A stretch of DNA of 64,000 nt from an uncultured Bacteroidales bacterium (GTDB lineage: Bacteria > Bacteroidota > Bacteroidia > Bacteroidales > Barnesiellaceae), in the NCBI GenBank assembly GCA_949298955.1, contig CASFYQ010000001.1:1-64000 (forward strand), given 5' to 3'. The position numbers and the translations under genes were made by a program. The notes under the pieces were generated by a model. The model searched no databases. It was not told the DNA's origin and saw nothing but the letters and a program-made list of their open reading frames with translations. Below are positions 1 to 64,000 of the stretch, piece after piece. Positions within the stretch are counted from its first letter, which is position 1. The number at the start of each line of letters is the position of its first letter.

Positions 1-75
1 CATTCCGAACAGAGAAGTTAAGCCCCGTCACGCCGATGGTACTGCGCCAGTGGGAGAGTAGGTAGCCGCCACCTT
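1..75 (+). rRNA. rrf: 5S ribosomal RNA, 3' part
   Basis: The window opens inside a 5S rRNA gene. The string CCGAACAGAGAAGTTAAGCC followed by GGTACTGC and GGGAGAGTAGGT is the conserved loop B to helix IV-V part of 5S rRNA. The 5' third is outside the window, so an rRNA operon lies to the left. An intrinsic terminator follows a few bases after the end, which fits 5S as the last gene of the operon. The exact mature 3' end is estimated. Confidence 0.92.
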
Positions 76-80
76 AAAAA

Positions 81-124
81 GAGAGCCGGAAGGGAACAAC
101 CACCCCTCCGGCTCTCCCTGTTTT
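81..124 (+). terminator. Intrinsic terminator of the rRNA operon
   Basis: A 10-bp stem GAGAGCCGGA / TCCGGCTCTC (81-90 with 107-116), extended by AGGG/CCCC pairing, is followed by CCTGTTTTAA. It lies immediately after the 5S end and fits termination of the rRNA transcript. The loop is AACAACCA-like. Confidence 0.85.
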
Positions 125-480
125 AAACCACCGCCTCATCTTCTCACACGCACACACCACCACACACCGCCGCCCCTTCTTTCCATACACACACCACGCC
201 ACACCACCTGCCCCCTCCACACACCTCCACACCCGCTCTTTCTTTCCACACGCATACCACCCCCGGTTTTCACATATCACCCCCACTTCCCCACACCATT
301 TCCTCTCCTAATCCCCCTCCTAATCCCCCGGCTACCCCGCACCATGCCCAAGCTGCCACAGCCGCGTCTGGTGTGGGGGAGATGAATCCTACATCAGAGT
401 GGGGATATGCGGAATAAAGGGTGAATCGACCGAAATATTCGATAGGGTTGTCATGTGGGTGGTATTTTCTTATTGGTAAG
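125..480. other. Noncoding, C/A-rich low-complexity stretch after the rRNA operon
   Basis: No convincing gene is seen. Positions about 130-300 are made of CACA, CCACC and CCCC runs on the + strand and contain almost no G for about 150 bases. The only open frame (minus strand) is low-complexity (Cys, Val, Arg and Gly rich) and looks like a composition artefact. From about 400 on the sequence becomes AT-richer and leads into the promoter of the WYL gene. Confidence 0.6.
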
Positions 481-489
481 GGAATTATA

Positions 490-525
490 TTTGGGGTGTA
501 TCTATGCTATATTTTTGCATAGATA
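490..525 (+). promoter_or_regulatory. Promoter with overlapping 9-bp palindrome upstream of the WYL gene
   Basis: TTTG at 490-493 and TATTTTTG at 510-517 match the Bacteroidetes -33 and -7 boxes, although the 16-base spacing is short. A perfect inverted repeat TATCTATGC (499-507) and GCATAGATA (517-525) sits on both sides of the -7 box, with a 9-base gap. Such placement is typical of a repressor operator. The next gene downstream, 140 bases away, encodes a WYL-domain regulator, so autoregulation is a reasonable inference. Confidence 0.5.
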
Positions 526-665
526 GGTATGTAATTTTGTAGCATAAAAAGAAAAGATATAAAAGGATTTCTATTCAACGGCTCCCTTGGGCTATTTATC
601 TTGGAGATATGCTTGATTTTTTCATAGCGAAATAGTAATTTCACGAAATATCATTCAATATTATT

Positions 666-1595
666 ATGGCAGCGAATAAATTTGGACGATACGTTTGGCT
701 TATCGATTTAATAAAAAATCACCCTCGTATTACCTTCAAACAGATAAGTGAGGCGTGGGCCGACTCGGACATGGGCGACGGGAAACCACTCCCGTGGCGT
801 ACCTTTATGAATCACAAGATGGCGATAGAGTCTATCTTCGACGTTATTGTCGAGTGTGATTCCAAGGCTGGTTATGGTTATTATATTGATAATGAGGAGC
901 TGTTGCAAGGCGATAATCTGCGTACGTGGCTTATCGACTCGTATGCGACTCTCAATCAGTTGCAGGCCGACAGACGATTACAGGGCCGTATCTCGTTCGA
1001 GCAGATACCTTCGGGTAGTCGCTATCTGCAAATTTTTTTGCAGGCGATGCGAAAGAACAGGGTTGTCGAGTTGGAATATCGGGCTTTCGGTAGGCCGCAC
1101 CCGAATACGTTTGAGATAGAGCCTTATCATCTCAAGGTGGTTCAGCGTCGTTGGTATCTCATCGGGCGCAGTCCCTATTATGGCAAGGTGCGCACTTATG
1201 CGCTCGACCGTATGTTGAGTGTCAAAGTAACCGACAAGATCTTCGAATATCCCGAGGATTTCGACATCGGTTGCTATTTCGAAGGGTGTGTAGGCATTAT
1301 GGCCGATGACGATATAGGGGTAGAGCGTGTGGTTATCAAGGCCTATAAATGGGCTCGTTGGTATCTCGAAACGTTGCCTTTACATGAGTCGCAACACGAA
1401 ATCGCTCGCGACGACGAGTCTATCACTTTCGAGTTGCGAGTGCGCTCTACCTTTGATTTTTTGCAACTGCTATTGCAGCAAGGCGGGCAGATAGAGGTTG
1501 TCGAGCCCGAGTGGGTTAAAGGTCGGGTGTGTGAATTGGCCGGAGAGATATTGCAACGATACCATCTGGCGGAAAAATCGGTCGGGGGAATTTAA
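666..1595 (+). CDS. WYL domain-containing transcriptional regulator
   Basis: A 309-residue protein with an N-terminal winged-helix-like segment (residues about 1-75, including FGRYVWLIDLIKNHPRITFKQ) and a central WYL domain (about 115-210). Visible WYL features are the strand VVELEYRAFG, the motif RRWYLIGRSP and the YALDRM strand. A WCX-like C-terminal extension (about 220-300, RVVIKAYKWARWYLETLPLHESQ) follows. WYL proteins are ligand-sensing regulators, often of DNA damage, phage defence or metabolism genes; the ligand here is unknown. The gene stands alone with its own promoter region and a palindrome upstream. The start at 666 is the first ATG of the frame and covers the whole HTH. Confidence 0.85.
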   Translation: MAANKFGRYVWLIDLIKNHPRITFKQISEAWADSDMGDGKPLPWRTFMNHKMAIESIFDVIVECDSKAGYGYYIDNEELLQGDNLRTWLIDSYATLNQLQADRRLQGRISFEQIPSGSRYLQIFLQAMRKNRVVELEYRAFGRPHPNTFEIEPYHLKVVQRRWYLIGRSPYYGKVRTYALDRMLSVKVTDKIFEYPEDFDIGCYFEGCVGIMADDDIGVERVVIKAYKWARWYLETLPLHESQHEIARDDESITFELRVRSTFDFLQLLLQQGGQIEVVEPEWVKGRVCELAGEILQRYHLAEKSVGGI

Positions 1596-1672
1596 ATACC
1601 TTACCACGCTTTTGATTTTGTGGCTTTGGGTTGGAGCATATTTATAATTTGTATAACTAAATAAATTGATTT

Positions 1673-1936
1673 ATGGAAATTGTACATGATGAGTCGCAGT
1701 GTCTTTTTGAGACTGTGGTCGATGGTGTGAAAGCCTATGTATCGTATGTGGTAGCCGATGGGTGCCTCGACATCGAGCATACCATCGTTCCTCGTGAGAT
1801 AGGTGGGCAGGGCATTGCCGCTGCACTGGTGAAGGCAGCCTATGACTATGCTCTGGCACACGACTTGAAACCACGAGCTACTTGTGCGTATGCTGCGGTG
1901 TGGCTGAAACGTAATCCTTCGTATGAGATAGGATAG
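1673..1936 (+). CDS. Small GNAT-like acetyltransferase (YjdJ type)
   Basis: An 87-residue protein matching the small Gcn5-related N-acetyltransferase family of the YjdJ/YidJ kind. It has the acetyl-CoA binding signature VPREIGGQGIAAALVKAAYDYA (the R/Q-x-x-G-x-G/A loop) and the C-terminal C-Y-A-A-V-W-L-K strand and helix. The length is normal for this one-domain family, whose substrate is generally unknown. It lies 77 bases after the WYL gene and is convergent with the AAA ATPase gene on the other strand. No clear terminator was found between the two convergent genes. Confidence 0.75.
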   Translation: MEIVHDESQCLFETVVDGVKAYVSYVVADGCLDIEHTIVPREIGGQGIAAALVKAAYDYALAHDLKPRATCAYAAVWLKRNPSYEIG

Positions 1937-1982
1937 GTTGTTGTCCCGTTTTTTTGTTGCGCTTTTGTCGTAGGCGCAAAGG

Positions 1983-4739
1983 TCAGCAGAATCCCACGGT
2001 GTGCCGGGGGCGCATTCCCTCGGTGTCGAAACAGGCGACATCGACCGGTAAAATGATGGTTTTGGGCGGTGCCTCGTGGGTATCGCTGAGTCGTACATAG
2101 GCATTTTGTATGATTGTGCGCGAGATGATTTTCATCGTGCGGGCATTGGCATAGCACGAGTGCCGGTCGGCAGCGAGGCTTTTGATATATCGCCGCATGA
2201 TGGTTTCGGCGTCTCGTTCAATCGAAAATTCCTTGTCGGCCAGCATCTGTTTCAAGATTTCAAACAGTTCGTCCTGCGTATAGTCTTCGAAGATGAGAGT
2301 ATGGTCAACTTCGGGTGCTCCGTTGTCGATGAGTTGTTCGACCAGTTCCTGTCGGGGAGCCCGGTTCTCGGCGATGATGAGTGCGTGAGCACCGGGCAGG
2401 GTAGAGGTGAACTCGGCCAGTTTGATGCGCAGTTGTTCGCTGTCGAAGCTGTTTGCTGCGTTTTTGAATTTGGGAGAGTCTCCGTCGATAAAGAGTAGTC
2501 CTTGTTGCGAACGTTTCATGGCTTCTTGCAACACTTCGTCGACTTTGTAGTCGGGCACATTGTAGAGTTGCTCGCCTTTGATTTCGGTGAAGGTTCCATT
2601 GTCGAGAATGTTCATGGCCTTCAACAGGTCGGTCATAATTTGGGCTACCGTACTTTTGCCGGTGCCGGTATTGCCGGCGAAACTCCATTTGAGGGGTATC
2701 TCGCCGAAGAAATTTTTTCCGTTGCGGTGTAACAGACGGGCTACCTTTACGAGGTTGTGTATGGCAGTTTTCACATTGGCAAGTCCTATCATGCGGTCGA
2801 GTCGGGCCAAGCACTCGTCGATAGCCTCCTCGTCGAACGGCTCGGAAGCGATGAGCGATTTCTCATCGATATGTTGCGGTATGTCTTCGCGTTCGATGGT
2901 AACGAGAGCGTGTTGGTCGGGCGAGGTCGAGTCGTAAATTCCGGTTTTTGCCAGGCGGGTCGCCATGGCGGGTAAAATTTTCGAGGAGATGAGACGGTTC
3001 ACATAACGGGCATTGCCAAAGTGCCGGTCGCGTTGTCGATATTCTTTTTGGATAATTTGGAACAGGGCTTCGCGGGCATCGTCTGTCATTTCATAGCCTT
3101 CGCGTCGGGTTGTGAGCCGAGCTATGTCGAGCAGTTCGTCGGGCGTGTAGTCCTCGAAATGGAAAGTAAACGGGAAGCGCGATTCCAATCCCGGGTTCGA
3201 CTCTATGAGCTGTTTCATCTCGGCCGGATAGCCCGCCAAAATGACGATAGTCCCGAAATTTTCGTCCGACAGTTTGGGGAGTAGTGTTTCGATTACCCGG
3301 TTGCCATAGTCGCGTCGGTCGCCATCTTTGTCGTTGGTAAAGAGGTTGTAAGCTTCGTCGATGAAGAGCACGCCCCCTTTGGCCGCTTCGATAGCCGCCT
3401 CGGTTTTCTGTTCGGTGTCGCCTATCCATTTTCCCACCAATTTGCTGCGGTCGGTACGTACGACGTGCCCTTTTTCGAGCAGTCCCATTTTGTGGTATAT
3501 CTCTCCGATGAAATCGGCTACGGTTGTTTTTCCTGTTCCGGGGTTGCCGGTGAATATCATGTGCAGGGGCGGAATGGAGGTCTTCAGCCCCGCCTTTTTT
3601 CGGGCTGTCAGCAGTTTCACGTAGTTGAGATGCTTGGCGATGTTCTGTTTGAGCATATCGAGGCCAATCATTTCTTGCAACGAGTCCATTGCATCTTTCT
3701 CGTTTGGCTTGTCGGGAGAAGAGGGGGCTTTCACCTCGCCCACAGGGGGGCGGGTCTGTATGGTGTAGAGATTGTATTCACCTTGTTGTTCTTCGCCGAT
3801 GTGCAGGGGGGCATTTATCATTTTCTCGCCCAGAAACCAAATCTCTACCGTATAGTCGCCCGATTCGTATGCGGTGAAATCGACAGCTTCTTGGAGGGTG
3901 TAGAGCGGGTTGTTCTCATCGTCGTACTGGACTGTAAAGGTTCCCGTTTTGTAGTATCGTGTCAGTCCGGTCGAGTCCTTGACATATAATTCATATTCAT
4001 ACTCGTGCAGGCATTCTTTTTCTTTCGATTTGCCCAAGCAGCAGAGCCCTATGTAGTAATCGTTGCCTTTTTGTGGGTCGATACCGACATAGTTTGTCGG
4101 GGGAATATTGCCTTCGGGATCGCACTCGCCAAGGCGAAAAAGCAGATAGTTGTTTATTTCGAACCGGTCATTGTATATTTGTGGGTAGGGATAGTAGGTG
4201 AAAGTTTTATGCTGGCTCTCGTCCGGGGCCGATTGTGGTGTAATCCGGATTAGCCAGTCGCCTTCGAGGGAGCTCCTCGACGAGAGATCGAAATAGGCGG
4301 TGAGCCGACTCTCCTCTTCGGTCGACAAAGAGAGCGTGATTTCAAGTTGGGCAAACGTTTTACCTTCGGGCGAGAGCAATTCGACCGAAAAGGTCTCGTT
4401 CCATCGGTTTGTAATGCCCGAGTGGTTACAGCCCATACAGGCAATCGATGCAAACAGATATTTCCCCTCGTCAATGCTGAACTGGGTGCGTTGTGAGAAC
4501 TCCTTTTCTCTTGTGGGTGAGCAATCTACGATTAGTTCAATCTCTCCCATTTTTATATTTCGGCTGTCTTCGTTTGCCTGTTCTTCGAGAAACTCTTCGA
4601 GCAGGGCCTCAAAGCTCTCATCTATGCCATCTTCGTCGCGGGGAGGCAAAGGTGTCAAGTCTGATATCCCCAGCTGGTCGAGCAGTTCTTCGTCTGATTG
4701 TTGGTGCTTTTTATGCGAGTCGGTTTCTTTTTGTGTCAT
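1983..4739 (-). CDS. Double AAA+ ATPase, CbxX/CfxQ (SpoVK-like) type, with large N-terminal region
   Basis: A 918-residue protein. Residues about 1-340 are acidic and then beta-rich, with three apparent Ig-like stretches that I do not recognise (for example DYTVEIWFLGEKM). Two AAA+ modules follow. The first has Walker A GNPGTGKTT (about 399), Walker B VLFIDEAYNLF (about 460) and the pore and sensor segments of CbxX/CfxQ proteins. The second has Walker A GNTGTGKST (about 690), but its Walker B reads LLFIDGDSP, where the catalytic Glu is replaced by Gly, so this ring half is probably inactive for hydrolysis. The architecture recalls EccA/SpoVK-type remodelling ATPases. The partner and target are unknown, and the gene is monocistronic between a convergent GNAT gene and the ROK gene. 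Confidence 0.82.
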   Translation of the reverse strand: MTQKETDSHKKHQQSDEELLDQLGISDLTPLPPRDEDGIDESFEALLEEFLEEQANEDSRNIKMGEIELIVDCSPTREKEFSQRTQFSIDEGKYLFASIACMGCNHSGITNRWNETFSVELLSPEGKTFAQLEITLSLSTEEESRLTAYFDLSSRSSLEGDWLIRITPQSAPDESQHKTFTYYPYPQIYNDRFEINNYLLFRLGECDPEGNIPPTNYVGIDPQKGNDYYIGLCCLGKSKEKECLHEYEYELYVKDSTGLTRYYKTGTFTVQYDDENNPLYTLQEAVDFTAYESGDYTVEIWFLGEKMINAPLHIGEEQQGEYNLYTIQTRPPVGEVKAPSSPDKPNEKDAMDSLQEMIGLDMLKQNIAKHLNYVKLLTARKKAGLKTSIPPLHMIFTGNPGTGKTTVADFIGEIYHKMGLLEKGHVVRTDRSKLVGKWIGDTEQKTEAAIEAAKGGVLFIDEAYNLFTNDKDGDRRDYGNRVIETLLPKLSDENFGTIVILAGYPAEMKQLIESNPGLESRFPFTFHFEDYTPDELLDIARLTTRREGYEMTDDAREALFQIIQKEYRQRDRHFGNARYVNRLISSKILPAMATRLAKTGIYDSTSPDQHALVTIEREDIPQHIDEKSLIASEPFDEEAIDECLARLDRMIGLANVKTAIHNLVKVARLLHRNGKNFFGEIPLKWSFAGNTGTGKSTVAQIMTDLLKAMNILDNGTFTEIKGEQLYNVPDYKVDEVLQEAMKRSQQGLLFIDGDSPKFKNAANSFDSEQLRIKLAEFTSTLPGAHALIIAENRAPRQELVEQLIDNGAPEVDHTLIFEDYTQDELFEILKQMLADKEFSIERDAETIMRRYIKSLAADRHSCYANARTMKIISRTIIQNAYVRLSDTHEAPPKTIILPVDVACFDTEGMRPRHTVGFC

Positions 4740-4794
4740 GGCGTTTTGTGTTTGTTGCAGGTTTTGTCAATGAGCTGAATGCTGCGGGAAGAAA

Positions 4795-6006
4795 TCACTC
4801 TTTGTCGAAATCGAACATTTTGCTGCGAGCCAGCATGCAGGCTCCCACAACTCCTGCTTTCTCTTGTAATTTGGAGAGGACGATAGCCGAGTCTTTGCTC
4901 ACCAGATTGAGCGAGTATTTCCGCACGGCACTCTTGATAGGTTGCAGGATATAGTCGCCGGTTTGGGCAAGTACACCGCCGATAATCACGAGCTCGGGGT
5001 TAAGCAGATTAATGAGGCTGGCCAGGTAACGTCCCAGTTTTTGGCCTATCTCTTCGGTGAGTTCGATACACAGCAGGTCTTCCCGGTTGGTCGCCTCGAC
5101 GATATCGAGCAGAGTGAGCGACGACTCGTCGAGTTTGATACGTTCCGACAGAATCGACTGTTTGCCTTCGTGTACACACCGCAGCAATTCCCGATAAAGC
5201 GCCTCTCCCGAGACCTCTGTTTCGAGACAGCCTCGTTTACCACAGTGGCAAATACGCTCGTTGTCGAAAACCCCGAAATGGCCAAATTCGCCGCTGAATC
5301 CCGATTTTCCGGTGTAGAGTTTCCCGTCGAATACCAAGCCGCTGCCCAGCCCCCAACTGAGGTTGATATAAATGATATTTTTCTCTCCCTTTACCACTCC
5401 CTTTACCATTTCGCCGTAGGTCATGGCTCGTGTGTCGTTGTCGATGCTCACCTCCACACCCAGCCGCTCGGTGAGAATCTCGGCTAACGGTCTCTCCTCG
5501 AAATTGAATTGTGAGAAACTGTATCCCGATTCAGGGTTGACGCGTCCCGAGATGTTGATGCCGATATTGAGTATCTTGTTCCTGTCGACGCTGATGGCTT
5601 CTAAAAAATCGCGTATGTGGGAGCACAGAATTTCGAGCCCTTCGGGGGTGTTTTCCAATCGGCAATTCACCCCCATGCGAGTTTCGACAATCCCGCCGAT
5701 GAGGTTCATGAGGGCAAAGTTGATTGAGAATTTTTTGATGTCGACTCCGATGAAATAGCCCGAATCGGGGTTCAGCCCATAGAGCGTGGGCGGGCGTCCT
5801 TCGGACGTTTCCATCTTCCCGTAGTTGATGATGTAGCCGTCGTCGAGCATTTCGGTGACAAACTTGGTAGCGGTAGGTACGCTTATGTTCAACTCTTTGG
5901 CCAGGTCGGGCAGGGTGGCCGACTGGTTGTAAAGGTAGTAGCCTATGATTTTCTTTTTCATGGCGGCACTGCGAGTGCCTTTTTCAATTTCCGAAATCAG
6001 GTTCAT
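4795..6006 (-). CDS. ROK-family transcriptional regulator (NagC/NanR-like) of the sialic acid locus
   Basis: A 403-residue protein. Residues about 10-75 form a winged HTH (LPDLAKELNISVPTATKFVTEMLDDG), and the rest is a ROK sugar-binding fold with GEFGHFG and the zinc motif CHCGKRGCLE (about 245-265). The ATP-binding DxGxT motif of true sugar kinases is degenerate (GVDIKKFSINFA), which suggests a sensor and not a kinase. It is divergent from the nanM-like gene across 136 bases holding the nan promoter, so it probably represses the locus and responds to a sialic acid catabolite. The inducer is inferred only. It could instead regulate GlcNAc or xylose genes elsewhere. Confidence 0.85.
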   Translation of the reverse strand: MNLISEIEKGTRSAAMKKKIIGYYLYNQSATLPDLAKELNISVPTATKFVTEMLDDGYIINYGKMETSEGRPPTLYGLNPDSGYFIGVDIKKFSINFALMNLIGGIVETRMGVNCRLENTPEGLEILCSHIRDFLEAISVDRNKILNIGINISGRVNPESGYSFSQFNFEERPLAEILTERLGVEVSIDNDTRAMTYGEMVKGVVKGEKNIIYINLSWGLGSGLVFDGKLYTGKSGFSGEFGHFGVFDNERICHCGKRGCLETEVSGEALYRELLRCVHEGKQSILSERIKLDESSLTLLDIVEATNREDLLCIELTEEIGQKLGRYLASLINLLNPELVIIGGVLAQTGDYILQPIKSAVRKYSLNLVSKDSAIVLSKLQEKAGVVGACMLARSKMFDFDKE

Positions 6007-6085
6007 TGTTTTACAGAGGGGGTTGTATTTTATGCAAATTTAGGAGTTTAATTTTTAAGTAACTAAATTTTTTACAAAATAAGCG

Positions 6086-6126
6086 TTGCAAGTTGAGGTT
6101 TATCGTTACATTTGACTATTGTTTAA
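6086..6126 (+). promoter_or_regulatory. Promoter of the nan locus (upstream of the NanM-like gene)
   Basis: TTG at 6086-6088, an 18-base spacer and TACATTTG at 6107-6114 match the Bacteroidetes promoter consensus. ATTGTTTAA (6118-6126) just downstream recurs after the second nan promoter and is a candidate operator for the divergent ROK regulator. An imperfect dyad TTTAAGTAACTAAA lies further upstream (about 6053-6066). Confidence 0.6.
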
Positions 6127-6142
6127 CTTGTTTTACATTTCT

Positions 6143-7294
6143 ATGAAAGTGATAAAATGTTTGACTCTCCTGAGTGTGTGGCTCGTGATGATGTGCAGTT
6201 GCCACCGGGTAGGGGTGCGTGAAGCCGGCGAATTGCCCGACTATCCTGTGCCGGGAGGCGTGTCGGCACCTTTTGCGGGGGTAGTGGGCGATTATATGAT
6301 AGTAGGCGGTGGTTGTAATTTCCCCGATGTGCCTGCCGCCGATGGCGGAGCCAAGCGCTTCTACGATAATGCCTATTGCCGGAGCATGACGGGAGACGGT
6401 GGCGAATGGCAGCCGATAGTCGACTTGCCTTTGGCTTTGGCCTATGGAGCTTCGGTCGTGACCGACGATGGAATAGTGTGTGTGGGAGGTATGTGTGCCG
6501 ACTCGGCTGTAACCCAGGCATTCCTTATCCGGCAGAAGCCTGATTGTGACGATGCTCCGATGTTTGAAATTTGCGGTTTGCCGCCGTTACCTGTGGCGGT
6601 CGACAATGGAGCTGCCGCTTTTGCCGATGGGATAGTCTATGTAGCCGGAGGCAATCAGGCCGACGGCGGGAACCGCCTCTATGCGCTTGCTCCCGGCGAT
6701 ACGGCTTGGCATTGTCTGCCCGCCTGTCCCGGGTCGAAACGGGTGCAGCCTGTCTTGCTGGCTGCGGGCGGACAGCTCTATTTGGCCGGGGGATTTTGCT
6801 ATGACCGGTTGTCAAATACTTGTACGATTCCGGCCGATATGGTACCCTACAATATTGCTACCCGGCAGTGGGGCGAGCCTGTCTCTTTCCCGGTCAAGCC
6901 TGACGGTACGCGCTATGCCCTCGTGGGCGGAAGCGGTGTGACGGTAGGAAATCGGCTGCTGTTGACCGGGGGAGTAGATTATCGGATATTCCAGGACGCG
7001 ATGGAGGGGAAAGCTCCTGCCGACTATTTAAAGAAGCCTGCCGAATGGTATCGTTTCAATAGCGATGTGCTTGTCTACGATACTGCCCGGGCCCGTTGGG
7101 AGGTGTGCCGCGATGTCGGGGGCATGAATCGGGCCGGAGGGGTGTTGCTGCTTGCCGACGACCACTTGTTTATGATTTGCGGCGAGGTGAAACCCGGGAT
7201 AAGGAGTACGCGCATAGGGGCTTATGAATTGTCGGGCTTTGGCGGCGATACGAAAGCCGCTTCCGTCGTTCGCGGGGAGAATACCGGTCGATAA
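6143..7294 (+). CDS. nanM: Kelch-repeat N-acetylneuraminate epimerase-like lipoprotein (NanM-like)
   Basis: From ATG 6143 the product is about 383 residues. It has a signal peptide and lipobox (LVMMCSC), so it is a probable periplasmic or surface lipoprotein. The start at 6143 is chosen over 6119 because it gives a normal signal peptide. The body contains repeated kelch blades (VVGDYMIVGGGCNF, VYVAGGNQADGGNRLYAL, LYLAGGFCYD, LLLTGGVDYR), with the GG plus distant Tyr/Trp pattern of a six-bladed propeller. NanM interconverts alpha and beta sialic acid anomers, which helps uptake of sialic acid released by sialidases. Its place first in the nan cluster, followed by the lyase gene, supports this role. 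Confidence 0.8.
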   Translation: MKVIKCLTLLSVWLVMMCSCHRVGVREAGELPDYPVPGGVSAPFAGVVGDYMIVGGGCNFPDVPAADGGAKRFYDNAYCRSMTGDGGEWQPIVDLPLALAYGASVVTDDGIVCVGGMCADSAVTQAFLIRQKPDCDDAPMFEICGLPPLPVAVDNGAAAFADGIVYVAGGNQADGGNRLYALAPGDTAWHCLPACPGSKRVQPVLLAAGGQLYLAGGFCYDRLSNTCTIPADMVPYNIATRQWGEPVSFPVKPDGTRYALVGGSGVTVGNRLLLTGGVDYRIFQDAMEGKAPADYLKKPAEWYRFNSDVLVYDTARARWEVCRDVGGMNRAGGVLLLADDHLFMICGEVKPGIRSTRIGAYELSGFGGDTKAASVVRGENTGR

Positions 7295-7313
7295 ATATTT
7301 TTTCACCGTTTGA

Positions 7314-7345
7314 TTTGCTTTCGTAAAGATAAAATTATATTTTTG
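7314..7345 (+). promoter_or_regulatory. Internal promoter ahead of nanA
   Basis: TTTG (7314-7317), a 20-base spacer and TATTTTTG (7338-7345) match the Bacteroidetes -33/-7 consensus closely. The likely start site is about 30 bases upstream of the nanA ATG. ATTGTTTAA at 7359-7367 repeats the motif seen after the first nan promoter. Confidence 0.7.
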
Positions 7346-7381
7346 TGTAGTTAATAAAATTGTTTAATAAATACAGCGAAT

Positions 7382-8299
7382 ATGGAAAAGATAGTAGGAT
7401 TGATCGATGCTCCGTTTACGCCGTTCTATGAAAATGGAGAGGTGAATCTGGAACCCATAGGGGAATATGCCCGCATGTTGGTGAAAAATGGATTGAAGGG
7501 TGTGTTTATCAACGGGTCGTCGGGCGAGGGCTACATGCTCACCGAAGATGAACGCATGAGACTGGCCGAAGAGTGGGTGAAAGTTGCTCCGAAAGGTTTC
7601 AAAGTAATTGTCCATGTGGGTAGCTGCTGTGTCAAGGAGAGCCGCCGGTTGGCCGAACATGCTCAAAAGATAGGTGCATGGGGCATCGGTGCCATGGCTC
7701 CTCCTTTCCCCAAAGTGGGCCGTATCGAAGAACTGGTGAAATATTGCGAGGAGATAGCCTCGGGGGCTCCCCGGTTACCCTTCTACTATTATCATATACC
7801 CGCTTTCAATGGTGCTTATCTGCCCATGACCGCTTTCCTCGAAGCTGTCGACGGGCGTATTCCCAACTTTGCCGGAATCAAATATACCTACGAGAGTATT
7901 TATGAGTATAACCAGTGCCGCCTGTACAAGAATGGCAAGTACGATATGCTTCACGGGCAGGACGAAACGATTCTCCCTTCGCTGGCTATGGGTGGTGCAC
8001 AAGGTGGCATAGGCGGTACGACCAATTATAACGGCATCAATTTGGTGGGGATTATCGATGCCTGGAATGCCGGTGATATTGAGAAGGCCCGCGAATTGCA
8101 GAATTTCTCACAAGCCGTCATCAACGTTATTTGCCACTATCGGGGTAATATTGTGGCCGGCAAGCGCATTATGAAACTTATCGGACTCGACCTGGGCAAG
8201 AATCGCACCCCGTTCCAAAACATGACCGACGACGAGGAGGCCCGCATGAAAGCCGAACTGGAATCGATAGGTTTCTTTGAGCGTTGCAACAAATTCTAA
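7382..8299 (+). CDS. nanA: N-acetylneuraminate lyase
   Basis: A 305-residue TIM-barrel aldolase of the DapA/NanA superfamily. Visible family motifs are the carboxylate-binding loop FINGSSGEGYML (about 38-50), the catalytic Tyr in PFYYYHIPAF (about 137-146) and the Schiff-base Lys in FAGIKYTYESI (about 165). It splits sialic acid into N-acetylmannosamine and pyruvate in the cytoplasm. Length and motifs are normal for a NAL. It is followed after 16 bases by the AGE epimerase gene that uses its product. The family also contains dihydrodipicolinate synthases and other aldolases, but the surrounding genes make the lyase assignment strong. Confidence 0.92.
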   Translation: MEKIVGLIDAPFTPFYENGEVNLEPIGEYARMLVKNGLKGVFINGSSGEGYMLTEDERMRLAEEWVKVAPKGFKVIVHVGSCCVKESRRLAEHAQKIGAWGIGAMAPPFPKVGRIEELVKYCEEIASGAPRLPFYYYHIPAFNGAYLPMTAFLEAVDGRIPNFAGIKYTYESIYEYNQCRLYKNGKYDMLHGQDETILPSLAMGGAQGGIGGTTNYNGINLVGIIDAWNAGDIEKARELQNFSQAVINVICHYRGNIVAGKRIMKLIGLDLGKNRTPFQNMTDDEEARMKAELESIGFFERCNKF

Positions 8300-8315
8300 T
8301 CGGGAGGTGATAACG

Positions 8316-9497
8316 ATGGATACTCGAATTTATCTCAACTATTGGGCCGAACGGTACAAAAACGATATGCTCGGCAACATTATGCCCTTTTGGCTCACCC
8401 ACGGTCTTGACCGTGAGCATGGGGGTGTGTATACCTGCCTCGACCGGGACGGGAGTCTCATCGATACAACCAAGTCGGTGTGGTTTCAAGGCCGGTTTGC
8501 CTTTACCTGCTGCTATGCCTACAATCATATAGAGAAGCGCCAGGAGTGGCTCGATGCCGCCAAAAGCACGCTCGATTTCATCGAGGCCTATTGCTTCGAT
8601 CGGGACGGACGTATGTATTTCGAGGTGGCAGCCGACGGCACACCCCTCAGAAAGCGGCGCTATGTATTCAGCGAAAGTTTCGCGGCCATAGCCATGGCCG
8701 AGTATGCTTTGGCTACCGGCAGTCGCGAATATGCACAAAAGGCACTCGATCTTTTCAAGGCCATGCGCCGTTTTCTCTCGACTCCGGGACTGCTCGAACC
8801 CAAGTATCTGCCTGCTGTCGAGGCACAGGGCCACTCTATCACAATGATTCTGATTAACGTGGCTTCGTGTATCAAAAAGGTGATTGACGACCCCGAGCTC
8901 GACGAGCAGATAGACCAGTCGCTCTATGCGCTGGAGCACTATTTCATACACCCCGAGTTCAAGGCATTGCTCGAGATGGTGGGCCCGCAAGGCCAGTTTA
9001 TCGATACCATCAACGGGCGGCTCATCAATCCGGGCCATTGCATAGAAACTTCGTGGTTCTTGCTTGATGTCGCTGCCAATCGCGGAGGCGACGAGGCAAT
9101 TACCCGTATGGCCCTTACCATTCTCGACTGGTCGTGGGAATGGGGCTGGGACAAGCAATATGGTGGAATCATCAATTTCCGCGACTGTAAGAACTATCCG
9201 CCGCAGGATTATTCGCAGGACATGAAATTCTGGTGGCCGCAGACCGAGGCTATCATTGCCACGCTCTATGCCTACAAGGTAACCGGCGACGAACGTTATT
9301 TGAACATGCACACCCGGATAAGCGATTGGACATATGCCCATTTCCCCGATACGCAGTATGGCGAATGGTTCGGGTATCTGCATCGCGATGGCAGTGTGGC
9401 TCAGCCTGCCAAAGGCAATCTCTTTAAGGGGCCGTTCCATATCCCCCGCATGATGACCAAGGGATATGCGCTTTGCCTGGAAATGCTGAATAGATGA
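8316..9497 (+). CDS. nanE: AGE-family N-acylglucosamine 2-epimerase
   Basis: A 393-residue (alpha/alpha)6-barrel epimerase. The ATG at 8316 is chosen because a strong GGGAGGTG ribosome site lies 6-13 bases upstream and the longer frame would overlap nanA. Family signatures are WFQGRFAFTCCYAYN (about 50-65), FEVAADG, GHCIETSWFL (about 230, with the catalytic His) and KFWWPQTEAI (about 295-305). It converts N-acetylmannosamine to N-acetylglucosamine without phosphorylation. This is the Bacteroides-type route (lyase, then AGE epimerase, then a hexokinase) and differs from the E. coli NanK/NanE route. No kinase gene is present in this cluster. Confidence 0.9.
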   Translation: MDTRIYLNYWAERYKNDMLGNIMPFWLTHGLDREHGGVYTCLDRDGSLIDTTKSVWFQGRFAFTCCYAYNHIEKRQEWLDAAKSTLDFIEAYCFDRDGRMYFEVAADGTPLRKRRYVFSESFAAIAMAEYALATGSREYAQKALDLFKAMRRFLSTPGLLEPKYLPAVEAQGHSITMILINVASCIKKVIDDPELDEQIDQSLYALEHYFIHPEFKALLEMVGPQGQFIDTINGRLINPGHCIETSWFLLDVAANRGGDEAITRMALTILDWSWEWGWDKQYGGIINFRDCKNYPPQDYSQDMKFWWPQTEAIIATLYAYKVTGDERYLNMHTRISDWTYAHFPDTQYGEWFGYLHRDGSVAQPAKGNLFKGPFHIPRMMTKGYALCLEMLNR

Positions 9498-9509
9498 CAA
9501 TCAGGTCTG

Positions 9510-9552
9510 GCCGGGAGATTAAGGAAGAACCTTTTCCTCTCCCGGCTATGAC
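9510..9552 (+). terminator. Hairpin between nanE and the MFS gene, possible partial terminator
   Basis: A 9-bp perfect stem GCCGGGAGA (9510-9518) / TCTCCCGGC (9538-9546), extended inside by AGGAA/TTCCT pairing, is followed by TATGACTTTTTC. It may reduce transcription into the transporter gene or stabilise the upstream mRNA. Confidence 0.55.
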
Positions 9553-9584
9553 TTTTTCGTTAACTTTTTTATAATCTCAATATC

Positions 9585-10826
9585 GTGAAAAGACCTTCTA
9601 AAATTTATCCTTGGGTTGTCGTAGCTTTGTTGTGGGGTGTCGCTCTGCTTAATTATATGGACAGGCAGATGCTCAGTACCATGAAAGAAGCTATGCAAGT
9701 CGACATCGCAGAACTACAATCGGCCACCAATTTCGGGTGGCTTATGGCTATCTTTCTTTATATCTATGGGTTTATGAGTCCCGTATCGGGGATTATCGCC
9801 GACCGGCTCAACCGCAAGTGGCTTATCGTAGGCAGCCTTTTCGTGTGGTCGAGCGTGACCTACCTTATGGGTATCGCAACCACATTCAACCAGATATTTT
9901 GGCTTCGAGCCCTCATGGGAGTGAGCGAGGCACTTTATATCCCGGCCGGGCTTTCTCTCATAGCCGATTACCATACGGGCAAATCGCGCTCATTGGCAGT
10001 GGGCATTCATATGACCGGTTTGTATACCGGGCAAGCCATAGGCGGTTTCGGCGCAACGGTGGCCGCCGCCTATTCGTGGCACACGACCTTCCACTGGTTT
10101 GGTATTATCGGCATAGCTTATGCCGTCGTGCTAACTCTCTTCTTGCGGGATAAAAAGCCCGATGTGAAGATTGAGAAGCCTGTCCCCGATGTAGCTGTGC
10201 CGGCCAAAGAACCGGTGTGGAAGAGTTTGAAATCTCTTTTTAGCAATGTGGCTTTTTGGGTTATTCTGCTTTATTTTGCCGCTCCCAGCCTTCCCGGGTG
10301 GGCTACCAAAAACTGGTTGCCTACACTCTTTTCCGAAAATCTCGATATGCCTATGGAACAAGCCGGGCCGCTCTCGACCATTACCATTGCTGTGTCGTCG
10401 TTTTTGGGAGTCATTATCGGAGGTACGCTCTCCGACCGTTGGGTGCAGAAGAATCTGCGCGGACGAGTCTATACCGGAGCTATGGGACTGGGCTTCACCA
10501 TACCCTCGCTGCTGCTGTTGGGCTATGGGCATAGCATCGTAGCCGTGGTGGGTGCCGGGTTGCTGTTTGGTATTGGCTACGGTATGTTCGATACCAACAA
10601 CATGCCCATTCTCTGTCAGTTCGTTTCGGCCAAGCAGAGGGCTACGGCTTATGGCATCATGAACATGGTGGGCGTCTTTGCCGGAGCTTTCATTACCAAA
10701 CTGCTGGGTCAATGGACCGACGGTGGTAATTTGGGTGCCGGTTTTGCCATGTTGGCCGGAGTGGTGGCTGTGGCTCTTATCCTTCAACTCTATTTTCTCA
10801 AACCCAAGACCGACAACCTGGAATAG
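9585..10826 (+). CDS. nanT: MFS transporter, probable sialic acid uptake
   Basis: A 413-residue, 12-segment major facilitator protein with the loop 2-3 signature GIIADRLNRKWLIVG (about 65-80) and a repeat of it, GGTLSDRWVQKNLRGR, after the sixth segment. The start is a GTG at 9585 (KRPSKIYPWVVVALLWGVALLNYMDR), giving the usual short cytoplasmic N-terminus and first membrane segment. It sits between the epimerase and the NanQ-like gene and thus likely carries sialic acid, or another amino sugar, across the inner membrane. MFS sequence alone does not prove the substrate. It resembles the hexuronate/sialate branch (anion:cation symporters). Confidence 0.8.
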   Translation: MKRPSKIYPWVVVALLWGVALLNYMDRQMLSTMKEAMQVDIAELQSATNFGWLMAIFLYIYGFMSPVSGIIADRLNRKWLIVGSLFVWSSVTYLMGIATTFNQIFWLRALMGVSEALYIPAGLSLIADYHTGKSRSLAVGIHMTGLYTGQAIGGFGATVAAAYSWHTTFHWFGIIGIAYAVVLTLFLRDKKPDVKIEKPVPDVAVPAKEPVWKSLKSLFSNVAFWVILLYFAAPSLPGWATKNWLPTLFSENLDMPMEQAGPLSTITIAVSSFLGVIIGGTLSDRWVQKNLRGRVYTGAMGLGFTIPSLLLLGYGHSIVAVVGAGLLFGIGYGMFDTNNMPILCQFVSAKQRATAYGIMNMVGVFAGAFITKLLGQWTDGGNLGAGFAMLAGVVAVALILQLYFLKPKTDNLE

Positions 10827-10861
10827 AGATTTTATCGTATAATCAATCAAATCAAGAGACA

Positions 10862-11311
10862 ATGATACTTACCAATTTACAGAATACAGCCCGCATAGAA
10901 GGGCTTCACCCGCGATTCAAAATGCTGTTTGACTATGTGAAAAGTCACGACATATTGCATATGGAGTGCGGCCGTATCGAACTCGATGGCGACAATCTTT
11001 TTATCAACAACGTCAATCCCGAGTGTATGCCGGCCGAGAAACAGGTCTTGGAGGTACATCGCGACTACATCGATGTGCAAATCTTGTTGGAAGGTCGTGA
11101 AACCATGGGCTGGAAAGCGCTGGACGATGTGTCGGAAGAAATAAAACCCTACGACCCCGAAGGCGATTGTGCGCTCTATGCCGACCGTCCCACCTCGTGG
11201 TTGCACCTTGTGCCCGGCCAGGTAGCCGTCTTCTTTCCCGAAGACGCTCACGCCCCGGTTATCGGCGAGGGCAAGATACGCAAGATGATTGCCAAGGTAA
11301 AAATTGCGTGA
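10862..11311 (+). CDS. nanQ: YhcH/YjgK/YiaL family protein (NanQ-like)
   Basis: A 149-residue cupin-fold protein of the DUF386 family. Matching segments are VNPECMPAEKQVLEVHRDYIDVQILLEGRE (about 45-75), the metal-binding-like E-x-H-R pattern, PTSWLHLVPGQVAVFFPEDAHAP (about 112-134) and the closing KIRKMIAKVKI strand. The E. coli homologue NanQ (YhcH) speeds the anomerisation of sialic acid inside the cell. It is the last gene of the nan operon, 35 bases after the transporter gene, and is followed by a terminator. The position agrees fully with the proposed role. Confidence 0.85.
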   Translation: MILTNLQNTARIEGLHPRFKMLFDYVKSHDILHMECGRIELDGDNLFINNVNPECMPAEKQVLEVHRDYIDVQILLEGRETMGWKALDDVSEEIKPYDPEGDCALYADRPTSWLHLVPGQVAVFFPEDAHAPVIGEGKIRKMIAKVKIA

Positions 11312-11362
11312 AAGGAATGATGATAATCCTCCGGGTTTTTACGTTGTCCCGAGGTTGAAATA

Positions 11363-11416
11363 AAGAGGGTGCCCCCAAGTCCATGACGGCTTAAATGGGT
11401 TGCCCTTCTTTATTTT
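11363..11416 (+). terminator. Terminator of the nan operon
   Basis: AAGAGGGTGCCC pairs imperfectly with GGGTTGCCCTTCTT, with further internal pairing AAGTC/GGCTT, followed by TATTTTTATT. The sequence closely resembles the left end of the IS1182-like element at 38603. Confidence 0.6.
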
Positions 11417-11448
11417 TATTCGGCAAAGGATTGTTTATCGGATAAAAG

Positions 11449-11490
11449 CAAAAAGACCAGCCTCAAAATTGTTTTTGAGACCGGTCTTTT
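11449..11490 (-). terminator. Terminator of the tRNA-Ser gene
   Basis: On the minus strand AAAGACCGGTCTCAAAAA pairs with TTTTGAGGCTGGTCTTT and ends in a T-run. It starts directly after the tRNA 3' end. Confidence 0.75.
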
Positions 11491-11491
11491 G

Positions 11492-11578
11492 CGGAAAGAG
11501 AGGGATTCGAACCCTCGGTACCCGTAAGGGTACAACGGTTTTCGAGACCGTCCCGATCGACCACTCCGGCATCTTTCC
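11492..11578 (-). tRNA. tRNA-Ser (anticodon CGA)
   Basis: On the minus strand the acceptor GGAAAGA pairs with TCTTTCC. There is a D-arm with GGTCGATCGGG, an anticodon stem ACGGT/ACCGT around the loop CTCGAAA (anticodon CGA, reads UCG), a long variable arm GTACCC-TTAC-GGGTAC typical of tRNA-Ser, and the T-arm GAGGGTTCGAATCCCTC. The discriminator is G and CCA is not encoded. Total length is 87 bases. A TACCTTTG box about 25 bases upstream of the gene (near 11604-11611) may be its promoter. Confidence 0.95.
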
Positions 11579-11667
11579 AATGGTCTGTCGTTTTTGACGG
11601 GGGCAAAGGTATGGAAAAGTTTCTACACTCCGTCGATTTAATTGTAAAAAAATCTAAAACAAAAAGA

Positions 11668-12147
11668 TTATTTTCCCTTATCCCAGGTTTTGTAGGGGTG
11701 ACAGGCGAGGTTGGAGTTGTAGTAGCGGGTGTCGTCGGTGATTTCTTCACCGATGAAAGAGGGGAGTTCAAAGGATTCCGACTCCGAAGACAATTCGATT
11801 TCGGCAACTGTCAGTCCGTCGTTTTCACCCAAAAATTCATCGATTTCCCAAGTATGTCCGGCATGAGGACAGAGGTAACGTTTTTTTTCGATGAGGCCCG
11901 ATAGGCATAACGTGTCGAGCATTTGGGAGGCATCGGCTACGGGTATGGGGTATTCGTATTCTTGTCGCGAGCATCCGGTAGTAGCCCCTTTGATGGTGAT
12001 AAAGGCCTGGTCGCCTGCGATGCGTATGCGTACGGTTGCCTCGGGGGTGGCCGAGATATATCCCTGTTTATAGTAGGTGCAGCGGGTAGCCAGTTGGCGG
12101 TACGACGAGCCGGTCACCCGGTATTTGCGTTCGATTTCCCAATTCAT
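11668..12147 (-). CDS. CYTH domain protein (triphosphate tunnel metalloenzyme)
   Basis: A 159-residue single CYTH domain. The N-terminal EIERKY (ExExK) motif, alternating charged strands (TVRIRIAGDQAFITIKG, WEIDEFLGENDGLTVAEIEL) and the closing basic segment are those of the CYTH tunnel fold. Such proteins are inorganic triphosphatases, thiamine triphosphatases or class IV adenylate cyclases. In Bacteroidetes, short CYTH proteins of this length are usually triphosphatases, but the reaction cannot be read from sequence. It is upstream of the tRNA-Ser on the same strand and divergent from the DUF5686 gene. Confidence 0.85.
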   Translation of the reverse strand: MNWEIERKYRVTGSSYRQLATRCTYYKQGYISATPEATVRIRIAGDQAFITIKGATTGCSRQEYEYPIPVADASQMLDTLCLSGLIEKKRYLCPHAGHTWEIDEFLGENDGLTVAEIELSSESESFELPSFIGEEITDDTRYYNSNLACHPYKTWDKGK

Positions 12148-12287
12148 GATTTAACAGAAATAAATAGAAAAACGAATGTAATACATTTATTTGGTTTAAG
12201 AAGCGAAATAAAGAGATAGCCATTATTAAACATTGTTAAACACGTGAACTGTTGGGGATAAAAGCCCGATGGCCGATAGTTTTTTTG

Positions 12288-12295
12288 TACTTTTG
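12288..12295 (+). promoter_or_regulatory. -7 promoter box for the DUF5686 gene
   Basis: TACTTTTG matches the TAnnTTTG box and lies 55 bases upstream of the ATG at 12350. The -33 box is weak, so this is a moderate call. Confidence 0.4.
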
Positions 12296-12349
12296 TACCT
12301 TGAAAATTCGAGTGAGTCGAATAATGGTACCAATTACTTTGTGACTTTT

Positions 12350-14896
12350 ATGGCAAAAAAGATTTCTGTGGTATTGACCCTTTTGGTGCTGTGCATAGTG
12401 CTCCCAATCTCGGTCATGGCGCAAAAGACTACGGTAGTGAAGGGGATCGTACGGGACTCTATAACTCATGAACCCATATCTTATGCTTCGGTTTTTTTCG
12501 TGGGAAGTGACAAAGGTGTCATGACCGACGACGAGGGCAAGTTTGCGGTTGCCGTGCGGGATAACTTTCTGAACGTGCGCATCGCTACGTTGGGGTATCG
12601 CGAGAAGACTATCTTTGTGAAGAAGGGTGCCGAGAATGAATTGGAGATAGAGTTGGTACCGTCGGACTATACTTTGCAGGAGGTGGTGGTCAAGCCCAAG
12701 AAAGAGAAATACAGCCGAAAGAACAATCCCGCAGTGGAGTTTGTCAAGAAGCTCATCGAGCGCCGCGACGTGGGAAATCCCAAGCATCACGACTTTTTCA
12801 GTTACGAGAAATACGAAAAGATGACTTTTGCCCTCAACGAGTTTTCGGAGGAGCAGAAGAAAAAGTGGCTGTTCAAGAAATTTCAGTTTATCTTCGATTA
12901 TGTAGACACATCGGAGGTCTCGGGGAAACCTATTTTGACCGTTTCGATCAAGGAGAAGATAGCCGAGAACTACTACCGTCGCAGTCCCGAGACCGAGAAA
13001 TCGATTGTGACAGGTATCAAGCGGGCCGGTATCGACGAGATATTCAACGAGGAGAGTGTGCAGATGCTGTGCGACGACCTGTTTCGCGAAATCGATATTT
13101 TCGGGAATGATATTACATTGCTGAACAATCGTTTTGTGAGCCCGTTGTCCAAAATAGGACCCTCGTTTTACAAATACTATCTGCTCGACACGATTGCTGT
13201 CGACGGGGTGCGGTGCATCGATTTGGGATTTGTGCCGTTCAACTCCGAGTCGTTTGGCTTTACGGGGCATATCTATGTGCCCGAGGGCGATTCGACCTAT
13301 TTTATCAAAAAAGTGAAATTGAACGTCCCCCGCGACATCAATTTGAACTATGTCGAGAATATGTATCTCGAGCAGGATTATAAACAGCTCGAAGACGGTA
13401 CTCGCATCAAGACAAAAGACGATGCCATCATCGAGTTTAAGGTGATGCCTGCCACGCAGGGACTGTATGCACGGCGCATGACCACCTATAACAAATTCTC
13501 CTTTACGCCGCCCGACGACCTGTCGGTCTATGATTTCGAAGGTCGCGAGCGGGTCGAAATCGATGCTCAGGCCAAGCCCGAGGAGTTTTGGATCGATAAC
13601 CGCCATGTCCCCGTGAAGAAGAAAGAGGGCGCTGTCGACAAACTGTTGGCCCGTCTGCGCGAGGTGCCGGCCTTCTATTATACCGAGAAATTCCTGGGAA
13701 TACTCATTGGCGGATATATCAAGACCAGCGAGGAGAGCAAATTCGATTTCGGCCCCATGAATACTACCATCAGTGCCAACGAGGTAGAGGGTGCCCGATT
13801 CCGTGTGGGTGGTGTCACTACGGCACAGCTCAACCCGCACTGGTTTGCCCGGGGGTATGTGGCCTATGGTACGAAAGACGAGAAGATGAAATACTCGGGC
13901 GAGGTGGAATATTCGTTCAACGAAAAGAAATTCCATGCCAAAGAATTTCCCATTCACTCCATTAAGCTGAATCATACTTATGACATCGACCAGTTGGGGC
14001 AGCAGTATATGTACACCAACAAGGACAATGTGTTCCTTTCGCTCAAACGCAAGTCGGACAACAAGGCGACCTATTTGCGCAAGACCGAACTCTCTTATTT
14101 GCAGGAACGTAAAGGTGGTTTTTCGTTCGGGTTGGGTATCCGCAACGAAATCCAGCAGATGGCGACCGACCGCATTGCCTTTATCGACGGGTATGGCAAC
14201 GAGACAAAGGATTATATGCAGACCTATTTTGACGTGAAACTGCGATTCGCGCCCAATGAAAAGTTCTACCAGACTCGCAGTAACCGTTTTCCCATCAACC
14301 TCGATGCGCCGGTCATCACGCTCTCACACAGTTTTGCCTTTAAAGATGTGTTGGGCAGCCGCTACTCCTACAATCGCACCGAATTTGGCATTCAGAAACG
14401 ATTCTGGCTCTCGGCTTTTGGTTATTTCGACGGTATCGTCAAAGCCGGCAAGGTGTGGGACAAAGTGCCTTTTCCCATGTTGCTGTTGCCTAATGCCAAC
14501 CTGTCATACACCATTCAGCCCGAGTCGTATGCCCTGATGAATGCTCTCGAATTTATCAATGACCAGTATGTGTCGTGGGACTTTACCTACAACGCCAACG
14601 GAGCCTTGTTCAACCGTATCCCGTTACTCAAATACATGAAATTGCGCGAGGTATTTTCGTTCAGGGGATTGTACGGCTCGCTCAGCAAAAAGAACAACCC
14701 GCTCTACAACCAAGACCTCTTCGTCTTCCCCAAGGGGAGTACCGAGATGGACAAGATGCCCTACATGGAGTGTGGGGTGGGCCTCGACAACATCTTCACC
14801 ATCTTGCGGGTCGATTATGTATGGCGGTTGACCTATCGCGACAATCCCAATGTGAGCAAGAGCGGTGTGCGCATCTCGCTCCATTTCTCGTTCTAA
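12350..14896 (+). CDS. DUF5686 outer-membrane protein with carboxypeptidase-like regulatory domain
   Basis: From ATG 12350 the product is 848 residues. This start gives a clean signal peptide (MAKKISVVLTLLVLCIVLPISVMAQ), which the longer frame hides. Residues about 28-110 are a CarboxypepD_reg-like domain (GIVRDSITHEPISYASVFFV), common at the N-terminus of Bacteroidetes outer-membrane proteins. The rest, with many amphipathic beta strands and an aromatic C-terminus (VRISLHFSF), is the DUF5686 region, probably an outer-membrane beta-barrel. The function of DUF5686 proteins is not established. The gene stands alone between a promoter box and a hairpin. Confidence 0.82.
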   Translation: MAKKISVVLTLLVLCIVLPISVMAQKTTVVKGIVRDSITHEPISYASVFFVGSDKGVMTDDEGKFAVAVRDNFLNVRIATLGYREKTIFVKKGAENELEIELVPSDYTLQEVVVKPKKEKYSRKNNPAVEFVKKLIERRDVGNPKHHDFFSYEKYEKMTFALNEFSEEQKKKWLFKKFQFIFDYVDTSEVSGKPILTVSIKEKIAENYYRRSPETEKSIVTGIKRAGIDEIFNEESVQMLCDDLFREIDIFGNDITLLNNRFVSPLSKIGPSFYKYYLLDTIAVDGVRCIDLGFVPFNSESFGFTGHIYVPEGDSTYFIKKVKLNVPRDINLNYVENMYLEQDYKQLEDGTRIKTKDDAIIEFKVMPATQGLYARRMTTYNKFSFTPPDDLSVYDFEGRERVEIDAQAKPEEFWIDNRHVPVKKKEGAVDKLLARLREVPAFYYTEKFLGILIGGYIKTSEESKFDFGPMNTTISANEVEGARFRVGGVTTAQLNPHWFARGYVAYGTKDEKMKYSGEVEYSFNEKKFHAKEFPIHSIKLNHTYDIDQLGQQYMYTNKDNVFLSLKRKSDNKATYLRKTELSYLQERKGGFSFGLGIRNEIQQMATDRIAFIDGYGNETKDYMQTYFDVKLRFAPNEKFYQTRSNRFPINLDAPVITLSHSFAFKDVLGSRYSYNRTEFGIQKRFWLSAFGYFDGIVKAGKVWDKVPFPMLLLPNANLSYTIQPESYALMNALEFINDQYVSWDFTYNANGALFNRIPLLKYMKLREVFSFRGLYGSLSKKNNPLYNQDLFVFPKGSTEMDKMPYMECGVGLDNIFTILRVDYVWRLTYRDNPNVSKSGVRISLHFSF

Positions 14897-14943
14897 CCCG
14901 TAGGTCGGAGGGTACAATTACCCATTCACGAATATCGATTTAT

Positions 14944-14990
14944 CAGGCAGGGCTGTTTCCTTACAGGAGGCGGCCCTGCCTGGTTTCCCT
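14944..14990 (+). terminator. Strong hairpin after the DUF5686 gene
   Basis: A perfect 10-bp stem CAGGCAGGGC (14944-14953) / GCCCTGCCTG (14973-14982) is followed by GTTTCCCTCC. There is only a short T-run, so it is either a weak terminator or an mRNA end-stabilising hairpin. The remaining bases to 15133 show no gene. Confidence 0.6.
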
Positions 14991-15133
14991 CCTGTTTCCC
15001 TTGCTTGTATTGAGCATATTTCGGAGCAAGCCCGTAATAATGAGTTGCACGCTTTGTTCTCGATGCGGGAGCCAGATGGGGAGAAGGCCGGGCATACTCG
15101 CCCCTCGGGTGGATATGAAATGCGCAATATTGA

Positions 15134-15168
15134 CAAAAAACGGGACCCGCATCACACGGGCCCCGTTA
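15134..15168 (-). terminator. Terminator of the M3 peptidase gene
   Basis: On the minus strand, AACGGGGCCCG pairs with CGGGTCCCGTT (one mismatch) and is followed by TTTTTGTC. It lies 22 bases past the stop codon. Confidence 0.85.
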
Positions 15169-15190
15169 TATGACAGGCGGAGATCAAATC

Positions 15191-17275
15191 TTATTTGATG
15201 ATACCGTCGCGGCGCATGAGAGCCTCGATGGTAGGCTCGCTGCCTTTGAAGCGTTTGTAGAGCGTCATGGGATTCTCGGTACCGCCGCGTTTCAAAATGT
15301 TGTCGCGGAACGATGCGGCAGTGGCCGGGTCGAAGATACCGTGAGCCTTGAATACGGCGAAAGCATCGGCGTCGAGCACCTCGGCCCATTTGTAACCGTA
15401 GTATCCGGCTGCATAACCGCCCGAGAAGATGTGGCCGAATTGGGGTGCGATGAGGGTGCCCTCGATACTGGGCAGTACCAGCGTTTTCTCGACAGCCTCT
15501 CTCTCAAAGGCTATGGCATCGTCGACCGGAGCTTCGATGGTGTGGTAGGCCATATCGAGGAACCCGAAAGTGAGCTGACGCACACACATGTAGGCGGCCA
15601 GGTATTGACTCGATTTTTTAATCTTCTCAACCAGTTCGACGGGCATTTTTTCGCCGGTCTTGTAGTGAACGGCAAAGCTGTCGAGAAACTCTTTCTCGGC
15701 GAGGAAATTTTCGTTGAACTGCGAAGGCAGCTCTACGAAATCGCGGTATACGTTGGTACCCGAAAGCGATGCATAGGTCACGTCGGAGAGGAGACCGTGC
15801 AGGGCATGGCCAAACTCATGCAGGAAAGTCTCCACCTCGTCGTAGGTGAGCAGGGCGGGAGCATCGGCCGTAGGACGGGAAAAATTCATCACGATAGTCA
15901 CATGCGGGCGGCTGTCCTTGCCGTTCTCTTCTTTCCATTGTCCTTTGAACTCGGTCATCCAGGCTCCGGCACGTTTGCCGTCGCGGGGGAAGAAATCGGT
16001 ATAGATTACACCCACATAATTGCCGTCGTTGTCGGTCACCTCGAATGCTTCTACCTCAGGGTGGTATACGGGGATTTTGGGGTTCTTGGTGAAATGCAGT
16101 CCATAGAGGCGGGTGGCCAGACCAAATACGCCCTTGATGGTGTTGTTTACCTCGAAATAGGGACGCAGCATCTCGTCGTTGAGATCGTATTTGATGTGTT
16201 TGAGTTGCTCGGAGTAGTAGCTGAAATCCCAAGGCATGAGTGTCATGTCTTTACCCTCTTTGCCAATGGCAAAGCCCTCGATTTCTTTTACCTCTTGCAG
16301 GGCAACCGGTTTGTAAGCTTCGAGCAGTTGATTCAGCAGGTTGTACACGGTGGCACTGTTGCCGGCCATCGTGGTTTGCAAGTTGTATTCGGCATAGTTG
16401 GGTTTACCCAGCAGTTTGGCAATTTCGAGGCGTACCTCGGCAATGCGTTTCAAGATGGGGATATTGTTAAATTCGCCCGAGATGTTGCGCGAATTGTAAG
16501 CTCGGTAGAGCTTTTCACGCAGGTCGCGACGCGACGAGTATTTCATAAAGGCGCTGTAACTGGGGTAGGAGAGGTTCACCATGTAACCCTCTTTGCCTTT
16601 GCTTTGAGCCAGAGCGGCGGCCGCGTCGCGGGCACTTTGGGGCAGGCCTTCGAGTTCGTCTTCGGTGAGCATCATCGAGAAGCGGTTGGTCTCTTTCAGT
16701 ACGTTCTGTCCGAAATCGAGGGTGAGTTGGCTCAATTCCGATGAGAGTTTTCTATATTTCTCCCGGGCTTCGCCTTGTAGTTCGGCTCCGCTCAGGGCAA
16801 ACGACTCGTAAGTCTCTTTGAGCAGCATCTGCTGTTCGGGCGTAAGGTCGAGTTGGTCGCGGCGGTCATACACGAATTTGATACGCTCGAAGAGCTTTTC
16901 GTTCAGGCTGATGTTGTTGCTGTGTTCCGACAGCATGGGTTGTACGCGTTGCGAGATTTCCATCATCTCGTCGTTCCCCTCGGCACTCAACACGGCAAAA
17001 AACACGTTGGCCACACGGTTGAGCATCTGGCCGCTACGGTCGAGAGCTTCGATGGTATTCTCGAAAGTGGGCATCGACCGCTGGTTGACGATGGCATCGA
17101 TTTCTTTCTGATTTTCTTCGATGGCTTTCTTGAAAGCCGGTTCGTAGTGCGACAGTTTTATTTTGTCGAACGGAACCGTTTGATGGGGCGTTTTGTAAGT
17201 CCCGAAAAATGGGTTAGCAGCTTGTGCCATAATTCCAAAAACAGTTAAGGCTGATACAAATAAAAATTTTTTCAT
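15191..17275 (-). CDS. dcp: M3-family metallopeptidase, peptidyl-dipeptidase Dcp type
   Basis: From ATG 17275 the product is 694 residues. This start is preferred because it begins the signal peptide MKKFLFVSALTVFGIMAQA; a longer reading adds 13 residues before it. The zinc site HEFGHALHG (about residue 460) and a downstream Glu in the helix ELPSQFNENFL are the M3 signature. Segments ANPFFGTYKTPHQTVPFDKI and YAAGYYGYKWAEVLDADAF match Dcp-like enzymes. It should act in the periplasm, removing dipeptides from C-termini of peptides. It is monocistronic, with its own terminator. The start region shows a TGACCTTTG element close to a -7 box. Confidence 0.92.
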   Translation of the reverse strand: MKKFLFVSALTVFGIMAQAANPFFGTYKTPHQTVPFDKIKLSHYEPAFKKAIEENQKEIDAIVNQRSMPTFENTIEALDRSGQMLNRVANVFFAVLSAEGNDEMMEISQRVQPMLSEHSNNISLNEKLFERIKFVYDRRDQLDLTPEQQMLLKETYESFALSGAELQGEAREKYRKLSSELSQLTLDFGQNVLKETNRFSMMLTEDELEGLPQSARDAAAALAQSKGKEGYMVNLSYPSYSAFMKYSSRRDLREKLYRAYNSRNISGEFNNIPILKRIAEVRLEIAKLLGKPNYAEYNLQTTMAGNSATVYNLLNQLLEAYKPVALQEVKEIEGFAIGKEGKDMTLMPWDFSYYSEQLKHIKYDLNDEMLRPYFEVNNTIKGVFGLATRLYGLHFTKNPKIPVYHPEVEAFEVTDNDGNYVGVIYTDFFPRDGKRAGAWMTEFKGQWKEENGKDSRPHVTIVMNFSRPTADAPALLTYDEVETFLHEFGHALHGLLSDVTYASLSGTNVYRDFVELPSQFNENFLAEKEFLDSFAVHYKTGEKMPVELVEKIKKSSQYLAAYMCVRQLTFGFLDMAYHTIEAPVDDAIAFEREAVEKTLVLPSIEGTLIAPQFGHIFSGGYAAGYYGYKWAEVLDADAFAVFKAHGIFDPATAASFRDNILKRGGTENPMTLYKRFKGSEPTIEALMRRDGIIK

Positions 17276-17447
17276 TACGACTGTGTTAGGTGATACAAAT
17301 TGTAATTGTAACAAAGGTCACGATTTATAATCATTCTAACTAAACTTCGACCCTTAATAAATATTAAACGGCATGTTTCATCGGGATATTTTCTGCCCGG
17401 AGGCTCTTTTTTATATTACTTTTACGAGCCAAAAAACATTGCCCGAT

Positions 17448-19280
17448 ATGAAACAACGATTCTATTTCCTGGTAGGGGTTTATTGCTGGTTTTTCATTAT
17501 GTTTGTCGTGCAAAAGCCTCTTTTCATGCTGTTCCACTGGGATATCTACGGGGGGACCCCGTTGTTGCAGTGGCTGGCTGTAATGTGGCATGGGCGGGGG
17601 CTCGACAACTCGATGGCTGCCTATATAACGGCCTTGCCGGCTCTGCTCACCACGGCGACGGTCTATCTGCGCGGAGCCTGGTGGAAACCCGTGTTGCGCA
17701 CCTATTTTGCGCTGATTGCCGGGGTGGTGTCGGCCATCACCTTGGGCGATTTGGTGCTGTATAGCTTCTGGGGTTTTCGCATCGACGCCACACCGCTCTT
17801 TTACCTCACCTCACCGGCCGATGCCGTGGCCAGTATTCCCGCCTGGCAAACGGTGGTGATACTGTTGTTTATCATGGCTTATGCCGTGCTGCTCGTGTGG
17901 CCGTTGTGGCGATGGTCGGGCAAGGTGGTACAATGGACGAAACCTCGTCGGCCGCTGCTTTCGTTTGTCGCATTGTTGCTGCTCACCGCTGCATTGTTTA
18001 TCCCCATTCGGGGCGGATTCACGGTCTCGACCATGAATGTGGGCAAGGCCTATTTCAGTGACCGCATGGAATTGAATCATGCAGCTATCAACCCGGTGTT
18101 CAGTTTGATGTCGTCACTCTCCAAGTCGGAAGATTTCTCATCGCAATATCGTTTCTTCGAACCGGCCGAGGCCAATGCTCTTTTCGAGCCTCTTCGAGGC
18201 GGAGGTCCGTCGGTTTTCCCCTCCGATTCGTCCCAATGGGTAGAACCCGGAGCCAACGTGGTGCTGGTGGTTCTCGAGAGTTTCTCGGGGGCGACGATGG
18301 AGAGCTTGGGTGGCCTTTCGGGGGTGATGCCCAATCTCGAGCAGATTGCCTCCGAGGGTATTCTCTTCACCCACTGCTATGCCAACAGTTTCCGTACCGA
18401 CCGGGGGCTCACCGCTATCCTCAGCGGTTATCCGGCACAGCCCACGGCCTCGATTATGAAATATCCCTCCAAGTCACAGTCGTTGCCGGCCATCTCCAAA
18501 TCGCTGCGGCGCGAGGGCTATGACACGCAGTTTGTCTATGGCGGCGATGCCGACTTTACCAACATGCGCTCCTATTTTATCTCGATGGGTATGGACAACA
18601 TCGTGTGCGACCGTGATTTCCCACTCGGCCAGCGGTTGAGCAAATGGGGGGTGCCCGATCATGTGACTTTCGACGAGGTGTACCGGCTCATTGCCGCGCA
18701 GCCCGAAGGGAAACCGTTTATGAAGATGTTTCTTACGCTCAGCAGCCACGAGCCTTTCGACGTTCCCATGAACCGCCTGGAAGATAAATACCTCAACTCG
18801 GTAGCCTATACCGACAGCTGCCTCGGCGATTTCGTATCGAAGCTCAAAAAACTGCCGGTGTGGGAGAATACATTGCTGGTCTTTGTAGCCGACCATGCTT
18901 TCCGCTATCCCTACAATGTGCAGAATCACGACATCGACTATCACCATATTCCTTTGGTATGGGCCGGTGGTGCCGTACGTGCTCCGCGGGTAGTCGACGA
19001 TTATATGTCGCAAACCGATTTGGCGGCTACGCTGTTGGCTCAGCTGCATATCCCCTACGACGATTTCGCTTTCAGCAAGAATCTGGCCGACCCTTCCCGC
19101 GAACATTTCGGCTATTACACTTTCCCCGATGGTTTCGGCTATATCGACCGCGAGGGGGCTGCCGTTTACGACTGTGCGGCACAGTCGGTTCTCATTAACC
19201 GCAACGATAGCGGCGAGGTGCGGTTAAACAAGGGGAAGGCCTATTTGCAGAAACTGTATGACGACTTGGCTTCACGCTAA
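17448..19280 (+). CDS. LTA synthase-like sulfatase-fold membrane enzyme
   Basis: From ATG 17448 the product is about 610 residues. The N-terminal third has about five membrane segments (FYFLVGVYCWFFIMFVVQKP, VVILLFIMAYAVLLVWPLW and others), followed by a periplasmic alkaline-phosphatase/sulfatase domain. Visible motifs are VVLVVLESFSGATMES (metal site), CYANSFRTDRGLTAILSGYP with the likely catalytic Thr, and LLVFVADHAFRYP. This is the LtaS/MdoB/EptA-like layout. Bacteroidetes have no lipoteichoic acid, so the real substrate is probably another phospholipid head-group transfer (phosphoglycerol or phosphoethanolamine on glycans). The start gives a normal first membrane helix. The GNAT gene follows after 12 bases. 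Confidence 0.82.
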   Translation: MKQRFYFLVGVYCWFFIMFVVQKPLFMLFHWDIYGGTPLLQWLAVMWHGRGLDNSMAAYITALPALLTTATVYLRGAWWKPVLRTYFALIAGVVSAITLGDLVLYSFWGFRIDATPLFYLTSPADAVASIPAWQTVVILLFIMAYAVLLVWPLWRWSGKVVQWTKPRRPLLSFVALLLLTAALFIPIRGGFTVSTMNVGKAYFSDRMELNHAAINPVFSLMSSLSKSEDFSSQYRFFEPAEANALFEPLRGGGPSVFPSDSSQWVEPGANVVLVVLESFSGATMESLGGLSGVMPNLEQIASEGILFTHCYANSFRTDRGLTAILSGYPAQPTASIMKYPSKSQSLPAISKSLRREGYDTQFVYGGDADFTNMRSYFISMGMDNIVCDRDFPLGQRLSKWGVPDHVTFDEVYRLIAAQPEGKPFMKMFLTLSSHEPFDVPMNRLEDKYLNSVAYTDSCLGDFVSKLKKLPVWENTLLVFVADHAFRYPYNVQNHDIDYHHIPLVWAGGAVRAPRVVDDYMSQTDLAATLLAQLHIPYDDFAFSKNLADPSREHFGYYTFPDGFGYIDREGAAVYDCAAQSVLINRNDSGEVRLNKGKAYLQKLYDDLASR

Positions 19281-19292
19281 CCGATACCCGTT

Positions 19293-19793
19293 ATGAAAAT
19301 AAGAGCAACTACAACCGACGATATGGAACTGCTGATGCCGGTCTTTGAGCAGGCCAAACGTTTCATGCGACAGAACGGGAATCTCCATCAGTGGACGGGA
19401 GGCTATCCCTCACGCGAAATCCTTGCAGCCGACATTGCTACCGGCAGCAGTTTCGTCTGTCTCGACGACGAGGGCGTCATCGTGGGTACTTTTTGCTTTC
19501 GTTACGGGCCGGCACCCGAGCCCACCTATGCGGCTATCTGCGACGGTTCCTGGCTCAACGACAAACCCTACGGTGTGATACACCGAATTGCCTCGGCCGG
19601 ACGGGTGGGAGGTATCTTTGCCGCTTGTCTGAACTGGTGTCGGGGGTATATCGACAACATACGCATCGATACCCATCGCGACAATCGGGTAATGCAGGAG
19701 TTGCTCGTGAGGCATGGGTTTAGTCGGTGCGGTATCATCTTTCTGGCCAATGGCGATGAGCGCATCGCTTTTCAGCGAGATTTTTCCCGATGA
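19293..19793 (+). CDS. GNAT-family N-acetyltransferase
   Basis: A 166-residue single GNAT domain. Features are the N-terminal MKIRATTTDDMELLMPVFEQAKRFM, a beta4 strand GVIVGTFCFRYG, the IDTHRDNRVMQELLVRHGFSRCGII C-terminal block of the GNAT fold, and the QWTGGYPS segment found in a Bacteroidetes subgroup. The classical R-G-x-G-x-A acetyl-CoA loop is replaced by RIASAGRVGGI. The substrate is unknown. It is 12 bases after the LTA-synthase-like gene and ends the transcription unit before a strong bidirectional hairpin. Confidence 0.8.
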   Translation: MKIRATTTDDMELLMPVFEQAKRFMRQNGNLHQWTGGYPSREILAADIATGSSFVCLDDEGVIVGTFCFRYGPAPEPTYAAICDGSWLNDKPYGVIHRIASAGRVGGIFAACLNWCRGYIDNIRIDTHRDNRVMQELLVRHGFSRCGIIFLANGDERIAFQRDFSR

Positions 19794-19812
19794 CCCCATC
19801 GCGGTATATACG

Positions 19813-19845
19813 GCAAGAGGCAGGAATTTTTTCCCTGCCTCTTGC
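19813..19845. terminator. Bidirectional terminator between convergent genes
   Basis: A perfect 12-bp stem GCAAGAGGCAGG (19813-19824) / CCTGCCTCTTGC (19834-19845) with a loop AATTTTTTC sits between the GNAT gene (plus) and the subtilase gene (minus). It can serve both strands. Confidence 0.75.
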
Positions 19846-19868
19846 TCGTTATGAGGTCTGTGCATGTG

Positions 19869-22070
19869 TTATTTGACGGTCAGCTTCGTGGTGATGTGAT
19901 TTTTCTCGCCGGTGATACGTACGAGATAGATGCCCGGGGGTATTCCGTTCAAGTCGAGACCGACAGTTTCTCCGGCCTGTACATCGCCGGCATAAAGCCG
20001 GTACACCTCGGCTCCATTGAGCGAGTATAGCGCAATGCTCACTTGCTGGTCATCGCCGGGCAGCAATACCCGGCAGCTTTCTGTGGCCGGATTGGGATAG
20101 ACCATTGGGCGGGTAGGAGCTCCCACCTCTTCGATACCCGAGAGTGCGAGACATTGTACCAGACCGTTATAGGCATCTATTTTACCATAGCCCCACTCAT
20201 TATTTCCCACACCGGCAATATTGCCCGTGTAGCTGTCGGTCTTGGCCGATTGGGCGAATACCTCGCGCACCTGCTCGGGAGTGAGGGTAGGCCGTGCCTG
20301 CAACCAGGTCGCCAATATGCCCGTCACTACCGGGGCAGCCATCGATGTCCCTTCCATCGAACCATAGTAATAGTTGGTGTTGTTGGCATTGTATTGTTCT
20401 ACCACCATGTTGTAATATTGGCCGCGGCTGTTGCTGCAAGTCGAACTGTTGAACGACGATATGAGCATGGAGCCGGGAGCGGCGATATCGGGCTTCATGC
20501 GGCCGTCGGTCGTGGGGCCGTGGCTCGAGAAGGAGGCCAGCTGGTCGACGTTTTGGTAGGAACGGTTGTATATCGTGCTGTTCTTGTGCTCGATGTAATT
20601 GCAGCTGGTGTAGGCTCCCACGGTAATGATGCGGTTGCCGGTGCCTCCAATCTCTCCGATGCTGGTATTGTTGTCGCCGTTGGTAAGTTCAGCAATACCG
20701 AAATTGGAGAACTCGGTGTATTGCGTGTTGGTCCAGGCATTGATTGTGGTCTCTTCGGTGGCCGATACCTCAAATCCTATATAGTAGGTATCTTCTCTCG
20801 GCAGGATACCCACGTCGATGGTGATGTTCCCTTTGTGGTTGTTGGGGTCGGTTGCCGTAGAGATATAAATCTCGCCGTAAACTCCGGTCGGATTGGCAAT
20901 TCTTTGGCTGGTACTGGTCGCTGTCGAGAAGAACGCCGACGAGTAGATTTCTTGGCGTTGGGCTATATCGTAGACGATGACTCGTGCCGAAATCGTTTTA
21001 TTGGGGTCTCCCCAAATATCGATGGCTGTATTTTGGCTACTCCCCAAATCGACTACTGTTTTCAATGTATTATCGCCGGGTTTCAGCGTCTTCTTTATGT
21101 GGAGATTCTCTTCGGCTTCGTTGCCTGCGGCTCCTACCAGCAAGCGGCCTTCGCCTTGCAGCTCGTCGCAGATGCGGTCGAAGGTAGAGGTACCGTCGTG
21201 CGGTCCGATGTGGTATCCGAGGCTCATGTTGATGACACAGGGTTTCCCTACCGACTCGGCGTAGTCATAGATATATTTGATACCGTCGGTAATGCTTGTG
21301 TTGCTGCTGCTGGTGTCGTAGAGGTTGTAGCTGACAAATACCAGGTCGGCATCGGGAGCCACGCCATAGTATTCATTCCCTCGATAGGCCCCGGCGGCAA
21401 TACCGGCCACATGGGTGGCGTGGCAGTCGGTCATATCCTGTTTGGCTGCCACAATCGACGAGGCGGTGGTATATTCCCGACCGTAATAATAGCCGGCGGG
21501 AGGTGTGCCGGTTGCATTTTGGTCCCACACTCTCTTCACACGAAGCTCTTCGCCTGCTGTATTGTAGAAATTGATATGGTTGTATTGGAACCCTCCGTCG
21601 ATGATACCCACCACGACATCTTTACCCGTGTAGGCTTGTGTCAGACCGGTGCCGGCATGCAGGGCGTCGATGTTGGCAAAAGCGGCACTGCGCACCGTGT
21701 TCATGCGTTTATGCACCGGGCGGCCTATTTCGATATACTTGACCGTGGGGAGTTGCGACACGGTTACCAGTTTGTCGGCCGGGATACGGACCGAGAGTAT
21801 GGTACCATATCGGGCATTGATAGAGACCCCGTTTTCGGCGAGACCTTCGAGTTCGTTTTCATCGTTAAGGTGAAGGAAAGCCGATACGATGTCCCGGCTG
21901 TTCTCTTGGGTTACGGCGTAGGTCGATTTGAGTTTGGCGCGTTGAATCGTGGAGGCCGATTCGTAACTGCGCAAAAAATTTTGTGTCGATGGCGACATCT
22001 TCTCTTCGGCATTCATGCCGGGGTGGCAAAGGAATGCCCATAAACAAATGGAAAGTAATACTTTTTTCAT
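19869..22070 (-). CDS. Secreted S8 subtilisin-like serine protease with T9SS-type C-terminus
   Basis: A 733-residue secreted protease. Residues 1-21 are a signal peptide, and about 55-125 a propeptide-like region (VSAFLHLNDENELEGL to LPTVKYIEIGRPVHKR). The S8 domain has Asp158 in GIIDGGFQ, His217 in DCHATHVAGIAAG, the oxyanion region GAAGNEAEE and Ser576 in EGTSMAAPV. An inserted P-domain-like beta region (about 330-450) sits inside the catalytic domain. The last 80 residues (MVYPNPATESCRV to GIPPGIYLVRI) match a type IX secretion sorting domain, so surface display or release through T9SS is expected. It lies 29 bases after a small lipoprotein gene that resembles its propeptide, and the two probably form an operon. 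Confidence 0.9.
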   Translation of the reverse strand: MKKVLLSICLWAFLCHPGMNAEEKMSPSTQNFLRSYESASTIQRAKLKSTYAVTQENSRDIVSAFLHLNDENELEGLAENGVSINARYGTILSVRIPADKLVTVSQLPTVKYIEIGRPVHKRMNTVRSAAFANIDALHAGTGLTQAYTGKDVVVGIIDGGFQYNHINFYNTAGEELRVKRVWDQNATGTPPAGYYYGREYTTASSIVAAKQDMTDCHATHVAGIAAGAYRGNEYYGVAPDADLVFVSYNLYDTSSSNTSITDGIKYIYDYAESVGKPCVINMSLGYHIGPHDGTSTFDRICDELQGEGRLLVGAAGNEAEENLHIKKTLKPGDNTLKTVVDLGSSQNTAIDIWGDPNKTISARVIVYDIAQRQEIYSSAFFSTATSTSQRIANPTGVYGEIYISTATDPNNHKGNITIDVGILPREDTYYIGFEVSATEETTINAWTNTQYTEFSNFGIAELTNGDNNTSIGEIGGTGNRIITVGAYTSCNYIEHKNSTIYNRSYQNVDQLASFSSHGPTTDGRMKPDIAAPGSMLISSFNSSTCSNSRGQYYNMVVEQYNANNTNYYYGSMEGTSMAAPVVTGILATWLQARPTLTPEQVREVFAQSAKTDSYTGNIAGVGNNEWGYGKIDAYNGLVQCLALSGIEEVGAPTRPMVYPNPATESCRVLLPGDDQQVSIALYSLNGAEVYRLYAGDVQAGETVGLDLNGIPPGIYLVRITGEKNHITTKLTVK

Positions 22071-22099
22071 CTATTAAGCTATTTATAAGTGAGTAGACA

Positions 22100-22549
22100 T
22101 TAACGGGGACGCACGGGCGATGAGGCTTCGATATAGGTGATGCCCGGCAGGGCTACAAAGTGCACCAGGCTCTTCAAAGGCATGGCAAAACTGTACATGG
22201 TGTCGTTGTATTTCACACAATATCCACCCAGTTGCGTCACAGCCTCGGTCTCGAATTTGGGGTCGGTGTGCAGAAACCCGCTTACAAGATATTCGCCGTT
22301 TTGGTTGCGCAGGGCAAATCGCTGTACCAGCCGGGGCGAGGGGGTGTATGTGTCAATCTTTTTGCCCGACTGTGTGAGGTCGGCAGTCCAGGCTTCCCAA
22401 AACATGCGGAACGATGCGGATACGGATAAATCCTGAGGAAGGGTGTAGTCGGTCGTCTCGACCGTGTTTTCTGTTTTCGACATATTCTTGTTGGTGTGAC
22501 ATGCAACCAAAGCGATAGCCAGCAACGTCGTGCATATGAATCTCCACAT
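22100..22549 (-). CDS. Small lipoprotein resembling the propeptide of the neighbouring subtilase
   Basis: A 149-residue protein with a signal peptide and lipobox (LLAIALVACHT), so it is probably lipid-anchored. The C-terminal half aligns by eye with the propeptide region of the adjacent S8 protease: YLVSGFLH against IVSAFLH, and LPGITYIEASSPVR against LPTVKYIEIGRPVH, with similar spacing. No catalytic domain is present. A free-standing propeptide-like module next to its protease suggests an inhibitor or folding helper, like the I9-type inhibitors of other subtilases, but this is inference. The gene is first in the operon, preceded by a -7 box at 22576-22583. Confidence 0.7.
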   Translation of the reverse strand: MWRFICTTLLAIALVACHTNKNMSKTENTVETTDYTLPQDLSVSASFRMFWEAWTADLTQSGKKIDTYTPSPRLVQRFALRNQNGEYLVSGFLHTDPKFETEAVTQLGGYCVKYNDTMYSFAMPLKSLVHFVALPGITYIEASSPVRPR

Positions 22550-22575
22550 AATGACAAACAGTTATCTTAGGCGGA

Positions 22576-22583
22576 CAAATATA
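22576..22583 (-). promoter_or_regulatory. -7 promoter box for the lipoprotein-subtilase operon
   Basis: On the minus strand TATATTTG matches TAnnTTTG and lies 27 bases upstream of the lipoprotein ATG. No clear -33 box was seen, only AT-rich sequence with TTTG close by. Confidence 0.5.
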
Positions 22584-22722
22584 AACAAATTTTTGTTTTG
22601 ATGTTACCGTCAGTCGGTAAATATTACATTCCGCCGATGGTTATGCGAGGTTGTGCAAGGAAATGTGTATGTTGAAATAAAAATGTTGAGCGTCGTGGAT
22701 AATGTGTTGCAGGATAGGCGGC

Positions 22723-23835
22723 TTACAATCGTTTCAAGCGGGACGAGAGTAGCGAGTTCAGCTCCTCTTGCGAGGGATTGTTGGCCACGATGGTACCGTC
22801 GGGGCCAATCAAGACCAGATGAGGAATGCCTTGAATCACATACGACAGTATGGCATCGGAATCCCACCCTTTCGGGTCGCCCAGTTGGGGCCACTCCATT
22901 CCGTGGTCGTACACATAGTCGAGCCATTCGTTGCGGTCGGTATCGAGCGAGATGCCCACAATCGAAAACCTGCTTCTGTCGTATTGCCGGTAGAGTTGCA
23001 AAAGATAGGGCGTTTGTCGCTGACAAGGCGGACACCACGAAGCCCAAAAGTCGAGCAATACATATTTGCCGTGCCCGATGTATTGCGAGAGTGTGACCTC
23101 CTTCTCCTCGGGCGTTTGTAGCGTCAGGTCGGTATAAGGCATCTCGGGGGCCACGTTTTTCAATCGCGATAGCATGCGAGAGAGCTTCTGTATGGCCGGG
23201 TTTTTCTTGAAAGTCGTGGCTGCGTTGGCAATCAGTTGCCGTTGTTCGTCGGGCGAGAAGAGAAAGCTGTTTTGCAGGAACAGGTAGACCGATGTCACGT
23301 TGTCGGTGTTGGCCGTGATGTATTTGCGGGTAAGGTCTTCAAGTCCTTGCTGTTCTTTTTCGAAAGCTTGTTTGAGCGCGTTGAAGGTCGTGTTGTTGAG
23401 TTGTCCGGCCAGGTAATCTTTCAGATAGAGTTGCGAGATGGATTGCAGGTGTTTGTCGAATGTTCGCCGCTGGTCTTCGTAGCGTTGCAGCCGGTCGTTC
23501 AGCGGGGTTCCCGACCGGCTCGGAAACGGGTCGAACGATACTCGTATGGTGCCGGATTGCAGAGCGAGCAACAGGGGCGGATATGGTGATTCCCGCTCGC
23601 CGCGAGGTACCAGTATGGCGATGGCCGGCTCCTGTTGGTGTCCCTCGAAAAAGAAGGTTCCGTTGTGGACGGTAGTACTGTCGATGATTTCGAATTGCCG
23701 GTCGGTCAACTTTTGTAAGAAGAGAGTCGTGCCGTCGGGTATGAGGCTTGTTTGTCCGTCGATTTCATATTTATCGTTGCAGCCGGTCAAACTCAGCCCG
23801 ATGGCGATATATCCTATCAGTTGTACTAATTTCAT
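22723..23835 (-). CDS. TlpA-family thioredoxin-like lipoprotein with DUF4369-type N-domain
   Basis: A 370-residue lipoprotein (lipobox SLTGC). Residues about 25-120 are a DUF4369-like beta domain (LFLQKLTDRQFEIIDSTTVHNGTF), followed by a helical linker (about 125-210) and a C-terminal TlpA/AhpC-TSA domain. The redox motif is YVLLDFWASWCPPCQRQ (CPPC) with the cis-Pro segment QGIPHLVLIGPDG. Such proteins reduce or reshuffle disulfides in the periplasm. The length is typical. It is a single gene, about 165 bases from the lipoprotein gene upstream of the subtilase. Confidence 0.88.
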   Translation of the reverse strand: MKLVQLIGYIAIGLSLTGCNDKYEIDGQTSLIPDGTTLFLQKLTDRQFEIIDSTTVHNGTFFFEGHQQEPAIAILVPRGERESPYPPLLLALQSGTIRVSFDPFPSRSGTPLNDRLQRYEDQRRTFDKHLQSISQLYLKDYLAGQLNNTTFNALKQAFEKEQQGLEDLTRKYITANTDNVTSVYLFLQNSFLFSPDEQRQLIANAATTFKKNPAIQKLSRMLSRLKNVAPEMPYTDLTLQTPEEKEVTLSQYIGHGKYVLLDFWASWCPPCQRQTPYLLQLYRQYDRSRFSIVGISLDTDRNEWLDYVYDHGMEWPQLGDPKGWDSDAILSYVIQGIPHLVLIGPDGTIVANNPSQEELNSLLSSRLKRL

Positions 23836-23998
23836 GGTTCTTCTGCTTTTTTATAGTATAAACAGAAGATTTACAACAAGGTTTAACCGATGTTGAAGAT
23901 TAACAATCCCTTTACCGGCCCGGACATCGGGCTGGCACAAGAAATATCTGCCGGGAGTGGGGAATAGGATGCCGGGAGTTTCCCGGGAAAGTCGGGGG

Positions 23999-24262
23999 TT
24001 AGCGGAAACGCTTGAATATGCGGAATATGCGCGAAACAAGTTTGAAGCCCCATATTGCACTTTCGAGTACAGAGATACCGCTGAGCAGATTATTCCCGAT
24101 GTAGCGGGTAATCGAACGGGTCTCGGTAAAGGGCGCTATGGCTTGGCGGTAGGCCTCGTCGACATTTTTCCGCTGTTCGGTAATGGCGGTTTTGAGAGCC
24201 AGCCGTCGGGCCGTAATCTCTTCGAGCGTAAGCCCTTTGGAGTGGGGATGCGGCGTTTTCAT
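23999..24262 (-). CDS. Small hypothetical protein, last gene of the YtxH/holin-like cluster
   Basis: An 87-residue protein of unknown function. The first half is a charged helix (LEEITARRLALKTAITEQRKNVDEAYRQ) and the second half has a hydrophobic and basic helix (ISVLESAIWGFKLVSRIFRIFKRFR) that may lie on the membrane. It begins 1 base after the stop of the upstream holin-like gene, so the two are translationally coupled. The same gene order (YtxH, holin-like, small basic protein) is a recurring envelope-associated set in Bacteroidetes, to my recollection; the function is not known. Confidence 0.65.
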   Translation of the reverse strand: MKTPHPHSKGLTLEEITARRLALKTAITEQRKNVDEAYRQAIAPFTETRSITRYIGNNLLSGISVLESAIWGFKLVSRIFRIFKRFR

Positions 24263-24263
24263 G

Positions 24264-24623
24264 TTATAGAGGCGTTTTATCGTTGTCCAATAGAACTCGC
24301 GAAATAAATCGGGTGATGGGAGTCAGGATAAGCCGTTGCTTGAAGATGACTACGATGGCGATAAGCAGCAGAAACAGGGCACCGAGCAGGGCATAGCTGC
24401 CCACGATACCTACGAGAGGCTCGAGCAGGTAGACCAAGGCGAAAGAGAGGTATATGCCGGCTCCTACGGCAAGCACCAGAATGATGATGAACAGAACCGA
24501 CATGCCCAGAATAACCGATATTTTCTCGGTAGCTGTCAGCTTGGCATAGTCGATTTGTAAGGTGAGGTATTTTTTACCTTCTTCGATAAGTCGTTTGAAT
24601 GCGTTGTCGTGAGTCTCGGGCAT
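24264..24623 (-). CDS. Phage holin family (Holin-X-like) membrane protein
   Basis: From ATG 24623 about 119 residues; the longer frame adds 13 residues of unlikely leader. It has an N-terminal amphipathic segment (FKRLIEEGKKYLTLQIDYAKLTATEKIS) followed by two long membrane helices (VILGMSVLFIIILVLAVGAGIY and YALLGALFLLLIAIVVIF). This is the layout of the putative holin-X/DUF1469 family, which in chromosomes is not a phage gene but an inner-membrane protein often next to YtxH. It overlaps no other gene and is followed at once by the 87-residue gene. Confidence 0.75.
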   Translation of the reverse strand: MPETHDNAFKRLIEEGKKYLTLQIDYAKLTATEKISVILGMSVLFIIILVLAVGAGIYLSFALVYLLEPLVGIVGSYALLGALFLLLIAIVVIFKQRLILTPITRFISRVLLDNDKTPL

Positions 24624-24660
24624 GGCGGTAAATGTTAGAGGAGTTACAATATAGACGAGC

Positions 24661-24693
24661 ATATCAAGGCTACCGGAAGAGTGGCCTTGATAT
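24661..24693 (-). repeat. Intercistronic inverted repeat between the YtxH and holin-like genes
   Basis: A perfect 10-bp stem ATATCAAGGC (24661-24670) / GCCTTGATAT (24684-24693) lies in the 93-base gap of this minus-strand cluster. There is no T-run, so it is more likely an RNA-processing or attenuation hairpin than a terminator. Confidence 0.5.
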
Positions 24694-24716
24694 CCTCATC
24701 ATCGCAGAAGCGAGAT

Positions 24717-24920
24717 TTATTCCACGCTTTTTACCTCTTCGGCAATCTGGTCGACCAGTTGCTCCATCTCTTCTTTTTTCAGACGGATACCTTTGTCGTG
24801 TAGCAGTTTGCAGATGCGAGCTCTCGTATCGGCCCCTTTTTCGGGTGCAAACAAGATACCGGCGACAGCACCCACGGCAGCTCCGCCGAGGAATGCGAAC
24901 AGTAAATTAAGACCTTTCAT
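24717..24920 (-). CDS. YtxH domain-containing protein
   Basis: From ATG 24920 a 67-residue protein. It has a Gly-rich N-terminal membrane helix (LLFAFLGGAAVGAVAGILFAP) followed by EKGADTRARICK and a charged helix, the classic YtxH pattern. YtxH proteins are general-stress, envelope-associated small proteins; their exact role is unknown. It is first of the three-gene minus-strand cluster, with a TATCTTTG box on the minus strand at 24948-24955. The start is chosen because the longer frame adds 13 residues before the usual M-K-G leader. Confidence 0.8.
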   Translation of the reverse strand: MKGLNLLFAFLGGAAVGAVAGILFAPEKGADTRARICKLLHDKGIRLKKEEMEQLVDQIAEEVKSVE

Positions 24921-25065
24921 AATCTTTCCTTTCTTAATGGGGTTATGCAAAGATAACAAAAGAATTGGATTTTTGTTGGTTTTACCCTCAAAGAATTTCG
25001 CTTTTGTGAATTGTTTTCCAAAAAATTATAAAGATAAAACCAACCCGAATCGGGTATTGAAAAAG

Positions 25066-25157
25066 TCACTATCTTTGTTACACGAAGACAGGAGGCGGCT
25101 CGGGATAAAAATATCTGAAACGATGTTTCGATATTTTATTCTCCACTCGCCTTTTCC
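25066..25157 (+). repeat. Promoter-bearing intergenic repeat, copy A (upstream of uvrA)
   Basis: This is the first unit of a tandem pair. It runs CACTATCTTTGTTACACGAA, GACAGGAGGCGGCTCGG, then a hairpin AAAATATC-GAAAC / GTTTC-GATATTTT, then CTCGCCTTTTCC. The TATCTTTG boxes of units A and B start at 25070 and 25158, a period of 88 bases. Related copies are at 31262, 44948 (reversed) and 56717 (reversed). Confidence 0.75.
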
Positions 25158-25242
25158 TATCTTTGTTTCACGAAAATAGGATGCGGCTCGGCAAAAAGTT
25201 CAAGCAAACTTGACTTTCTGCACTTGCCTTTCACTATCTTTG
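25150..25242 (+). repeat. Promoter-bearing intergenic repeat, copy B (upstream of uvrA)
   Basis: The second unit has CTATCTTTGTTTCACGAAAA, TAGGATGCGGCTCGGC, a hairpin AAAGTTCAAG / CTTGACTTT and CTTGCCTTTCACTATCTTTGC. Boxes start at 25158 and 25235 (77 bases). The last box, with TTG 22 bases before it, is a plausible promoter for uvrA, whose ATG is at 25352. Confidence 0.75.
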
Positions 25243-25351
25243 CACTCGCTTTGCCGGGCTGGTCGCGCATTGGGATAATCGCCTTTTGGAGCGACGCATC
25301 GGGGGCATGCAGAGAAAGAAACAAAGGACTTAAAATTATCTCCGAAGAACC

Positions 25352-28141
25352 ATGTCAGAACAGTCAATTTTTATCAAGGGGGCGCGAGTCAACAACTTGA
25401 AAAATATCGATATAGAGATTCCTCGCAATCGTTTTATCGTTATCACGGGACTTTCGGGTTCGGGCAAGTCGTCGCTGGCGTTCGATACACTCTATGCCGA
25501 GGGGCAGCGACGGTATGTCGAGAGTTTGTCGGCCTATGCCCGGCAGTTTTTGGGGCGCATGAGTAAACCCGAGTGCGACTACATCAAGGGAATACCACCT
25601 GCTATTGCGATAGAGCAGAAAGTCAATACGCGCAATCCTCGCTCGACGGTGGGAACCTCGACCGAGATATACGACTACCTGCGGCTACTCTATGCCCGCA
25701 TCGGGAAGACCTATTCGCCGGTGTCGGGCATGCCGGTCAAAAAACATCAGGTCGACGACGTGGTGAATTGCGCCCTCGGTTTTCCCGACGGTACCCGGTT
25801 TGCCTTACTTACCAAACTGGCTCTCCCCGAAGGCCGCGACTTGAAAACTCATTTGCAGATTCTTCAAAAAGAGGGCTTCCCCCGTGTCGAGGTCGACGGC
25901 CGTTTTGTAGCCATCGAAGATTTGTTGGCCGGCGACATGCTGCCCGATGCGGAGAAAGTGCGTCTTGTAATCGACCGCTTGAGCGTGTCGCATGCAGGCG
26001 ATACGGTGAGCCGGCTTGCCGATTCGGTAGAGACTGCCTTTTTCGAGGGGGCTGGCGAGTGCATCGTGCAGGTGCATGCACCTGAGGGAGTGCGAGAGTT
26101 CGATTTTTCGAAACGTTTCGAGGCCGACGGCATTACCTTTACCGAACCGAGTGACTTGATGTTCAATTTCAACAATCCGGTGGGAGCCTGTCCCAAGTGT
26201 GAAGGTTTCGGTCGGGTGGTCGGCATCGATGAGGATTTGGTAGTACCCAATAAGACTCTCTCGATCTATGACGATGCAGTGATGTGTTGGCGAGGCGAGA
26301 AGATGAGCGAGTGGAAAAACGACCTTATTCGCCGGGCCGAATCGTTGTATTTTCCCATACATCGCCCCTATTTTAAGCTGACCGAGCGCGAGAAGGATAT
26401 TCTGTGGCACGGTTCGGGCGATTTCGAGGGTATCGATGGCTTTTTTGCCATGCTCGAAGCGAACCAGTACAAGATACAATATAGGGTGATGCTCGCCCGC
26501 TATCGGGGCAAAACTACCTGTCCGGTGTGCAAAGGCAGCCGGCTGAAACCCGAGGCCGAATATGTAAAGGTGGGCGGTCGTTCCATCACCGAGTTGGTGA
26601 ATCTGCCCATCGACGAACTGAAAGATTTCTTCGACAACCTGCAACTCGACGAACACGACTCGACGATTGCCAAACGTTTGCTGACCGAGATCAAAAACCG
26701 TATCCGTTTTTTGCAGGAGGTGGGACTCGATTATCTTACTCTCAACCGACTGTCGTCGACCCTCTCGGGCGGTGAGAGTCAGCGTATCAACCTGGCCACC
26801 TCGCTGGGCAGCAGTCTGGTGGGGTCGCTCTATATTCTCGACGAGCCCAGTATCGGGCTTCATTCGCGCGACACCCATCTGCTTATCAAGGTTCTCAGGG
26901 AGTTGCAACAACTGGGTAATACGGTTGTCGTGGTCGAACACGACGAAGAGATAATCCGGGCTGCCGACTATATTATCGACATAGGCCCGCTGGCCGGTCG
27001 GCTGGGGGGCGAGGTCGTGTATCAGGGCAACCTGTCGCGATTGCCCAAAGCCACTCGCAGTTATACCATGCGCTACCTGACGGGCGAGAGTAAAATCGAA
27101 TTGCCGACCGTGCGCCGCAAGTGGAACCAGTATATCGAGGTAGAGGGTGCCGCACAGAACAACCTGAAATCGGTCAATGTGCGTTTCCCGCTTCGGGTGA
27201 TGACCGTTGTCACGGGTGTGAGCGGCTCGGGCAAATCGTCGCTCGTGCGCGATGTCTTTTACCGCGGTCTCCTGCGCTATTATGGCGAGGGGGGCGAGAT
27301 GCCGGGCACCTATTCTCGTTTCACGGGCGACTTGGATCGCATCAAGGCCGTCGAGTTTGTCGACCAGAATCCCATCGGCAAATCGACACGCTCCAATCCC
27401 GCGACCTATTTAAAGGCTTTCGATGAAATACGCAAGCTCTTTGCCGACCAGCAGGGAGCCAAACAGATGGGTTTTTCGCCCTCGTATTTCTCTTTCAATT
27501 CCGAGGGCGGCCGCTGTGAAGAGTGTAAGGGCGAGGGTACCATTACAGTCGAGATGCAGTTCATGGCCGACATCGTATTGGAGTGCGAGGCCTGCCATGG
27601 GAAACGCTATAAACAAGATGTGCTCGAGATTGAATATCGGGGCAAAAACATAAGCGATGTGCTCGATATGACCATCAACCAGGCTATCGAATTTTTTTCG
27701 GAAGTCGGTGGCAGTCAGGAGAAACGCATCGTCAAGCGGTTGAAACCGTTGCAGGATGTGGGGCTGGGGTATATCAAACTGGGACAATCGTCGTCGACCC
27801 TCTCGGGCGGTGAGAACCAGCGGGTAAAACTGGCCTTCTTCCTCAGCAACGAGCGGCAGGAGCCCACGCTCTTCATTTTCGACGAGCCTACCACGGGCCT
27901 CCATTTTCACGACATCAACACGTTGCTCAAATCGTTCAACCAACTGATAGACCGCGGTCATACCGTATTGATTATCGAGCACAACATGGACGTAATCAAG
28001 TGTGCCGACCACATTATCGACATGGGTCCCGAGGGGGGTAAAGAGGGTGGTTACGTCGTTTGCACAGGTACACCCGAAGAGGTGGCCCGTTGCGAGGCCT
28101 CCTATACGGGGCGGTTCCTGAAAGAGAAACTGGGCGTTTAG
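25352..28141 (+). CDS. uvrA: Excinuclease ABC subunit A (UvrA family)
   Basis: A 929-residue DNA-damage sensor with two ABC ATPase halves. Half 1 has Walker [11 protein letters not shown] (about 31) with the signature [16 protein letters not shown], and half 2 has [10 protein letters not shown] (about 625) with [16 protein letters not shown]. Zinc-finger Cys pairs are seen at [16 protein letters not shown] and CEECKGEG / CEACHGKR. It recognises lesions for UvrB/C excision. The length and the [10 protein letters not shown] variant suggest the shorter UvrA paralogue present in many Bacteroidetes beside the standard one; I cannot confirm that from this window. The stop overlaps a convergent gene by 4 bases. 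Two promoter-like repeats precede the gene. Confidence 0.93.
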
Positions 28142-28641
28142 CGGATACGGTCCAGACTGCGTACCAGGCGTTCGTCTTTATTGATGGCACGGTAGGCCAA
28201 TATGTCGAGTACAAGAGCCACGAAAGGTATTACAACGCAGGCCGACCACGATGTGGCGGTTGCCGCGAGATCTTCGTGGAAAGTATATCCGCTCAGAAAG
28301 ATAATGATATAGAACGTCACCAAAAAGAAAGCATTGATCATGCAGATGCGAGCCTGAGTCGGTCGGTTCTTGTATAGAAAAATCGCTACGACCGACAGGA
28401 GGGCAATCACGGCACCCAAAGCCAATATGCCCCATGTAGGCGTGAATACCGACGTCTGGGCGATAGCGGCACCTGCTTCGGCCGGTATGGCGGCAGGCTC
28501 GGCCATGACGGTCGATACTCCTTGCGAGGTAAAACTGTAAATACCGTCGGGGGTGGTAAACTGGGCAATGGGGCAAAACAAGAACGTGGCCATTAAGGCG
28601 GCGGCCAGCAGCAGGTAAATCGATTGAATGCGTTGTATCAT
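28138..28641 (-). CDS. DUF4293 family membrane protein
   Basis: From ATG 28641 about 167 residues. There are four predicted membrane helices (SIYLLLAAALMATFLFCPIA, GILALGAVIALLSVVAIFLY, MINAFFLVTFYIIIFLSG and CVVIPFVALVLDILAYRAI). The start MIQRIQSIYLLLAA is the typical N-terminus of DUF4293 proteins, which are of unknown function and nearly confined to Bacteroidetes. The longer frame would add 30 residues read from the upstream region. It is convergent with uvrA and overlaps its stop by 4 bases. A TATCTTTG box on the minus strand (28729-28736) is a possible promoter. Confidence 0.82.
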   Translation of the reverse strand: MIQRIQSIYLLLAAALMATFLFCPIAQFTTPDGIYSFTSQGVSTVMAEPAAIPAEAGAAIAQTSVFTPTWGILALGAVIALLSVVAIFLYKNRPTQARICMINAFFLVTFYIIIFLSGYTFHEDLAATATSWSACVVIPFVALVLDILAYRAINKDERLVRSLDRIR

Positions 28642-28962
28642 AATATATCTATTTTGTTCTTTCTTTTCTCCCGGAATCGGGAGCTCTTGTGTAAGATGGC
28701 GATGCAGTCGCCACATATTTATTCGTGACAAAGATACAATAATTGATTGTTATGTTTGGCGCGTTCGCCTGTTTTTTATTCGATAATACGCTCCCCAATC
28801 GGGTAAATCTGTTCCCTTTTGTAAAAATAGGATAATCGATAGTCCCTCGGTATTGTCTTTTGAGACCGAAATAAAAAACATTTCTCGGCACACTATTTGT
28901 AGGTTAAGTTTGTTATATTGGAGAATGCTTTTTAATTTTACTCCGATTTAATACGTGCCCCA
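28642..28962. other. Intergenic region between DUF4293 and TPR genes
   Basis: This region shows no gene. It holds the minus-strand -7 box for the DUF4293 gene (28729-28736), a small GGCG/CGCC hairpin followed by TGTTTTTTATT near 28770-28790, and an AT-rich leader ahead of the TPR gene. No strong promoter pair for the TPR gene was found. Confidence 0.5.
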
Positions 28963-31188
28963 ATGATTACAGCCGAAATTGTAAAACAGCAACACGAGAT
29001 ATACAATCTGTTGGCCGAGCGCCGGTTGAAGGATGCTTTCGGTAAACTCTCCGCATTGATCGATGAGTTGCAGGATTGGCTCAGCCGTGACAAACTCAAC
29101 GAGATGGAAATGTCGTACAAGTATATGATACAATATATGCTCGACGGCGTGGAAGATCCCGAGCGCAAGCGTATCTATGACCATCTGGTGGTGTCGGCCT
29201 ATATGCTTGCCGACCGGGTATCCGACGAGTTGGCAACCCGTGTGTCGCCTGCCCAGTATTATGGCTGGCGTCGCTATGTGGCTGCCAGTCGGGCCGATGT
29301 GACCCTTGCCTCGCAGTGCGATCGGTGCGACCAGGCGCTCAACGACTTGTCGCTGGCCTCGCTGTTGAGCGAGCAGGAGCGTGATGCCTCCAAGATAAAG
29401 TCGTTGAGGCGTAGGGTCGAGGACGAGACCGGCACCCTCTTTATGGACGTGTGGACTAACTATCCGGCCCGCGAGGAGGATTATCGCACGTTGCGCGAGG
29501 CTCTTTACGGCCACCGTTTCCCCGACGACTTGGTGTCGTTGCTCATTTCGGCGCTTCTGCTCAACCTGCTGCACCGTTTCGACGAGGAAAAACTGCTGCT
29601 GTTGCTCGACGGTTATCGCCATGATTCAATCGAGATACAGCTGCGCTCGCTGTGTGCGGCTCTCATCGTGATGTATGCCTATCGCGAGCGGTTGCCGTTG
29701 TTCAAGAGAGTGAGCCTCCGTATCGACACCTTGGGCGAGGAGCCTCGCTTTATGACCGACGTGCGCACCGTTTTCCTGCAATTTATCAAAACACAGGAGA
29801 CCGAGAAGATTACCCGCAAGATGAACGAAGAACTGCTCCCCGAGATGATGAAGCTGGGCCCGTCGCTCTACAAGAAAATCAAGCAGGAAGACCTTATGAA
29901 CGATATCAATGCCCTCGAAGAGAATCCCGAATGGCAGGATATGCTCGACAAGACCGGTATTGCCGACAAGCTGAAAGAGCTCACCGACTTGCAGATGGAG
30001 GGGGCCGATGTCTTTATGAGCACTTTTTCTCACTTGAAGAGTTTCCCTTTCTTCCAGTCGATACAAAACTGGTTCTTGCCTTTTAATCCCGAGCATACGG
30101 CGTTGGCCGGACTGATTGAAGGTCAGGGGGGTGGAATGTTCAAGAAGATGCTGTCGGCATCGTCGCTCTTGTGCAATTCCGACAAGTATTCGTTCTGTTT
30201 GAGCTTGTCGCAGGTCCCCGAGTCGCAACGGCAACTGATGATGGGGCAATTCAGTGCCGAGAATGCCGCTGTGCAAGAGATGGCCGACGAAGAGCTGTTG
30301 AAGAAAGAGCAGAGCCGCGAGAACATCTCCAATCGTTATATCCAAGACCTGTATCGTTTTTTCAAACTCTATATTCGTCGGTCGGAGTTTCCCGACCCCT
30401 TTGCCGGATCTATCAACCTGCTGCATGTCTCGGTACTCGAACCGTTGCTCAGCGGGCAGGAAAGCCTGCGTCTCGTGGGCGAATACTATTTCCGTCGCGG
30501 CTATTATGGCGATGCTCTCGAACTGTTTGAGCGCCTGTCGGCCACCTACCATTCCGATGCCGAGATATACCAGAAGATAGGATTCTGCTACCAGAAGATG
30601 GGCGAGTATGCCGAGGCGCTCGAAGCCTTTCTCAAAGCCGAGATTATCGCTCCCGATAATTTTTGGACAATTCGCCGTATTGCTACCTGTTATCGCAATT
30701 TGAAGAAACCCGAGATGGCGCTCTCGTATTACCATCGGGCCGAAAAGATACAGCCCGACAACTTGTCGATACAGATGAACATAGGCCACTGTTATGTCGA
30801 ACAAAAAGACTACGAAGAGGCTCTCAAATACTATTTCAAGGTCGATTATCTCGACCCCGACGGCGGGAAAGCCTGGCAGCCCATAGCCTGGTGTTCGTTT
30901 CTGGTGGGGAAAAAAGAGCAGGCCCGGCGCTATTACGAGAAAATCCTGGCCGGAAAACCCACGACTCTCGACTATCTCAATGCCGGTCATGTGGAGTTTG
31001 CTTTGGGGCATATCCGGCAGGCAATCGACTACTATCGGCATAGTATAGAGCTCGACCAGGGTAATACCGACAAGTTCATCTCCAATTTCAAACAAGATGT
31101 GCCCGACCTTTTGGCTGCTGGCATTTCGTCGAGCGATATACCTATCTTGTTCGATCAGCTCATGTATGACATTACCGATGCCCGATAA
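28963..31188 (+). CDS. Large TPR-containing protein
   Basis: A 741-residue soluble protein without a signal peptide. The C-terminal third carries consecutive TPR units (EIYQKIGFCYQKMGEYAEALEAFLKAEIIAPDN, FWTIRRIATCYRNLKKPEMALSYYHRAEKIQPDN, IGHCYVEQKDYEEALKYYFKVDYLDPD and two more). The N-terminal two-thirds is all-helical and I do not recognise it. It looks like a cytoplasmic scaffold. The family seems conserved in Bacteroidales as a hypothetical protein. It is followed by a promoter repeat and a second TPR-like secreted protein gene. Confidence 0.75.
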   Translation: MITAEIVKQQHEIYNLLAERRLKDAFGKLSALIDELQDWLSRDKLNEMEMSYKYMIQYMLDGVEDPERKRIYDHLVVSAYMLADRVSDELATRVSPAQYYGWRRYVAASRADVTLASQCDRCDQALNDLSLASLLSEQERDASKIKSLRRRVEDETGTLFMDVWTNYPAREEDYRTLREALYGHRFPDDLVSLLISALLLNLLHRFDEEKLLLLLDGYRHDSIEIQLRSLCAALIVMYAYRERLPLFKRVSLRIDTLGEEPRFMTDVRTVFLQFIKTQETEKITRKMNEELLPEMMKLGPSLYKKIKQEDLMNDINALEENPEWQDMLDKTGIADKLKELTDLQMEGADVFMSTFSHLKSFPFFQSIQNWFLPFNPEHTALAGLIEGQGGGMFKKMLSASSLLCNSDKYSFCLSLSQVPESQRQLMMGQFSAENAAVQEMADEELLKKEQSRENISNRYIQDLYRFFKLYIRRSEFPDPFAGSINLLHVSVLEPLLSGQESLRLVGEYYFRRGYYGDALELFERLSATYHSDAEIYQKIGFCYQKMGEYAEALEAFLKAEIIAPDNFWTIRRIATCYRNLKKPEMALSYYHRAEKIQPDNLSIQMNIGHCYVEQKDYEEALKYYFKVDYLDPDGGKAWQPIAWCSFLVGKKEQARRYYEKILAGKPTTLDYLNAGHVEFALGHIRQAIDYYRHSIELDQGNTDKFISNFKQDVPDLLAAGISSSDIPILFDQLMYDITDAR

Positions 31189-31261
31189 TTCTGCCCCGAG
31201 CAGGGAACTCGGGTGGGGGATTCGTCGATTTTTGCCGGTCGGGAATATCTCTTTTCGTGTT

Positions 31262-31360
31262 TATCGCTATCTTTGTTTCACGAAAATAGGAGACGGTTCG
31301 GCATAGTCAAATTTGAAAACGATGTTTCCATTTGTCTCTGCATAAGCCTTTCATTATCGT
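31262..31360 (+). repeat. Promoter-bearing intergenic repeat, copy C
   Basis: CTATCTTTGTTTCACGAAAA, TAGGAGACGGTTCGGCATAG, then a hairpin CAAATTTGAAAAC / GTTTCCATTTG and GTCTCTGCATAAGCC, ending in CATTATCGTAA where other copies have TATCTTTG. It lies directly upstream of the gene at 31381 and points at it. Confidence 0.75.
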
Positions 31361-31380
31361 AAAAGAAGAGGAAAAAGAGT

Positions 31381-32136
31381 ATGAAACGAATTGCATATTT
31401 GATGCTCCTTTGTGTTGCCCTGCCGTTTCTGCCGGCGCGGGGCGCTTCGCTCACCGATTACCGTGAGAGATTGTACGACTTGTTTATTGCACAAAAGATT
31501 CCGCAGTGGGGAACTGTTTTGTCGCAGATGAGTGCCGATAAGACGTGCGATACTCTCGATGGACAATACGAAATTCTGTGCGGTTACTATGGCTTGGTGG
31601 GGCACTTGGTTGACAAGAAGCGGAAAGATGAAGCGCAGGCCTATTTGAAAACAGCCCTCGCCCTGTCGGAGAAATACCGCAAGCAATATCCCCACGATGC
31701 CCGCTTCAAAGCCTTGCATGCTAATTTGGTAGGTCTCAAAATTGCCTTGTCGCCCTTGCGGGCGACCACCTTGGCACCCGGCATGCTCTCGTCGGCCCGC
31801 GAAGCCTATAAGATAGATGCCGGCGACAGTTGGGTGTCCCTGCTATATGGCAATATCCTTTTCTATATGCCCGGAGTGTTTGGCGGTGATAAGGAGAAGG
31901 GGCTGGCATGTTATCAGTCGGCGCGCCGGGAGATGGAGAAAAACATGTCGGTCAACTCTCACCATTGGCTCTATGTGCAACTGCTGGTGACCATCGGTGT
32001 GGTCAATGAGCGCAACGAACGGTATGAGCAAGCGTTGGCCATGTATAAAACTATTATGGACAAATATCCCGATTATGCTTTTGTGCGCAACGTTCTTTAT
32101 CCACGTGCTCAAAAAGCGATGCGGGAAAAACGATAA
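31381..32136 (+). CDS. Secreted TPR-like protein of unknown function
   Basis: A 251-residue protein with a signal peptide (MKRIAYLMLLCVALPFLPARG). Helical repeat segments such as AQAYLKTALALSEKYRKQYPHDARFKALHANLVGL and ERYEQALAMYKTIMDKYPDY resemble TPRs. The central stretch YGNILFYMPGVFGGDKEKGLACYQSA also looks like a repeat. No enzyme motif is visible. It is 3 bases before prmA, so the two genes may be co-transcribed. Confidence 0.65.
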   Translation: MKRIAYLMLLCVALPFLPARGASLTDYRERLYDLFIAQKIPQWGTVLSQMSADKTCDTLDGQYEILCGYYGLVGHLVDKKRKDEAQAYLKTALALSEKYRKQYPHDARFKALHANLVGLKIALSPLRATTLAPGMLSSAREAYKIDAGDSWVSLLYGNILFYMPGVFGGDKEKGLACYQSARREMEKNMSVNSHHWLYVQLLVTIGVVNERNERYEQALAMYKTIMDKYPDYAFVRNVLYPRAQKAMREKR

Positions 32137-32139
32137 GCT

Positions 32140-32985
32140 ATGAACGATTACATGCAGATGCGGCTCGATGTAGAGCCGTGTAGCGAGGTGGCTACCGATG
32201 TGCTGGCTGCCATGTTGGGCGAGATTGGTTACGAGAGTTTCGTCCCCGACGAAAACGGAGTTACAGCCTTTGTTCCGCAAGGTGTATATGATGAGGCGCA
32301 ACTCGACCGGGTGCTGGCCGGTTTTCCCCTCGAAGGGGTGAAGGTGGCTTGGCAAGCAGTTTTTGTCCAGGGACAGGACTGGAATGAAGAGTGGGAAAAA
32401 AACTATTTCAAGCCCATTGTTGTCGGTGATGAATGCGTGATACACAGCACCTTCCATAAAGAGGTGCCGCAGGCTCGCTACGATGTGCTCATCGATCCCA
32501 AGATGGCATTCGGTACCGGGCACCACGAGACAACCACCCTCATGTTGCAGGCTATCCTGGCCGCCGATTTTACGGGACGCTCGGTACTCGATATGGGTTG
32601 CGGTACGGCCGTGCTGGCCATTTTGGCCGGTATGAAGGGAGCTTCGCCCGTCGTAGCCGTCGACATCGATGAGTTTGCCACCGAGAATGCCGTTGAGAAT
32701 GTGCGCCTGAATCACCTTCCCGAAATCGAGGTGCGGCTGGGAGGTGTCGAGGTGCTGAAACAGGAGTCTTTCGATTTCGTCTTTGCCAATATCAACCGGA
32801 ATATCTTGCTGGCCGATATGCACGCCTATGCCGACCGCATGAAGAGTGGGTCGCGCCTGTTCATGAGCGGATTCTATGTCGACGACATACCGTCCATACG
32901 GGCCGAGGCCGAGCGTCTGGGGCTTCGCTTTGCCGGATATGCCGAGAAGAATCGGTGGGCTCGGGTAGAGTGTGTGAAAGATTGA
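32140..32985 (+). CDS. prmA: Ribosomal protein L11 methyltransferase
   Basis: A 281-residue class I SAM-dependent methyltransferase. PrmA motifs are WNEEWEKNYFKPIVVGD, the substrate-specific AFGTGHHETTTLMLQAI (about 125-142), SAM motif I VLDMGCGTAVLAILAG (about 150) and FDFVFANINRNILLADM (N-I-N/L-A post motif). It trimethylates lysines and the N-terminus of ribosomal protein L11. It is the middle of a unit with the TPR-like gene (3 bases before) and mtgA (6 bases after). Confidence 0.93.
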   Translation: MNDYMQMRLDVEPCSEVATDVLAAMLGEIGYESFVPDENGVTAFVPQGVYDEAQLDRVLAGFPLEGVKVAWQAVFVQGQDWNEEWEKNYFKPIVVGDECVIHSTFHKEVPQARYDVLIDPKMAFGTGHHETTTLMLQAILAADFTGRSVLDMGCGTAVLAILAGMKGASPVVAVDIDEFATENAVENVRLNHLPEIEVRLGGVEVLKQESFDFVFANINRNILLADMHAYADRMKSGSRLFMSGFYVDDIPSIRAEAERLGLRFAGYAEKNRWARVECVKD

Positions 32986-32991
32986 CGGGCG

Positions 32992-33678
32992 ATGATGCGT
33001 AGCATTTGGCGGTGGATAAAACGGATAGCCCTGTTTTTCTTCCTTTCGACAGTGCTGGTCACACTGTTGTACAGGTTTATTCCCGTGTATGTGACCCCGT
33101 TGATGATTATCCGTTCGGTCGGGCAGCTGGTCGATGGCGAGAAGGTAGTGTGGCATCACCACTGGGTTCCCATCGAGAAAATGTCGCGGCACATGCTTGT
33201 GGCAGTCATTGCTTCGGAAGACAATCGCTATATGAGTCACCACGGATTCGATTTCGAGGAGTTGAAAAAGGCAATCGAAGAGAACAAGCATCGCAAGCGC
33301 CCCCGCGGGGCCAGTACCATCACACAGCAGACAGCCAAAAATGTGTTTCTGTGGCCGGGACACTCCTATGTGCGCAAAGGGTTAGAAGCCTATTTTACCG
33401 TACTCATCGAATTGCTTTGGGGTAAAGAGCGCATTATGGAGGTCTATCTCAATTCTATCGAGACTGGCGACGGTATTTATGGTGTGGAGGCGGTGGCCCG
33501 ATGCTATTTTCACACGACGGCAGCCCGGCTCACTCGGTCGCAATGTGCGCTCATTGCGGCTACGTTGCCCAATCCTCGTCGGTTCAACTCGGCAGCGCCG
33601 TCGGGGTATATGCTGAAACGTCAATCGCAGATTGTATCGTTGATGGGAAAAGTAGCACCGGTCGATTTTACCCGATAA
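32992..33678 (+). CDS. mtgA: Monofunctional peptidoglycan glycosyltransferase
   Basis: A 228-residue GT51 transglycosylase with an N-terminal membrane anchor ([20 protein letters not shown]). Active-site motifs are [14 protein letters not shown] (with the catalytic Glu), [41 protein letters not shown] and [15 protein letters not shown]. It polymerises lipid II into glycan chains at the outer face of the inner membrane. The length and the single GT51 domain with no transpeptidase part identify MtgA, not a class A PBP. It is coupled to prmA by a 6-base gap. Confidence 0.93.
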
Positions 33679-33750
33679 TCCAGCGAAGAGAGGGCGAGAT
33701 GTTCGGACTGCTCTCGTTGTCGTGGGGAAGGGGAGTCGTCGCTTGTGTGG

Positions 33751-34209
33751 TTAATAGGCTTGCGATTGTTCCAATTCTTGTTGCAGCAATTCGATTCTCT
33801 TGCGGTAATTGGCGATGAGGTTTTGCAGTAGCTCAATCTCCTGTCGTTTGGAGACAATGAGCTTGTCCTTATTAGTTATGTTTTCGGTATTTTTATATAT
33901 TTTAACCGGTTCGCCGACGGCTAAGTCGCTGTTTTCTATCTCGGTGGGATATGAGTCTGTACTAATAAAATAGGTCTCCTTACACTCGTCGTTGCTGACA
34001 AAAGTGAAGAAATCGGTAATGGGCAGATTCCAGTGATTGGCGATATTCAGCAGGACATTGATGTTCAGGTTGCCGCCTCTAACGGCTTTGCCTATGGTGT
34101 TCTTGTCCAATCCAAGCTCTTTTGCGGCATCCTTGTAAGTGAGGCCTTTGCGATGCAGGAATTTCCGTAGCAAATCTCCAGAATAAACAAGCTTTTTATC
34201 CTCTTTCAT
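33751..34209 (-). CDS. XRE-type HTH regulator with coiled-coil C-terminus
   Basis: A 152-residue protein. Residues about 8-60 form a lambda-repressor-like HTH (LLRKFLHRKGLTYKDAAKELGLDKNTIGKAVRGGNLNINVLLNIANHW). The C-terminus ends in a coiled coil (KRQEIELLQNLIANYRKRIELLQQELEQSQ) that could mediate dimerisation. It is divergent from mutA over 319 bases, so it may regulate mutAB or only share the region. The C-terminal tail and the Ser/Thr-rich linker contain no ligand domain I can name. Confidence 0.8.
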   Translation of the reverse strand: MKEDKKLVYSGDLLRKFLHRKGLTYKDAAKELGLDKNTIGKAVRGGNLNINVLLNIANHWNLPITDFFTFVSNDECKETYFISTDSYPTEIENSDLAVGEPVKIYKNTENITNKDKLIVSKRQEIELLQNLIANYRKRIELLQQELEQSQAY

Positions 34210-34528
34210 ATGGATACGAAATGTAAAGAGTTAAATCCTATTTGAACCTATTATGTTGGTTTGTTTTCTACTAATATACGAAAAAATCGGTAACTGTGTC
34301 GAGGCGTTGACTTTAAGAGTCGTTCAGAGGTGAAATTGCCGTGTGGAGACCCCTGGCATAAAGGCGTGCGATATTCATAAAAATTACAGAAAAAATTCTT
34401 TATTTCGAACTATTTGTACTATTTTTGTTCTCAGATGTGTCGGGTGCAGGAATTTGTGCCCAACTTGTCTTGTGAATAATCCAATCAATAAATATAGTTT
34501 GGCTTAAACAACTTAACTAATAACAACT
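34210..34528. promoter_or_regulatory. Divergent regulatory region between XRE gene and mutA
   Basis: The region has no gene. It is AT-rich near both starts. The best element is TATTTTTG at 34420-34427 on the plus strand, about 102 bases before the mutA ATG, matching the -7 box; the -33 box is not clear. The long leader to the mutA ATG includes ATAATCCAATCAATAAATAT. No typical cobalamin riboswitch elements were seen here. Confidence 0.45.
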
Positions 34529-36400
34529 ATGGCAGAAAGTAAAGAAAAACTGTTTGACCAGTTCCCGCCGATTTCTACACAAGAGTGGAAAGACAAGGTC
34601 GTAGCTGACCTGAAAGGGGCTGATTTTGACAAAAAACTCGTATGGAGGACCAACGAAGGGTTTAACGTAAACCCCATGTATCGTGCCGAAGACATTGCCG
34701 ATTTGCACACGACCGATTCGTTGCCTGGCGAATATCCCTTCGTGCGGGGCACTCGTACCGACAATAACTGGCTGGTTCGTCAGGATATTAAGGTAGTCGA
34801 TGTCAAAGAGGCCAACGCAAAGGCGCTGGACATCTTGAACAAAGGAGTCGAGTCGCTGGGTTTTGAAATCTCGAAAGATTTGATTTCGGTAGAAAATCTG
34901 GGAATCTTGCTGCATGGTATCGATGTGGAGAAAGTCGAACTGAATTTCTCCTCTTGCATGAAAAGCACGGTAAAACTTGCCGAGACGGTAGCAGCCTATT
35001 TCAAAACAACCGGGGCCGATTTGACCCGGGTATCGGGCTCTATTCGCTTCAATCCGTTTAAGCGCATGTTGACCAAAGGTCGTGATTTTGCCGATTATGC
35101 CGACCAGGCTGTGGCCATAATCAACGCCGTGAAAGAGTTGCCTCGATTCCGCGTGCTGGCAGTCGACGCCGTGATGCTGAACAATGCCGGCTCATTCATC
35201 TCTCAGGAACTCGGTTTTGCCCTGGCTTGGGGTAATGAGTGGCTGGCCGCCCTTACCGACAAAGGCCTCGCTATCGACGAGGTTGCCAAACGGGTGAAAT
35301 TCAATTTCGGTATCTCGTCCAACTATTTCATGGAATTGGCCAAATTCCGGGCTGCCCGTATGTTGTGGGCTCAGATTGTGAAGCAGTACAATCCCGCCTG
35401 CGACTGTGCTTGCAAAATGAAAGCTCACGCACAGACCTCGGAGTTCAACCAAACCATATTCGATGCTTATGTCAATCTGCTCCGCTCGCAGACCGAGACC
35501 ATGTCGGCAGCCTTGGCCGGTGTAGATTCTATCACCACGACCCCCTTCGACAAGGCTTATAAAGAACCCGATGATTTCTCGGAACGCATTGCTCGCAACC
35601 AGCAGCTGCTGCTCAAAGAGGAATCGCACCTCAACCGCATTACCGACCCGGGAGCCGGTTCATACTACATCGAAACCCTCACGGTATCGATTGCCGAGCA
35701 GGCATGGAAACTCTTCCTCGAAGTCGAGGAGAAAGGCGGTTTCTATAAAGCCGTGAAAGAGGGTTTCGTTCAAAATCAGGTAAATGCTTCGGCCGAAGCC
35801 CGTCACACCAACGTGGCCCGTCGCAAAGAAATTTTGCTGGGAACCAACCAATATCCCAATTTTAACGAGGAGGCCGGCGACAAGATTGTCAAAGGCGAGG
35901 CTTGCGGCTGTGGCTGCGGAACTCACGAAGGCGAGCACCACTGCGAACCCGAATTTCCGGTATTGAATACCAAACGTGCCGCGAGCGATTTCGAAGCCCT
36001 GCGTTTGGCCACCGAGCGTTCGGGCAAACGGCCTGCCGTATTCATGCTCACCATCGGTAATTTGGCTATGCGCCTGGCTCGTTCGCAATTCTCGGCCAAT
36101 TTCTTTGCTTGTGCCGGATACAAGATTATCGACAATCTCGGCTTCGAAACCGTACAAGCCGGTATCGATGCCGCACTCGAAGCCAAGGCCGATATAGTGG
36201 TACTCTGCTCGAGCGACGACGAATATGCTCAATACGCCCCCGAAGCCTTCAAGCTGCTCGACGGCCGCGCACTCTTTGTCGTAGCCGGTGCCCCTGCTTG
36301 TATGGACGATTTGAAAGCTCAGGGTATTACCGAGTTTATCCACGTTCGTTCGAATGTACTCGATACGTTGAAATCATTTAACGAAAAACTTTCGATCTAA
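34529..36400 (+). CDS. mutA: Methylmalonyl-CoA mutase small (beta) subunit
   Basis: A 623-residue subunit of the B12-dependent heterodimeric mutase. It keeps the TIM-barrel and B12-domain-like fold but lacks the cofactor-binding DxHxxG and does not bind coenzyme B12 itself, as in known heterodimers. Visible blocks are FDQFPPISTQEWKDKVVADL (N-term), the mutase core [30 protein letters not shown], and the C-terminal Rossmann-like segment DIVVLCSSDDEYAQYAPEAF. Two Cys-rich stretches, CDCACKMKAHAQ (about 290) and CGCGCGTHEGEHHCEP (about 455), are unusual and could bind metal. It is followed by mutB after 42 bases. Together they convert succinyl-CoA and methylmalonyl-CoA for propionate metabolism. 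Confidence 0.95.
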   Translation: MAESKEKLFDQFPPISTQEWKDKVVADLKGADFDKKLVWRTNEGFNVNPMYRAEDIADLHTTDSLPGEYPFVRGTRTDNNWLVRQDIKVVDVKEANAKALDILNKGVESLGFEISKDLISVENLGILLHGIDVEKVELNFSSCMKSTVKLAETVAAYFKTTGADLTRVSGSIRFNPFKRMLTKGRDFADYADQAVAIINAVKELPRFRVLAVDAVMLNNAGSFISQELGFALAWGNEWLAALTDKGLAIDEVAKRVKFNFGISSNYFMELAKFRAARMLWAQIVKQYNPACDCACKMKAHAQTSEFNQTIFDAYVNLLRSQTETMSAALAGVDSITTTPFDKAYKEPDDFSERIARNQQLLLKEESHLNRITDPGAGSYYIETLTVSIAEQAWKLFLEVEEKGGFYKAVKEGFVQNQVNASAEARHTNVARRKEILLGTNQYPNFNEEAGDKIVKGEACGCGCGTHEGEHHCEPEFPVLNTKRAASDFEALRLATERSGKRPAVFMLTIGNLAMRLARSQFSANFFACAGYKIIDNLGFETVQAGIDAALEAKADIVVLCSSDDEYAQYAPEAFKLLDGRALFVVAGAPACMDDLKAQGITEFIHVRSNVLDTLKSFNEKLSI

Positions 36401-36442
36401 CCGGTCGTACAATTTTGTATCACTCAAGAAAATCAAAAAACT

Positions 36443-38578
36443 ATGAGACCTAATTTTAAGAACATAGATATTACAAAGGACGCTTTCACTCATTCGGCCG
36501 GGAAAGTGGCCTGCGAGGGTGAAAACTGGATAACGCCAGAGCAGATACCCGTTAAACCCGTTTACACCAAAGAAGACCTCGAAGGGCTCGAACACCTCAA
36601 CTACGTAGCCGGTATTCCTCCCTTCCTGCGTGGCCCGTATAGCGGCATGTATGCTATACGTCCCTGGACAATCCGTCAGTATGCCGGTTTCTCTACCGCC
36701 GAAGAGTCTAATGCCTTCTATCGCCGCAACCTGGCTTCGGGCCAAAAAGGTTTGTCGGTAGCATTCGACCTTCCCACACATCGCGGCTACGATGCCGATC
36801 ACGAACGTGTAGTAGGCGATGTGGGTAAAGCGGGTGTATCGATTTGCTCGCTCGAAGATATGAAGGTTCTGTTCGACGGTATTCCCCTGAATAAAATGTC
36901 GGTATCGATGACAATGAACGGTGCCGTGCTTCCTATCCTGGCTTTCTATATCAATGCCGGTTTGGAGCAGGGAGCCAAACTCGAAGAGATGGCCGGTACT
37001 ATTCAAAACGATATCCTCAAAGAGTTTATGGTGCGTAACACCTACATCTATCCCCCCGAATTTTCGATGCGAATCATTGCCGATATCTTCGAGTTCACCT
37101 CGCAGAATATGCCTAAGTTCAACTCGATTTCAATCTCGGGTTACCACATGCAAGAAGCCGGCGCCACAGCCGACATCGAGTTGGCCTACACGCTGGCCGA
37201 TGGCCTCGAGTATCTGCGTGCCGGTATCAACGCCGGTATGGATATCGACTCGTTTGCGCCGCGGTTGTCGTTCTTCTGGGCTATCGGCATGAATTTCTTC
37301 ATGGAGATTGCCAAGATGCGTGCCGCCCGTATGTTGTGGGCCAAGATTGTAAAACAGTTCAATCCCAAGAACCCCAAATCGCTGGCACTGCGCACTCACT
37401 CCCAAACATCGGGTTGGTCGCTCACCGAGCAAGATCCCTTCAACAACGTGGGTCGTACCTGTATCGAGGCCATGGGAGCCGCTTTGGGGCACACCCAGTC
37501 GTTGCACACCAACGCCCTCGACGAAGCCATCGCCTTGCCTACCGATTTCTCGGCACGTATTGCTCGTAACACCCAAATTTATATTCAGGAAGAGACCTAC
37601 ATTACCAAGGAAATCGACCCATGGGCCGGTTCGTACTACGTAGAGGCTCTTACCAATGAGCTTGCACACAAGGCATGGGAGCACATTCAGGAAATCGAGA
37701 AACTGGGCGGTATGGCCAAGGCCATCGAGACAGGTCTGCCCAAACTCCGCATTGAAGAAGCCGCTGCACGCACGCAGGCTCGCATCGACTCGGGCAAACA
37801 AACCATCGTAGGCGTGAACAAATATCGCCTCGAAAAAGAGGCCCCCATCGATATTCTCGAGGTCGACAATACCGCTGTGCGTAAAGAACAAATCGAGCGT
37901 CTGCAAGATTTGAAAGCACACCGCGACAACGAGGCTGTGAAAGCTGCCCTCGATGCTATCACCGAGTGTGTGAAAACCAAAAAAGGGAACTTGCTCGATT
38001 TGGCCGTCAAGGCTGCCAAGGTGCGCGCAACGTTGGGCGAAATCTCCGATGCTTGCGAAGCAGTAGTAGGTCGTTATAAAGCAGTAATCAGAACTATATC
38101 AGGCGTGTATTCATCAGAAACTCAAAAAGATGCCGATTTCGTTCGGGCAACGGAATTGTGCGAGAAATTTGCCAGGAAAGAAGGCCGTCAGCCGCGTATC
38201 ATGATTGCCAAGATGGGACAGGACGGTCACGACCGTGGAGCCAAGGTTGTTGCTACGGGCTATGCCGACTGTGGCTTTGACGTAGATATGGGCCCCTTGT
38301 TCCAAACTCCTGCCGAGGCTGCCCGTCAAGCCGTTGAAAACGATGTGCATGTATTGGGTGTATCGTCGCTGGCTGCCGGTCACAAGACCTTGGTACCTCA
38401 GGTAATCGAAGAGTTGAAGAAACTCGGTCGCGAAGACATCGTAGTAATAGCCGGCGGTGTAATTCCCGCACAGGACTACGATTTCCTCTACAAGGCCGGT
38501 GTAGCCGCCATCTTCGGTCCCGGCACCTCGGTGGCTAAAGCCGCTTGTCAAATACTCGAAATTCTTCTCGACGAATAA
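36443..38578 (+). CDS. mutB: Methylmalonyl-CoA mutase large (alpha) subunit
   Basis: A 711-residue catalytic subunit. The N-terminal TIM barrel has [21 protein letters not shown] and [27 protein letters not shown] (substrate and radical site). The C-terminal B12-binding domain has [30 protein letters not shown], with the base-off ligand His in DGHDRG, and [13 protein letters not shown]. This half carries the active cofactor site. Together with mutA it allows succinate-to-propionate fermentation, common in gut Bacteroidales. The gene ends 24 bases before an IS1182-like element whose left end forms a hairpin. Confidence 0.96.
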
Positions 38579-38602
38579 GTCTTGACAGAAGATACCGTTT
38601 CA

Positions 38603-40488
38603 GAGGGTGACCCAAAAGTCAAAGACTTTAAAGGGTCATCCTTTTTTGTTTGGATTACGCCAGATGGTCACAATGAGAGAATGAATGCGTGAGAGTGAGT
38701 GTGGAGGGGAGAAAAAATTAACGGTTATCTCTTTGTTTTCAAAGAAATAACCGTTAATTTTATGGTAAATAATTGCTATATTTAAAGTGGAAAACAAAAA
38801 TAAAGTCAAGCATTTACCATGAGTGCAAAGATAATATATAAATCCTACAATCAGAATGACAGTCTCCTTTTTCCTGTATCCCTTGGCGAACTTATTCCGG
38901 AAAATCATCCCGTAAGGACAGTCAGCGCGATAATAGACAGGCTTGACATCTCTGGGATAGAGTCGACCTACAAGGGCGGCGGAACGAGCAGTTTCCATCC
39001 GCGTATGCTCCTGAAAGTGATCGTGTATTCGTATATGTGCAACGTCTATTCCGGCCGCAGGATGGAGCGTCTGCTGCACGAGAACGTGAACTATATGTGG
39101 CTGTCCGGGCTGTCCCGTCCGGACTTTCGCACGATAAACCGCTTCCGCAGCGAGCGTCTGTGCGACGGCCGCTTCGAGGAGCTGTTCCGCCAGACCGTGG
39201 TCATGATGAACGAGGAGGGCCTGGTGTCGCTGAAGGTCCAGTACATAGACGGGACGAAGATAGAGTCCGTGGCGAACAAGTATACCTTCGTGTGGAAGGG
39301 CAGCGTCGAGAAGAACAAGGCCAGGCTGGAGGCGAAGGTCGACGCGGTGCTGAAGGCGGCGGAGTCGGTCCTGGCGGAGGAAAACGGAGAATGTCCTGCG
39401 GAGAATGTCCTGCGGAGGAGCCTTGCGTAGAGGACCGAGAGGATACTCCGGAAGATGGACGAGCAGGGCATCAGCGACAGGAAGCTGCGCAGGAGCGTGG
39501 AGAAGGTGAAGGACGAGTCCCTTCCGAAGATAGAGTCCTACAAGCATCATCTGGCGACCTTGGGGGAAAGGAACAGCTACAGCAAGACGGACAAGGGCGC
39601 GACGTTCATGCGTATGAAGGAGGACGCGATGCGCAACGGTCAGACCAAGCCGGGATACAATGTCCAGATAGCGACGGAGAACCCGTTCCTGAAGTCGTTC
39701 AGGGAAAGATACGGCCGGCAGAGCGAAGAGATAGTCGCGGACTCGGGCTATGGCAACGAGCAGAACTACGCGTACATGGATGGAGAGGGGATTGACGCGT
39801 ATGTGAAATACACCATGTTCCATGCGGAGATGAAGCGGAAATACCGGGACAACGCCTTCTTGGTACAGAACATGTACTACAATGAGGAGAAAGACTTCTA
39901 TGTGTGCCCGATGGGACAGCATCTGGAGCGGGCCGGGACATGGAGCACTGTCTCCGACCTGGGATACAGGTCATCCGTGGCAGTATACCGGGCAAAGAAC
40001 TGCGCCGGCTGTCCGCTGCGTGGAATGTGCTACAAGGGGAAGTCCGGCAAGCGTACCATTGAAGTGAACCACACTGCGAACGCATTCAAAAGGAAGGCAC
40101 GGGAACTGCTGACCGGAGAGAGAGGCCTGATGCACAGGAGCAGACGTCCGATCGAGCCGGAAGCCGTATTCGGTGACATCAAGTTCAATCACGGCTTCAA
40201 GAGGTTCCGTCTCAAGTCAGCCGGAAAGGTCAATGTCGAGTTCGGCCTTGTCGCCCTCGCCCATAACCTCAGAAAATATGCGGCGCATGTCCGCGACGGA
40301 CTCTTGGGTGTGTCTGACAACTCTCCGTCATTGGGAATGGCATAGCCCAAAAACATGAAAGACGAAAATCAGAGGTATTAGTAAACCAGCCCTTCCCGGA
40401 GACTTCCTGCTCCGGTAAAAAGTAATGTGGTCATCTTTTTCTATAATAAAACAAAGAGACCGCCCAAAATCTCTTTTGGGTCGGCCTC
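38603..40488 (+). mobile_element. IS1182-family-like insertion sequence, disrupted
   Basis: A 1,886-base element bounded by 16-base inverted repeats: left GAGGGTGACCCAAAAG (38603-38618) and right, read inward, GAGGCCGACCCAAAAG (40473-40488), with 14 of 16 matches. Each end also folds into a hairpin (GACCC...GGGTC on the left, CCCAAAA...TTTTGGG on the right). It holds one broken transposase. I see no certain target duplication; TTCA occurs near both outer edges but one base out of register. The left end probably also serves as terminator for mutAB. Confidence 0.75.
38819..40345 (+). pseudogene. IS1182-like transposase interrupted by an in-frame amber codon
   Basis: The reading frame starts at 38819 (SAKIIYKSYNQNDSLLFP, ENHPVRTVSAIIDRL) and carries the DDE-type transposase N-terminal part to residue about 203. 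There a TAG at 39428-39430 stops it. Translation could resume in the same frame at 39455 (MDEQGISDRKLRRSVEKVKDE) and continue to 40345, giving the conserved LGERNSYSKTDKGATFMRMKED, VQIATENPF, EEIVADSGYGNEQN, CPLRGMCYKGKSGKR and EAVFGDIKFNHGFKRFRLKS blocks. A 14-base tandem duplication (39386-39413) lies just upstream of the stop. As both parts share one frame, a single nonsense change or readthrough could explain it. It is most likely inactive. Confidence 0.8.
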
Positions 40489-40676
40489 ATTCAGAGAAAT
40501 ATCGGTCGTTTAGCCTTTACATGACTTTCCTCAAAAAAGTTCATATGGCAATAACGGTTCACCGTCGGACAAACAGACAACGAACCCTGCCTCCTTATGC
40601 GAATTTAGGGCGAATTACAATCGACTGTGATAGAGCGGGTTTGCAGCAGACTGTTTCTCCGGTGATATCCTGAGGC

Positions 40677-41117
40677 CTATTCGGTCGGGAGGGTTGTAGT
40701 GGTCGATAGTGGAGGTTTTACTACGATGTGAGGATTGATGCGCAGCAGATGGTCGATAAAGTCTTGTTGTCTCCGGGGTGAGAGTATAAGTGTTTGTCGT
40801 TTGGCAAACCGCAATCGGATTCGGTTCATCGATGCCGCCGGAGCACTCTCCCAACTGTTGGTTTTGGCTATTTCGGTGATGAGGCCGATGTCGAACATTT
40901 TCTTTTCGAATATGCCGCATTGCACCCATAGGGTTCTCTCCTCGATGGTGTATCGGGTATTGATAAAAGCGTCGGCAATAACGGCGGTGATGAGGCCCAG
41001 CAAGGCCAGCCCTATCCACAACGACAGGTATATCATCAGCGCATAACAAGGAAGCATGACGAGGGTGATAAAGATTACCAGCCCCCGACTGATGCCCGAG
41101 TGATAGATGGTTTTCAT
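40677..41117 (-). CDS. Bacterial PH domain membrane protein
   Basis: A 146-residue protein with two N-terminal membrane helices (GLVIFITLVMLPCYALMIYLSLW and IGLALLGLITAVIADAF) and a C-terminal PH-like beta domain (RYTIEERTLWVQCGIFEKKMF, IGLITEIAKTNSW, LILSPRRQQDFIDHLLRINP). This matches the short bacterial PH_4/YvbH-like proteins, possibly for immunity or envelope sensing; no function is established. It sits 21 bases upstream of a second small membrane protein gene on the same strand and is separated from the IS by about 190 bases. Confidence 0.7.
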   Translation of the reverse strand: MKTIYHSGISRGLVIFITLVMLPCYALMIYLSLWIGLALLGLITAVIADAFINTRYTIEERTLWVQCGIFEKKMFDIGLITEIAKTNSWESAPAASMNRIRLRFAKRQTLILSPRRQQDFIDHLLRINPHIVVKPPLSTTTTLPTE

Positions 41118-41138
41118 GGGCGATGGTGTTTTTGTCGA

Positions 41139-41348
41139 TTAGACGATGCCCCCGCCGAGGATAAGCCGCAGAATGCCCACGATAATCGAGACGATGCAAA
41201 GTGTTTTGCCATTATCCGATTTGAGGATAGCGCAAATAATCAGGAAGATGATCGAGATGGGTATGGCTATCCAGTTGAGCATTCCCAGCAGGGGAATGAA
41301 GGCTACCAAGGTGATGAGCAGAGCCACGATACCTAAGAATGTTCCCAT
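41139..41348 (-). CDS. Small two-helix membrane protein
   Basis: A 69-residue protein that is almost entirely hydrophobic, with two membrane spans (MGTFLGIVALLITLVAFIPLLGMLNWIAI and GKTLCIVSIIVGILRLILGGGIV). I do not recognise a family. It resembles small DUF-type proteins in Bacteroidetes that lie next to membrane genes. It starts 21 bases before the PH gene and is likely co-transcribed with it. Confidence 0.55.
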   Translation of the reverse strand: MGTFLGIVALLITLVAFIPLLGMLNWIAIPISIIFLIICAILKSDNGKTLCIVSIIVGILRLILGGGIV

Positions 41349-41404
41349 TGTAGTTCGGTTTTAGGGGTGTAACAAATCGTGAGTTGCAAGGGTTGTCCTG
41401 TGGG

Positions 41405-42550
41405 TCAATCCATGCGGTTTTTATAATCGTTGTAGTCGTATTCGCGCCACATCTCTACGGTGCCGTCGCATCTGAGGCAGGCGATAGAGGGGTGGGGTAT
41501 ACCGTTGAACATGGTGGTCTTGACGGTGGTGTAGTGTATCATGTCCTCGAAGATGATACGTTCGCCTACGGTAAGTTCGTGGTCGAAATACCAGTCACCA
41601 ATGTAGTCGCCGCTCAGGCATGAATTACCGCCCATGCGGTAGGCATACAGGCCGGGAGCCGGTGAGGTGACGGCTCCGCGAATGGCCGGTTGGTAGGGCA
41701 TTTCGAGACAGTCGGGCATATGGCAGGCAAAGGACACGTCGAGTATGGCGGTGCGAATACCTCGATTTTCGACAATATCGACGATGGTCGATACCAGCGG
41801 GCCCGTTTGCCAGCCAAAGGCGCTACCGGGCTCGAGAATAAGTTCGAGGTTGGGGTGGCGTTGCTTGAAGCTGCGCAGGAGGTTCACCAGATGATTGGTA
41901 TCGTATCCCTGGCGGGTCATCAGGTGACCGCCTCCCATGTTGAGCCATTTGATGCGGGGGAGCAGATGCCCGAATCGCTCTTCGACTCGGGCCAGGGTTT
42001 TTTCGAGGTCGTAGGAGGTCGATTCGCATAGCGTGTGGAAATGCAGCCCCTCGATACCTTGCGGCAATTCAGGCAGTTTGTCGGCGGTAATTCCCAGCCG
42101 CGAACCGGGAGCGCAGGGGTTGTAGAGGTCGGTTTCTACCTCGGAGTACTCGGGGTTGATGCGCAGCCCGCACGACACGCGGTTGCCATCGGCTGCCACT
42201 TGGGGATAGAACCGTTCGAATTGGCTCAACGAGTTGAAGGTGATGTGGCTGCTGTATCGCAGTATGGTTGGGAAATCGCGCTCGGTATAGGCGGGCGAAT
42301 AGGTATGGGCGGGGCTGCCCATCTCTTCGAATGCCAATCGGGCCTCGTGTATGGAACTGGCTGTGGAGCAGGGTATGTATTCCCGGATAATGGGGAATGA
42401 TTTCCACAGGGCATAGGCTTTGAATGCCAGTATGATGTTCACCCCGGCAGCCTCTTTGACCGAGCGAATGAGTTGTAGGTTGCGGCGCAGCAGTTTCTCT
42501 TCGAGCACGTAACAGGGAGAGGGTATTTGCGATAGTGTATCTTTGCTCAT
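41405..42550 (-). CDS. nspC: Carboxynorspermidine decarboxylase
   Basis: A 381-residue PLP-dependent decarboxylase of the alanine-racemase fold. The PLP lysine is in IILAFKAYALWKSF (about residue 43), with GLRINPEYSEVE, LHFHTLCESTSYDLEKTL, LNMGGGHLMTRQGYD and the active-site Cys/Asp region SFACHMPDCLEMPYQP and GGNSCLSGDY. NspC completes norspermidine or spermidine synthesis from carboxyspermidine; many gut Bacteroidales use this route for spermidine. The partner (carboxyspermidine dehydrogenase) is not in the window. It starts 21 bases after the pcrA stop on the same strand. Confidence 0.92.
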   Translation of the reverse strand: MSKDTLSQIPSPCYVLEEKLLRRNLQLIRSVKEAAGVNIILAFKAYALWKSFPIIREYIPCSTASSIHEARLAFEEMGSPAHTYSPAYTERDFPTILRYSSHITFNSLSQFERFYPQVAADGNRVSCGLRINPEYSEVETDLYNPCAPGSRLGITADKLPELPQGIEGLHFHTLCESTSYDLEKTLARVEERFGHLLPRIKWLNMGGGHLMTRQGYDTNHLVNLLRSFKQRHPNLELILEPGSAFGWQTGPLVSTIVDIVENRGIRTAILDVSFACHMPDCLEMPYQPAIRGAVTSPAPGLYAYRMGGNSCLSGDYIGDWYFDHELTVGERIIFEDMIHYTTVKTTMFNGIPHPSIACLRCDGTVEMWREYDYNDYKNRMD

Positions 42551-42571
42551 GGTTTGTATCGTTTGTGTGGT

Positions 42572-44929
42572 TTATGATTCGATGATGGTGAATTTGGCAA
42601 ATTTGAGCAGGAGTTGTTTTTTGCCTACGTTGTCAAATTCGACGGTAATCTTGCTGTTGTCGCCCGTCCCTTCGATGGCTGTAACGGTGCCGTTGCCGAA
42701 ACGGGCATGGCAGATGCGGCTGCCGGTCTCGATTAGTCCGGCTGTTGTCGTGGCCGATGTTTGCGGGTTGGGGCGATTTTCATTCGAGGGACAGGACTCG
42801 ATTTTGGTCAGGCGTTTGGCCGGAGCCGGAGCTGTAAAGGGACGCGTCGGGGTGCGCTCGGTGCCGCTTTCGTCGCGGCGGAACGGTTTTCGCCCCCATT
42901 CGTTGTCAAACGAGGTGCGCCACGGGGTCTTCTCTTTGTGATCCAATTCCTGGCGGTCTTGCGCCGGCAGGTCGACATATCGCGGGTCGAGTTCCTTGAT
43001 GAACCGGCTGGGAGGCGACGATACCGTCTGGCCGTTGCGATAGCGGGTGAGGGCATAGGTGAGGGTGCAGTTTTCTTCGGCACGGGTGATGGCCACATAG
43101 AGCAAGCGTCGCTCTTCCTCGATTTCACGCTCGCTCTCCTGGCACATGGCCGAGGGGAATAGATTCTCCTCCACGCCCACGATAAATACCTGTTTAAATT
43201 CGAGTCCTTTCGAGGCGTGCACGGTCATCAGCGTCACTTTGTCCCGGTCGGCCTCATCGCCGTTGTCCTGGTCGGTAGCCAACGATATTTCGGCCAGGAA
43301 ATCCGAGAGGGAGGTTTGTGTCTCACCGGCCTCACGGCGCAGAGAGCAAAATTCCAGTACGCCGTTCAACAGTTCTTCGATATTCTCTTGCCGGCTGATA
43401 TTCTCGGGGGTGCGCTCGATGGTTATGTCGCGCATGATACCCGACTGCTTGATGATGGTTTCGGCCAGTTCGGGCGTTTCCAGCCGGGTGGCTGCATGAC
43501 GGAAACTCTCGATAAGCTCTTTGAATCCGTTCAATTTGGCAATCGTGCCGTTGTTGACCTCGAGGTTGTGTCCTGCGGGATCGGCAATCACGTTCCATAT
43601 GCTGTGCCCGCTTTCGTGTGCCCGGTCTATGAGCTTGGCGAGTGTCGTATTGCCTATCCCTCGGGCGGGATAGTTGATAACTCGCTTGATGGCCTCTTCG
43701 TCGTCGGGGTTGATGGTAAGACGGAAATAGGCAATGGCATCTTTTATCTCCTTGCGCTGGTAGAACGACAGCCCCCCGTAGATGCGGTAGGGTATATTGC
43801 GTTTGCGCAACGCCTCTTCCAGGGTACGCGACTGGGCGTTGGTGCGGTAAAGTATGGCAAAATCGTTGTAGCGGCAGTGGGTCGACAGGCGCAACTCGGC
43901 AATGCGGTTCGAGACGATGAAACCCTCTTCGAAATCGGAGTAGGCGCTGATTACCTTCACCTTGCTGCCCTGTTCCTTTTGTGAGAATATCTGCTTGGGA
44001 ATCTGCTCTTTATTTTTGGCAATGAGGCTGTTGGCCGTGTTGACGATATTCTGCGTAGAGCGATAGTTGCGCTCGAGCTTGAATGTTTTCAGCCCCGGAT
44101 ACTCTTTGCTCAGGCCCAGAATATTGTGAATGTTGGCACCTCGAAAGGAGTAGATACTTTGGGCATCGTCGCCCACTACGCAAATGCGGTTGTGTTCTTT
44201 GCTCAGCTGGCTCACGATGAGGTGCTGCGCAAAGTTGGTATCCTGATACTCGTCGACCAGAATATAGGCAAAGAGGTTGCGGTAGTGTTGCAACACGTCG
44301 GGGTGGTCGCGGAACAAGATGTTGGTGTTGAGCAACAGGTCGTCGAAATCCATAGCCCCTGACACGAAACAGCGGTGACGGTAGATGCGGTATATCTCGT
44401 GAATGAGAGGACGTTTCGAGCGGGTATCCATCTCGACCAGTTCTCGATTTTGGGCATAGACATGAGGCTCGATAAGGGCGTTTTTTGCATTCGAGATAAT
44501 CGCTTGTACGGTCGAGGGTTTATATGCTTTGTCGTCGAGTTGCAACTCGCGGATAATACTCTTGATGAGCGACAGAGAGTCGGAGGCGTCGTAGACGGTG
44601 AAATCGTGGCGATAGCCCAGCCGGTCGGCATTGGATCGCAAAATGCGTGAGAAGATAGAGTGGAATGTTCCCGCCCACAGCCGCGAAGCGGTTTCTATCC
44701 CCACCACCGAAGCGATGCGATCTTTCATTTCATTGGCCGCTTTGTTGGTAAAGGTGAGAGCCAGCAGGCGATAGGGGGGATACCCCATCTGCAAGAGATG
44801 CGCAATTTTGTAGGTAAGCACCCGGGTCTTCCCCGACCCGGCACCGGCAATTACCAGTTCGGGGCCTTCGGTATAGAGTACAGCTTCGCGTTGCTGTTCG
44901 TTCAGTTCGTTCAAATAATCTTGTTCCAC
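42572..44929 (-). CDS. pcrA: UvrD/PcrA-type ATP-dependent DNA helicase
   Basis: A 785-residue SF1 helicase from a GTG start at 44929. The longer frame (to 44980) would be read from inside a promoter repeat, and AAGGGA lies just upstream of the GTG. Motifs: Q-motif and Walker A LVIAGAGSGKTRVLTYK (about 27), Walker B YILVDEYQDTNFAQ, GDDAQSIYSFRGA (III), GLEFKQVFIVGVEENLFPS (V) and LLYVAITRAEENC (VI). The C-terminal tail ends in the UvrD-like Tudor segment RFGNGTVTAIEGTG. It unwinds DNA in repair and replication. The nspC gene follows. Confidence 0.93.
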   Translation of the reverse strand: MEQDYLNELNEQQREAVLYTEGPELVIAGAGSGKTRVLTYKIAHLLQMGYPPYRLLALTFTNKAANEMKDRIASVVGIETASRLWAGTFHSIFSRILRSNADRLGYRHDFTVYDASDSLSLIKSIIRELQLDDKAYKPSTVQAIISNAKNALIEPHVYAQNRELVEMDTRSKRPLIHEIYRIYRHRCFVSGAMDFDDLLLNTNILFRDHPDVLQHYRNLFAYILVDEYQDTNFAQHLIVSQLSKEHNRICVVGDDAQSIYSFRGANIHNILGLSKEYPGLKTFKLERNYRSTQNIVNTANSLIAKNKEQIPKQIFSQKEQGSKVKVISAYSDFEEGFIVSNRIAELRLSTHCRYNDFAILYRTNAQSRTLEEALRKRNIPYRIYGGLSFYQRKEIKDAIAYFRLTINPDDEEAIKRVINYPARGIGNTTLAKLIDRAHESGHSIWNVIADPAGHNLEVNNGTIAKLNGFKELIESFRHAATRLETPELAETIIKQSGIMRDITIERTPENISRQENIEELLNGVLEFCSLRREAGETQTSLSDFLAEISLATDQDNGDEADRDKVTLMTVHASKGLEFKQVFIVGVEENLFPSAMCQESEREIEEERRLLYVAITRAEENCTLTYALTRYRNGQTVSSPPSRFIKELDPRYVDLPAQDRQELDHKEKTPWRTSFDNEWGRKPFRRDESGTERTPTRPFTAPAPAKRLTKIESCPSNENRPNPQTSATTTAGLIETGSRICHARFGNGTVTAIEGTGDNSKITVEFDNVGKKQLLLKFAKFTIIES

Positions 44930-44947
44930 TTGTCCCTTGTTTGAAAG

Positions 44948-45062
44948 TACAAAGATACGCAAAGGTAAGAGCAGAGACAAATGAAAACATTTGTTTTCAA
45001 TTTGACTATGCCGAACCGCATCCTATTTTCGCGATATGCAAAGATAGTGAAAGGCGAGGACA
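44948..45062 (-). repeat. Promoter-bearing intergenic repeat, copy D (upstream of pcrA)
   Basis: On the minus strand: CCTTTCACTATCTTTGCATA, TCGCGAAAATAGGATGCGG, TTCGGCATAGTC, a hairpin CAAATTGAAAAC / GTTTTCATTTG, GTCTCTGC and finally ACCTTTGCGTATCTTTG. The boxes start at 45039 and 44950 in plus coordinates, 89 bases apart. The last box is about 21 bases from the pcrA GTG. Confidence 0.8.
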
Positions 45063-45156
45063 GAGGCAAATGGCAACTCAGATCCAAGTTGTTATTTTTG
45101 CCCGGGTTGTAACGTGTACAAGATTCGGGCCCCGTATAGACCCGTGAATCGCATAC

Positions 45157-46722
45157 CTATTCCGTCCCGTCGGGGTAGGGACAAGCCTTGCCCGTAGCCT
45201 TGTAGGAAGGACGTTGGGCGTCGGTCGATTTCAGGTAGTCGGTTAGCTCCAGGGCCAAAGCCTGCGTCACCTCGGGAAGCTCGTTCGAGAGCTCGATTTG
45301 TTCGCCTATATCTTCGCGCACATTGTAGAGCTGCTTCCGTTGGCTCTCCCAGTGGTAAATGAGGTGATAGTCGCCTTTCAGAATCGATGCATATGCGCCA
45401 TACCCTTCATCTTCGTTTCGGGTTTCGCCCCACAGGTTGGGAAAATGCCACACAATCGTGCGTTCGTGCCGGAGTGCAGGGTTGCGCAGCACGTCGGCAA
45501 AACTTACTCCGTCAATCGTCTGTACGGTCGAATATCTTTCGATACCGGCCATTTCGAGAATAGTAGGAAAGAAATCCTCGATCATCACCGGCTGGTTGCA
45601 CTCGCTGCCTGCCACGGTTACTCCCGGCCAGTAGACCATCATCGGTTCTCGAACACCACCCATGAAAGCCGACCCCTTGCCGGCTCGGGCCGGATAGTTC
45701 TGATCGCGATTGGCACGACCCTGGCGGCTGTGGCCCAGCGCTTGGCCACCATTGTCCGACATGAAGATTACAATCGTGTTGGCTGCTACCTCCGGCTGGC
45801 TTTCGAGAAAGTCGAGCAAGTCGCCTAAACTCTTGTCCATGCCTTCGACCAAAGCCGCATATCGGGCCTCGTTCTCGTTGAGCGGAGCGTCGAGTTGTGC
45901 ATCGTATCGATTGCGATAGTAGTCGCTGAACCGGGCATCATCGTCGTAGGGCGAGTGCACTGCGTAGTGCGACATATAGAGGTAAAACGGTTGTTCCCGG
46001 CTTATGGGCAGCTTCATCGCTTCGATAGCTTCGAGGGTGAGAGCTTCGGTGAGGAATATGTCTTGTCCGTGGTATTTTTCCAGTCCCAATACCTCGAAGG
46101 GAGATCCTTCGCCGAAATTGCGGGTACCCAGATAGCTGCCCGGGGCTCCGTTGGCCCCGCCGGCGATGTTCACATCGAAGCCCATTAGAAGCGGGTTGGC
46201 ACCCGATGTGCCTTTGGCTCCAAAATGAGCTTTGCCGCAATGTATCGTGTAATAACCGTTTTGTTGCAGAATCGCGGGGAATGGCGTGATGCGGGTTGTG
46301 TTCTTCAAGTCGGCAGGCAAGGTGGTGTGGGCCGGCTGTATGCCGTTGCAGTTCCAATCGGGCAGTTGAATTACGTCGCTCGAGTCATCGGTTTTCCGGT
46401 CGTAATCCAGAGTCCAGTTGGTCACCCGATGACGGGCTGCGTTCATGCCCGACATGAGGCTGCACCGAGTAGGGGAAGAGATGGCGCAGGCATATGCTTC
46501 GGTAAATTTCACCCCCATGTGTGCCAGCCGCTCCATGTTGGGCGTGCGGTATCGATTGTTCAAGGGCGATGGTTCGGAGTAGAAAGGTACCGATGTGTCT
46601 TGCCACCCCATGTCGTCGACCAGAAACAGAATGATATTGGGCTGTTGTTGGGCCGGTACGAGACTTGCCCCCGAAAGCGAGGCGAGCAAAAGGGTATTTT
46701 TCAGAGAGAAATGTTTTTTCAT
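45157..46722 (-). CDS. Secreted serine-type sulfatase
   Basis: A 521-residue sulfatase with a signal peptide (MKKHFSLKNTLLLASLSGASLVPAQ). The catalytic signature is SSPTRCSLMSG: the modified residue is a Ser (S-x-P-x-R), so the enzyme needs a serine-type radical SAM maturase. Metal-binding sites appear at LFLVDDMGWQDT and FMSDNGGQALGHSRQG. Family S1 members in Bacteroidales remove sulfate from glycosaminoglycans or mucins. The closest branch cannot be told from sequence alone. It is divergent from the GH5 gene and could be part of a glycan-use locus, though no SusC/D pair is present. Confidence 0.88.
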   Translation of the reverse strand: MKKHFSLKNTLLLASLSGASLVPAQQQPNIILFLVDDMGWQDTSVPFYSEPSPLNNRYRTPNMERLAHMGVKFTEAYACAISSPTRCSLMSGMNAARHRVTNWTLDYDRKTDDSSDVIQLPDWNCNGIQPAHTTLPADLKNTTRITPFPAILQQNGYYTIHCGKAHFGAKGTSGANPLLMGFDVNIAGGANGAPGSYLGTRNFGEGSPFEVLGLEKYHGQDIFLTEALTLEAIEAMKLPISREQPFYLYMSHYAVHSPYDDDARFSDYYRNRYDAQLDAPLNENEARYAALVEGMDKSLGDLLDFLESQPEVAANTIVIFMSDNGGQALGHSRQGRANRDQNYPARAGKGSAFMGGVREPMMVYWPGVTVAGSECNQPVMIEDFFPTILEMAGIERYSTVQTIDGVSFADVLRNPALRHERTIVWHFPNLWGETRNEDEGYGAYASILKGDYHLIYHWESQRKQLYNVREDIGEQIELSNELPEVTQALALELTDYLKSTDAQRPSYKATGKACPYPDGTE

Positions 46723-47031
46723 GGAATACTTGGGTTAATGTCGTTTTTGGCATTGTGTTGAAAATCGGTTACAATAATAGTAAAAGATGATGGTAAAAGC
46801 AAATGAAAGGTCTATTTCCTCTGAATCTTGTCCGGCCGGATAGCCTCGGATAGCCTCTTGTTTTGCCGAAATCAGCCCCGAGTTCGCCTCTTCGGGAATT
46901 GTGTTTTTCGGCTTTTCGGATTGCACCGACGTGGTGACTCCCCCGGGAAAGTGTCAGCATAGGATAAGAAAGATGTAGTGTGGTTGCGGGCAATCGGCTT
47001 CCTTTGTGAAAAATTGATAAGATATTGTACC
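46723..47031. promoter_or_regulatory. Divergent region between sulfatase and GH5 genes
   Basis: This 309-base region holds no gene. There is a 10-base tandem duplication GGATAGCCTC at 46838-46847 and 46848-46857, and on the minus strand a TTTG and a TATTATTG box that may be the sulfatase promoter. No clear promoter pair is seen for the GH5 gene; the AT-rich GATAAGATATTGTACC lies just before its ATG. Confidence 0.45.
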
Positions 47032-48786
47032 ATGAGAAAATTCCTGACATTTTTGAGTTTGTTTTTTGTATTGGGAGCTGCCGCTAACGATACTTTTTCG
47101 GTCAACGATTTCGAAGCCGGACCCGGGGGAGCCGATAATGCCTGGGGCGGCTCGTGCGAATGGGTAGACAACCCGTTGAAAGATTCGAATAATCCCTCTT
47201 CGAAAGTATTGAAGGTCACCAGTACCGAGTTTGCCGCTACGGCCATACCGTTTACTTTGCCTGACGATAAAACGCTCACCGACTATATGGGGGTGCGTTT
47301 GCAGTTGGCGGTGCTCGATGCCTGTGGCGAGAATATCCATTGGGTGGGATGCGACCTGGGAGTACAAGACGAGACCGGCAACAAGTGCTGGCCGGCTACT
47401 GCTTCGTGGCAGACGGGAGTCTTGAATACCTGGCTTACACTCGATTTCTGGCTCGACGAGGCAACTCTCTCGTCGTGGCTTTCCGGCGGATATACCGGCG
47501 GGTTGAGCCTGTTGATGAAGGTGGGCCGTCAAAAATTCATCTATATCATCGACAATGTGGCACTTATCGAGAAGAGCGAATATGTGGACGATGGCTCACA
47601 ACAGTATTTCGGAGTGAACCTTTCGGGAGCCGAGTTCGGTGGTGTCTATCCCGGGGTCGATGGCACGCATTACGGATACCCTACCTATAAGGATTTGGAT
47701 TATTTCAAGAAGAAAGGATTGAATCTTGTTCGTTTTCCGTTCCGCTGGGAGCGTATTCAACGCACGATGAACGGCGAGCTCGATGCTACCGAGCTGGCCA
47801 AGATGAAAACCTTTGTACAGGCAGCCGAGGATAGAGGTATGCCTGTCATTCTCGATATGCACAATTTTGCCCGCTATTCGTTCGACGGCGGGGCTACCTA
47901 TGCTCTCATCGGGGAGTCTCCGCGTCTCACGGCCGAGCATTTGGCCGATGTGTGGCGCAAACTGGCCCGTGAGTTCAAGGACTATACCAACATCTGGGGA
48001 TACGATATTATGAACGAACCTTATTCGATGTTGCCTTCGGCACCGTGGTTCGACATAGCGCAAGTGGTAATCGATGCCATTCGTGAAATCGATACCGAAA
48101 CGCCCATTATCGTGTGTGGCGATTCGTTCAGTTCGGCCCGCTTTTGGGTAGAGTATAGCGACAATCTGCGCAATCTGGTCGACCCGTACGACAATCTCAT
48201 CTTCCAGGCTCATCTCTATTTCGACAAGGATTATTCGGGACAATATCTGAACTCCTACGACGCCGACGGGGTTACCCCCGATACCGGTGTAGAGCGTGCC
48301 CGCTATTTCGTCGAATGGCTCAAACGTTACAACAAGCGTGGCCTGCTGGGTGAGTATGGAGTCCCCGACGACGATTCGCGCTGGTTGGAGACACTCGAAA
48401 ATTTACTGATTTATTTGCGCGATAACGGCGTGCCGGGTACCTATTGGTCGGCAGGGCCTCGCTGGGGCGATTATAAACTGTCGGTACAGCCCACTCAAAA
48501 TTATACAGTCGATCGACCGCAGATGTCTGTACTTGAACGGTATACGGTTACAACCGGCAATACGTCGGGCATCGAAAACTCAATGGCGGTTTCCAATGAC
48601 AAATTGCAGGTTTCCAGCCATAACGGGGAGGTTGTCTTGGCCGGCACGACATCTCGCGAAGTGAGTGTGTGGAATGTATCGGGAGCATTGGTTTGTAAAG
48701 TGTCGGTACAGCCCGGGTGTCCTGCCCGTTTTACTTTGCCAAAAGGTTTTTATATTGTAGATAATATCAAAATTGTTGTTAAATAA
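47032..48786 (+). CDS. Secreted GH5 glycoside hydrolase with N-terminal carbohydrate-binding-like domain
   Basis: From ATG 47032 the product is about 584 residues with signal peptide MRKFLTFLSLFFVLGAAA. Residues about 20-180 form a beta-sandwich, CBM-like domain (NDFEAGPGGADNAWGGSCEW, STEFAATAIPF) that recurs in the next gene. The GH5 barrel follows (LNLVRFPFRWERIQ, VILDMHNFARY), with acid/base Glu in YDIMNEPYS and nucleophile Glu in LLGEYGVPDDD. The substrate is probably a beta-glucan or mannan type polysaccharide, which cannot be decided. The tail (VWNVSGALVCKV to KGFYIVDNIKIVVK) looks like a T9SS sorting domain, implying surface location. Confidence 0.85.
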   Translation: MRKFLTFLSLFFVLGAAANDTFSVNDFEAGPGGADNAWGGSCEWVDNPLKDSNNPSSKVLKVTSTEFAATAIPFTLPDDKTLTDYMGVRLQLAVLDACGENIHWVGCDLGVQDETGNKCWPATASWQTGVLNTWLTLDFWLDEATLSSWLSGGYTGGLSLLMKVGRQKFIYIIDNVALIEKSEYVDDGSQQYFGVNLSGAEFGGVYPGVDGTHYGYPTYKDLDYFKKKGLNLVRFPFRWERIQRTMNGELDATELAKMKTFVQAAEDRGMPVILDMHNFARYSFDGGATYALIGESPRLTAEHLADVWRKLAREFKDYTNIWGYDIMNEPYSMLPSAPWFDIAQVVIDAIREIDTETPIIVCGDSFSSARFWVEYSDNLRNLVDPYDNLIFQAHLYFDKDYSGQYLNSYDADGVTPDTGVERARYFVEWLKRYNKRGLLGEYGVPDDDSRWLETLENLLIYLRDNGVPGTYWSAGPRWGDYKLSVQPTQNYTVDRPQMSVLERYTVTTGNTSGIENSMAVSNDKLQVSSHNGEVVLAGTTSREVSVWNVSGALVCKVSVQPGCPARFTLPKGFYIVDNIKIVVK

Positions 48787-48974
48787 CAGACTGTTGCGGT
48801 AAATTGACGGTTGTCTCCACGATATGATAATATAGTGTCAGTCTTGGATAAAATAGTATAAATAATTCTGCTTGTACTATACGGCAATATCGGGAGGTTA
48901 TCTGTAATTTTACCCATGTAAAAGAAATGAAAAACGATTGACATAAAAATGTTTAACTTTAATAAGCAGATAAC

Positions 48975-50258
48975 ATGAAAAAAACATTAACTCTTTTGTG
49001 TGCTGCCTGTTTGGCAGCCGGTGTACAGGCTCAGACCTATATGTTGAACGATTTCGAGTCGGGTGCCAATGGCGCTAAACTCGAGTGGGGTGGCACAGCC
49101 GAAGTGGTAGCCAACCCTTGTCCTACCGACGATAACTCATCGTCTAATGTATTTAAAGTAGAAAGTACCGAATTTGCCAATGTATCAACTCCGCTGAACT
49201 TGCCCGAGGGTAAAACGCTCGCCGATTATACGGGTGCTCGTTTGCAATGGGCTGTTCTCGAACCCTCTGCTCTTCAATGGGTAGGTGTAGAACTGGGATT
49301 TGTCGATACCGATACGCAAGATAAGATGTTCCAAGTGGCTACGGCTTCGGTAGGTGTCGGTGCATACAACACATGGATGAAAACCGATTTTACTTTCAAT
49401 ACCGATTCGGTGGCTAAATGGATGGAGGCAGGACACGCCAATTCGGCACTGCTGATTAAAGTAGCTTACGGCGAATATACTTATGTACTCGACAACATTC
49501 AGTTGATTGAGAAAGAGCAGTTGGACGACCCCAATACTATCTTCACGTTCGAGACTATGGATTTGGGAGTTACTCCGCGTTGCGAGACCCCGTTTGGTGG
49601 AGGTGCTTCCTGCGAAGTGGCCGAAAATCCCTATACAGATGGTATCAATGCTTCGTCCAAGGTGTTGAAAGTTCACGGGAGCAGTTTCTCTCCGGTTACT
49701 TTCGCCGAGGCTCTTCCTGTAGGCAAAACATGGAAAGACTACTCGGGCATTAAATTCCAGGTTTGCATCGAGGACGAAGGTTTTAGTTGGAGTGCTATTG
49801 AAATGGGTGTTCGCACCGATAATGGTACGCACATTAAGATTGGATATGGCGTTGACGAAAGCACAGGTGCCGAAGGTGCCGCATTCGGCGTCTATACTCC
49901 GGGCGAATGGTTCGAAGTGGAATTGAAAGTCGACGAATCGTTGATTACCGCCGAGGCCGAATCTGTAAGAATGCTCTACCTTCGCTTGATGAAAGAAAAT
50001 ATCGATTACTATTATGACAATTTGACGTTGATTCCTGCTTCGTCGACCGGTGCAGTTTCGACAATCGAAACAGACGATATGAAAGTCTATGGCACCGAGG
50101 GCCGCATTTGCGTAGAGTTGCAGAACGATATGCCGGTAGCCGTATATAGCTTGGACGGCCGTCTGCTCTTCTCGCAGGTATTGTCCGGTGGTAACCACAG
50201 CATCGATATGCCCAAAGGGGTTTATATCGTCAATCACACGAAAGTAGTTGTTTTTTAA
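48975..50258 (+). CDS. Secreted protein with two copies of the CBM-like domain and T9SS tail
   Basis: A 427-residue protein with a signal peptide (MKKTLTLLCAACLAAGVQAQ). It consists of two homologous beta domains: about 22-180 (LNDFESGANGAKLEWGGTAE, STEFANVSTPLNLPEGKTLADYTG) and about 185-350 (FETMDLGVTPRCETPFGGGA, GKTWKDYSGIKFQVCI). The first is closely similar to the N-domain of the GH5 enzyme just upstream (shared pattern S-S-x-V-x-K-V-x-S-T-E-F). It has no catalytic domain and ends in a T9SS-like tail (MPVAVYSLDGRLLF to KGVYIVNHTKVVVF). It probably binds a polysaccharide at the cell surface and works with the hydrolase. The GH5 gene lies 188 bases upstream. Confidence 0.72.
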   Translation: MKKTLTLLCAACLAAGVQAQTYMLNDFESGANGAKLEWGGTAEVVANPCPTDDNSSSNVFKVESTEFANVSTPLNLPEGKTLADYTGARLQWAVLEPSALQWVGVELGFVDTDTQDKMFQVATASVGVGAYNTWMKTDFTFNTDSVAKWMEAGHANSALLIKVAYGEYTYVLDNIQLIEKEQLDDPNTIFTFETMDLGVTPRCETPFGGGASCEVAENPYTDGINASSKVLKVHGSSFSPVTFAEALPVGKTWKDYSGIKFQVCIEDEGFSWSAIEMGVRTDNGTHIKIGYGVDESTGAEGAAFGVYTPGEWFEVELKVDESLITAEAESVRMLYLRLMKENIDYYYDNLTLIPASSTGAVSTIETDDMKVYGTEGRICVELQNDMPVAVYSLDGRLLFSQVLSGGNHSIDMPKGVYIVNHTKVVVF

Positions 50259-50282
50259 TAAAGGTAGATAGATAGTGTGTGT

Positions 50283-50320
50283 AAAATCGGGACGGCAGCG
50301 ATGCCGCCCCGATTTTTTTT
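50283..50320 (+). terminator. Terminator of the CBM-like gene
   Basis: AAAATCGGGACGGCA pairs with TGCCGCCCCGATTTT (one mismatch) around loop GCGA and is followed by a T-run. This is a textbook intrinsic terminator. Confidence 0.9.
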
Positions 50321-50413
50321 GCCGGGAGGAGCCGGCTTGGTTTATGGATAAAGTATTATCTTTGAGCGTAGGAATCACCTGTGGTTATATTTGTAATTGA
50401 AAGTTATAGGCTT

Positions 50414-50956
50414 ATGGCAAGTAGAGATACCGATCACCCGTTTCGTAAAATACCCAACGTAGGTGCACAGACCGAGCGCGACCTCCTGGCAATGGGCTAT
50501 ACCTCGATAGAGGAGTTGAAAGGCAAGAGCGCCCAGGAGTTGTATGACGAGGAGTGCCGCCTGCGGGGCTGCGCTGTCGATCGTTGCCAGCTCTATCTGT
50601 ATCGGGCGGTAGTGTATTTTGTCAATACCGGGAATCCCAATCCCGACAAGTGCAAGTGGTGGCTGTGGAAGGACGATTATTTTCACCCTTCGCCCTGCGG
50701 GGCCCGATGCGTGGAGTGTGCCTCTTTCCCTACGATGTGCAAGGGTTGCCGCAAGATTAAAGGCCGGGTTTTCTGGTTGCGATATACGGGTGATGAGGTT
50801 TGCTCCATTTGGAAATGCTGCAAGGACAGGCACAGACAGAACTGCGGCGGTTGTCCCGAGTTGCCTTGTGCCCGCTTCATGAAAGACCCGACAATCACCG
50901 ACGAGGAGAACGAGGCAAACCTCAGGAAGATGATTGAGCAGTTGAACAATCCGTAA
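50414..50956 (+). CDS. Helix-hairpin-helix plus DUF3795-like Cys-rich protein
   Basis: From ATG 50414 a 180-residue protein. Residues about 7-65 contain a helix-hairpin-helix domain (FRKIPNVGAQTERDLLAMGYTSIEELKG), followed by a Cys-rich zinc-binding-like region (CGARCVECASFPTMCKGCRKIKG, CSIWKCCKDRHRQNCGGCPELPC) of the DUF3795 type. The function is unknown; HhH suggests nucleic acid binding and the Cys clusters suggest metal. The frame could start earlier at 50381, but that adds a leader without support. It overlaps no gene, and the GNAT gene follows after 12 bases. Confidence 0.7.
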   Translation: MASRDTDHPFRKIPNVGAQTERDLLAMGYTSIEELKGKSAQELYDEECRLRGCAVDRCQLYLYRAVVYFVNTGNPNPDKCKWWLWKDDYFHPSPCGARCVECASFPTMCKGCRKIKGRVFWLRYTGDEVCSIWKCCKDRHRQNCGGCPELPCARFMKDPTITDEENEANLRKMIEQLNNP

Positions 50957-50968
50957 GAGACGAAGCCG

Positions 50969-51931
50969 ATGAGTAATGACGGAACCTATATAATCCGCCC
51001 GATACGCAGGGACGAAACCGGGCTGTTGAAAGCGTTTCTCTATGAGGCCATCTTTGTCCCCGATGGGGTGGAGCCCCCGCCGAGGAGTGTGGTCGATTTG
51101 CCCGAGTTGGCACTCTATGTGGCGGGCTTCGGCGAGAGGCGTGACGACCGCTGTCTGGTAGCCGACTGCGACGGCAATGTGGCAGGTGCCGTGTGGGTAA
51201 GGGTGATGAATGATTACGGACACATAGACGACGAGACCCCTTCGCTCGCTATCGCGCTGTACAAGCCCTACCGCAACCGGGGCATCGGTACCCGCCTGAT
51301 GACCGAGATGCTGGCGCTTTTGAGCCGTGAGGGCTATCGACGGGTTTCCCTGTCGGTGCAGAAAGCCAACTATGCGGCCGGTATGTATCTGAAACTGGGA
51401 TTCAGAATTGTAAAAGAGACCGAGGAGGAGTTTGTGATGGTAAAAGACATGGAGAAAGAAATGAGCAATTCGGATACCGGCTACCGCACCCGGCCGCTTA
51501 CGGCCGATGACATACCGGCCATGCAGCGGCTCGTTAAAGAGACGATACTGGGTGTCAATGCCCGCGATTATACCCGCGAGGAGGTGGCCGATTGGGCCTC
51601 TTGTCTCGATAATGAGGCGCGACAACGTCATGGGTTCATCGCCGCTCTCGACGAGACGGGGCAAATGGTAGGCATTGCTTCGATGAATGCCGAGGGGTAT
51701 TTGCACTCCCTGTTTGTGCATAAAGATTGGCAGGGCAGGGGTGTGGCCTCTTTCCTGCTGGACGAGGTCGAGCGCAAGGCCCGTGAGTATGGGGCAAAAG
51801 AGATTTACTGTGAGGTGAGTCTCACGGCCCGACCCTTCTTCGAGAAGCGGGGATATGTGGTGGAGAAGACCCAAAAGCAACGGGCCAATCGGTTGCTGTT
51901 GACCAACTTTGCCATGCGGAAGCGGTTGTGA
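50969..51931 (+). CDS. Tandem double GNAT acetyltransferase
   Basis: A 320-residue fusion of two GNAT domains. The first (about 5-165) has YKPYRNRGIGTRLMTEML and the C-terminal NYAAGMYLKLGFRIV. The second (about 170-320) has VHKDWQGRGVASFLLDEVERKA and LTARPFFEKRGYVVEKTQ. The joint is around residue 165 (EKEMSNSDTGYRTRP). Each half keeps the acetyl-CoA loop (R/Q-G-x-G-x-A/G), so both could be active. An unusual fusion: two separate single-domain proteins seem to have been joined. Substrates are unknown. It is coupled to the Cys-rich gene upstream. Confidence 0.8.
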   Translation: MSNDGTYIIRPIRRDETGLLKAFLYEAIFVPDGVEPPPRSVVDLPELALYVAGFGERRDDRCLVADCDGNVAGAVWVRVMNDYGHIDDETPSLAIALYKPYRNRGIGTRLMTEMLALLSREGYRRVSLSVQKANYAAGMYLKLGFRIVKETEEEFVMVKDMEKEMSNSDTGYRTRPLTADDIPAMQRLVKETILGVNARDYTREEVADWASCLDNEARQRHGFIAALDETGQMVGIASMNAEGYLHSLFVHKDWQGRGVASFLLDEVERKAREYGAKEIYCEVSLTARPFFEKRGYVVEKTQKQRANRLLLTNFAMRKRL

Positions 51932-51965
51932 AGCCGTTGCCCGGATTGGGTAATTCCCGAACAAA

Positions 51966-51998
51966 AAAACGCCCGGAACTTCACAGCCCCGGGCGTTT
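51966..51998. terminator. Bidirectional terminator between GNAT and SGNH genes
   Basis: AAAACGCCCGG (51966-51976) pairs with CCGGGCGTTT (51989-51998). It has A-rich sequence on one side and TTTGTG on the other, so it can act on both convergent transcripts. Confidence 0.85.
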
Positions 51999-52029
51999 GT
52001 GTAAGCAAAGTCTAACTTTCCGTGATTGG

Positions 52030-55000
52030 TTATAAGATGATTTTTTGTCCGTTTACGATATAGATTCCTTGGGGGAGTGTATCGATAATGGTTTTCCCCG
52101 GCTCTACTTTTTCGAGAAGAACAAGTTGTCCCAAGGTGTTGTATACGGCTATTTCGGCAGCCTCTTCCGTCACGACAACCAGAGAACCGTCGGCAGTATA
52201 GATTCTCGAGGCGGCAATCGTTTGGTCGATGGCCGAAGGAAGCTTGGCCGGCAGGTCGAATGCGTCGGGCATCTCGCTGCTTCCCGCCTTGCATATCACA
52301 TAACATTCGAACGGCTCGATGTCGCGTCTGTGGTTGACAAACGAACTGCCTACCTCGTCGATGGCATAGATGCCTTCGGCAGCCGATACGGTTTGGTAGG
52401 TTGGCATGATGTCAAACTCTTTTCCGGCAGTCGCTTCGAACGACGGGGTGGCCTCTACCTCTGCATCGGTGGCACTGAAAGTAACCTCGCCCGTGAGGCT
52501 GAGATGGTCGTCCAGTTCGGGTGCGTTGGGGAAGCAGACGATATAGGGGGTATTCGCCTCAATCGTTTGGGTGGCGACGAAACCCTCGGCAGAGAGTGTT
52601 CTCAGCCAAAATGGGTTTTTCGAGGTGTCGTAGTTGCCTTCGGCATCGTAGGCGCTTAACTCGACTTGTTGACCGGCTTTGTTTTGAGCCGAGAGGGTGG
52701 TAGCGTCAAAGGGGAGAACGAGGCTTCTCCAACCGCTTGTTTCCTGGGCATTGCTTGTCAGGCCCTCGTCGAGGGTGCGGGTATAGGCAATCGTTTCGGC
52801 CCGGAAAGCCGTGGGGGCTTCGAAGGGGCAGGCGTCGGTCAAGTCGATTTGTCGGGCTACACCGCCGATAATCACGTTGCTGGCATCGCTTTGAGCCGAA
52901 GCCGGAGCGTAGGTCAGGCAGTTGGGATTGCCCGTTGCAATCGGTTCGAAATAGGCCGTTACACCGCTCATGTCGATTGAGGTAACTTGGTCGTTCGAAG
53001 ACAGCAGAGTCCCTATTTCGGCAGCGTCGGGTGTAGCGCCCGAGATAACAATCTTTCGGGCCGTGGCCAGTGAACCGGTCTCTTCGGGCGAAACGGCCGA
53101 GCCGTCGGCGGTGATTTCGGCGAGCGATACAATCGAGTTCATGCCCCCGTAAATGCTCGATTCCCGATAGGTAGAGAGGGCGGTGAAGGGTACTTTGAGC
53201 GTGCAATATTCGGGTTTGAATGCACCGGTGAAAGGAGTGTCGCCATTCCCATTGGCCGTAGTGACGGGCGGGGTGACGGCGTGGCTTTCGATGGTATTGA
53301 GCGACCAGCAGTTGTAGAATACGGCCGGTGCTATCGATTGCATATTTTTGGGCAAGACAATCGATTCCAGAGCGTTGCAGCTTGCAAAAGTCCAGTCTCC
53401 TTCGATTCTTTCGAGGGTGCTGGGCAGGGCGATGCTTTTCAGGTTGGTGCAACCGTAGAAAGTTCCACCCGGGAGGGTGGTGATGCCCTCGGGTATGGAG
53501 ATGGAGGTCAGTTTGGCACAGTTCCAGAACATTCCCGAACCCATCGACTCGGCTTCGGCAGGCATGTTGATTTCTTCCAGGTTGCTGCACCCGCTGAACG
53601 CGTCGTTCCCGAATGTCCGTATCGTCTCGGGCAATACCACTTTTTTCAGTGACGAGCTACCGATGAAAGCGTGGTAGGCCACCTCGATGGCTTCGGCCGG
53701 CAAGATGACGGTTTCGATAACGGTATTGTTGGCAAAAATCTCTTTTGGAAAGACGTTTTCGACCGTTTTCATACCGTTGAGATAGGCTTCGCCGCCCGAC
53801 ACGATTTTGCTCCCCTGCATATCGAGGTATTTCAAGGCCGGGAGTTCTCTGATAGTCTTGATGTCGGAGCTGTTGATTGAACCTTGCAAGACGAGAGTCG
53901 TGATGGTATCGGTCGTGGCGGGGAGCAGCGAAGACAGGGTTCCGGCCACATCGACGCGGATAACGCCTTCGGGCAGTTCGGGTTGGGAGCTGCCGGCTTC
54001 GGCGGCTATGCGCATGGCGTTGATATAGGAAAATCCCGAGTTGTTGTTTGCGCTTTTGCTGATGGTCAGCACCACAACGCCTTGCGGGGTAGGAGTGATT
54101 CCGGGCACGGTAGCTATGTTTGTCGTGTTCGATGCCGCATCGAGAGTGGCACTCCCGCTGTTGGTTCCCACGTAGGTATAGACGGTTTCGCGATTTCCGT
54201 CACCGGCACGGGAACCGAAGGTTTGGAATGTATAGCTTACCCCCGGATTCAATCCCGAGATGGTCAACACCGGGTCGGCTCCGTTCGAACTGAAATTACT
54301 GGTCGATATGGCACTGTTCATGCCCCATATCGAAGAGTTGCTTCCGTTGGTGGCGGCGTTGGTAAACCCTACGGTAAACTCGATAGAGAGGGTCGTGACC
54401 GTGCCGGTCGAGTCGGTCAAGGCATTGAATTGCGAGCCTGTACCCTGAGCATTGGCATTGTTCCAACCGGCCAGACCGGCTTCGGCAGGGCCGAAATTGA
54501 CATAGACGGGGATTGTCGAAATCTCGGTCGACGAGCTTCCCACCTGACTGGGAATATCGGCATCCTTGACAACATTGAACAGAATATCGTGGGCGGCATC
54601 GTTCAAGTGAACACCGTCGCCCGAGTCGTATTCGGGACGAATGAAGCTATATCCGTCTTCCGTAGCGATGGGAGTATAGAAATCGAGCGCATACTCGCCA
54701 TAGCGGTTCAGAATGCTGTCGGTCAATTCTTTGAATTGGTCGCGGGCGGTTTGTTTCCAATAGTCGGGCTGATGTTCTTCACTGTAAGGCCCGTTATATT
54801 TCTCTCCGAAATTGTGCGGTTGCGAAGTGGTAATCCACACTTTTATACCGGCGGCCTTCGCCAGGTCGATGATGGTGGCGAAATGATCCAGTTGGGTAGC
54901 AACGGGAATCCCGTTCGACACGTCATTGGTAGGCATGTTGATGATGATGGCGTTGGGCGAGAGGCTTAGAGCTTTGGTGATATTTCGCTCCGTGTCTACT

Positions 55001-55290
55001 TCGAGCAAATTTGCACCCGTATCATACGGGTCGGTTCCGGTAGGCATGATGGCGCATGTCGTATAGCCGCCTTTGGCCAGGTTGATAACCGTGTGGGTAG
55101 GGTCGAGCGATTGCAGATAACTGCGGTACTGGTTCACCCAAGCCCGGTTCGAGTCGCTCACTCCGGCTCCGGCTGCCGTCGATGAGCCTAATACGACAAT
55201 TCGTGTCCCTGCTTGGGCCGGAAGCAACAGGCAGGAAAACAATAAGAAGCATAGTGCACTGATGATTTTTCTTTTCATTTCCGTCTTCAT
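52030..55290 (-). CDS. Secreted SGNH hydrolase with BspA-like LRRs and T9SS tail
   Basis: A 1,086-residue surface protein. Signal peptide 1-28 (or from Met5), then a SGNH/GDSL hydrolase (about 28-250) with block I VLGSSTAAGAG, block II KGGYTT, block III NMPTND and block V DGVHLNDAAH, typical of esterases. A beta domain (about 260-430), then leucine-rich repeats of the BspA/LRR_5 type (about 470-700: LKKVVLPETIRTFGNDAFSGC, LTSISIPEGITTLPGGTFYGC), further beta domains, and a sorting tail (EIAVYNTLGQLVL to PQGIYIVNGQKIIL). LRRs could bind host or glycan surfaces while the esterase removes acyl groups. A TATCTTTG box is at 55321-55328 (minus). Confidence 0.82.
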   Translation of the reverse strand: MKTEMKRKIISALCFLLFSCLLLPAQAGTRIVVLGSSTAAGAGVSDSNRAWVNQYRSYLQSLDPTHTVINLAKGGYTTCAIMPTGTDPYDTGANLLEVDTERNITKALSLSPNAIIINMPTNDVSNGIPVATQLDHFATIIDLAKAAGIKVWITTSQPHNFGEKYNGPYSEEHQPDYWKQTARDQFKELTDSILNRYGEYALDFYTPIATEDGYSFIRPEYDSGDGVHLNDAAHDILFNVVKDADIPSQVGSSSTEISTIPVYVNFGPAEAGLAGWNNANAQGTGSQFNALTDSTGTVTTLSIEFTVGFTNAATNGSNSSIWGMNSAISTSNFSSNGADPVLTISGLNPGVSYTFQTFGSRAGDGNRETVYTYVGTNSGSATLDAASNTTNIATVPGITPTPQGVVVLTISKSANNNSGFSYINAMRIAAEAGSSQPELPEGVIRVDVAGTLSSLLPATTDTITTLVLQGSINSSDIKTIRELPALKYLDMQGSKIVSGGEAYLNGMKTVENVFPKEIFANNTVIETVILPAEAIEVAYHAFIGSSSLKKVVLPETIRTFGNDAFSGCSNLEEINMPAEAESMGSGMFWNCAKLTSISIPEGITTLPGGTFYGCTNLKSIALPSTLERIEGDWTFASCNALESIVLPKNMQSIAPAVFYNCWSLNTIESHAVTPPVTTANGNGDTPFTGAFKPEYCTLKVPFTALSTYRESSIYGGMNSIVSLAEITADGSAVSPEETGSLATARKIVISGATPDAAEIGTLLSSNDQVTSIDMSGVTAYFEPIATGNPNCLTYAPASAQSDASNVIIGGVARQIDLTDACPFEAPTAFRAETIAYTRTLDEGLTSNAQETSGWRSLVLPFDATTLSAQNKAGQQVELSAYDAEGNYDTSKNPFWLRTLSAEGFVATQTIEANTPYIVCFPNAPELDDHLSLTGEVTFSATDAEVEATPSFEATAGKEFDIMPTYQTVSAAEGIYAIDEVGSSFVNHRRDIEPFECYVICKAGSSEMPDAFDLPAKLPSAIDQTIAASRIYTADGSLVVVTEEAAEIAVYNTLGQLVLLEKVEPGKTIIDTLPQGIYIVNGQKIIL

Positions 55291-55398
55291 GGTTTTAATG
55301 AGTAAGTAATGTTATGACCACAAAGATACGGGGGGTGCTCCTATGAAAAAAGTACTATTTTGATTAACTATGATACAATTTTGACAAAAAGACAGGTT

Positions 55399-55914
55399 TT
55401 ACTTTTTCGAACGTTTGGCAGCCCGTGTCATGGTAAAAGCCCGTTTGTAGAATATAAACAAGGGTATGGTGGCACCTACACCCAAAGTAAAGAGTACCGA
55501 TGCCGTGGTGATGCCGTTTTTGAAAATCTCGAGCAGATAGTGTATGGCTTCGCTGTCGTTGCCGCTGCTTTGCAGAAATTTGATAAGCGAGAACACGGTG
55601 CGGTAGGCATACATTCCCGGAATCATGGGGAGCAGTGCCGGTATGTAAAGCACGGTCGCAGGGCAGAAGATTCGACTGCCCGCGAGCAAACTGAGCATGC
55701 CTATCGAAAAGGCGGCGATAAACGAGGCCGAGGCCAGGTCGAGTCCGGTGAACTGTAACAGGACGAACCGTATGCTGTGCCCGATGGCCGCCAGCAGGGC
55801 CGTATAGGGAATAGCCCGTCGGGGAGGATTGGAGATAACCGAGAAGCCGATAGCTGCGATGGCCGCCCCGATGGCGTCGGACAGGACAGAGCCTAATATT
55901 TGCCAGTCAATCAT
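55399..55914 (-). CDS. Threonine/serine exporter, small (ThrE_2-like) subunit
   Basis: A 171-residue membrane protein with about five helices (ILGSVLSDAIGAAIAAIGFSVI, YTALLAAIGHSIRFVLLQF, AAFSIGMLSLLAGSRI). It matches PF12821, the C-terminal half of the ThrE exporter family, including ATVLYIPALLPMIPGMYAYR. ATG 55912-55914 overlaps the upstream stop (ATGA, 4 bases), proving translational coupling. Both halves are thought to form one transporter for threonine and serine. Confidence 0.85.
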   Translation of the reverse strand: MIDWQILGSVLSDAIGAAIAAIGFSVISNPPRRAIPYTALLAAIGHSIRFVLLQFTGLDLASASFIAAFSIGMLSLLAGSRIFCPATVLYIPALLPMIPGMYAYRTVFSLIKFLQSSGNDSEAIHYLLEIFKNGITTASVLFTLGVGATIPLFIFYKRAFTMTRAAKRSKK

Positions 55915-56687
55915 AACAATTTCCCTCCCATCATTAAAAGTGTAGCAGCCAGGCCGCAGGCGATACATATAATCAGTAACAGGGCGTTGATGAGCCGGGC
56001 AGTGCCGGCCAGTACGTGCCCCTCGATAATATCGATAATGCCGTTGATCAAGGGCACGCCGGGTATAAGAAAGAGCACGCTGGTACCGATGGCGATGTCG
56101 GTGGTCGTGCCCCATTGTTGCCACATCGTCACCGAAGCGATGAGCGATGCAAAGAAAGCCGATATGGTGAATACGAAATAATGATTGATATGGCGTTTGC
56201 CCAGCTCCTGCTTGATGCGGAATCCCACAAGAGTGGCTATGAACACGGCCGCAACGGCAATCCAGTCGCCGTTGAACAATCGGCAAAACGAGGCATTGGC
56301 AAACCCGACCAAAATCCACACCACCCAGTCGTTTAACCGAGGTGTGCTTGTGATGGCACGGAATTTCTCCCACAGCGTATCGAGAGAGAGGTGGTTGTCG
56401 TAGGCGTCCCAGCTGAGAGCACTCAACTCCGAGTTGAACTCAAAATTGATTGCCCCGGCTTTGGCTGTGTTTACCGTACTGTATACGTGCGAATTGTCTT
56501 TGCTTCGCAAAGTCATGATGATGGTTTTGTGGAAGAGGGTCATGTGCGCCTCGAATCCAAACGACTCGGCTATGCGGGCGGTATTGCGCACGATACGCGA
56601 GGTATGCACCCCCGATGCCATCAGGCAGGTCGCATATTCTGTGAGAAATTGCGATACGGCTTTCAGTTCTTCGTGTACGTTGTTCAC
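55911..56687 (-). CDS. Threonine/serine exporter, large (ThrE-like) subunit
   Basis: From GTG 56687 about 258 residues; the longer frame is read out of a repeat and is not believed. The N-terminal 90 residues are soluble (HEELKAVSQFLTEYATCLMASGVHTSRIVRNTARIAESFG), then come about five membrane helices (WVVWILVGFANASFCRLF, WIAVAAVFIATLVGF, FLIPGVPLINGIIDIIEG). This is the PF06738 half of a split ThrE exporter. The ATGA overlap with the next gene and the family pairing support a two-subunit transporter. The exact start is uncertain. Confidence 0.82.
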   Translation of the reverse strand: MNNVHEELKAVSQFLTEYATCLMASGVHTSRIVRNTARIAESFGFEAHMTLFHKTIIMTLRSKDNSHVYSTVNTAKAGAINFEFNSELSALSWDAYDNHLSLDTLWEKFRAITSTPRLNDWVVWILVGFANASFCRLFNGDWIAVAAVFIATLVGFRIKQELGKRHINHYFVFTISAFFASLIASVTMWQQWGTTTDIAIGTSVLFLIPGVPLINGIIDIIEGHVLAGTARLINALLLIICIACGLAATLLMMGGKLL

Positions 56688-56716
56688 CTTGTTGTAGTAT
56701 TGTCCGTTTTTTTTTG

Positions 56717-56795
56717 AGCTGCAAAGATAGCGAAAGGCGAGAGCCGAGACAAATGAAAATGGAATTTTCAAATTTAGACTATGCCGACCTTGTAA
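56717..56795 (-). repeat. Promoter-bearing intergenic repeat, copy E (partial)
   Basis: On the minus strand it reads GGTCGGCATAGTC, a hairpin AAATTTGAAAA / TTTTCATTT, GTCTCGGCTCTCG and CCTTTCGCTATCTTTGCAG. The CGAAAATAGG half seen in other copies is not recognisable here. It sits just upstream of, and points at, the ThrE gene. Confidence 0.7.
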
Positions 56796-56886
56796 TCTTC
56801 TATGCTAAAAGAGAAAATTTTTTACGAAAGAAAGAACCGATGTTCAAGAACATAGTGTATATCGTTAAAATTTGTAGCAAAATATT

Positions 56887-56916
56887 TTTGTTGTTTGCTT
56901 GAATCCTATATTTTTG
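56887..56916 (+). promoter_or_regulatory. Promoter of ppdK
   Basis: TTTG at 56887-56890, an 18-base spacer and TATTTTTG at 56909-56916 match the -33/-7 consensus. The leader to the ppdK ATG at 57001 is about 80 bases. Confidence 0.65.
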
Positions 56917-57000
56917 CATAATGTTTTGTGTCGGTTTACCACATGGGTCACAACGTCGGACAGGAAAACAATTATACAATATCATATATTTAATTTATCT

Positions 57001-59715
57001 ATGAAAAGAGTTTATACTTTTGGCAACGGTAAAGCAGAAGGCCGTGCCGACATGAAAAACTTGCTGGGAGGTAAAGGTGCCAACCTGGCAGAGATGAATC
57101 TCATCGGTGTTCCTGTTCCCCCGGGATTCACCATCACCACCGAGGTTTGTACAACATATACGCAACAAGGGCGCGAAGCCGTCGTTAAAGAAATCAAAAG
57201 CGATGTAGAGCAAGCTATTGCCCACATCGAGAGCCTCACCGGTACGAAATTCGGTGATGCTACCAATCCGCTGTTGGTATCGGTTCGCTCGGGTGCCCGC
57301 GTATCCATGCCGGGTATGATGGATACTGTGCTTAACTTGGGTATGAACGACGAGGCCGTAGAGGCTATCGCCAAGAAATCGGGCAATCCCCGTTTTGCCT
57401 GGGACTCCTATCGTCGTTTCGTGCAGATGTATGGCGACGTGGTGCTGGGCATGAAACCCAAAACCAAAGAAGATATCGATCCCTTTGAAGAGGTGATGGA
57501 CAAGGTGAAAGAGGCCAAAGGTATCAAGAGCGATACCGAGTTGCAGGTAGAAGACCTCAAAGAACTGGTAAAACGCTTCAAAGCCGCTGTGAAGGAAAAT
57601 ACCGGCAAAGATTTTCCCGCTTCTCCCTGGGAACAACTGTGGGGGGCCATCTGCGCCGTGTTCGACAGCTGGATGAACGAGCGCGCCATTCTCTACCGTC
57701 GCATGAACCAAATTCCCGAAGAGTGGGGTACTGCCGTGAACGTACAAGCCATGGTATTCGGTAACATGGGTAATACGTCGGCCACCGGTGTAGCTTTCAC
57801 TCGCGATGCCGCTACCGGTGAAGACATCTTCAACGGCGAATATCTCATCAATGCACAAGGCGAAGATGTGGTTGCCGGTGTACGCACTCCCCAACAGATA
57901 ACCATCGAGGGTTCTCGCCGCTGGGCTGCCCTGCAAGGCATCTCGGAAGAGGAGCGCGCCAGCAAATATCCTTCGCTCGAAGAGTCTATGCCCGAGTGCG
58001 CCAAAGACCTCATCGAGACCCAGCAGAAACTCGAAGACTATTTCAAAGATATGCAAGACCTCGAATTTACCATTCAGGACGGTAAATTGTGGTTGTTGCA
58101 AACCCGTAACGGCAAACGCACCGGTGCCGCGATGGTGAAAATCGCCATGGATATGCTGCGTGCCGGTATCATCGACGAAAAGACAGCTTTGAAACGTATG
58201 GAAGCTCAGAAACTTGACGAGTTGCTCCACCCCGTATTCGACAAAGACGCCGTGAAACGTGTAAAAGTCGTAGCCAAAGGTTTGCCTGCATCGCCGGGTG
58301 CCGCCACGGGTCAAATCGTATTCTTTGCCGATGACGCCGAAGCTTGGGCCGAGAAACGCAAAAAAGTAATCATGGTTCGTATCGAAACCTCACCCGAAGA
58401 CCTGCGCGGTATGAACGTGGCACAAGGTATTCTCACCGCCCGTGGCGGTATGACCTCGCACGCTGCCGTAGTAGCTCGTGGTATGGGTAAATGCTGCGTA
58501 TCGGGTGCCGGCGAAATTAAAGTCGACTACAAGGCTCGCACCGTAGAGATGGGTGGTAAAGTCTATAAAGAAGGAGACTGGATTTCGTTGAACGGTTCGA
58601 CCGGCGATGTATATGACGGACAAGTGCCCACTGTCGATGCCGACATGAGTGGCGATTTTGCCGCCATCATGAATCTGGCCGAAAAATATACCAAAGTCGA
58701 TGTACGTACCAACGCCGACACTCCGCGCGATGCCGCCGTTGCCCGCAAGTTCGGAGCCAAAGGTATTGGTCTGTGTCGTACCGAGCACATGTTCTTCGAA
58801 GGCGACCGCATCAAAGCCATGCGCGAAATGATTCTGTCGAAAGACGAAGAGGGTCGTCGTCATGCTCTCGACAAACTGCTGCCCATGCAACGCGGCGATT
58901 TCGAAGGAATATTCGAGGCCATGGACGGTCTGGGTGTGACAATCCGTCTGCTCGATCCCCCCTTGCACGAGTTCGTACCCCATCAACTCGCTACGCAGAA
59001 AGAGCTGGCCGAAGAGATGGGCATGACCATCGACGAGGTAAAACTGGCTTGCGATGCCCTGGCCGAGTTTAACCCCATGCTGGGTCACCGCGGTTGCCGT
59101 CTGGGCTGTACCTATCCCGAGATTACCGAGATGCAGGCTCGCGCCATCATCGAGGCAGCTCTCAACGTGAAAGCCCGCGGCATCGACGTTCACCCCGAAA
59201 TCATGGTGCCCCTGGTAGGTGTGGTTGAAGAGTTGAGAATGCAGGCCGAGGTTATCCACCGCGTAGCTGCCCAGGTATTTGCCGAGCGTGGCGACACGGT
59301 AGCCTACAAGGTAGGTACGATGATCGAGGTTCCCCGCGCCGCCGTTACGGCCGACCAGATTGCCGAGGTTGCCGACTTCTTCTCATTCGGTACCAACGAC
59401 TTGACGCAGATGACCTTCGGTTACTCGCGCGACGACGCCGGCAAGTTCTTGAAGATTTACAAGGAGAAAGGTATCCTCAAAACCGATCCCTTCGAAGTCC
59501 TCGACCAAAAAGGTGTGGGCCAACTCGTTCGCATGGGTGTAGAGAAAGGCCGTTCGACCAAACCGACGCTCAAAGTAGGTATCTGCGGTGAGCACGGTGG
59601 CGAACCTTCGTCGGTTAAGTTCTGCGCCAAACTGGGCATGAACTATGTATCGTGCAGCCCCTACCGCGTGCCCATCGCCCGCGTAGCTGCGGCGCAGGCT
59701 GCAATCGAAGATTAA
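57001..59715 (+). CDS. ppdK: Pyruvate, phosphate dikinase
   Basis: From ATG 57001 a 904-residue enzyme (length typical). The start MKRVYTFGNGKAEGRADMKNLLGGKGANLAEM is the standard PPDK N-terminus; the frame runs 34 codons further upstream but without family similarity. Domains: N-terminal ATP-grasp (about 1-340), phosphohistidine domain with the swivelling His in GGMTSHAAVVARGMG (about 460), and the C-terminal PEP/pyruvate TIM barrel with RTEHMFF, NPMLGHRGCRLG and CGEHGGEPSS. It interconverts pyruvate, ATP and phosphate with PEP, AMP and PPi in glycolysis or gluconeogenesis. A terminator follows 28 bases downstream. Confidence 0.96.
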   Translation: MKRVYTFGNGKAEGRADMKNLLGGKGANLAEMNLIGVPVPPGFTITTEVCTTYTQQGREAVVKEIKSDVEQAIAHIESLTGTKFGDATNPLLVSVRSGARVSMPGMMDTVLNLGMNDEAVEAIAKKSGNPRFAWDSYRRFVQMYGDVVLGMKPKTKEDIDPFEEVMDKVKEAKGIKSDTELQVEDLKELVKRFKAAVKENTGKDFPASPWEQLWGAICAVFDSWMNERAILYRRMNQIPEEWGTAVNVQAMVFGNMGNTSATGVAFTRDAATGEDIFNGEYLINAQGEDVVAGVRTPQQITIEGSRRWAALQGISEEERASKYPSLEESMPECAKDLIETQQKLEDYFKDMQDLEFTIQDGKLWLLQTRNGKRTGAAMVKIAMDMLRAGIIDEKTALKRMEAQKLDELLHPVFDKDAVKRVKVVAKGLPASPGAATGQIVFFADDAEAWAEKRKKVIMVRIETSPEDLRGMNVAQGILTARGGMTSHAAVVARGMGKCCVSGAGEIKVDYKARTVEMGGKVYKEGDWISLNGSTGDVYDGQVPTVDADMSGDFAAIMNLAEKYTKVDVRTNADTPRDAAVARKFGAKGIGLCRTEHMFFEGDRIKAMREMILSKDEEGRRHALDKLLPMQRGDFEGIFEAMDGLGVTIRLLDPPLHEFVPHQLATQKELAEEMGMTIDEVKLACDALAEFNPMLGHRGCRLGCTYPEITEMQARAIIEAALNVKARGIDVHPEIMVPLVGVVEELRMQAEVIHRVAAQVFAERGDTVAYKVGTMIEVPRAAVTADQIAEVADFFSFGTNDLTQMTFGYSRDDAGKFLKIYKEKGILKTDPFEVLDQKGVGQLVRMGVEKGRSTKPTLKVGICGEHGGEPSSVKFCAKLGMNYVSCSPYRVPIARVAAAQAAIED

Positions 59716-59742
59716 GCGATTGTAGTAATTACTAAATAAAAT

Positions 59743-59777
59743 TAGGCGGTAGGCTTTCATAGCTTACCGCCTGTTTT
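59743..59777 (+). terminator. Terminator of ppdK
   Basis: AGGCGGTAGGCT pairs with AGCTTACCGCCT (one mismatch) around TTTCAT and is followed by GTTTTTAT. Confidence 0.88.
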
Positions 59778-59803
59778 TATAACAACATGAAGTAAAAGAA
59801 TAA

Positions 59804-60661
59804 ATGGAGAAGACTTTAATCATATTAGGTAATGGATTTGACTTAGATTTAGGATGGAAAACATCTTACAATAATTTTTATTTGGCAGAACATCGTTCAT
59901 TTGAGAGATTTAATCAAATGCCCTATATTCGAGATTTAATTTTAGGAGAATACTGGTTTAATTTAGAAGAATATATTAGAGATAGTCTTACCCAAATTAC
60001 AGAAAAAAGGATTAAAGAGATGTTTGACTTTTGGCGAATATGCAGAAGTTCTATGTCTGATTATTTTATCAATAATAAAGGACTTAACATCTTTCAAACT
60101 AATAAAGATAGTTGTGCATATAAATTTCTTTTAAATATTTCCGAAAAATCAGATATTGTTTCTTTTAACTATACCAATCCATTTACTAAAAATAATATTC
60201 CTGAAAAGGAAATAGAATTTGTACATGGAGGAGGTGAAAATATAATAGATTATACATCACTCAAACTTGGAGTTGACAATAGAGTATTAGAAGAAAACCC
60301 AATATCAAATAACCCCTCCATTTTACCTATTATTAAAACATATAATAATCACCATATAAATAAAGTCTTACTAAAATTAAAGACTCATCAAAATATTATT
60401 TTTTATGGTCATTCTTTAGGTATAGCTGATGCCGATTATTTTCAATCTTATTTCAAAAGTATAATGTCAAAAAGTCTAAATAATCAAAATATATATTTTA
60501 TAACAAAAGATGTCAGTAGCCTACAACAAATAAAGAATAACCTAAAAAAATATGACATAGACTATAACGATCTAATTTTTTCTCAATGTAACCTCTTTTC
60601 AATCTACACACAAGATGGAATAGAAAATGAAGAGTTTAAACGTGTATTATCACTAATATAA
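59804..60661 (+). CDS. abiH: AbiH-family abortive infection protein
   Basis: A 285-residue protein with AbiH hallmarks: the N-terminal LIILGNGFDLDLGWKTSYNNFY, VSFNYTNPF (about 127) and FYGHSLGIADADYF (about 200). AbiH was first defined as a lactococcal phage abortive infection gene; the mechanism is not established. The composition is very AT-rich (by eye under 30% G+C) against about 50% in the neighbourhood, so it is clearly acquired. It starts 27 bases after the ppdK terminator and ends in its own long hairpin. No neighbouring toxin or nuclease gene is seen; the gene may act alone. Confidence 0.9.
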   Translation: MEKTLIILGNGFDLDLGWKTSYNNFYLAEHRSFERFNQMPYIRDLILGEYWFNLEEYIRDSLTQITEKRIKEMFDFWRICRSSMSDYFINNKGLNIFQTNKDSCAYKFLLNISEKSDIVSFNYTNPFTKNNIPEKEIEFVHGGGENIIDYTSLKLGVDNRVLEENPISNNPSILPIIKTYNNHHINKVLLKLKTHQNIIFYGHSLGIADADYFQSYFKSIMSKSLNNQNIYFITKDVSSLQQIKNNLKKYDIDYNDLIFSQCNLFSIYTQDGIENEEFKRVLSLI

Positions 60662-60673
60662 TTATAATCATAA

Positions 60674-60721
60674 AACAGTTATATACTATTAATTATTCTG
60701 GATAGTATATAACTGTTCTTT
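60674..60721 (+). terminator. Terminator of abiH
   Basis: A perfect 15-bp stem AACAGTTATATACTA (60674-60688) / TAGTATATAACTGTT (60703-60717) is followed by CTTTTC. It is convergent with the lipoprotein gene and may serve both. Confidence 0.8.
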
Positions 60722-60837
60722 TCAGCAACTATACAAGTATAGTGACGTTCTAATCAAATATCAATCTGTAAATTTTTTGGCCGTGCTACATGCAAGACCG
60801 ATAAAACAAATAATTGCAAATAACATAATACGAAAAT

Positions 60838-61239
60838 TTAAGGTTCTACTTTTCCTACTCTAATATCATCAGTTATATCAATGTTTATATTTCCACCTGG
60901 CTCAAGATAATATATTTGTTGAACCCAGAAAAACGTAGATTGAGATTCAGAACTTGTTTCAATGTAAACTTTTAGTTTTTGAGAGTTTCCCTTTGCCGTA
61001 AATTTTCTTGTTGAACCAAGTCTCACGTTATTCATATGACTTTGATGAATTGTTTCATCTTTGTCATTGTATTCAAATACTGTAATATCTATCTCAACAC
61101 CATCTGGTGGATTAATAGAAGAATATGAAACTGTATAAGTAGAAGTAAGAACAGAATCATCGCCATCATCTTTTGAACAAGAAGATACCGATAAGGCCAA
61201 AGTTGCGCATAGCAACATAAATCCAAATAGCTTTTTCAT
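60838..61239 (-). CDS. Small AT-rich lipoprotein of unknown function
   Basis: A 133-residue protein with a clear lipobox (LALSVSSC) followed by SKDDGDD, an acidic tail after the Cys that in Bacteroidetes often marks surface export. The mature part is beta-rich (TYTVSYSSINPPDGVEIDITVFEYNDKDE, FFWVQQIYYLEPGGNINIDI) with no family I recognise. Its low G+C is like that of abiH, suggesting the two were brought in together, on opposite strands and converging on a shared hairpin. Confidence 0.7.
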   Translation of the reverse strand: MKKLFGFMLLCATLALSVSSCSKDDGDDSVLTSTYTVSYSSINPPDGVEIDITVFEYNDKDETIHQSHMNNVRLGSTRKFTAKGNSQKLKVYIETSSESQSTFFWVQQIYYLEPGGNINIDITDDIRVGKVEP

Positions 61240-61311
61240 TTCAGGAACATTTTAGTTAAACATATAGTTAATACAAATTGCCAAATACCGGGCGTCGTCA
61301 TACGTTTAACT

Positions 61312-61508
61312 AAAAAAAAGAAAAGCGCAGACTTTCGCCATACGCTCTCTGGCTCACCACAAGCCACAATACACTATGGGAAATCTGCGCCCATATAGGG
61401 CAAACACTTCCAACGTGTATTGGTTCGTAGCTCGTAGTCTTCCGAGGTGGTGATTCGAGAGCGGTTGAGCTATGTTATTTCAAATAAATGGAACCGATAT
61501 TCTTCGGC
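61312..61508 (-). ncRNA. Structured small RNA candidate (about 195 nt)
   Basis: A stand-alone minus-strand transcription unit is predicted: promoter at 61515-61543 and an intrinsic terminator whose T-run is 61312-61324. The RNA can form two exclusive folds. One is the terminator hairpin, GCGCAGA with TCTGCGC (61384-61390 with 61325-61331) and an inner TGGCT/AGCCA stem. The other is a long-range series of nested stems CGCTCTC/GAGAGCG (61457-61463 with 61343-61349), CACCAC/GTGGTG (61447-61452 with 61355-61360) and CAATACAC/GTGTATTG (61415-61422 with 61367-61374). Length and long-stem shape recall 6S RNA, but no family was confirmed. No protein is encoded. Confidence 0.6.
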
Positions 61509-61514
61509 TCGATG

Positions 61515-61543
61515 CAAATGTACTAAATATTTCTAACAAACAA
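61515..61543 (-). promoter_or_regulatory. Promoter of the structured RNA
   Basis: On the minus strand TTG (61541-61543), an 18-base spacer and TACATTTG (61515-61522) match the -33/-7 boxes, the same spacing as the nanM promoter. Confidence 0.65.
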
Positions 61544-61595
61544 GTATGTTGTCTTAATTATTGATTATCCTCGCTCCGTCCCCGGCCTTCACCGG

Positions 61596-61650
61596 ATTCC
61601 GCATCGGGGTGCGGAATGACAGAGGGAGTCACCCCGCACCCGATGCGGGG
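61596..61650. repeat. REP-like pair of GC-rich hairpins
   Basis: Two palindromes, ATTCCGCA/TGCGGAAT (61596-61603 with 61610-61617) and CCCCGCA/TGCGGGG (61632-61638 with 61644-61650), are near inverted copies of each other (CCGCATCGGGGTGCGG against CCGCACCCGATGCGG). This is the layout of a REP doublet or BIME. It lies between the RNA gene and the alkaline phosphatase remnant. Confidence 0.55.
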
Positions 61651-61802
61651 GCGGTCGCGGGCTATAAAAAGGACGAGGAGGGAGGAGCCGAAAAACGAAA
61701 TACCATTGTCACCCAAATTTCACAACGACGACCGAGCCAGTCTGGTCTCTTTTCTGTATATTTGCTCAGCAAGAAAGGCGACCTCACACAAATAAAAAAG
61801 GT

Positions 61803-62751
61803 ATGATGAAAAAAGTGCGCACAATCCTCCTCGGCTTGTTTATCGCCATCGTCTGGTCGGCCCAAGCTGCCGGACCCAAATATGTATTCTACATTATCGG
61901 CGACGGCATGGGCGTAAACCAAGTAAACGGGACCGAATTGTTCTATGGCGAACTGGCAGGCAAGAACGGCCCCGAGCCGCTGTTATTCTCACAGTTCCCC
62001 TACTCGACCTTTGTAAGCACCAGCTCGGCCAATCGAGGGATTACCGACTCGGCTGCGGCCGGTACGGCCTTGGCTTGCGGAGTAAAGGCCAACAACAATA
62101 CGGTGGGGGTCGGTGCCGACAGTGTGCCAGTGAGCAGCATTGCCACGGCTGCCCGACAGAAAGGGATTCCCGTAGGTATCGTTACCAGCGGCGAAATCGA
62201 CGATGCTACACCGGCGGCATTCTTTGCCCACCAGACAAACAGAGACAACCGCTACGAGATAGGGCTCGACATGCTCTCGGCCGATTTTGCATTCTATGCG
62301 GGCGACCGGTTCATGCAACCCACCCGCGAAGGCAAGGAGTCGCTGTATGACTTGCTGCCCCGGCACGGATACACGCTGGCTACCGGCACAGAGGAGTATT
62401 GGAGCAAGGCCGGCGACGCCGACAAGATGGTCATCTTCCCCAAACGAGATATTCCCTATGCCATCGACCGCAAGCCGGGGGATATGTGTCTGGCCGACCT
62501 TACCCGCTGCGCTGTCGACTTTCTGTCGCGACGGGGCGAAGGCTTCTTCCTGATGATCGAAGGGGCCAAAATCGACTGGGCGGGGGAAACAAATCATCAG
62601 TGAGATTGCGCTCATAAATTGGGCCTGTGGCTCACACACCGCCGGTCATGTGCCCCTCTATGCGATAGGTGCAGGGGCCGAGAACTTCGCCCACCGGCTC
62701 GACAACACCGACATTCCCCGACTTATCTCTACGATTGCCGGCTACCGATAA
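61803..62751 (+). pseudogene. Alkaline phosphatase with internal deletion and frameshift
   Basis: The frame opens with a signal peptide (KKVRTILLGLFIAIVWSAQA) and normal PhoA-like sequence, GDGMGVNQVNG, catalytic Ser in NRGITDSAAAGTALACG and IVTSGEIDDATPAAFFAHQ, up to MIEGAKIDWAG (about residue 260). It then leaves frame and stops at 62603. The proper C-terminus (SGEIALINWACGSHTAGHVP-like region, ACGSHTAGHVPLYAIGAGAENF, DNTDIPRLISTIAGYR) reads in another frame to 62751. Between them, the stretch normally holding the metal-binding DHETGG motif is missing, roughly 130-170 residues by family comparison. The gene has lost its metal site and should be inactive. A TATATTTG box precedes it at 61757. 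Confidence 0.82.
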
Positions 62752-62772
62752 TCCGTTAATCGACACGACTGT

Positions 62773-62810
62773 AATCTTACACGCGGTGTACCGTGTGTAA
62801 GATTTTTTTA
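62773..62810 (+). terminator. Terminator of the alkaline phosphatase remnant
   Basis: AATCTTACAC (62773-62782) pairs perfectly with GTGTAAGATT (62795-62804) and is followed by a seven-T run. Confidence 0.88.
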
Positions 62811-62818
62811 GAAAAACA

Positions 62819-62849
62819 TTGTAAAATAAGAATAAAGGATATAACTTTG
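62819..62849 (+). promoter_or_regulatory. Promoter of the riboswitch-metE unit
   Basis: TTG (62819-62821), a 20-base spacer and TAACTTTG (62842-62849) match the -33/-7 boxes. Transcription would start just before the riboswitch. Confidence 0.6.
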
Positions 62850-62857
62850 TCCCTCGT

Positions 62858-63050
62858 AATCGGTTTGCCTTTACCGGTTCGGTAAAGCAATGAAAAGGGA
62901 ATCGGGTGCAAGTCCCGAACAGGCCCGCTGCTGTGAAGTCTCATGAGGATTTCGGACACATACTGCAATGCCACTAATCGGGTTGTGATTGGGAAGGCGT
63001 CAGGAAAAGGAGACAAGTCAGAAGACCTGCCGGTTGCAACGAAACAGACA
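62858..63050 (+). promoter_or_regulatory. Cobalamin riboswitch
   Basis: Conserved cobalamin aptamer blocks are in order: AAAAGGGAATCGGGTGCAAG, TCCCGAACAGGCCCGCTGCT and GTGA, then GCCACT, GGGAAGGCG and AGTCAGAAGACCTGCC. This is a class of riboswitch that binds adenosyl- or other cobalamins and usually lowers expression when B12 is present. About 135 bases separate it from the ATG of the MetE-like gene. The exact expression platform was not resolved, but GC-rich pairing elements follow the aptamer. Confidence 0.93.
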
Positions 63051-63185
63051 GGATTCTCTCCGAGGATCGAGAGGCCGGTCAAAAGATTTTTCGAGAAGAC
63101 ACACACTTTTTGCTTTTGCAAAAGGAATAATAATCGTTGGCGATTTTATTCCGCCAGCCAGTATTAACTCAAAAATAAAAAGATT

Positions 63186-64000
63186 ATGGCAAGAACGATT
63201 CCTTTCAGTGTAGATATAACGGGTAGTTTCGTTTATTCCGAGCCCCTTGTGGAAGCCCGCAGACTGTATCACGACGGCGTATGGAGTTCGGCCAAGTTGC
63301 ACGAAATCGAAGACAAGGAGATTTATCGTATCGTCGAGAAATGTAAAGAGATTGGTCTGAAATGTGTAACCGATGGCGATTACAAATCGAGCAACTATCT
63401 CGATTTTTTCCACCATTTGGAGAATATTTCAAGACAAAAAGCCGACCAGCCCGAAGAGAGTGACGAGTCGGTCATTTCGGGCAAAATAGGGTTTGACAAT
63501 TCCTATCCTTCTACGCCTAAGGTAACCCAGCGTTTCACCTACCTGACGGGTATCATCGGGGGCGATATGTATGCCAAAGTTCTGCTCCCTTCGCCTACGA
63601 CCCTCCTGGCTGAGCTCCTTCGCCCCGAAAACCGATACAATACCGGCCGTTATTACCCCGAAATGGAGGTGCTCGTACACGATATTGCCCAAACCTACCA
63701 AAAGGTCATCAACGAGTTTTACGACATGGGGTGCCGGTTCCTCCAACTGAGCGATTATACTTGGAATCTTGCTGGCAACAGCGATATCGAGCAGGTGGCG
63801 CAAGCTGCACATATCGACCTGATTTCGCTGGTCGCTACATCGGCCCGGCTCACCGAGGCGTGCTTGGCTCAAAAGCCCGACGATATGTGCATCTCTCTGC
63901 AATTCAGTCACCGGTGGTGGAAAGTTGGCGATAGAGAGAAGACTGCCGAACAGTTGCTTTCGACCCGAGCCGATGCCATCGCTTTCGATTTCGGCAATCG
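63186..64000 (+). CDS. Short MetE-like (YxjG/core-MetE type) methionine synthase family protein, 5' part
   Basis: Open from ATG 63186 to the window edge, at least 271 residues with no stop. The sequence (FSVDITGSFVYSEPLVEARR, KCVTDGDYKSSNYLDFFHHL, VLLPSPTTLLAEL, FLQLSDYTWNLAGNSD, SLQFSHRWWKVGDREKTAEQLL) matches the one-domain UROD/MetE-like proteins such as B. subtilis YxjG/YxjH, not the 750-residue two-domain MetE. Short MetE proteins of this kind have been linked to methyl transfer to homocysteine from other donors. The cobalamin riboswitch ahead fits a B12-sparing or B12-tuned methionine step. The 3' end is outside the window. Confidence 0.85.
   Translation, partial: MARTIPFSVDITGSFVYSEPLVEARRLYHDGVWSSAKLHEIEDKEIYRIVEKCKEIGLKCVTDGDYKSSNYLDFFHHLENISRQKADQPEESDESVISGKIGFDNSYPSTPKVTQRFTYLTGIIGGDMYAKVLLPSPTTLLAELLRPENRYNTGRYYPEMEVLVHDIAQTYQKVINEFYDMGCRFLQLSDYTWNLAGNSDIEQVAQAAHIDLISLVATSARLTEACLAQKPDDMCISLQFSHRWWKVGDREKTAEQLLSTRADAIAFDFGN

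Follow-up and report, generated by a model that had tools for sequence, protein, structure and literature searches.

Short, probably mobile non-coding hairpin repeats at the -7 promoter boxes of Bacteroidales

Repeat copies in a Barnesiella genome and beyond

The window, that is, the whole 64,000-nucleotide stretch of DNA analysed here, belongs to a Barnesiella genome of 2,544,807 bases in 30 contigs (G000). It starts with the end of a 5S rRNA gene (positions 1-74), and includes a tRNA-Ser(cga) gene (11491-11578) and a Cobalamin riboswitch (62844-63048, 104.8 bits). Upstream of several of its genes lie units of a short repeat, each bounded by the arm that faces the box on its left and by the last base of the box on its right. 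The features are listed below, with the state of the orthologous sites in the assemblies of eight congeneric genomes (G001 to G008) and with bit scores from R1, a covariance model built from nine units.

25070..25077, forward strand: left TATCTTTG, target site and the -7 box native to the promoter of uvrA; the orthologous sites in G001, G004, G005, G007 and G008 are empty, with a single TATCTTTG followed by the native 5' region
25083..25165, forward strand: unit 1, ATATC/GATAT hairpin class, with its own terminal TATCTTTG at 25158-25165; 71.3 bits; missing from five sister species
25171..25242, forward strand: unit 2, TTCAAG/CTTGA hairpin class, whose terminal TATCTTTG (25235-25242) is the predicted current -7 box of uvrA; 94.7 bits
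25352..28141, forward strand: gene downstream of units 1 and 2, which we take to be uvrA from its own sequence; orthologues in the 8 sister genomes are 90-95% identical and occupy conserved places
31268..31275, forward strand: left native TATCTTTG of the gene at 31381; orthologous sites empty in G001, G004, G005, G007 and G008
31281..31362, forward strand: unit with a degenerate right box, TTATCGTAA, as read from the sequence; 61.5 bits
31381..32136, forward strand: gene after the 31281 unit (251 aa); orthologues in 8 genomes at 71-82% identity
42572..44929, reverse strand: presumably a uvrD/pcrA-type helicase gene, judging from its N-terminal sequence; comparison of orthologues shows the GTG start at 44929 to be conserved
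44950..45031, reverse strand: unit upstream of the helicase gene, right box 44950-44957; 74.1 bits; native promoter empty in G003, G005, G006 and G007
45039..45080 (about), reverse strand: half copy with a decayed 5' side, upstream of the 44950 unit, which retains the 3' hairpin arm (CATTTG), CTCGCCTTTCAC and TATCTTTG (45039-45046); exact right-end match, with no R1 unit there
55911..56688, reverse strand: gene after the 56722 unit, with a conserved GTG start at 56688; the GTG and the reading frame that follows are conserved in 8 genomes
56722..56801, reverse strand: unit with an eroded left arm, right box 56722-56729; 31.4 bits; site empty or unit-less in G002, G005 and G007, occupied in G003, G004 and G006

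An earlier note on this DNA had described five dispersed copies in the window, and all five are present where it placed them; it had missed the half copy on the reverse strand at about 45039-45080. Its description of a box at the start and/or end of each copy applies in general, except that the right box of the unit at 31281 is degenerate and the unit at 56722 has no clear left box. Across the window, TATCTTTG occurs 16 times where 2.0 occurrences are expected, an eightfold excess reached in none of 100 shuffles. The note had proposed a covariance-model search of the complete genome, and R1 returned 103 matches in G000 at E <= 0.1 (best E 7e-24), of which a few of the weakest are probably due to chance; this places the family at about 100 copies. 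The right-end 20-mer, CTCRCCTTTCRCTATCTTTG, has 86 matches in the genome at up to 2 mismatches, and the reversed control has 0. Units are about 67-94 bp long, non-coding and inverted at their ends, as in MITEs, and arrays of 2-3 units are common in G000. All 9 Barnesiella genomes searched are positive, with 35-109 units each. The repeat is best read as a Bacteroidales family of mobile, non-coding elements of very small size, and what is novel about it is the target, the core promoter box itself. No earlier description of it was found in the openly accessible literature.

Placement was scored against genes called with a simple codon-usage gene caller. The earlier note had every copy upstream of a gene and pointing to it, and the genome-wide count bears this out: the next downstream gene is on the same strand for 98 of 99 scorable copies (binomial P = 1.6e-28, with the reservation that this treats adjacent array members, which depend on one another, as separate cases). 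The gene behind the copy is oriented at random (45 on the same strand, 50 on the opposite). Over 73 loci, with only the last unit at each one counted, the median distance from box to start codon is 33 bases, and 61 of the 73 fall within the 150 bases that the note had set for its check. This gene-ward placement could partly be survivorship, with insertions elsewhere having been purged. Ten downstream genes were scanned; they encode a single-strand binding protein, a bifunctional nuclease, a glycosyltransferase, an M23 peptidase, a polysaccharide flippase, an AraC-type regulator, an XerD-like recombinase, a phospholipase A1 and two proteins without an assigned family, and so have no common function and form no regulon. 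A unit lies about 150 bases upstream of an XerD-like recombinase gene both in G000 (L095 1508-1590) and in Candidatus Barnesiella excrementavium (L165 4144-4309). A rare exception to the orientation rule is encountered in G003, where three units lie upstream of a reverse gene: two point at it, and the third abuts them in the opposite orientation (L130 4469-4699).

Across the order, a survey limited to 11 scored candidates per genome gave 40 positives among 392 Bacteroidales genomes, so that 40 is a minimum; units are dense in some families of the order and were undetected in many. Exact right ends occur in records of Paraprevotella, Leyella, Xylanibacter, Marseilla, Caecibacteroides and Bacteroides ndongoniae, as well as in Rikenellaceae, Paludibacteraceae and Muribaculaceae, and R1 detects whole units in these stretches. 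One plasmid record, from Phocaeicola massiliensis, carries a unit. Carriage by phages was considered and rejected, since the exact right-end 20-mer is found in 0 of 2.9 million viral contigs and, of nine matching records named 'Bacteriophage sp.', the two examined are both Barnesiella chromosomal places. Both come from human faeces: MT836672.1 (L297) corresponds to the uvrA place of a G006-like species, and MT835643.1 (L299) matches locus L118 of G006. By their sequence, they look like mislabelled bacterial contigs.

Unit structure and the predicted promoter in the right half

The units share a near-invariant skeleton around a variable hairpin (AAGATAGGATGCGGCTCGG-[hairpin]-CTCRCCTTTCRCTATCTTTG), with the consensus 5'-CGAAgATAGGatGCGGytCGG-[hairpin, mostly 26-46 bases]-CTCrCCTTTCrCTATCTTTG-3'. 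Near-complete pairing is possible between the left arm, CGAAGATAG, and the box CTATCTTTG, whether this is the box that terminates the unit or the one that precedes it, and the arm often reads AATATAG where the box is TATATTTG. Inside this box-complementary arm comes GGC/GCC pairing, followed by the variable hairpin; the left spacer varies from about 1 to 10 bases. A subfamily in G036 (L122 1903-2053) has the box TGCCTTTG and the arm CGAAAGCAGG, with a partial left arm after its last box.

The earlier note had reported that the hairpin arms differ between copies yet stay complementary, a claim that is confirmed by two approaches. Among 102 distinct rows, nearly all of them G000 units, 81.5% of cells are paired (79% for the terminal arms), and changes on both sides are seen in 296 cells, compared with 136 +/- 8 after shuffling and 21-124 when the partners are slid; the covariation score is 0.301, compared with 0.144 and at most 0.109, respectively, all of these counts coming from an alignment that was fitted to the covariance model and is therefore biased towards structure. 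The second approach is alignment-free. For 98 non-redundant hairpins from many genera across Bacteroidales, pairing of a unit's own arms averages -10.8 kcal/mol, compared with -5.9 kcal/mol for pairing with the right arms of other units. The covariation is thus real, but the note went too far in concluding from it that structure is under selection: mobility that depends on the hairpin, or correction of imperfect palindromes by template switching, would also yield covariation. One hairpin subfamily, GGAAAT/ATTTCC, accounts for 6 of 6 units in G006 and 0 of 100 in G000, which points to recent spread, or to homogenisation, inside lineages. A unit at L089 1572-1665 (G000:C3:146271-146364) has an internal duplication of GCGGCTCGAC that joins a left arm of the TATCTTTG type to a right part of the TATATTTG type; from its sequence it looks like a chimera of two units.

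The note had matched the box to the established -7 element of Bacteroidetes promoters, and this is correct. The Bacteroides promoter consensus has TTTG at -33 and TAnnTTTG at -7 (PMC7366714). In 42 of the 98 non-redundant units, TTTG stands exactly 20 bases before the -7 box, and none has it at spacings of 16, 17 or 21; TTG is at the -33 position in 56 of the 98. The TTTG-N20-TATCTTTG of the unit therefore fits the consensus of sigma-ABfr promoters (PMC7366714), the difference being that here a mobile palindrome delivers the promoter. The two halves of the unit do not persist equally: about 15 of 86 right ends lack a left half, compared with 0 of 47 left ends that lack a right half (P = 0.001). 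Since the right half, with its correctly spaced -33 TTTG, outlives the 5' half, host genes probably use it as a promoter. Selection for a used promoter would explain its survival, as could 5' truncation on insertion.

Empty and occupied sites in related genomes

Comparison of syntenic promoters in the eight congeneric genomes reveals precise empty sites, that is, insertion polymorphism, at uvrA, at the gene at 31381, at uvrD and, through insertions in G003, at the gene at 28138-28716. The uvrA promoter is plain in five of these genomes (for example, ...AAAGTTCGTATCTTTGCAGTCGCTTTG...), whereas in G000 it reads ...TATCTTTG-[unit]-[unit ending TATCTTTG]CACTCGCTTTG...; three units occupy this place in G003, and two each in G006 and G002. 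At the 31381 promoter, five species have the plain ...TATTGCCTATCTTTGCACCCTCGTACAG... type, G000 has the box followed by a unit, and G003 and G006 have two units. The uvrD promoter is empty in four genomes and carries one to three units in the others. The reverse gene at 28138-28716 has units at its native box in G003 only, two on the reverse strand with the third, oppositely oriented one beside them. Native bases run on directly at the box, both upstream and downstream, with no visible flanking loss. One native TATCTTTG has thus become TATCTTTG-[unit ending TATCTTTG], and therefore the element docks at the -7 box and regenerates it. A similar picture emerges from the first units, where TATCTTTG with at most 1 mismatch is present within 24 bases upstream in 43 of 74 cases, compared with 1 of 74 at a control position.

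Units also turn over in place. This follows from the sister genomes G001 and G008, which are 90% identical over 18.7 kb and have near-identical uvrD flanks, and whose hairpins at uvrD belong to different classes. Two units upstream of uvrA (the TAGTC..TCGG and TAGCC..TTGG variants) stand in swapped order in G006 and in the faecal strain of L297 (L297 1-162, L137 846-1013), their sequences suggesting unit exchange within a species. Within arrays, units whose hairpins differ in class nevertheless tend to have the same box variant (L035, L119). Such array-wide agreement suggests target-site duplication or local conversion, and not a box carried by the element; few discordant box variants are available for comparing a left with a right origin of the box.

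The earlier note had read the repeat as a replicated promoter module spread over the genome. Its replication, spread and promoter content are well supported by the copy number, the gene-ward orientation, the insertion polymorphism and the -33 TTTG, while insertion into existing -7 boxes is the key point that goes beyond the note.

Mechanism of spread and related systems

We consider it quite likely that the family is a non-coding mobile repeat that docks at -7 boxes, rebuilds the box and replaces promoters, where we infer promoter activity and movement in trans from the sequences. The unit is an imperfect palindrome, composed of a conserved, box-complementary left arm, a conserved internal loop, a variable complementary hairpin and a conserved right end with the sigma-ABfr -7 box, and the -33 TTTG is carried in the 3' hairpin arm. 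A copy would insert immediately 3' of an existing promoter's -7 box and recreate the box at its far end. The gene would retain its native 5' region; the native -33 region would be displaced, and that of the element would take over. Repeated insertion at the same boxes would lead to tandem arrays. The host would then use the 3' half as a promoter, so that this half would be retained and the left arm would decay. A trans-acting factor may recognise the folded hairpin, probably as single-stranded DNA, together with the box. The most economical reading is a non-autonomous element that is recognised in trans as a folded hairpin, and for which the -7 box is both target and end. More tentatively, the units may represent an order-wide class of promoter cassettes, transposase-independent or cryptically mobilised, made of folded hairpin DNA that integrates when its arm pairs with a -7 box, possibly one that the open promoter complex has melted; promoters themselves would then be attachment sites that are overwritten again and again.

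Could the pattern arise from convergent promoter architecture under a common regulator, with no mobile family at all? This would account for the same place and orientation upstream of genes, but the relatedness extends over ~80 bp, the units form arrays and have species-specific hairpin subfamilies, and the clean empty sites contradict it; we regard it as extremely improbable. A regulated RNA leader or riboswitch-like element in many 5' UTRs, which the earlier note had also suggested, is mostly unsupported and in our view very unlikely. Some units do have a strong RNA fold (z = -5.2), and a unit is transcribed if its left box fires. Most units, however, end at the -7 box, and the hairpin therefore precedes the predicted start and usually lies outside the 5' leader. 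The hairpin would enter the RNA only with a start at the left box, within arrays, or in copies with a decayed right box. The last of these probably applies to the gene at 31381, where the native left box probably drives transcription and the hairpin of the 31281 unit would fall in the 5' leader. Besides, the 5' halves decay while the promoter half stays, the genes lack a common function, and Rfam models gave no match at gathering score in the window copies and none at E = 1 for 25000-25300.

The remaining alternatives concern the way in which the units move. Spread without a transposase is conceivable: during replication or repair, template switching at the box would copy any segment lying between two TATCTTTG boxes into another promoter, with stalling at the hairpin as a help and arm correction as the source of covariation. 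Insertion always at an 8-9 base homology found at both unit ends, an arm that follows the box variant (TATATTTG with AATATAG), the tandem arrays, the hairpin exchange between G001 and G008 and the failure to find a transposase are all in keeping with it. Yet the parts of the skeleton that lie outside the box (GGATGCGGCTCGG, CTCGCCTTTC) are conserved across the entire order, which suggests recognition by a protein, and the patchiness at the family level, dense or nearly absent, looks like a specific mobilising system, so that template switching seems rather unlikely. In cassette-like site-specific recombination, the hairpin, folded as single-stranded DNA, would be integrated at a short core by a tyrosine recombinase, in the manner of integron integrase at attC sites or of the CTnDOT integrase. 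This would fit the folded imperfect palindrome with conserved arms and variable apical stem, the duplicated box on both sides, the cassette-like arrays and the unit exchange at a fixed place. The CTnDOT integrase acts at a -7-like core, GTAnnTTTGC, and the resemblance of this core to the box speaks for such a mechanism. We give it a low probability nonetheless, as G000 has just 6 tyrosine recombinases, two of which are apparently XerC/XerD-like, the only one adjoining a copy (with the unit upstream) is itself XerD-like, and a left spacer of about 1-10 bases would be unusual for a fixed crossover region. Movement of single-stranded DNA hairpins by a Y1 transposase, as in REP/REPIN-RAYT or IS200/IS605 systems, would explain insertion 3' of a short target, the target-like end motif and a left arm able to pair with the target, and compensatory hairpin changes have been reported for REPINs (PMC3116915). 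However, when PF01797 (Y1_Tnp) was searched for in G000 and 29 relatives, with positive control genomes, no match was found in G000, G002, G003, G004, G007, G029 or G036; among the dense genomes searched, a clear match is present only in G006, and element-poor relatives frequently carry more than one, often several. No GTAG/CGTC tag was seen either. A Y1/RAYT mobiliser is therefore largely refuted for these genomes and is very improbable overall.

A reverse-transcriptase mobiliser was likewise rejected, RVT_1 being missing in 11 of 19 element-dense genomes. Inspection of orphan right ends revealed 5'-decayed copies and no autonomous version with cargo, and clustering of 260 downstream proteins gave no recurrent neighbour gene, only shared cellular genes.

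If docking at the -7 box is correct, core promoters in gut Bacteroidales, those of uvrA, uvrD and SSB genes among many, would be repeatedly overwritten by a selfish hairpin, and gene promoters would be replaced chromosome-wide without gene breakage. Such a choice of target would be of a new kind for a mobile element, would readily supply regulatory variation between species, and would open a concrete search for the mobilising factor. It would also carry a warning, since shared upstream motifs in such genomes need not mean shared regulation.

Several known systems resemble the family in part. Integron attC sites and empty cassettes have an imperfect palindrome that can fold as single-stranded DNA, conserved arms, a variable stem, arrays and exchange at a fixed core; the likeness is architectural only, since the repeat family has a promoter box as its target, no attC core (GTTRRRY) was seen by eye, and none of the six G000 tyrosine recombinases was shown to be IntI. 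IS200/IS605 elements share insertion directly 3' of a short target, a target-like element end and a left arm that can pair with the target. Unlike them, the repeat family lacks a Y1 enzyme and has a longer target (8-9 bases), and the box variant in its arrays follows the place and not the hairpin class.

The Correia elements of Neisseria (CREE/NEMIS) are also short, intergenic and present in about 100 copies, with inverted repeats and promoter motifs at their ends; they too lie upstream of genes, including uvrB, and vary in presence between strains (PMC2649163). Their terminal repeats are 26 bp long and their insertion sites are TA dinucleotides; in the mtrCDE case they lie between the native promoter and the gene (PMC2649163). 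In contrast, the repeat family targets the 8-base -7 box TATCTTTG and regenerates it, has unrelated termini, no TA target and a hairpin of variable sequence at its centre, and is found in many families of one order. REPINs and REP sequences are non-autonomous hairpin units with conserved ends, a variable complementary middle, compensatory changes and a tendency to cluster, and REPINs are reported to be randomly distributed in extragenic space (PMC3116915), whereas the repeat family is promoter-bound and directional, and lacks a cognate RAYT/Y1 gene in G000 and most dense genomes. The closest known systems are thus Correia elements in life-style and REPINs in anatomy, and each departs from the repeat family in a defining feature that was tested.
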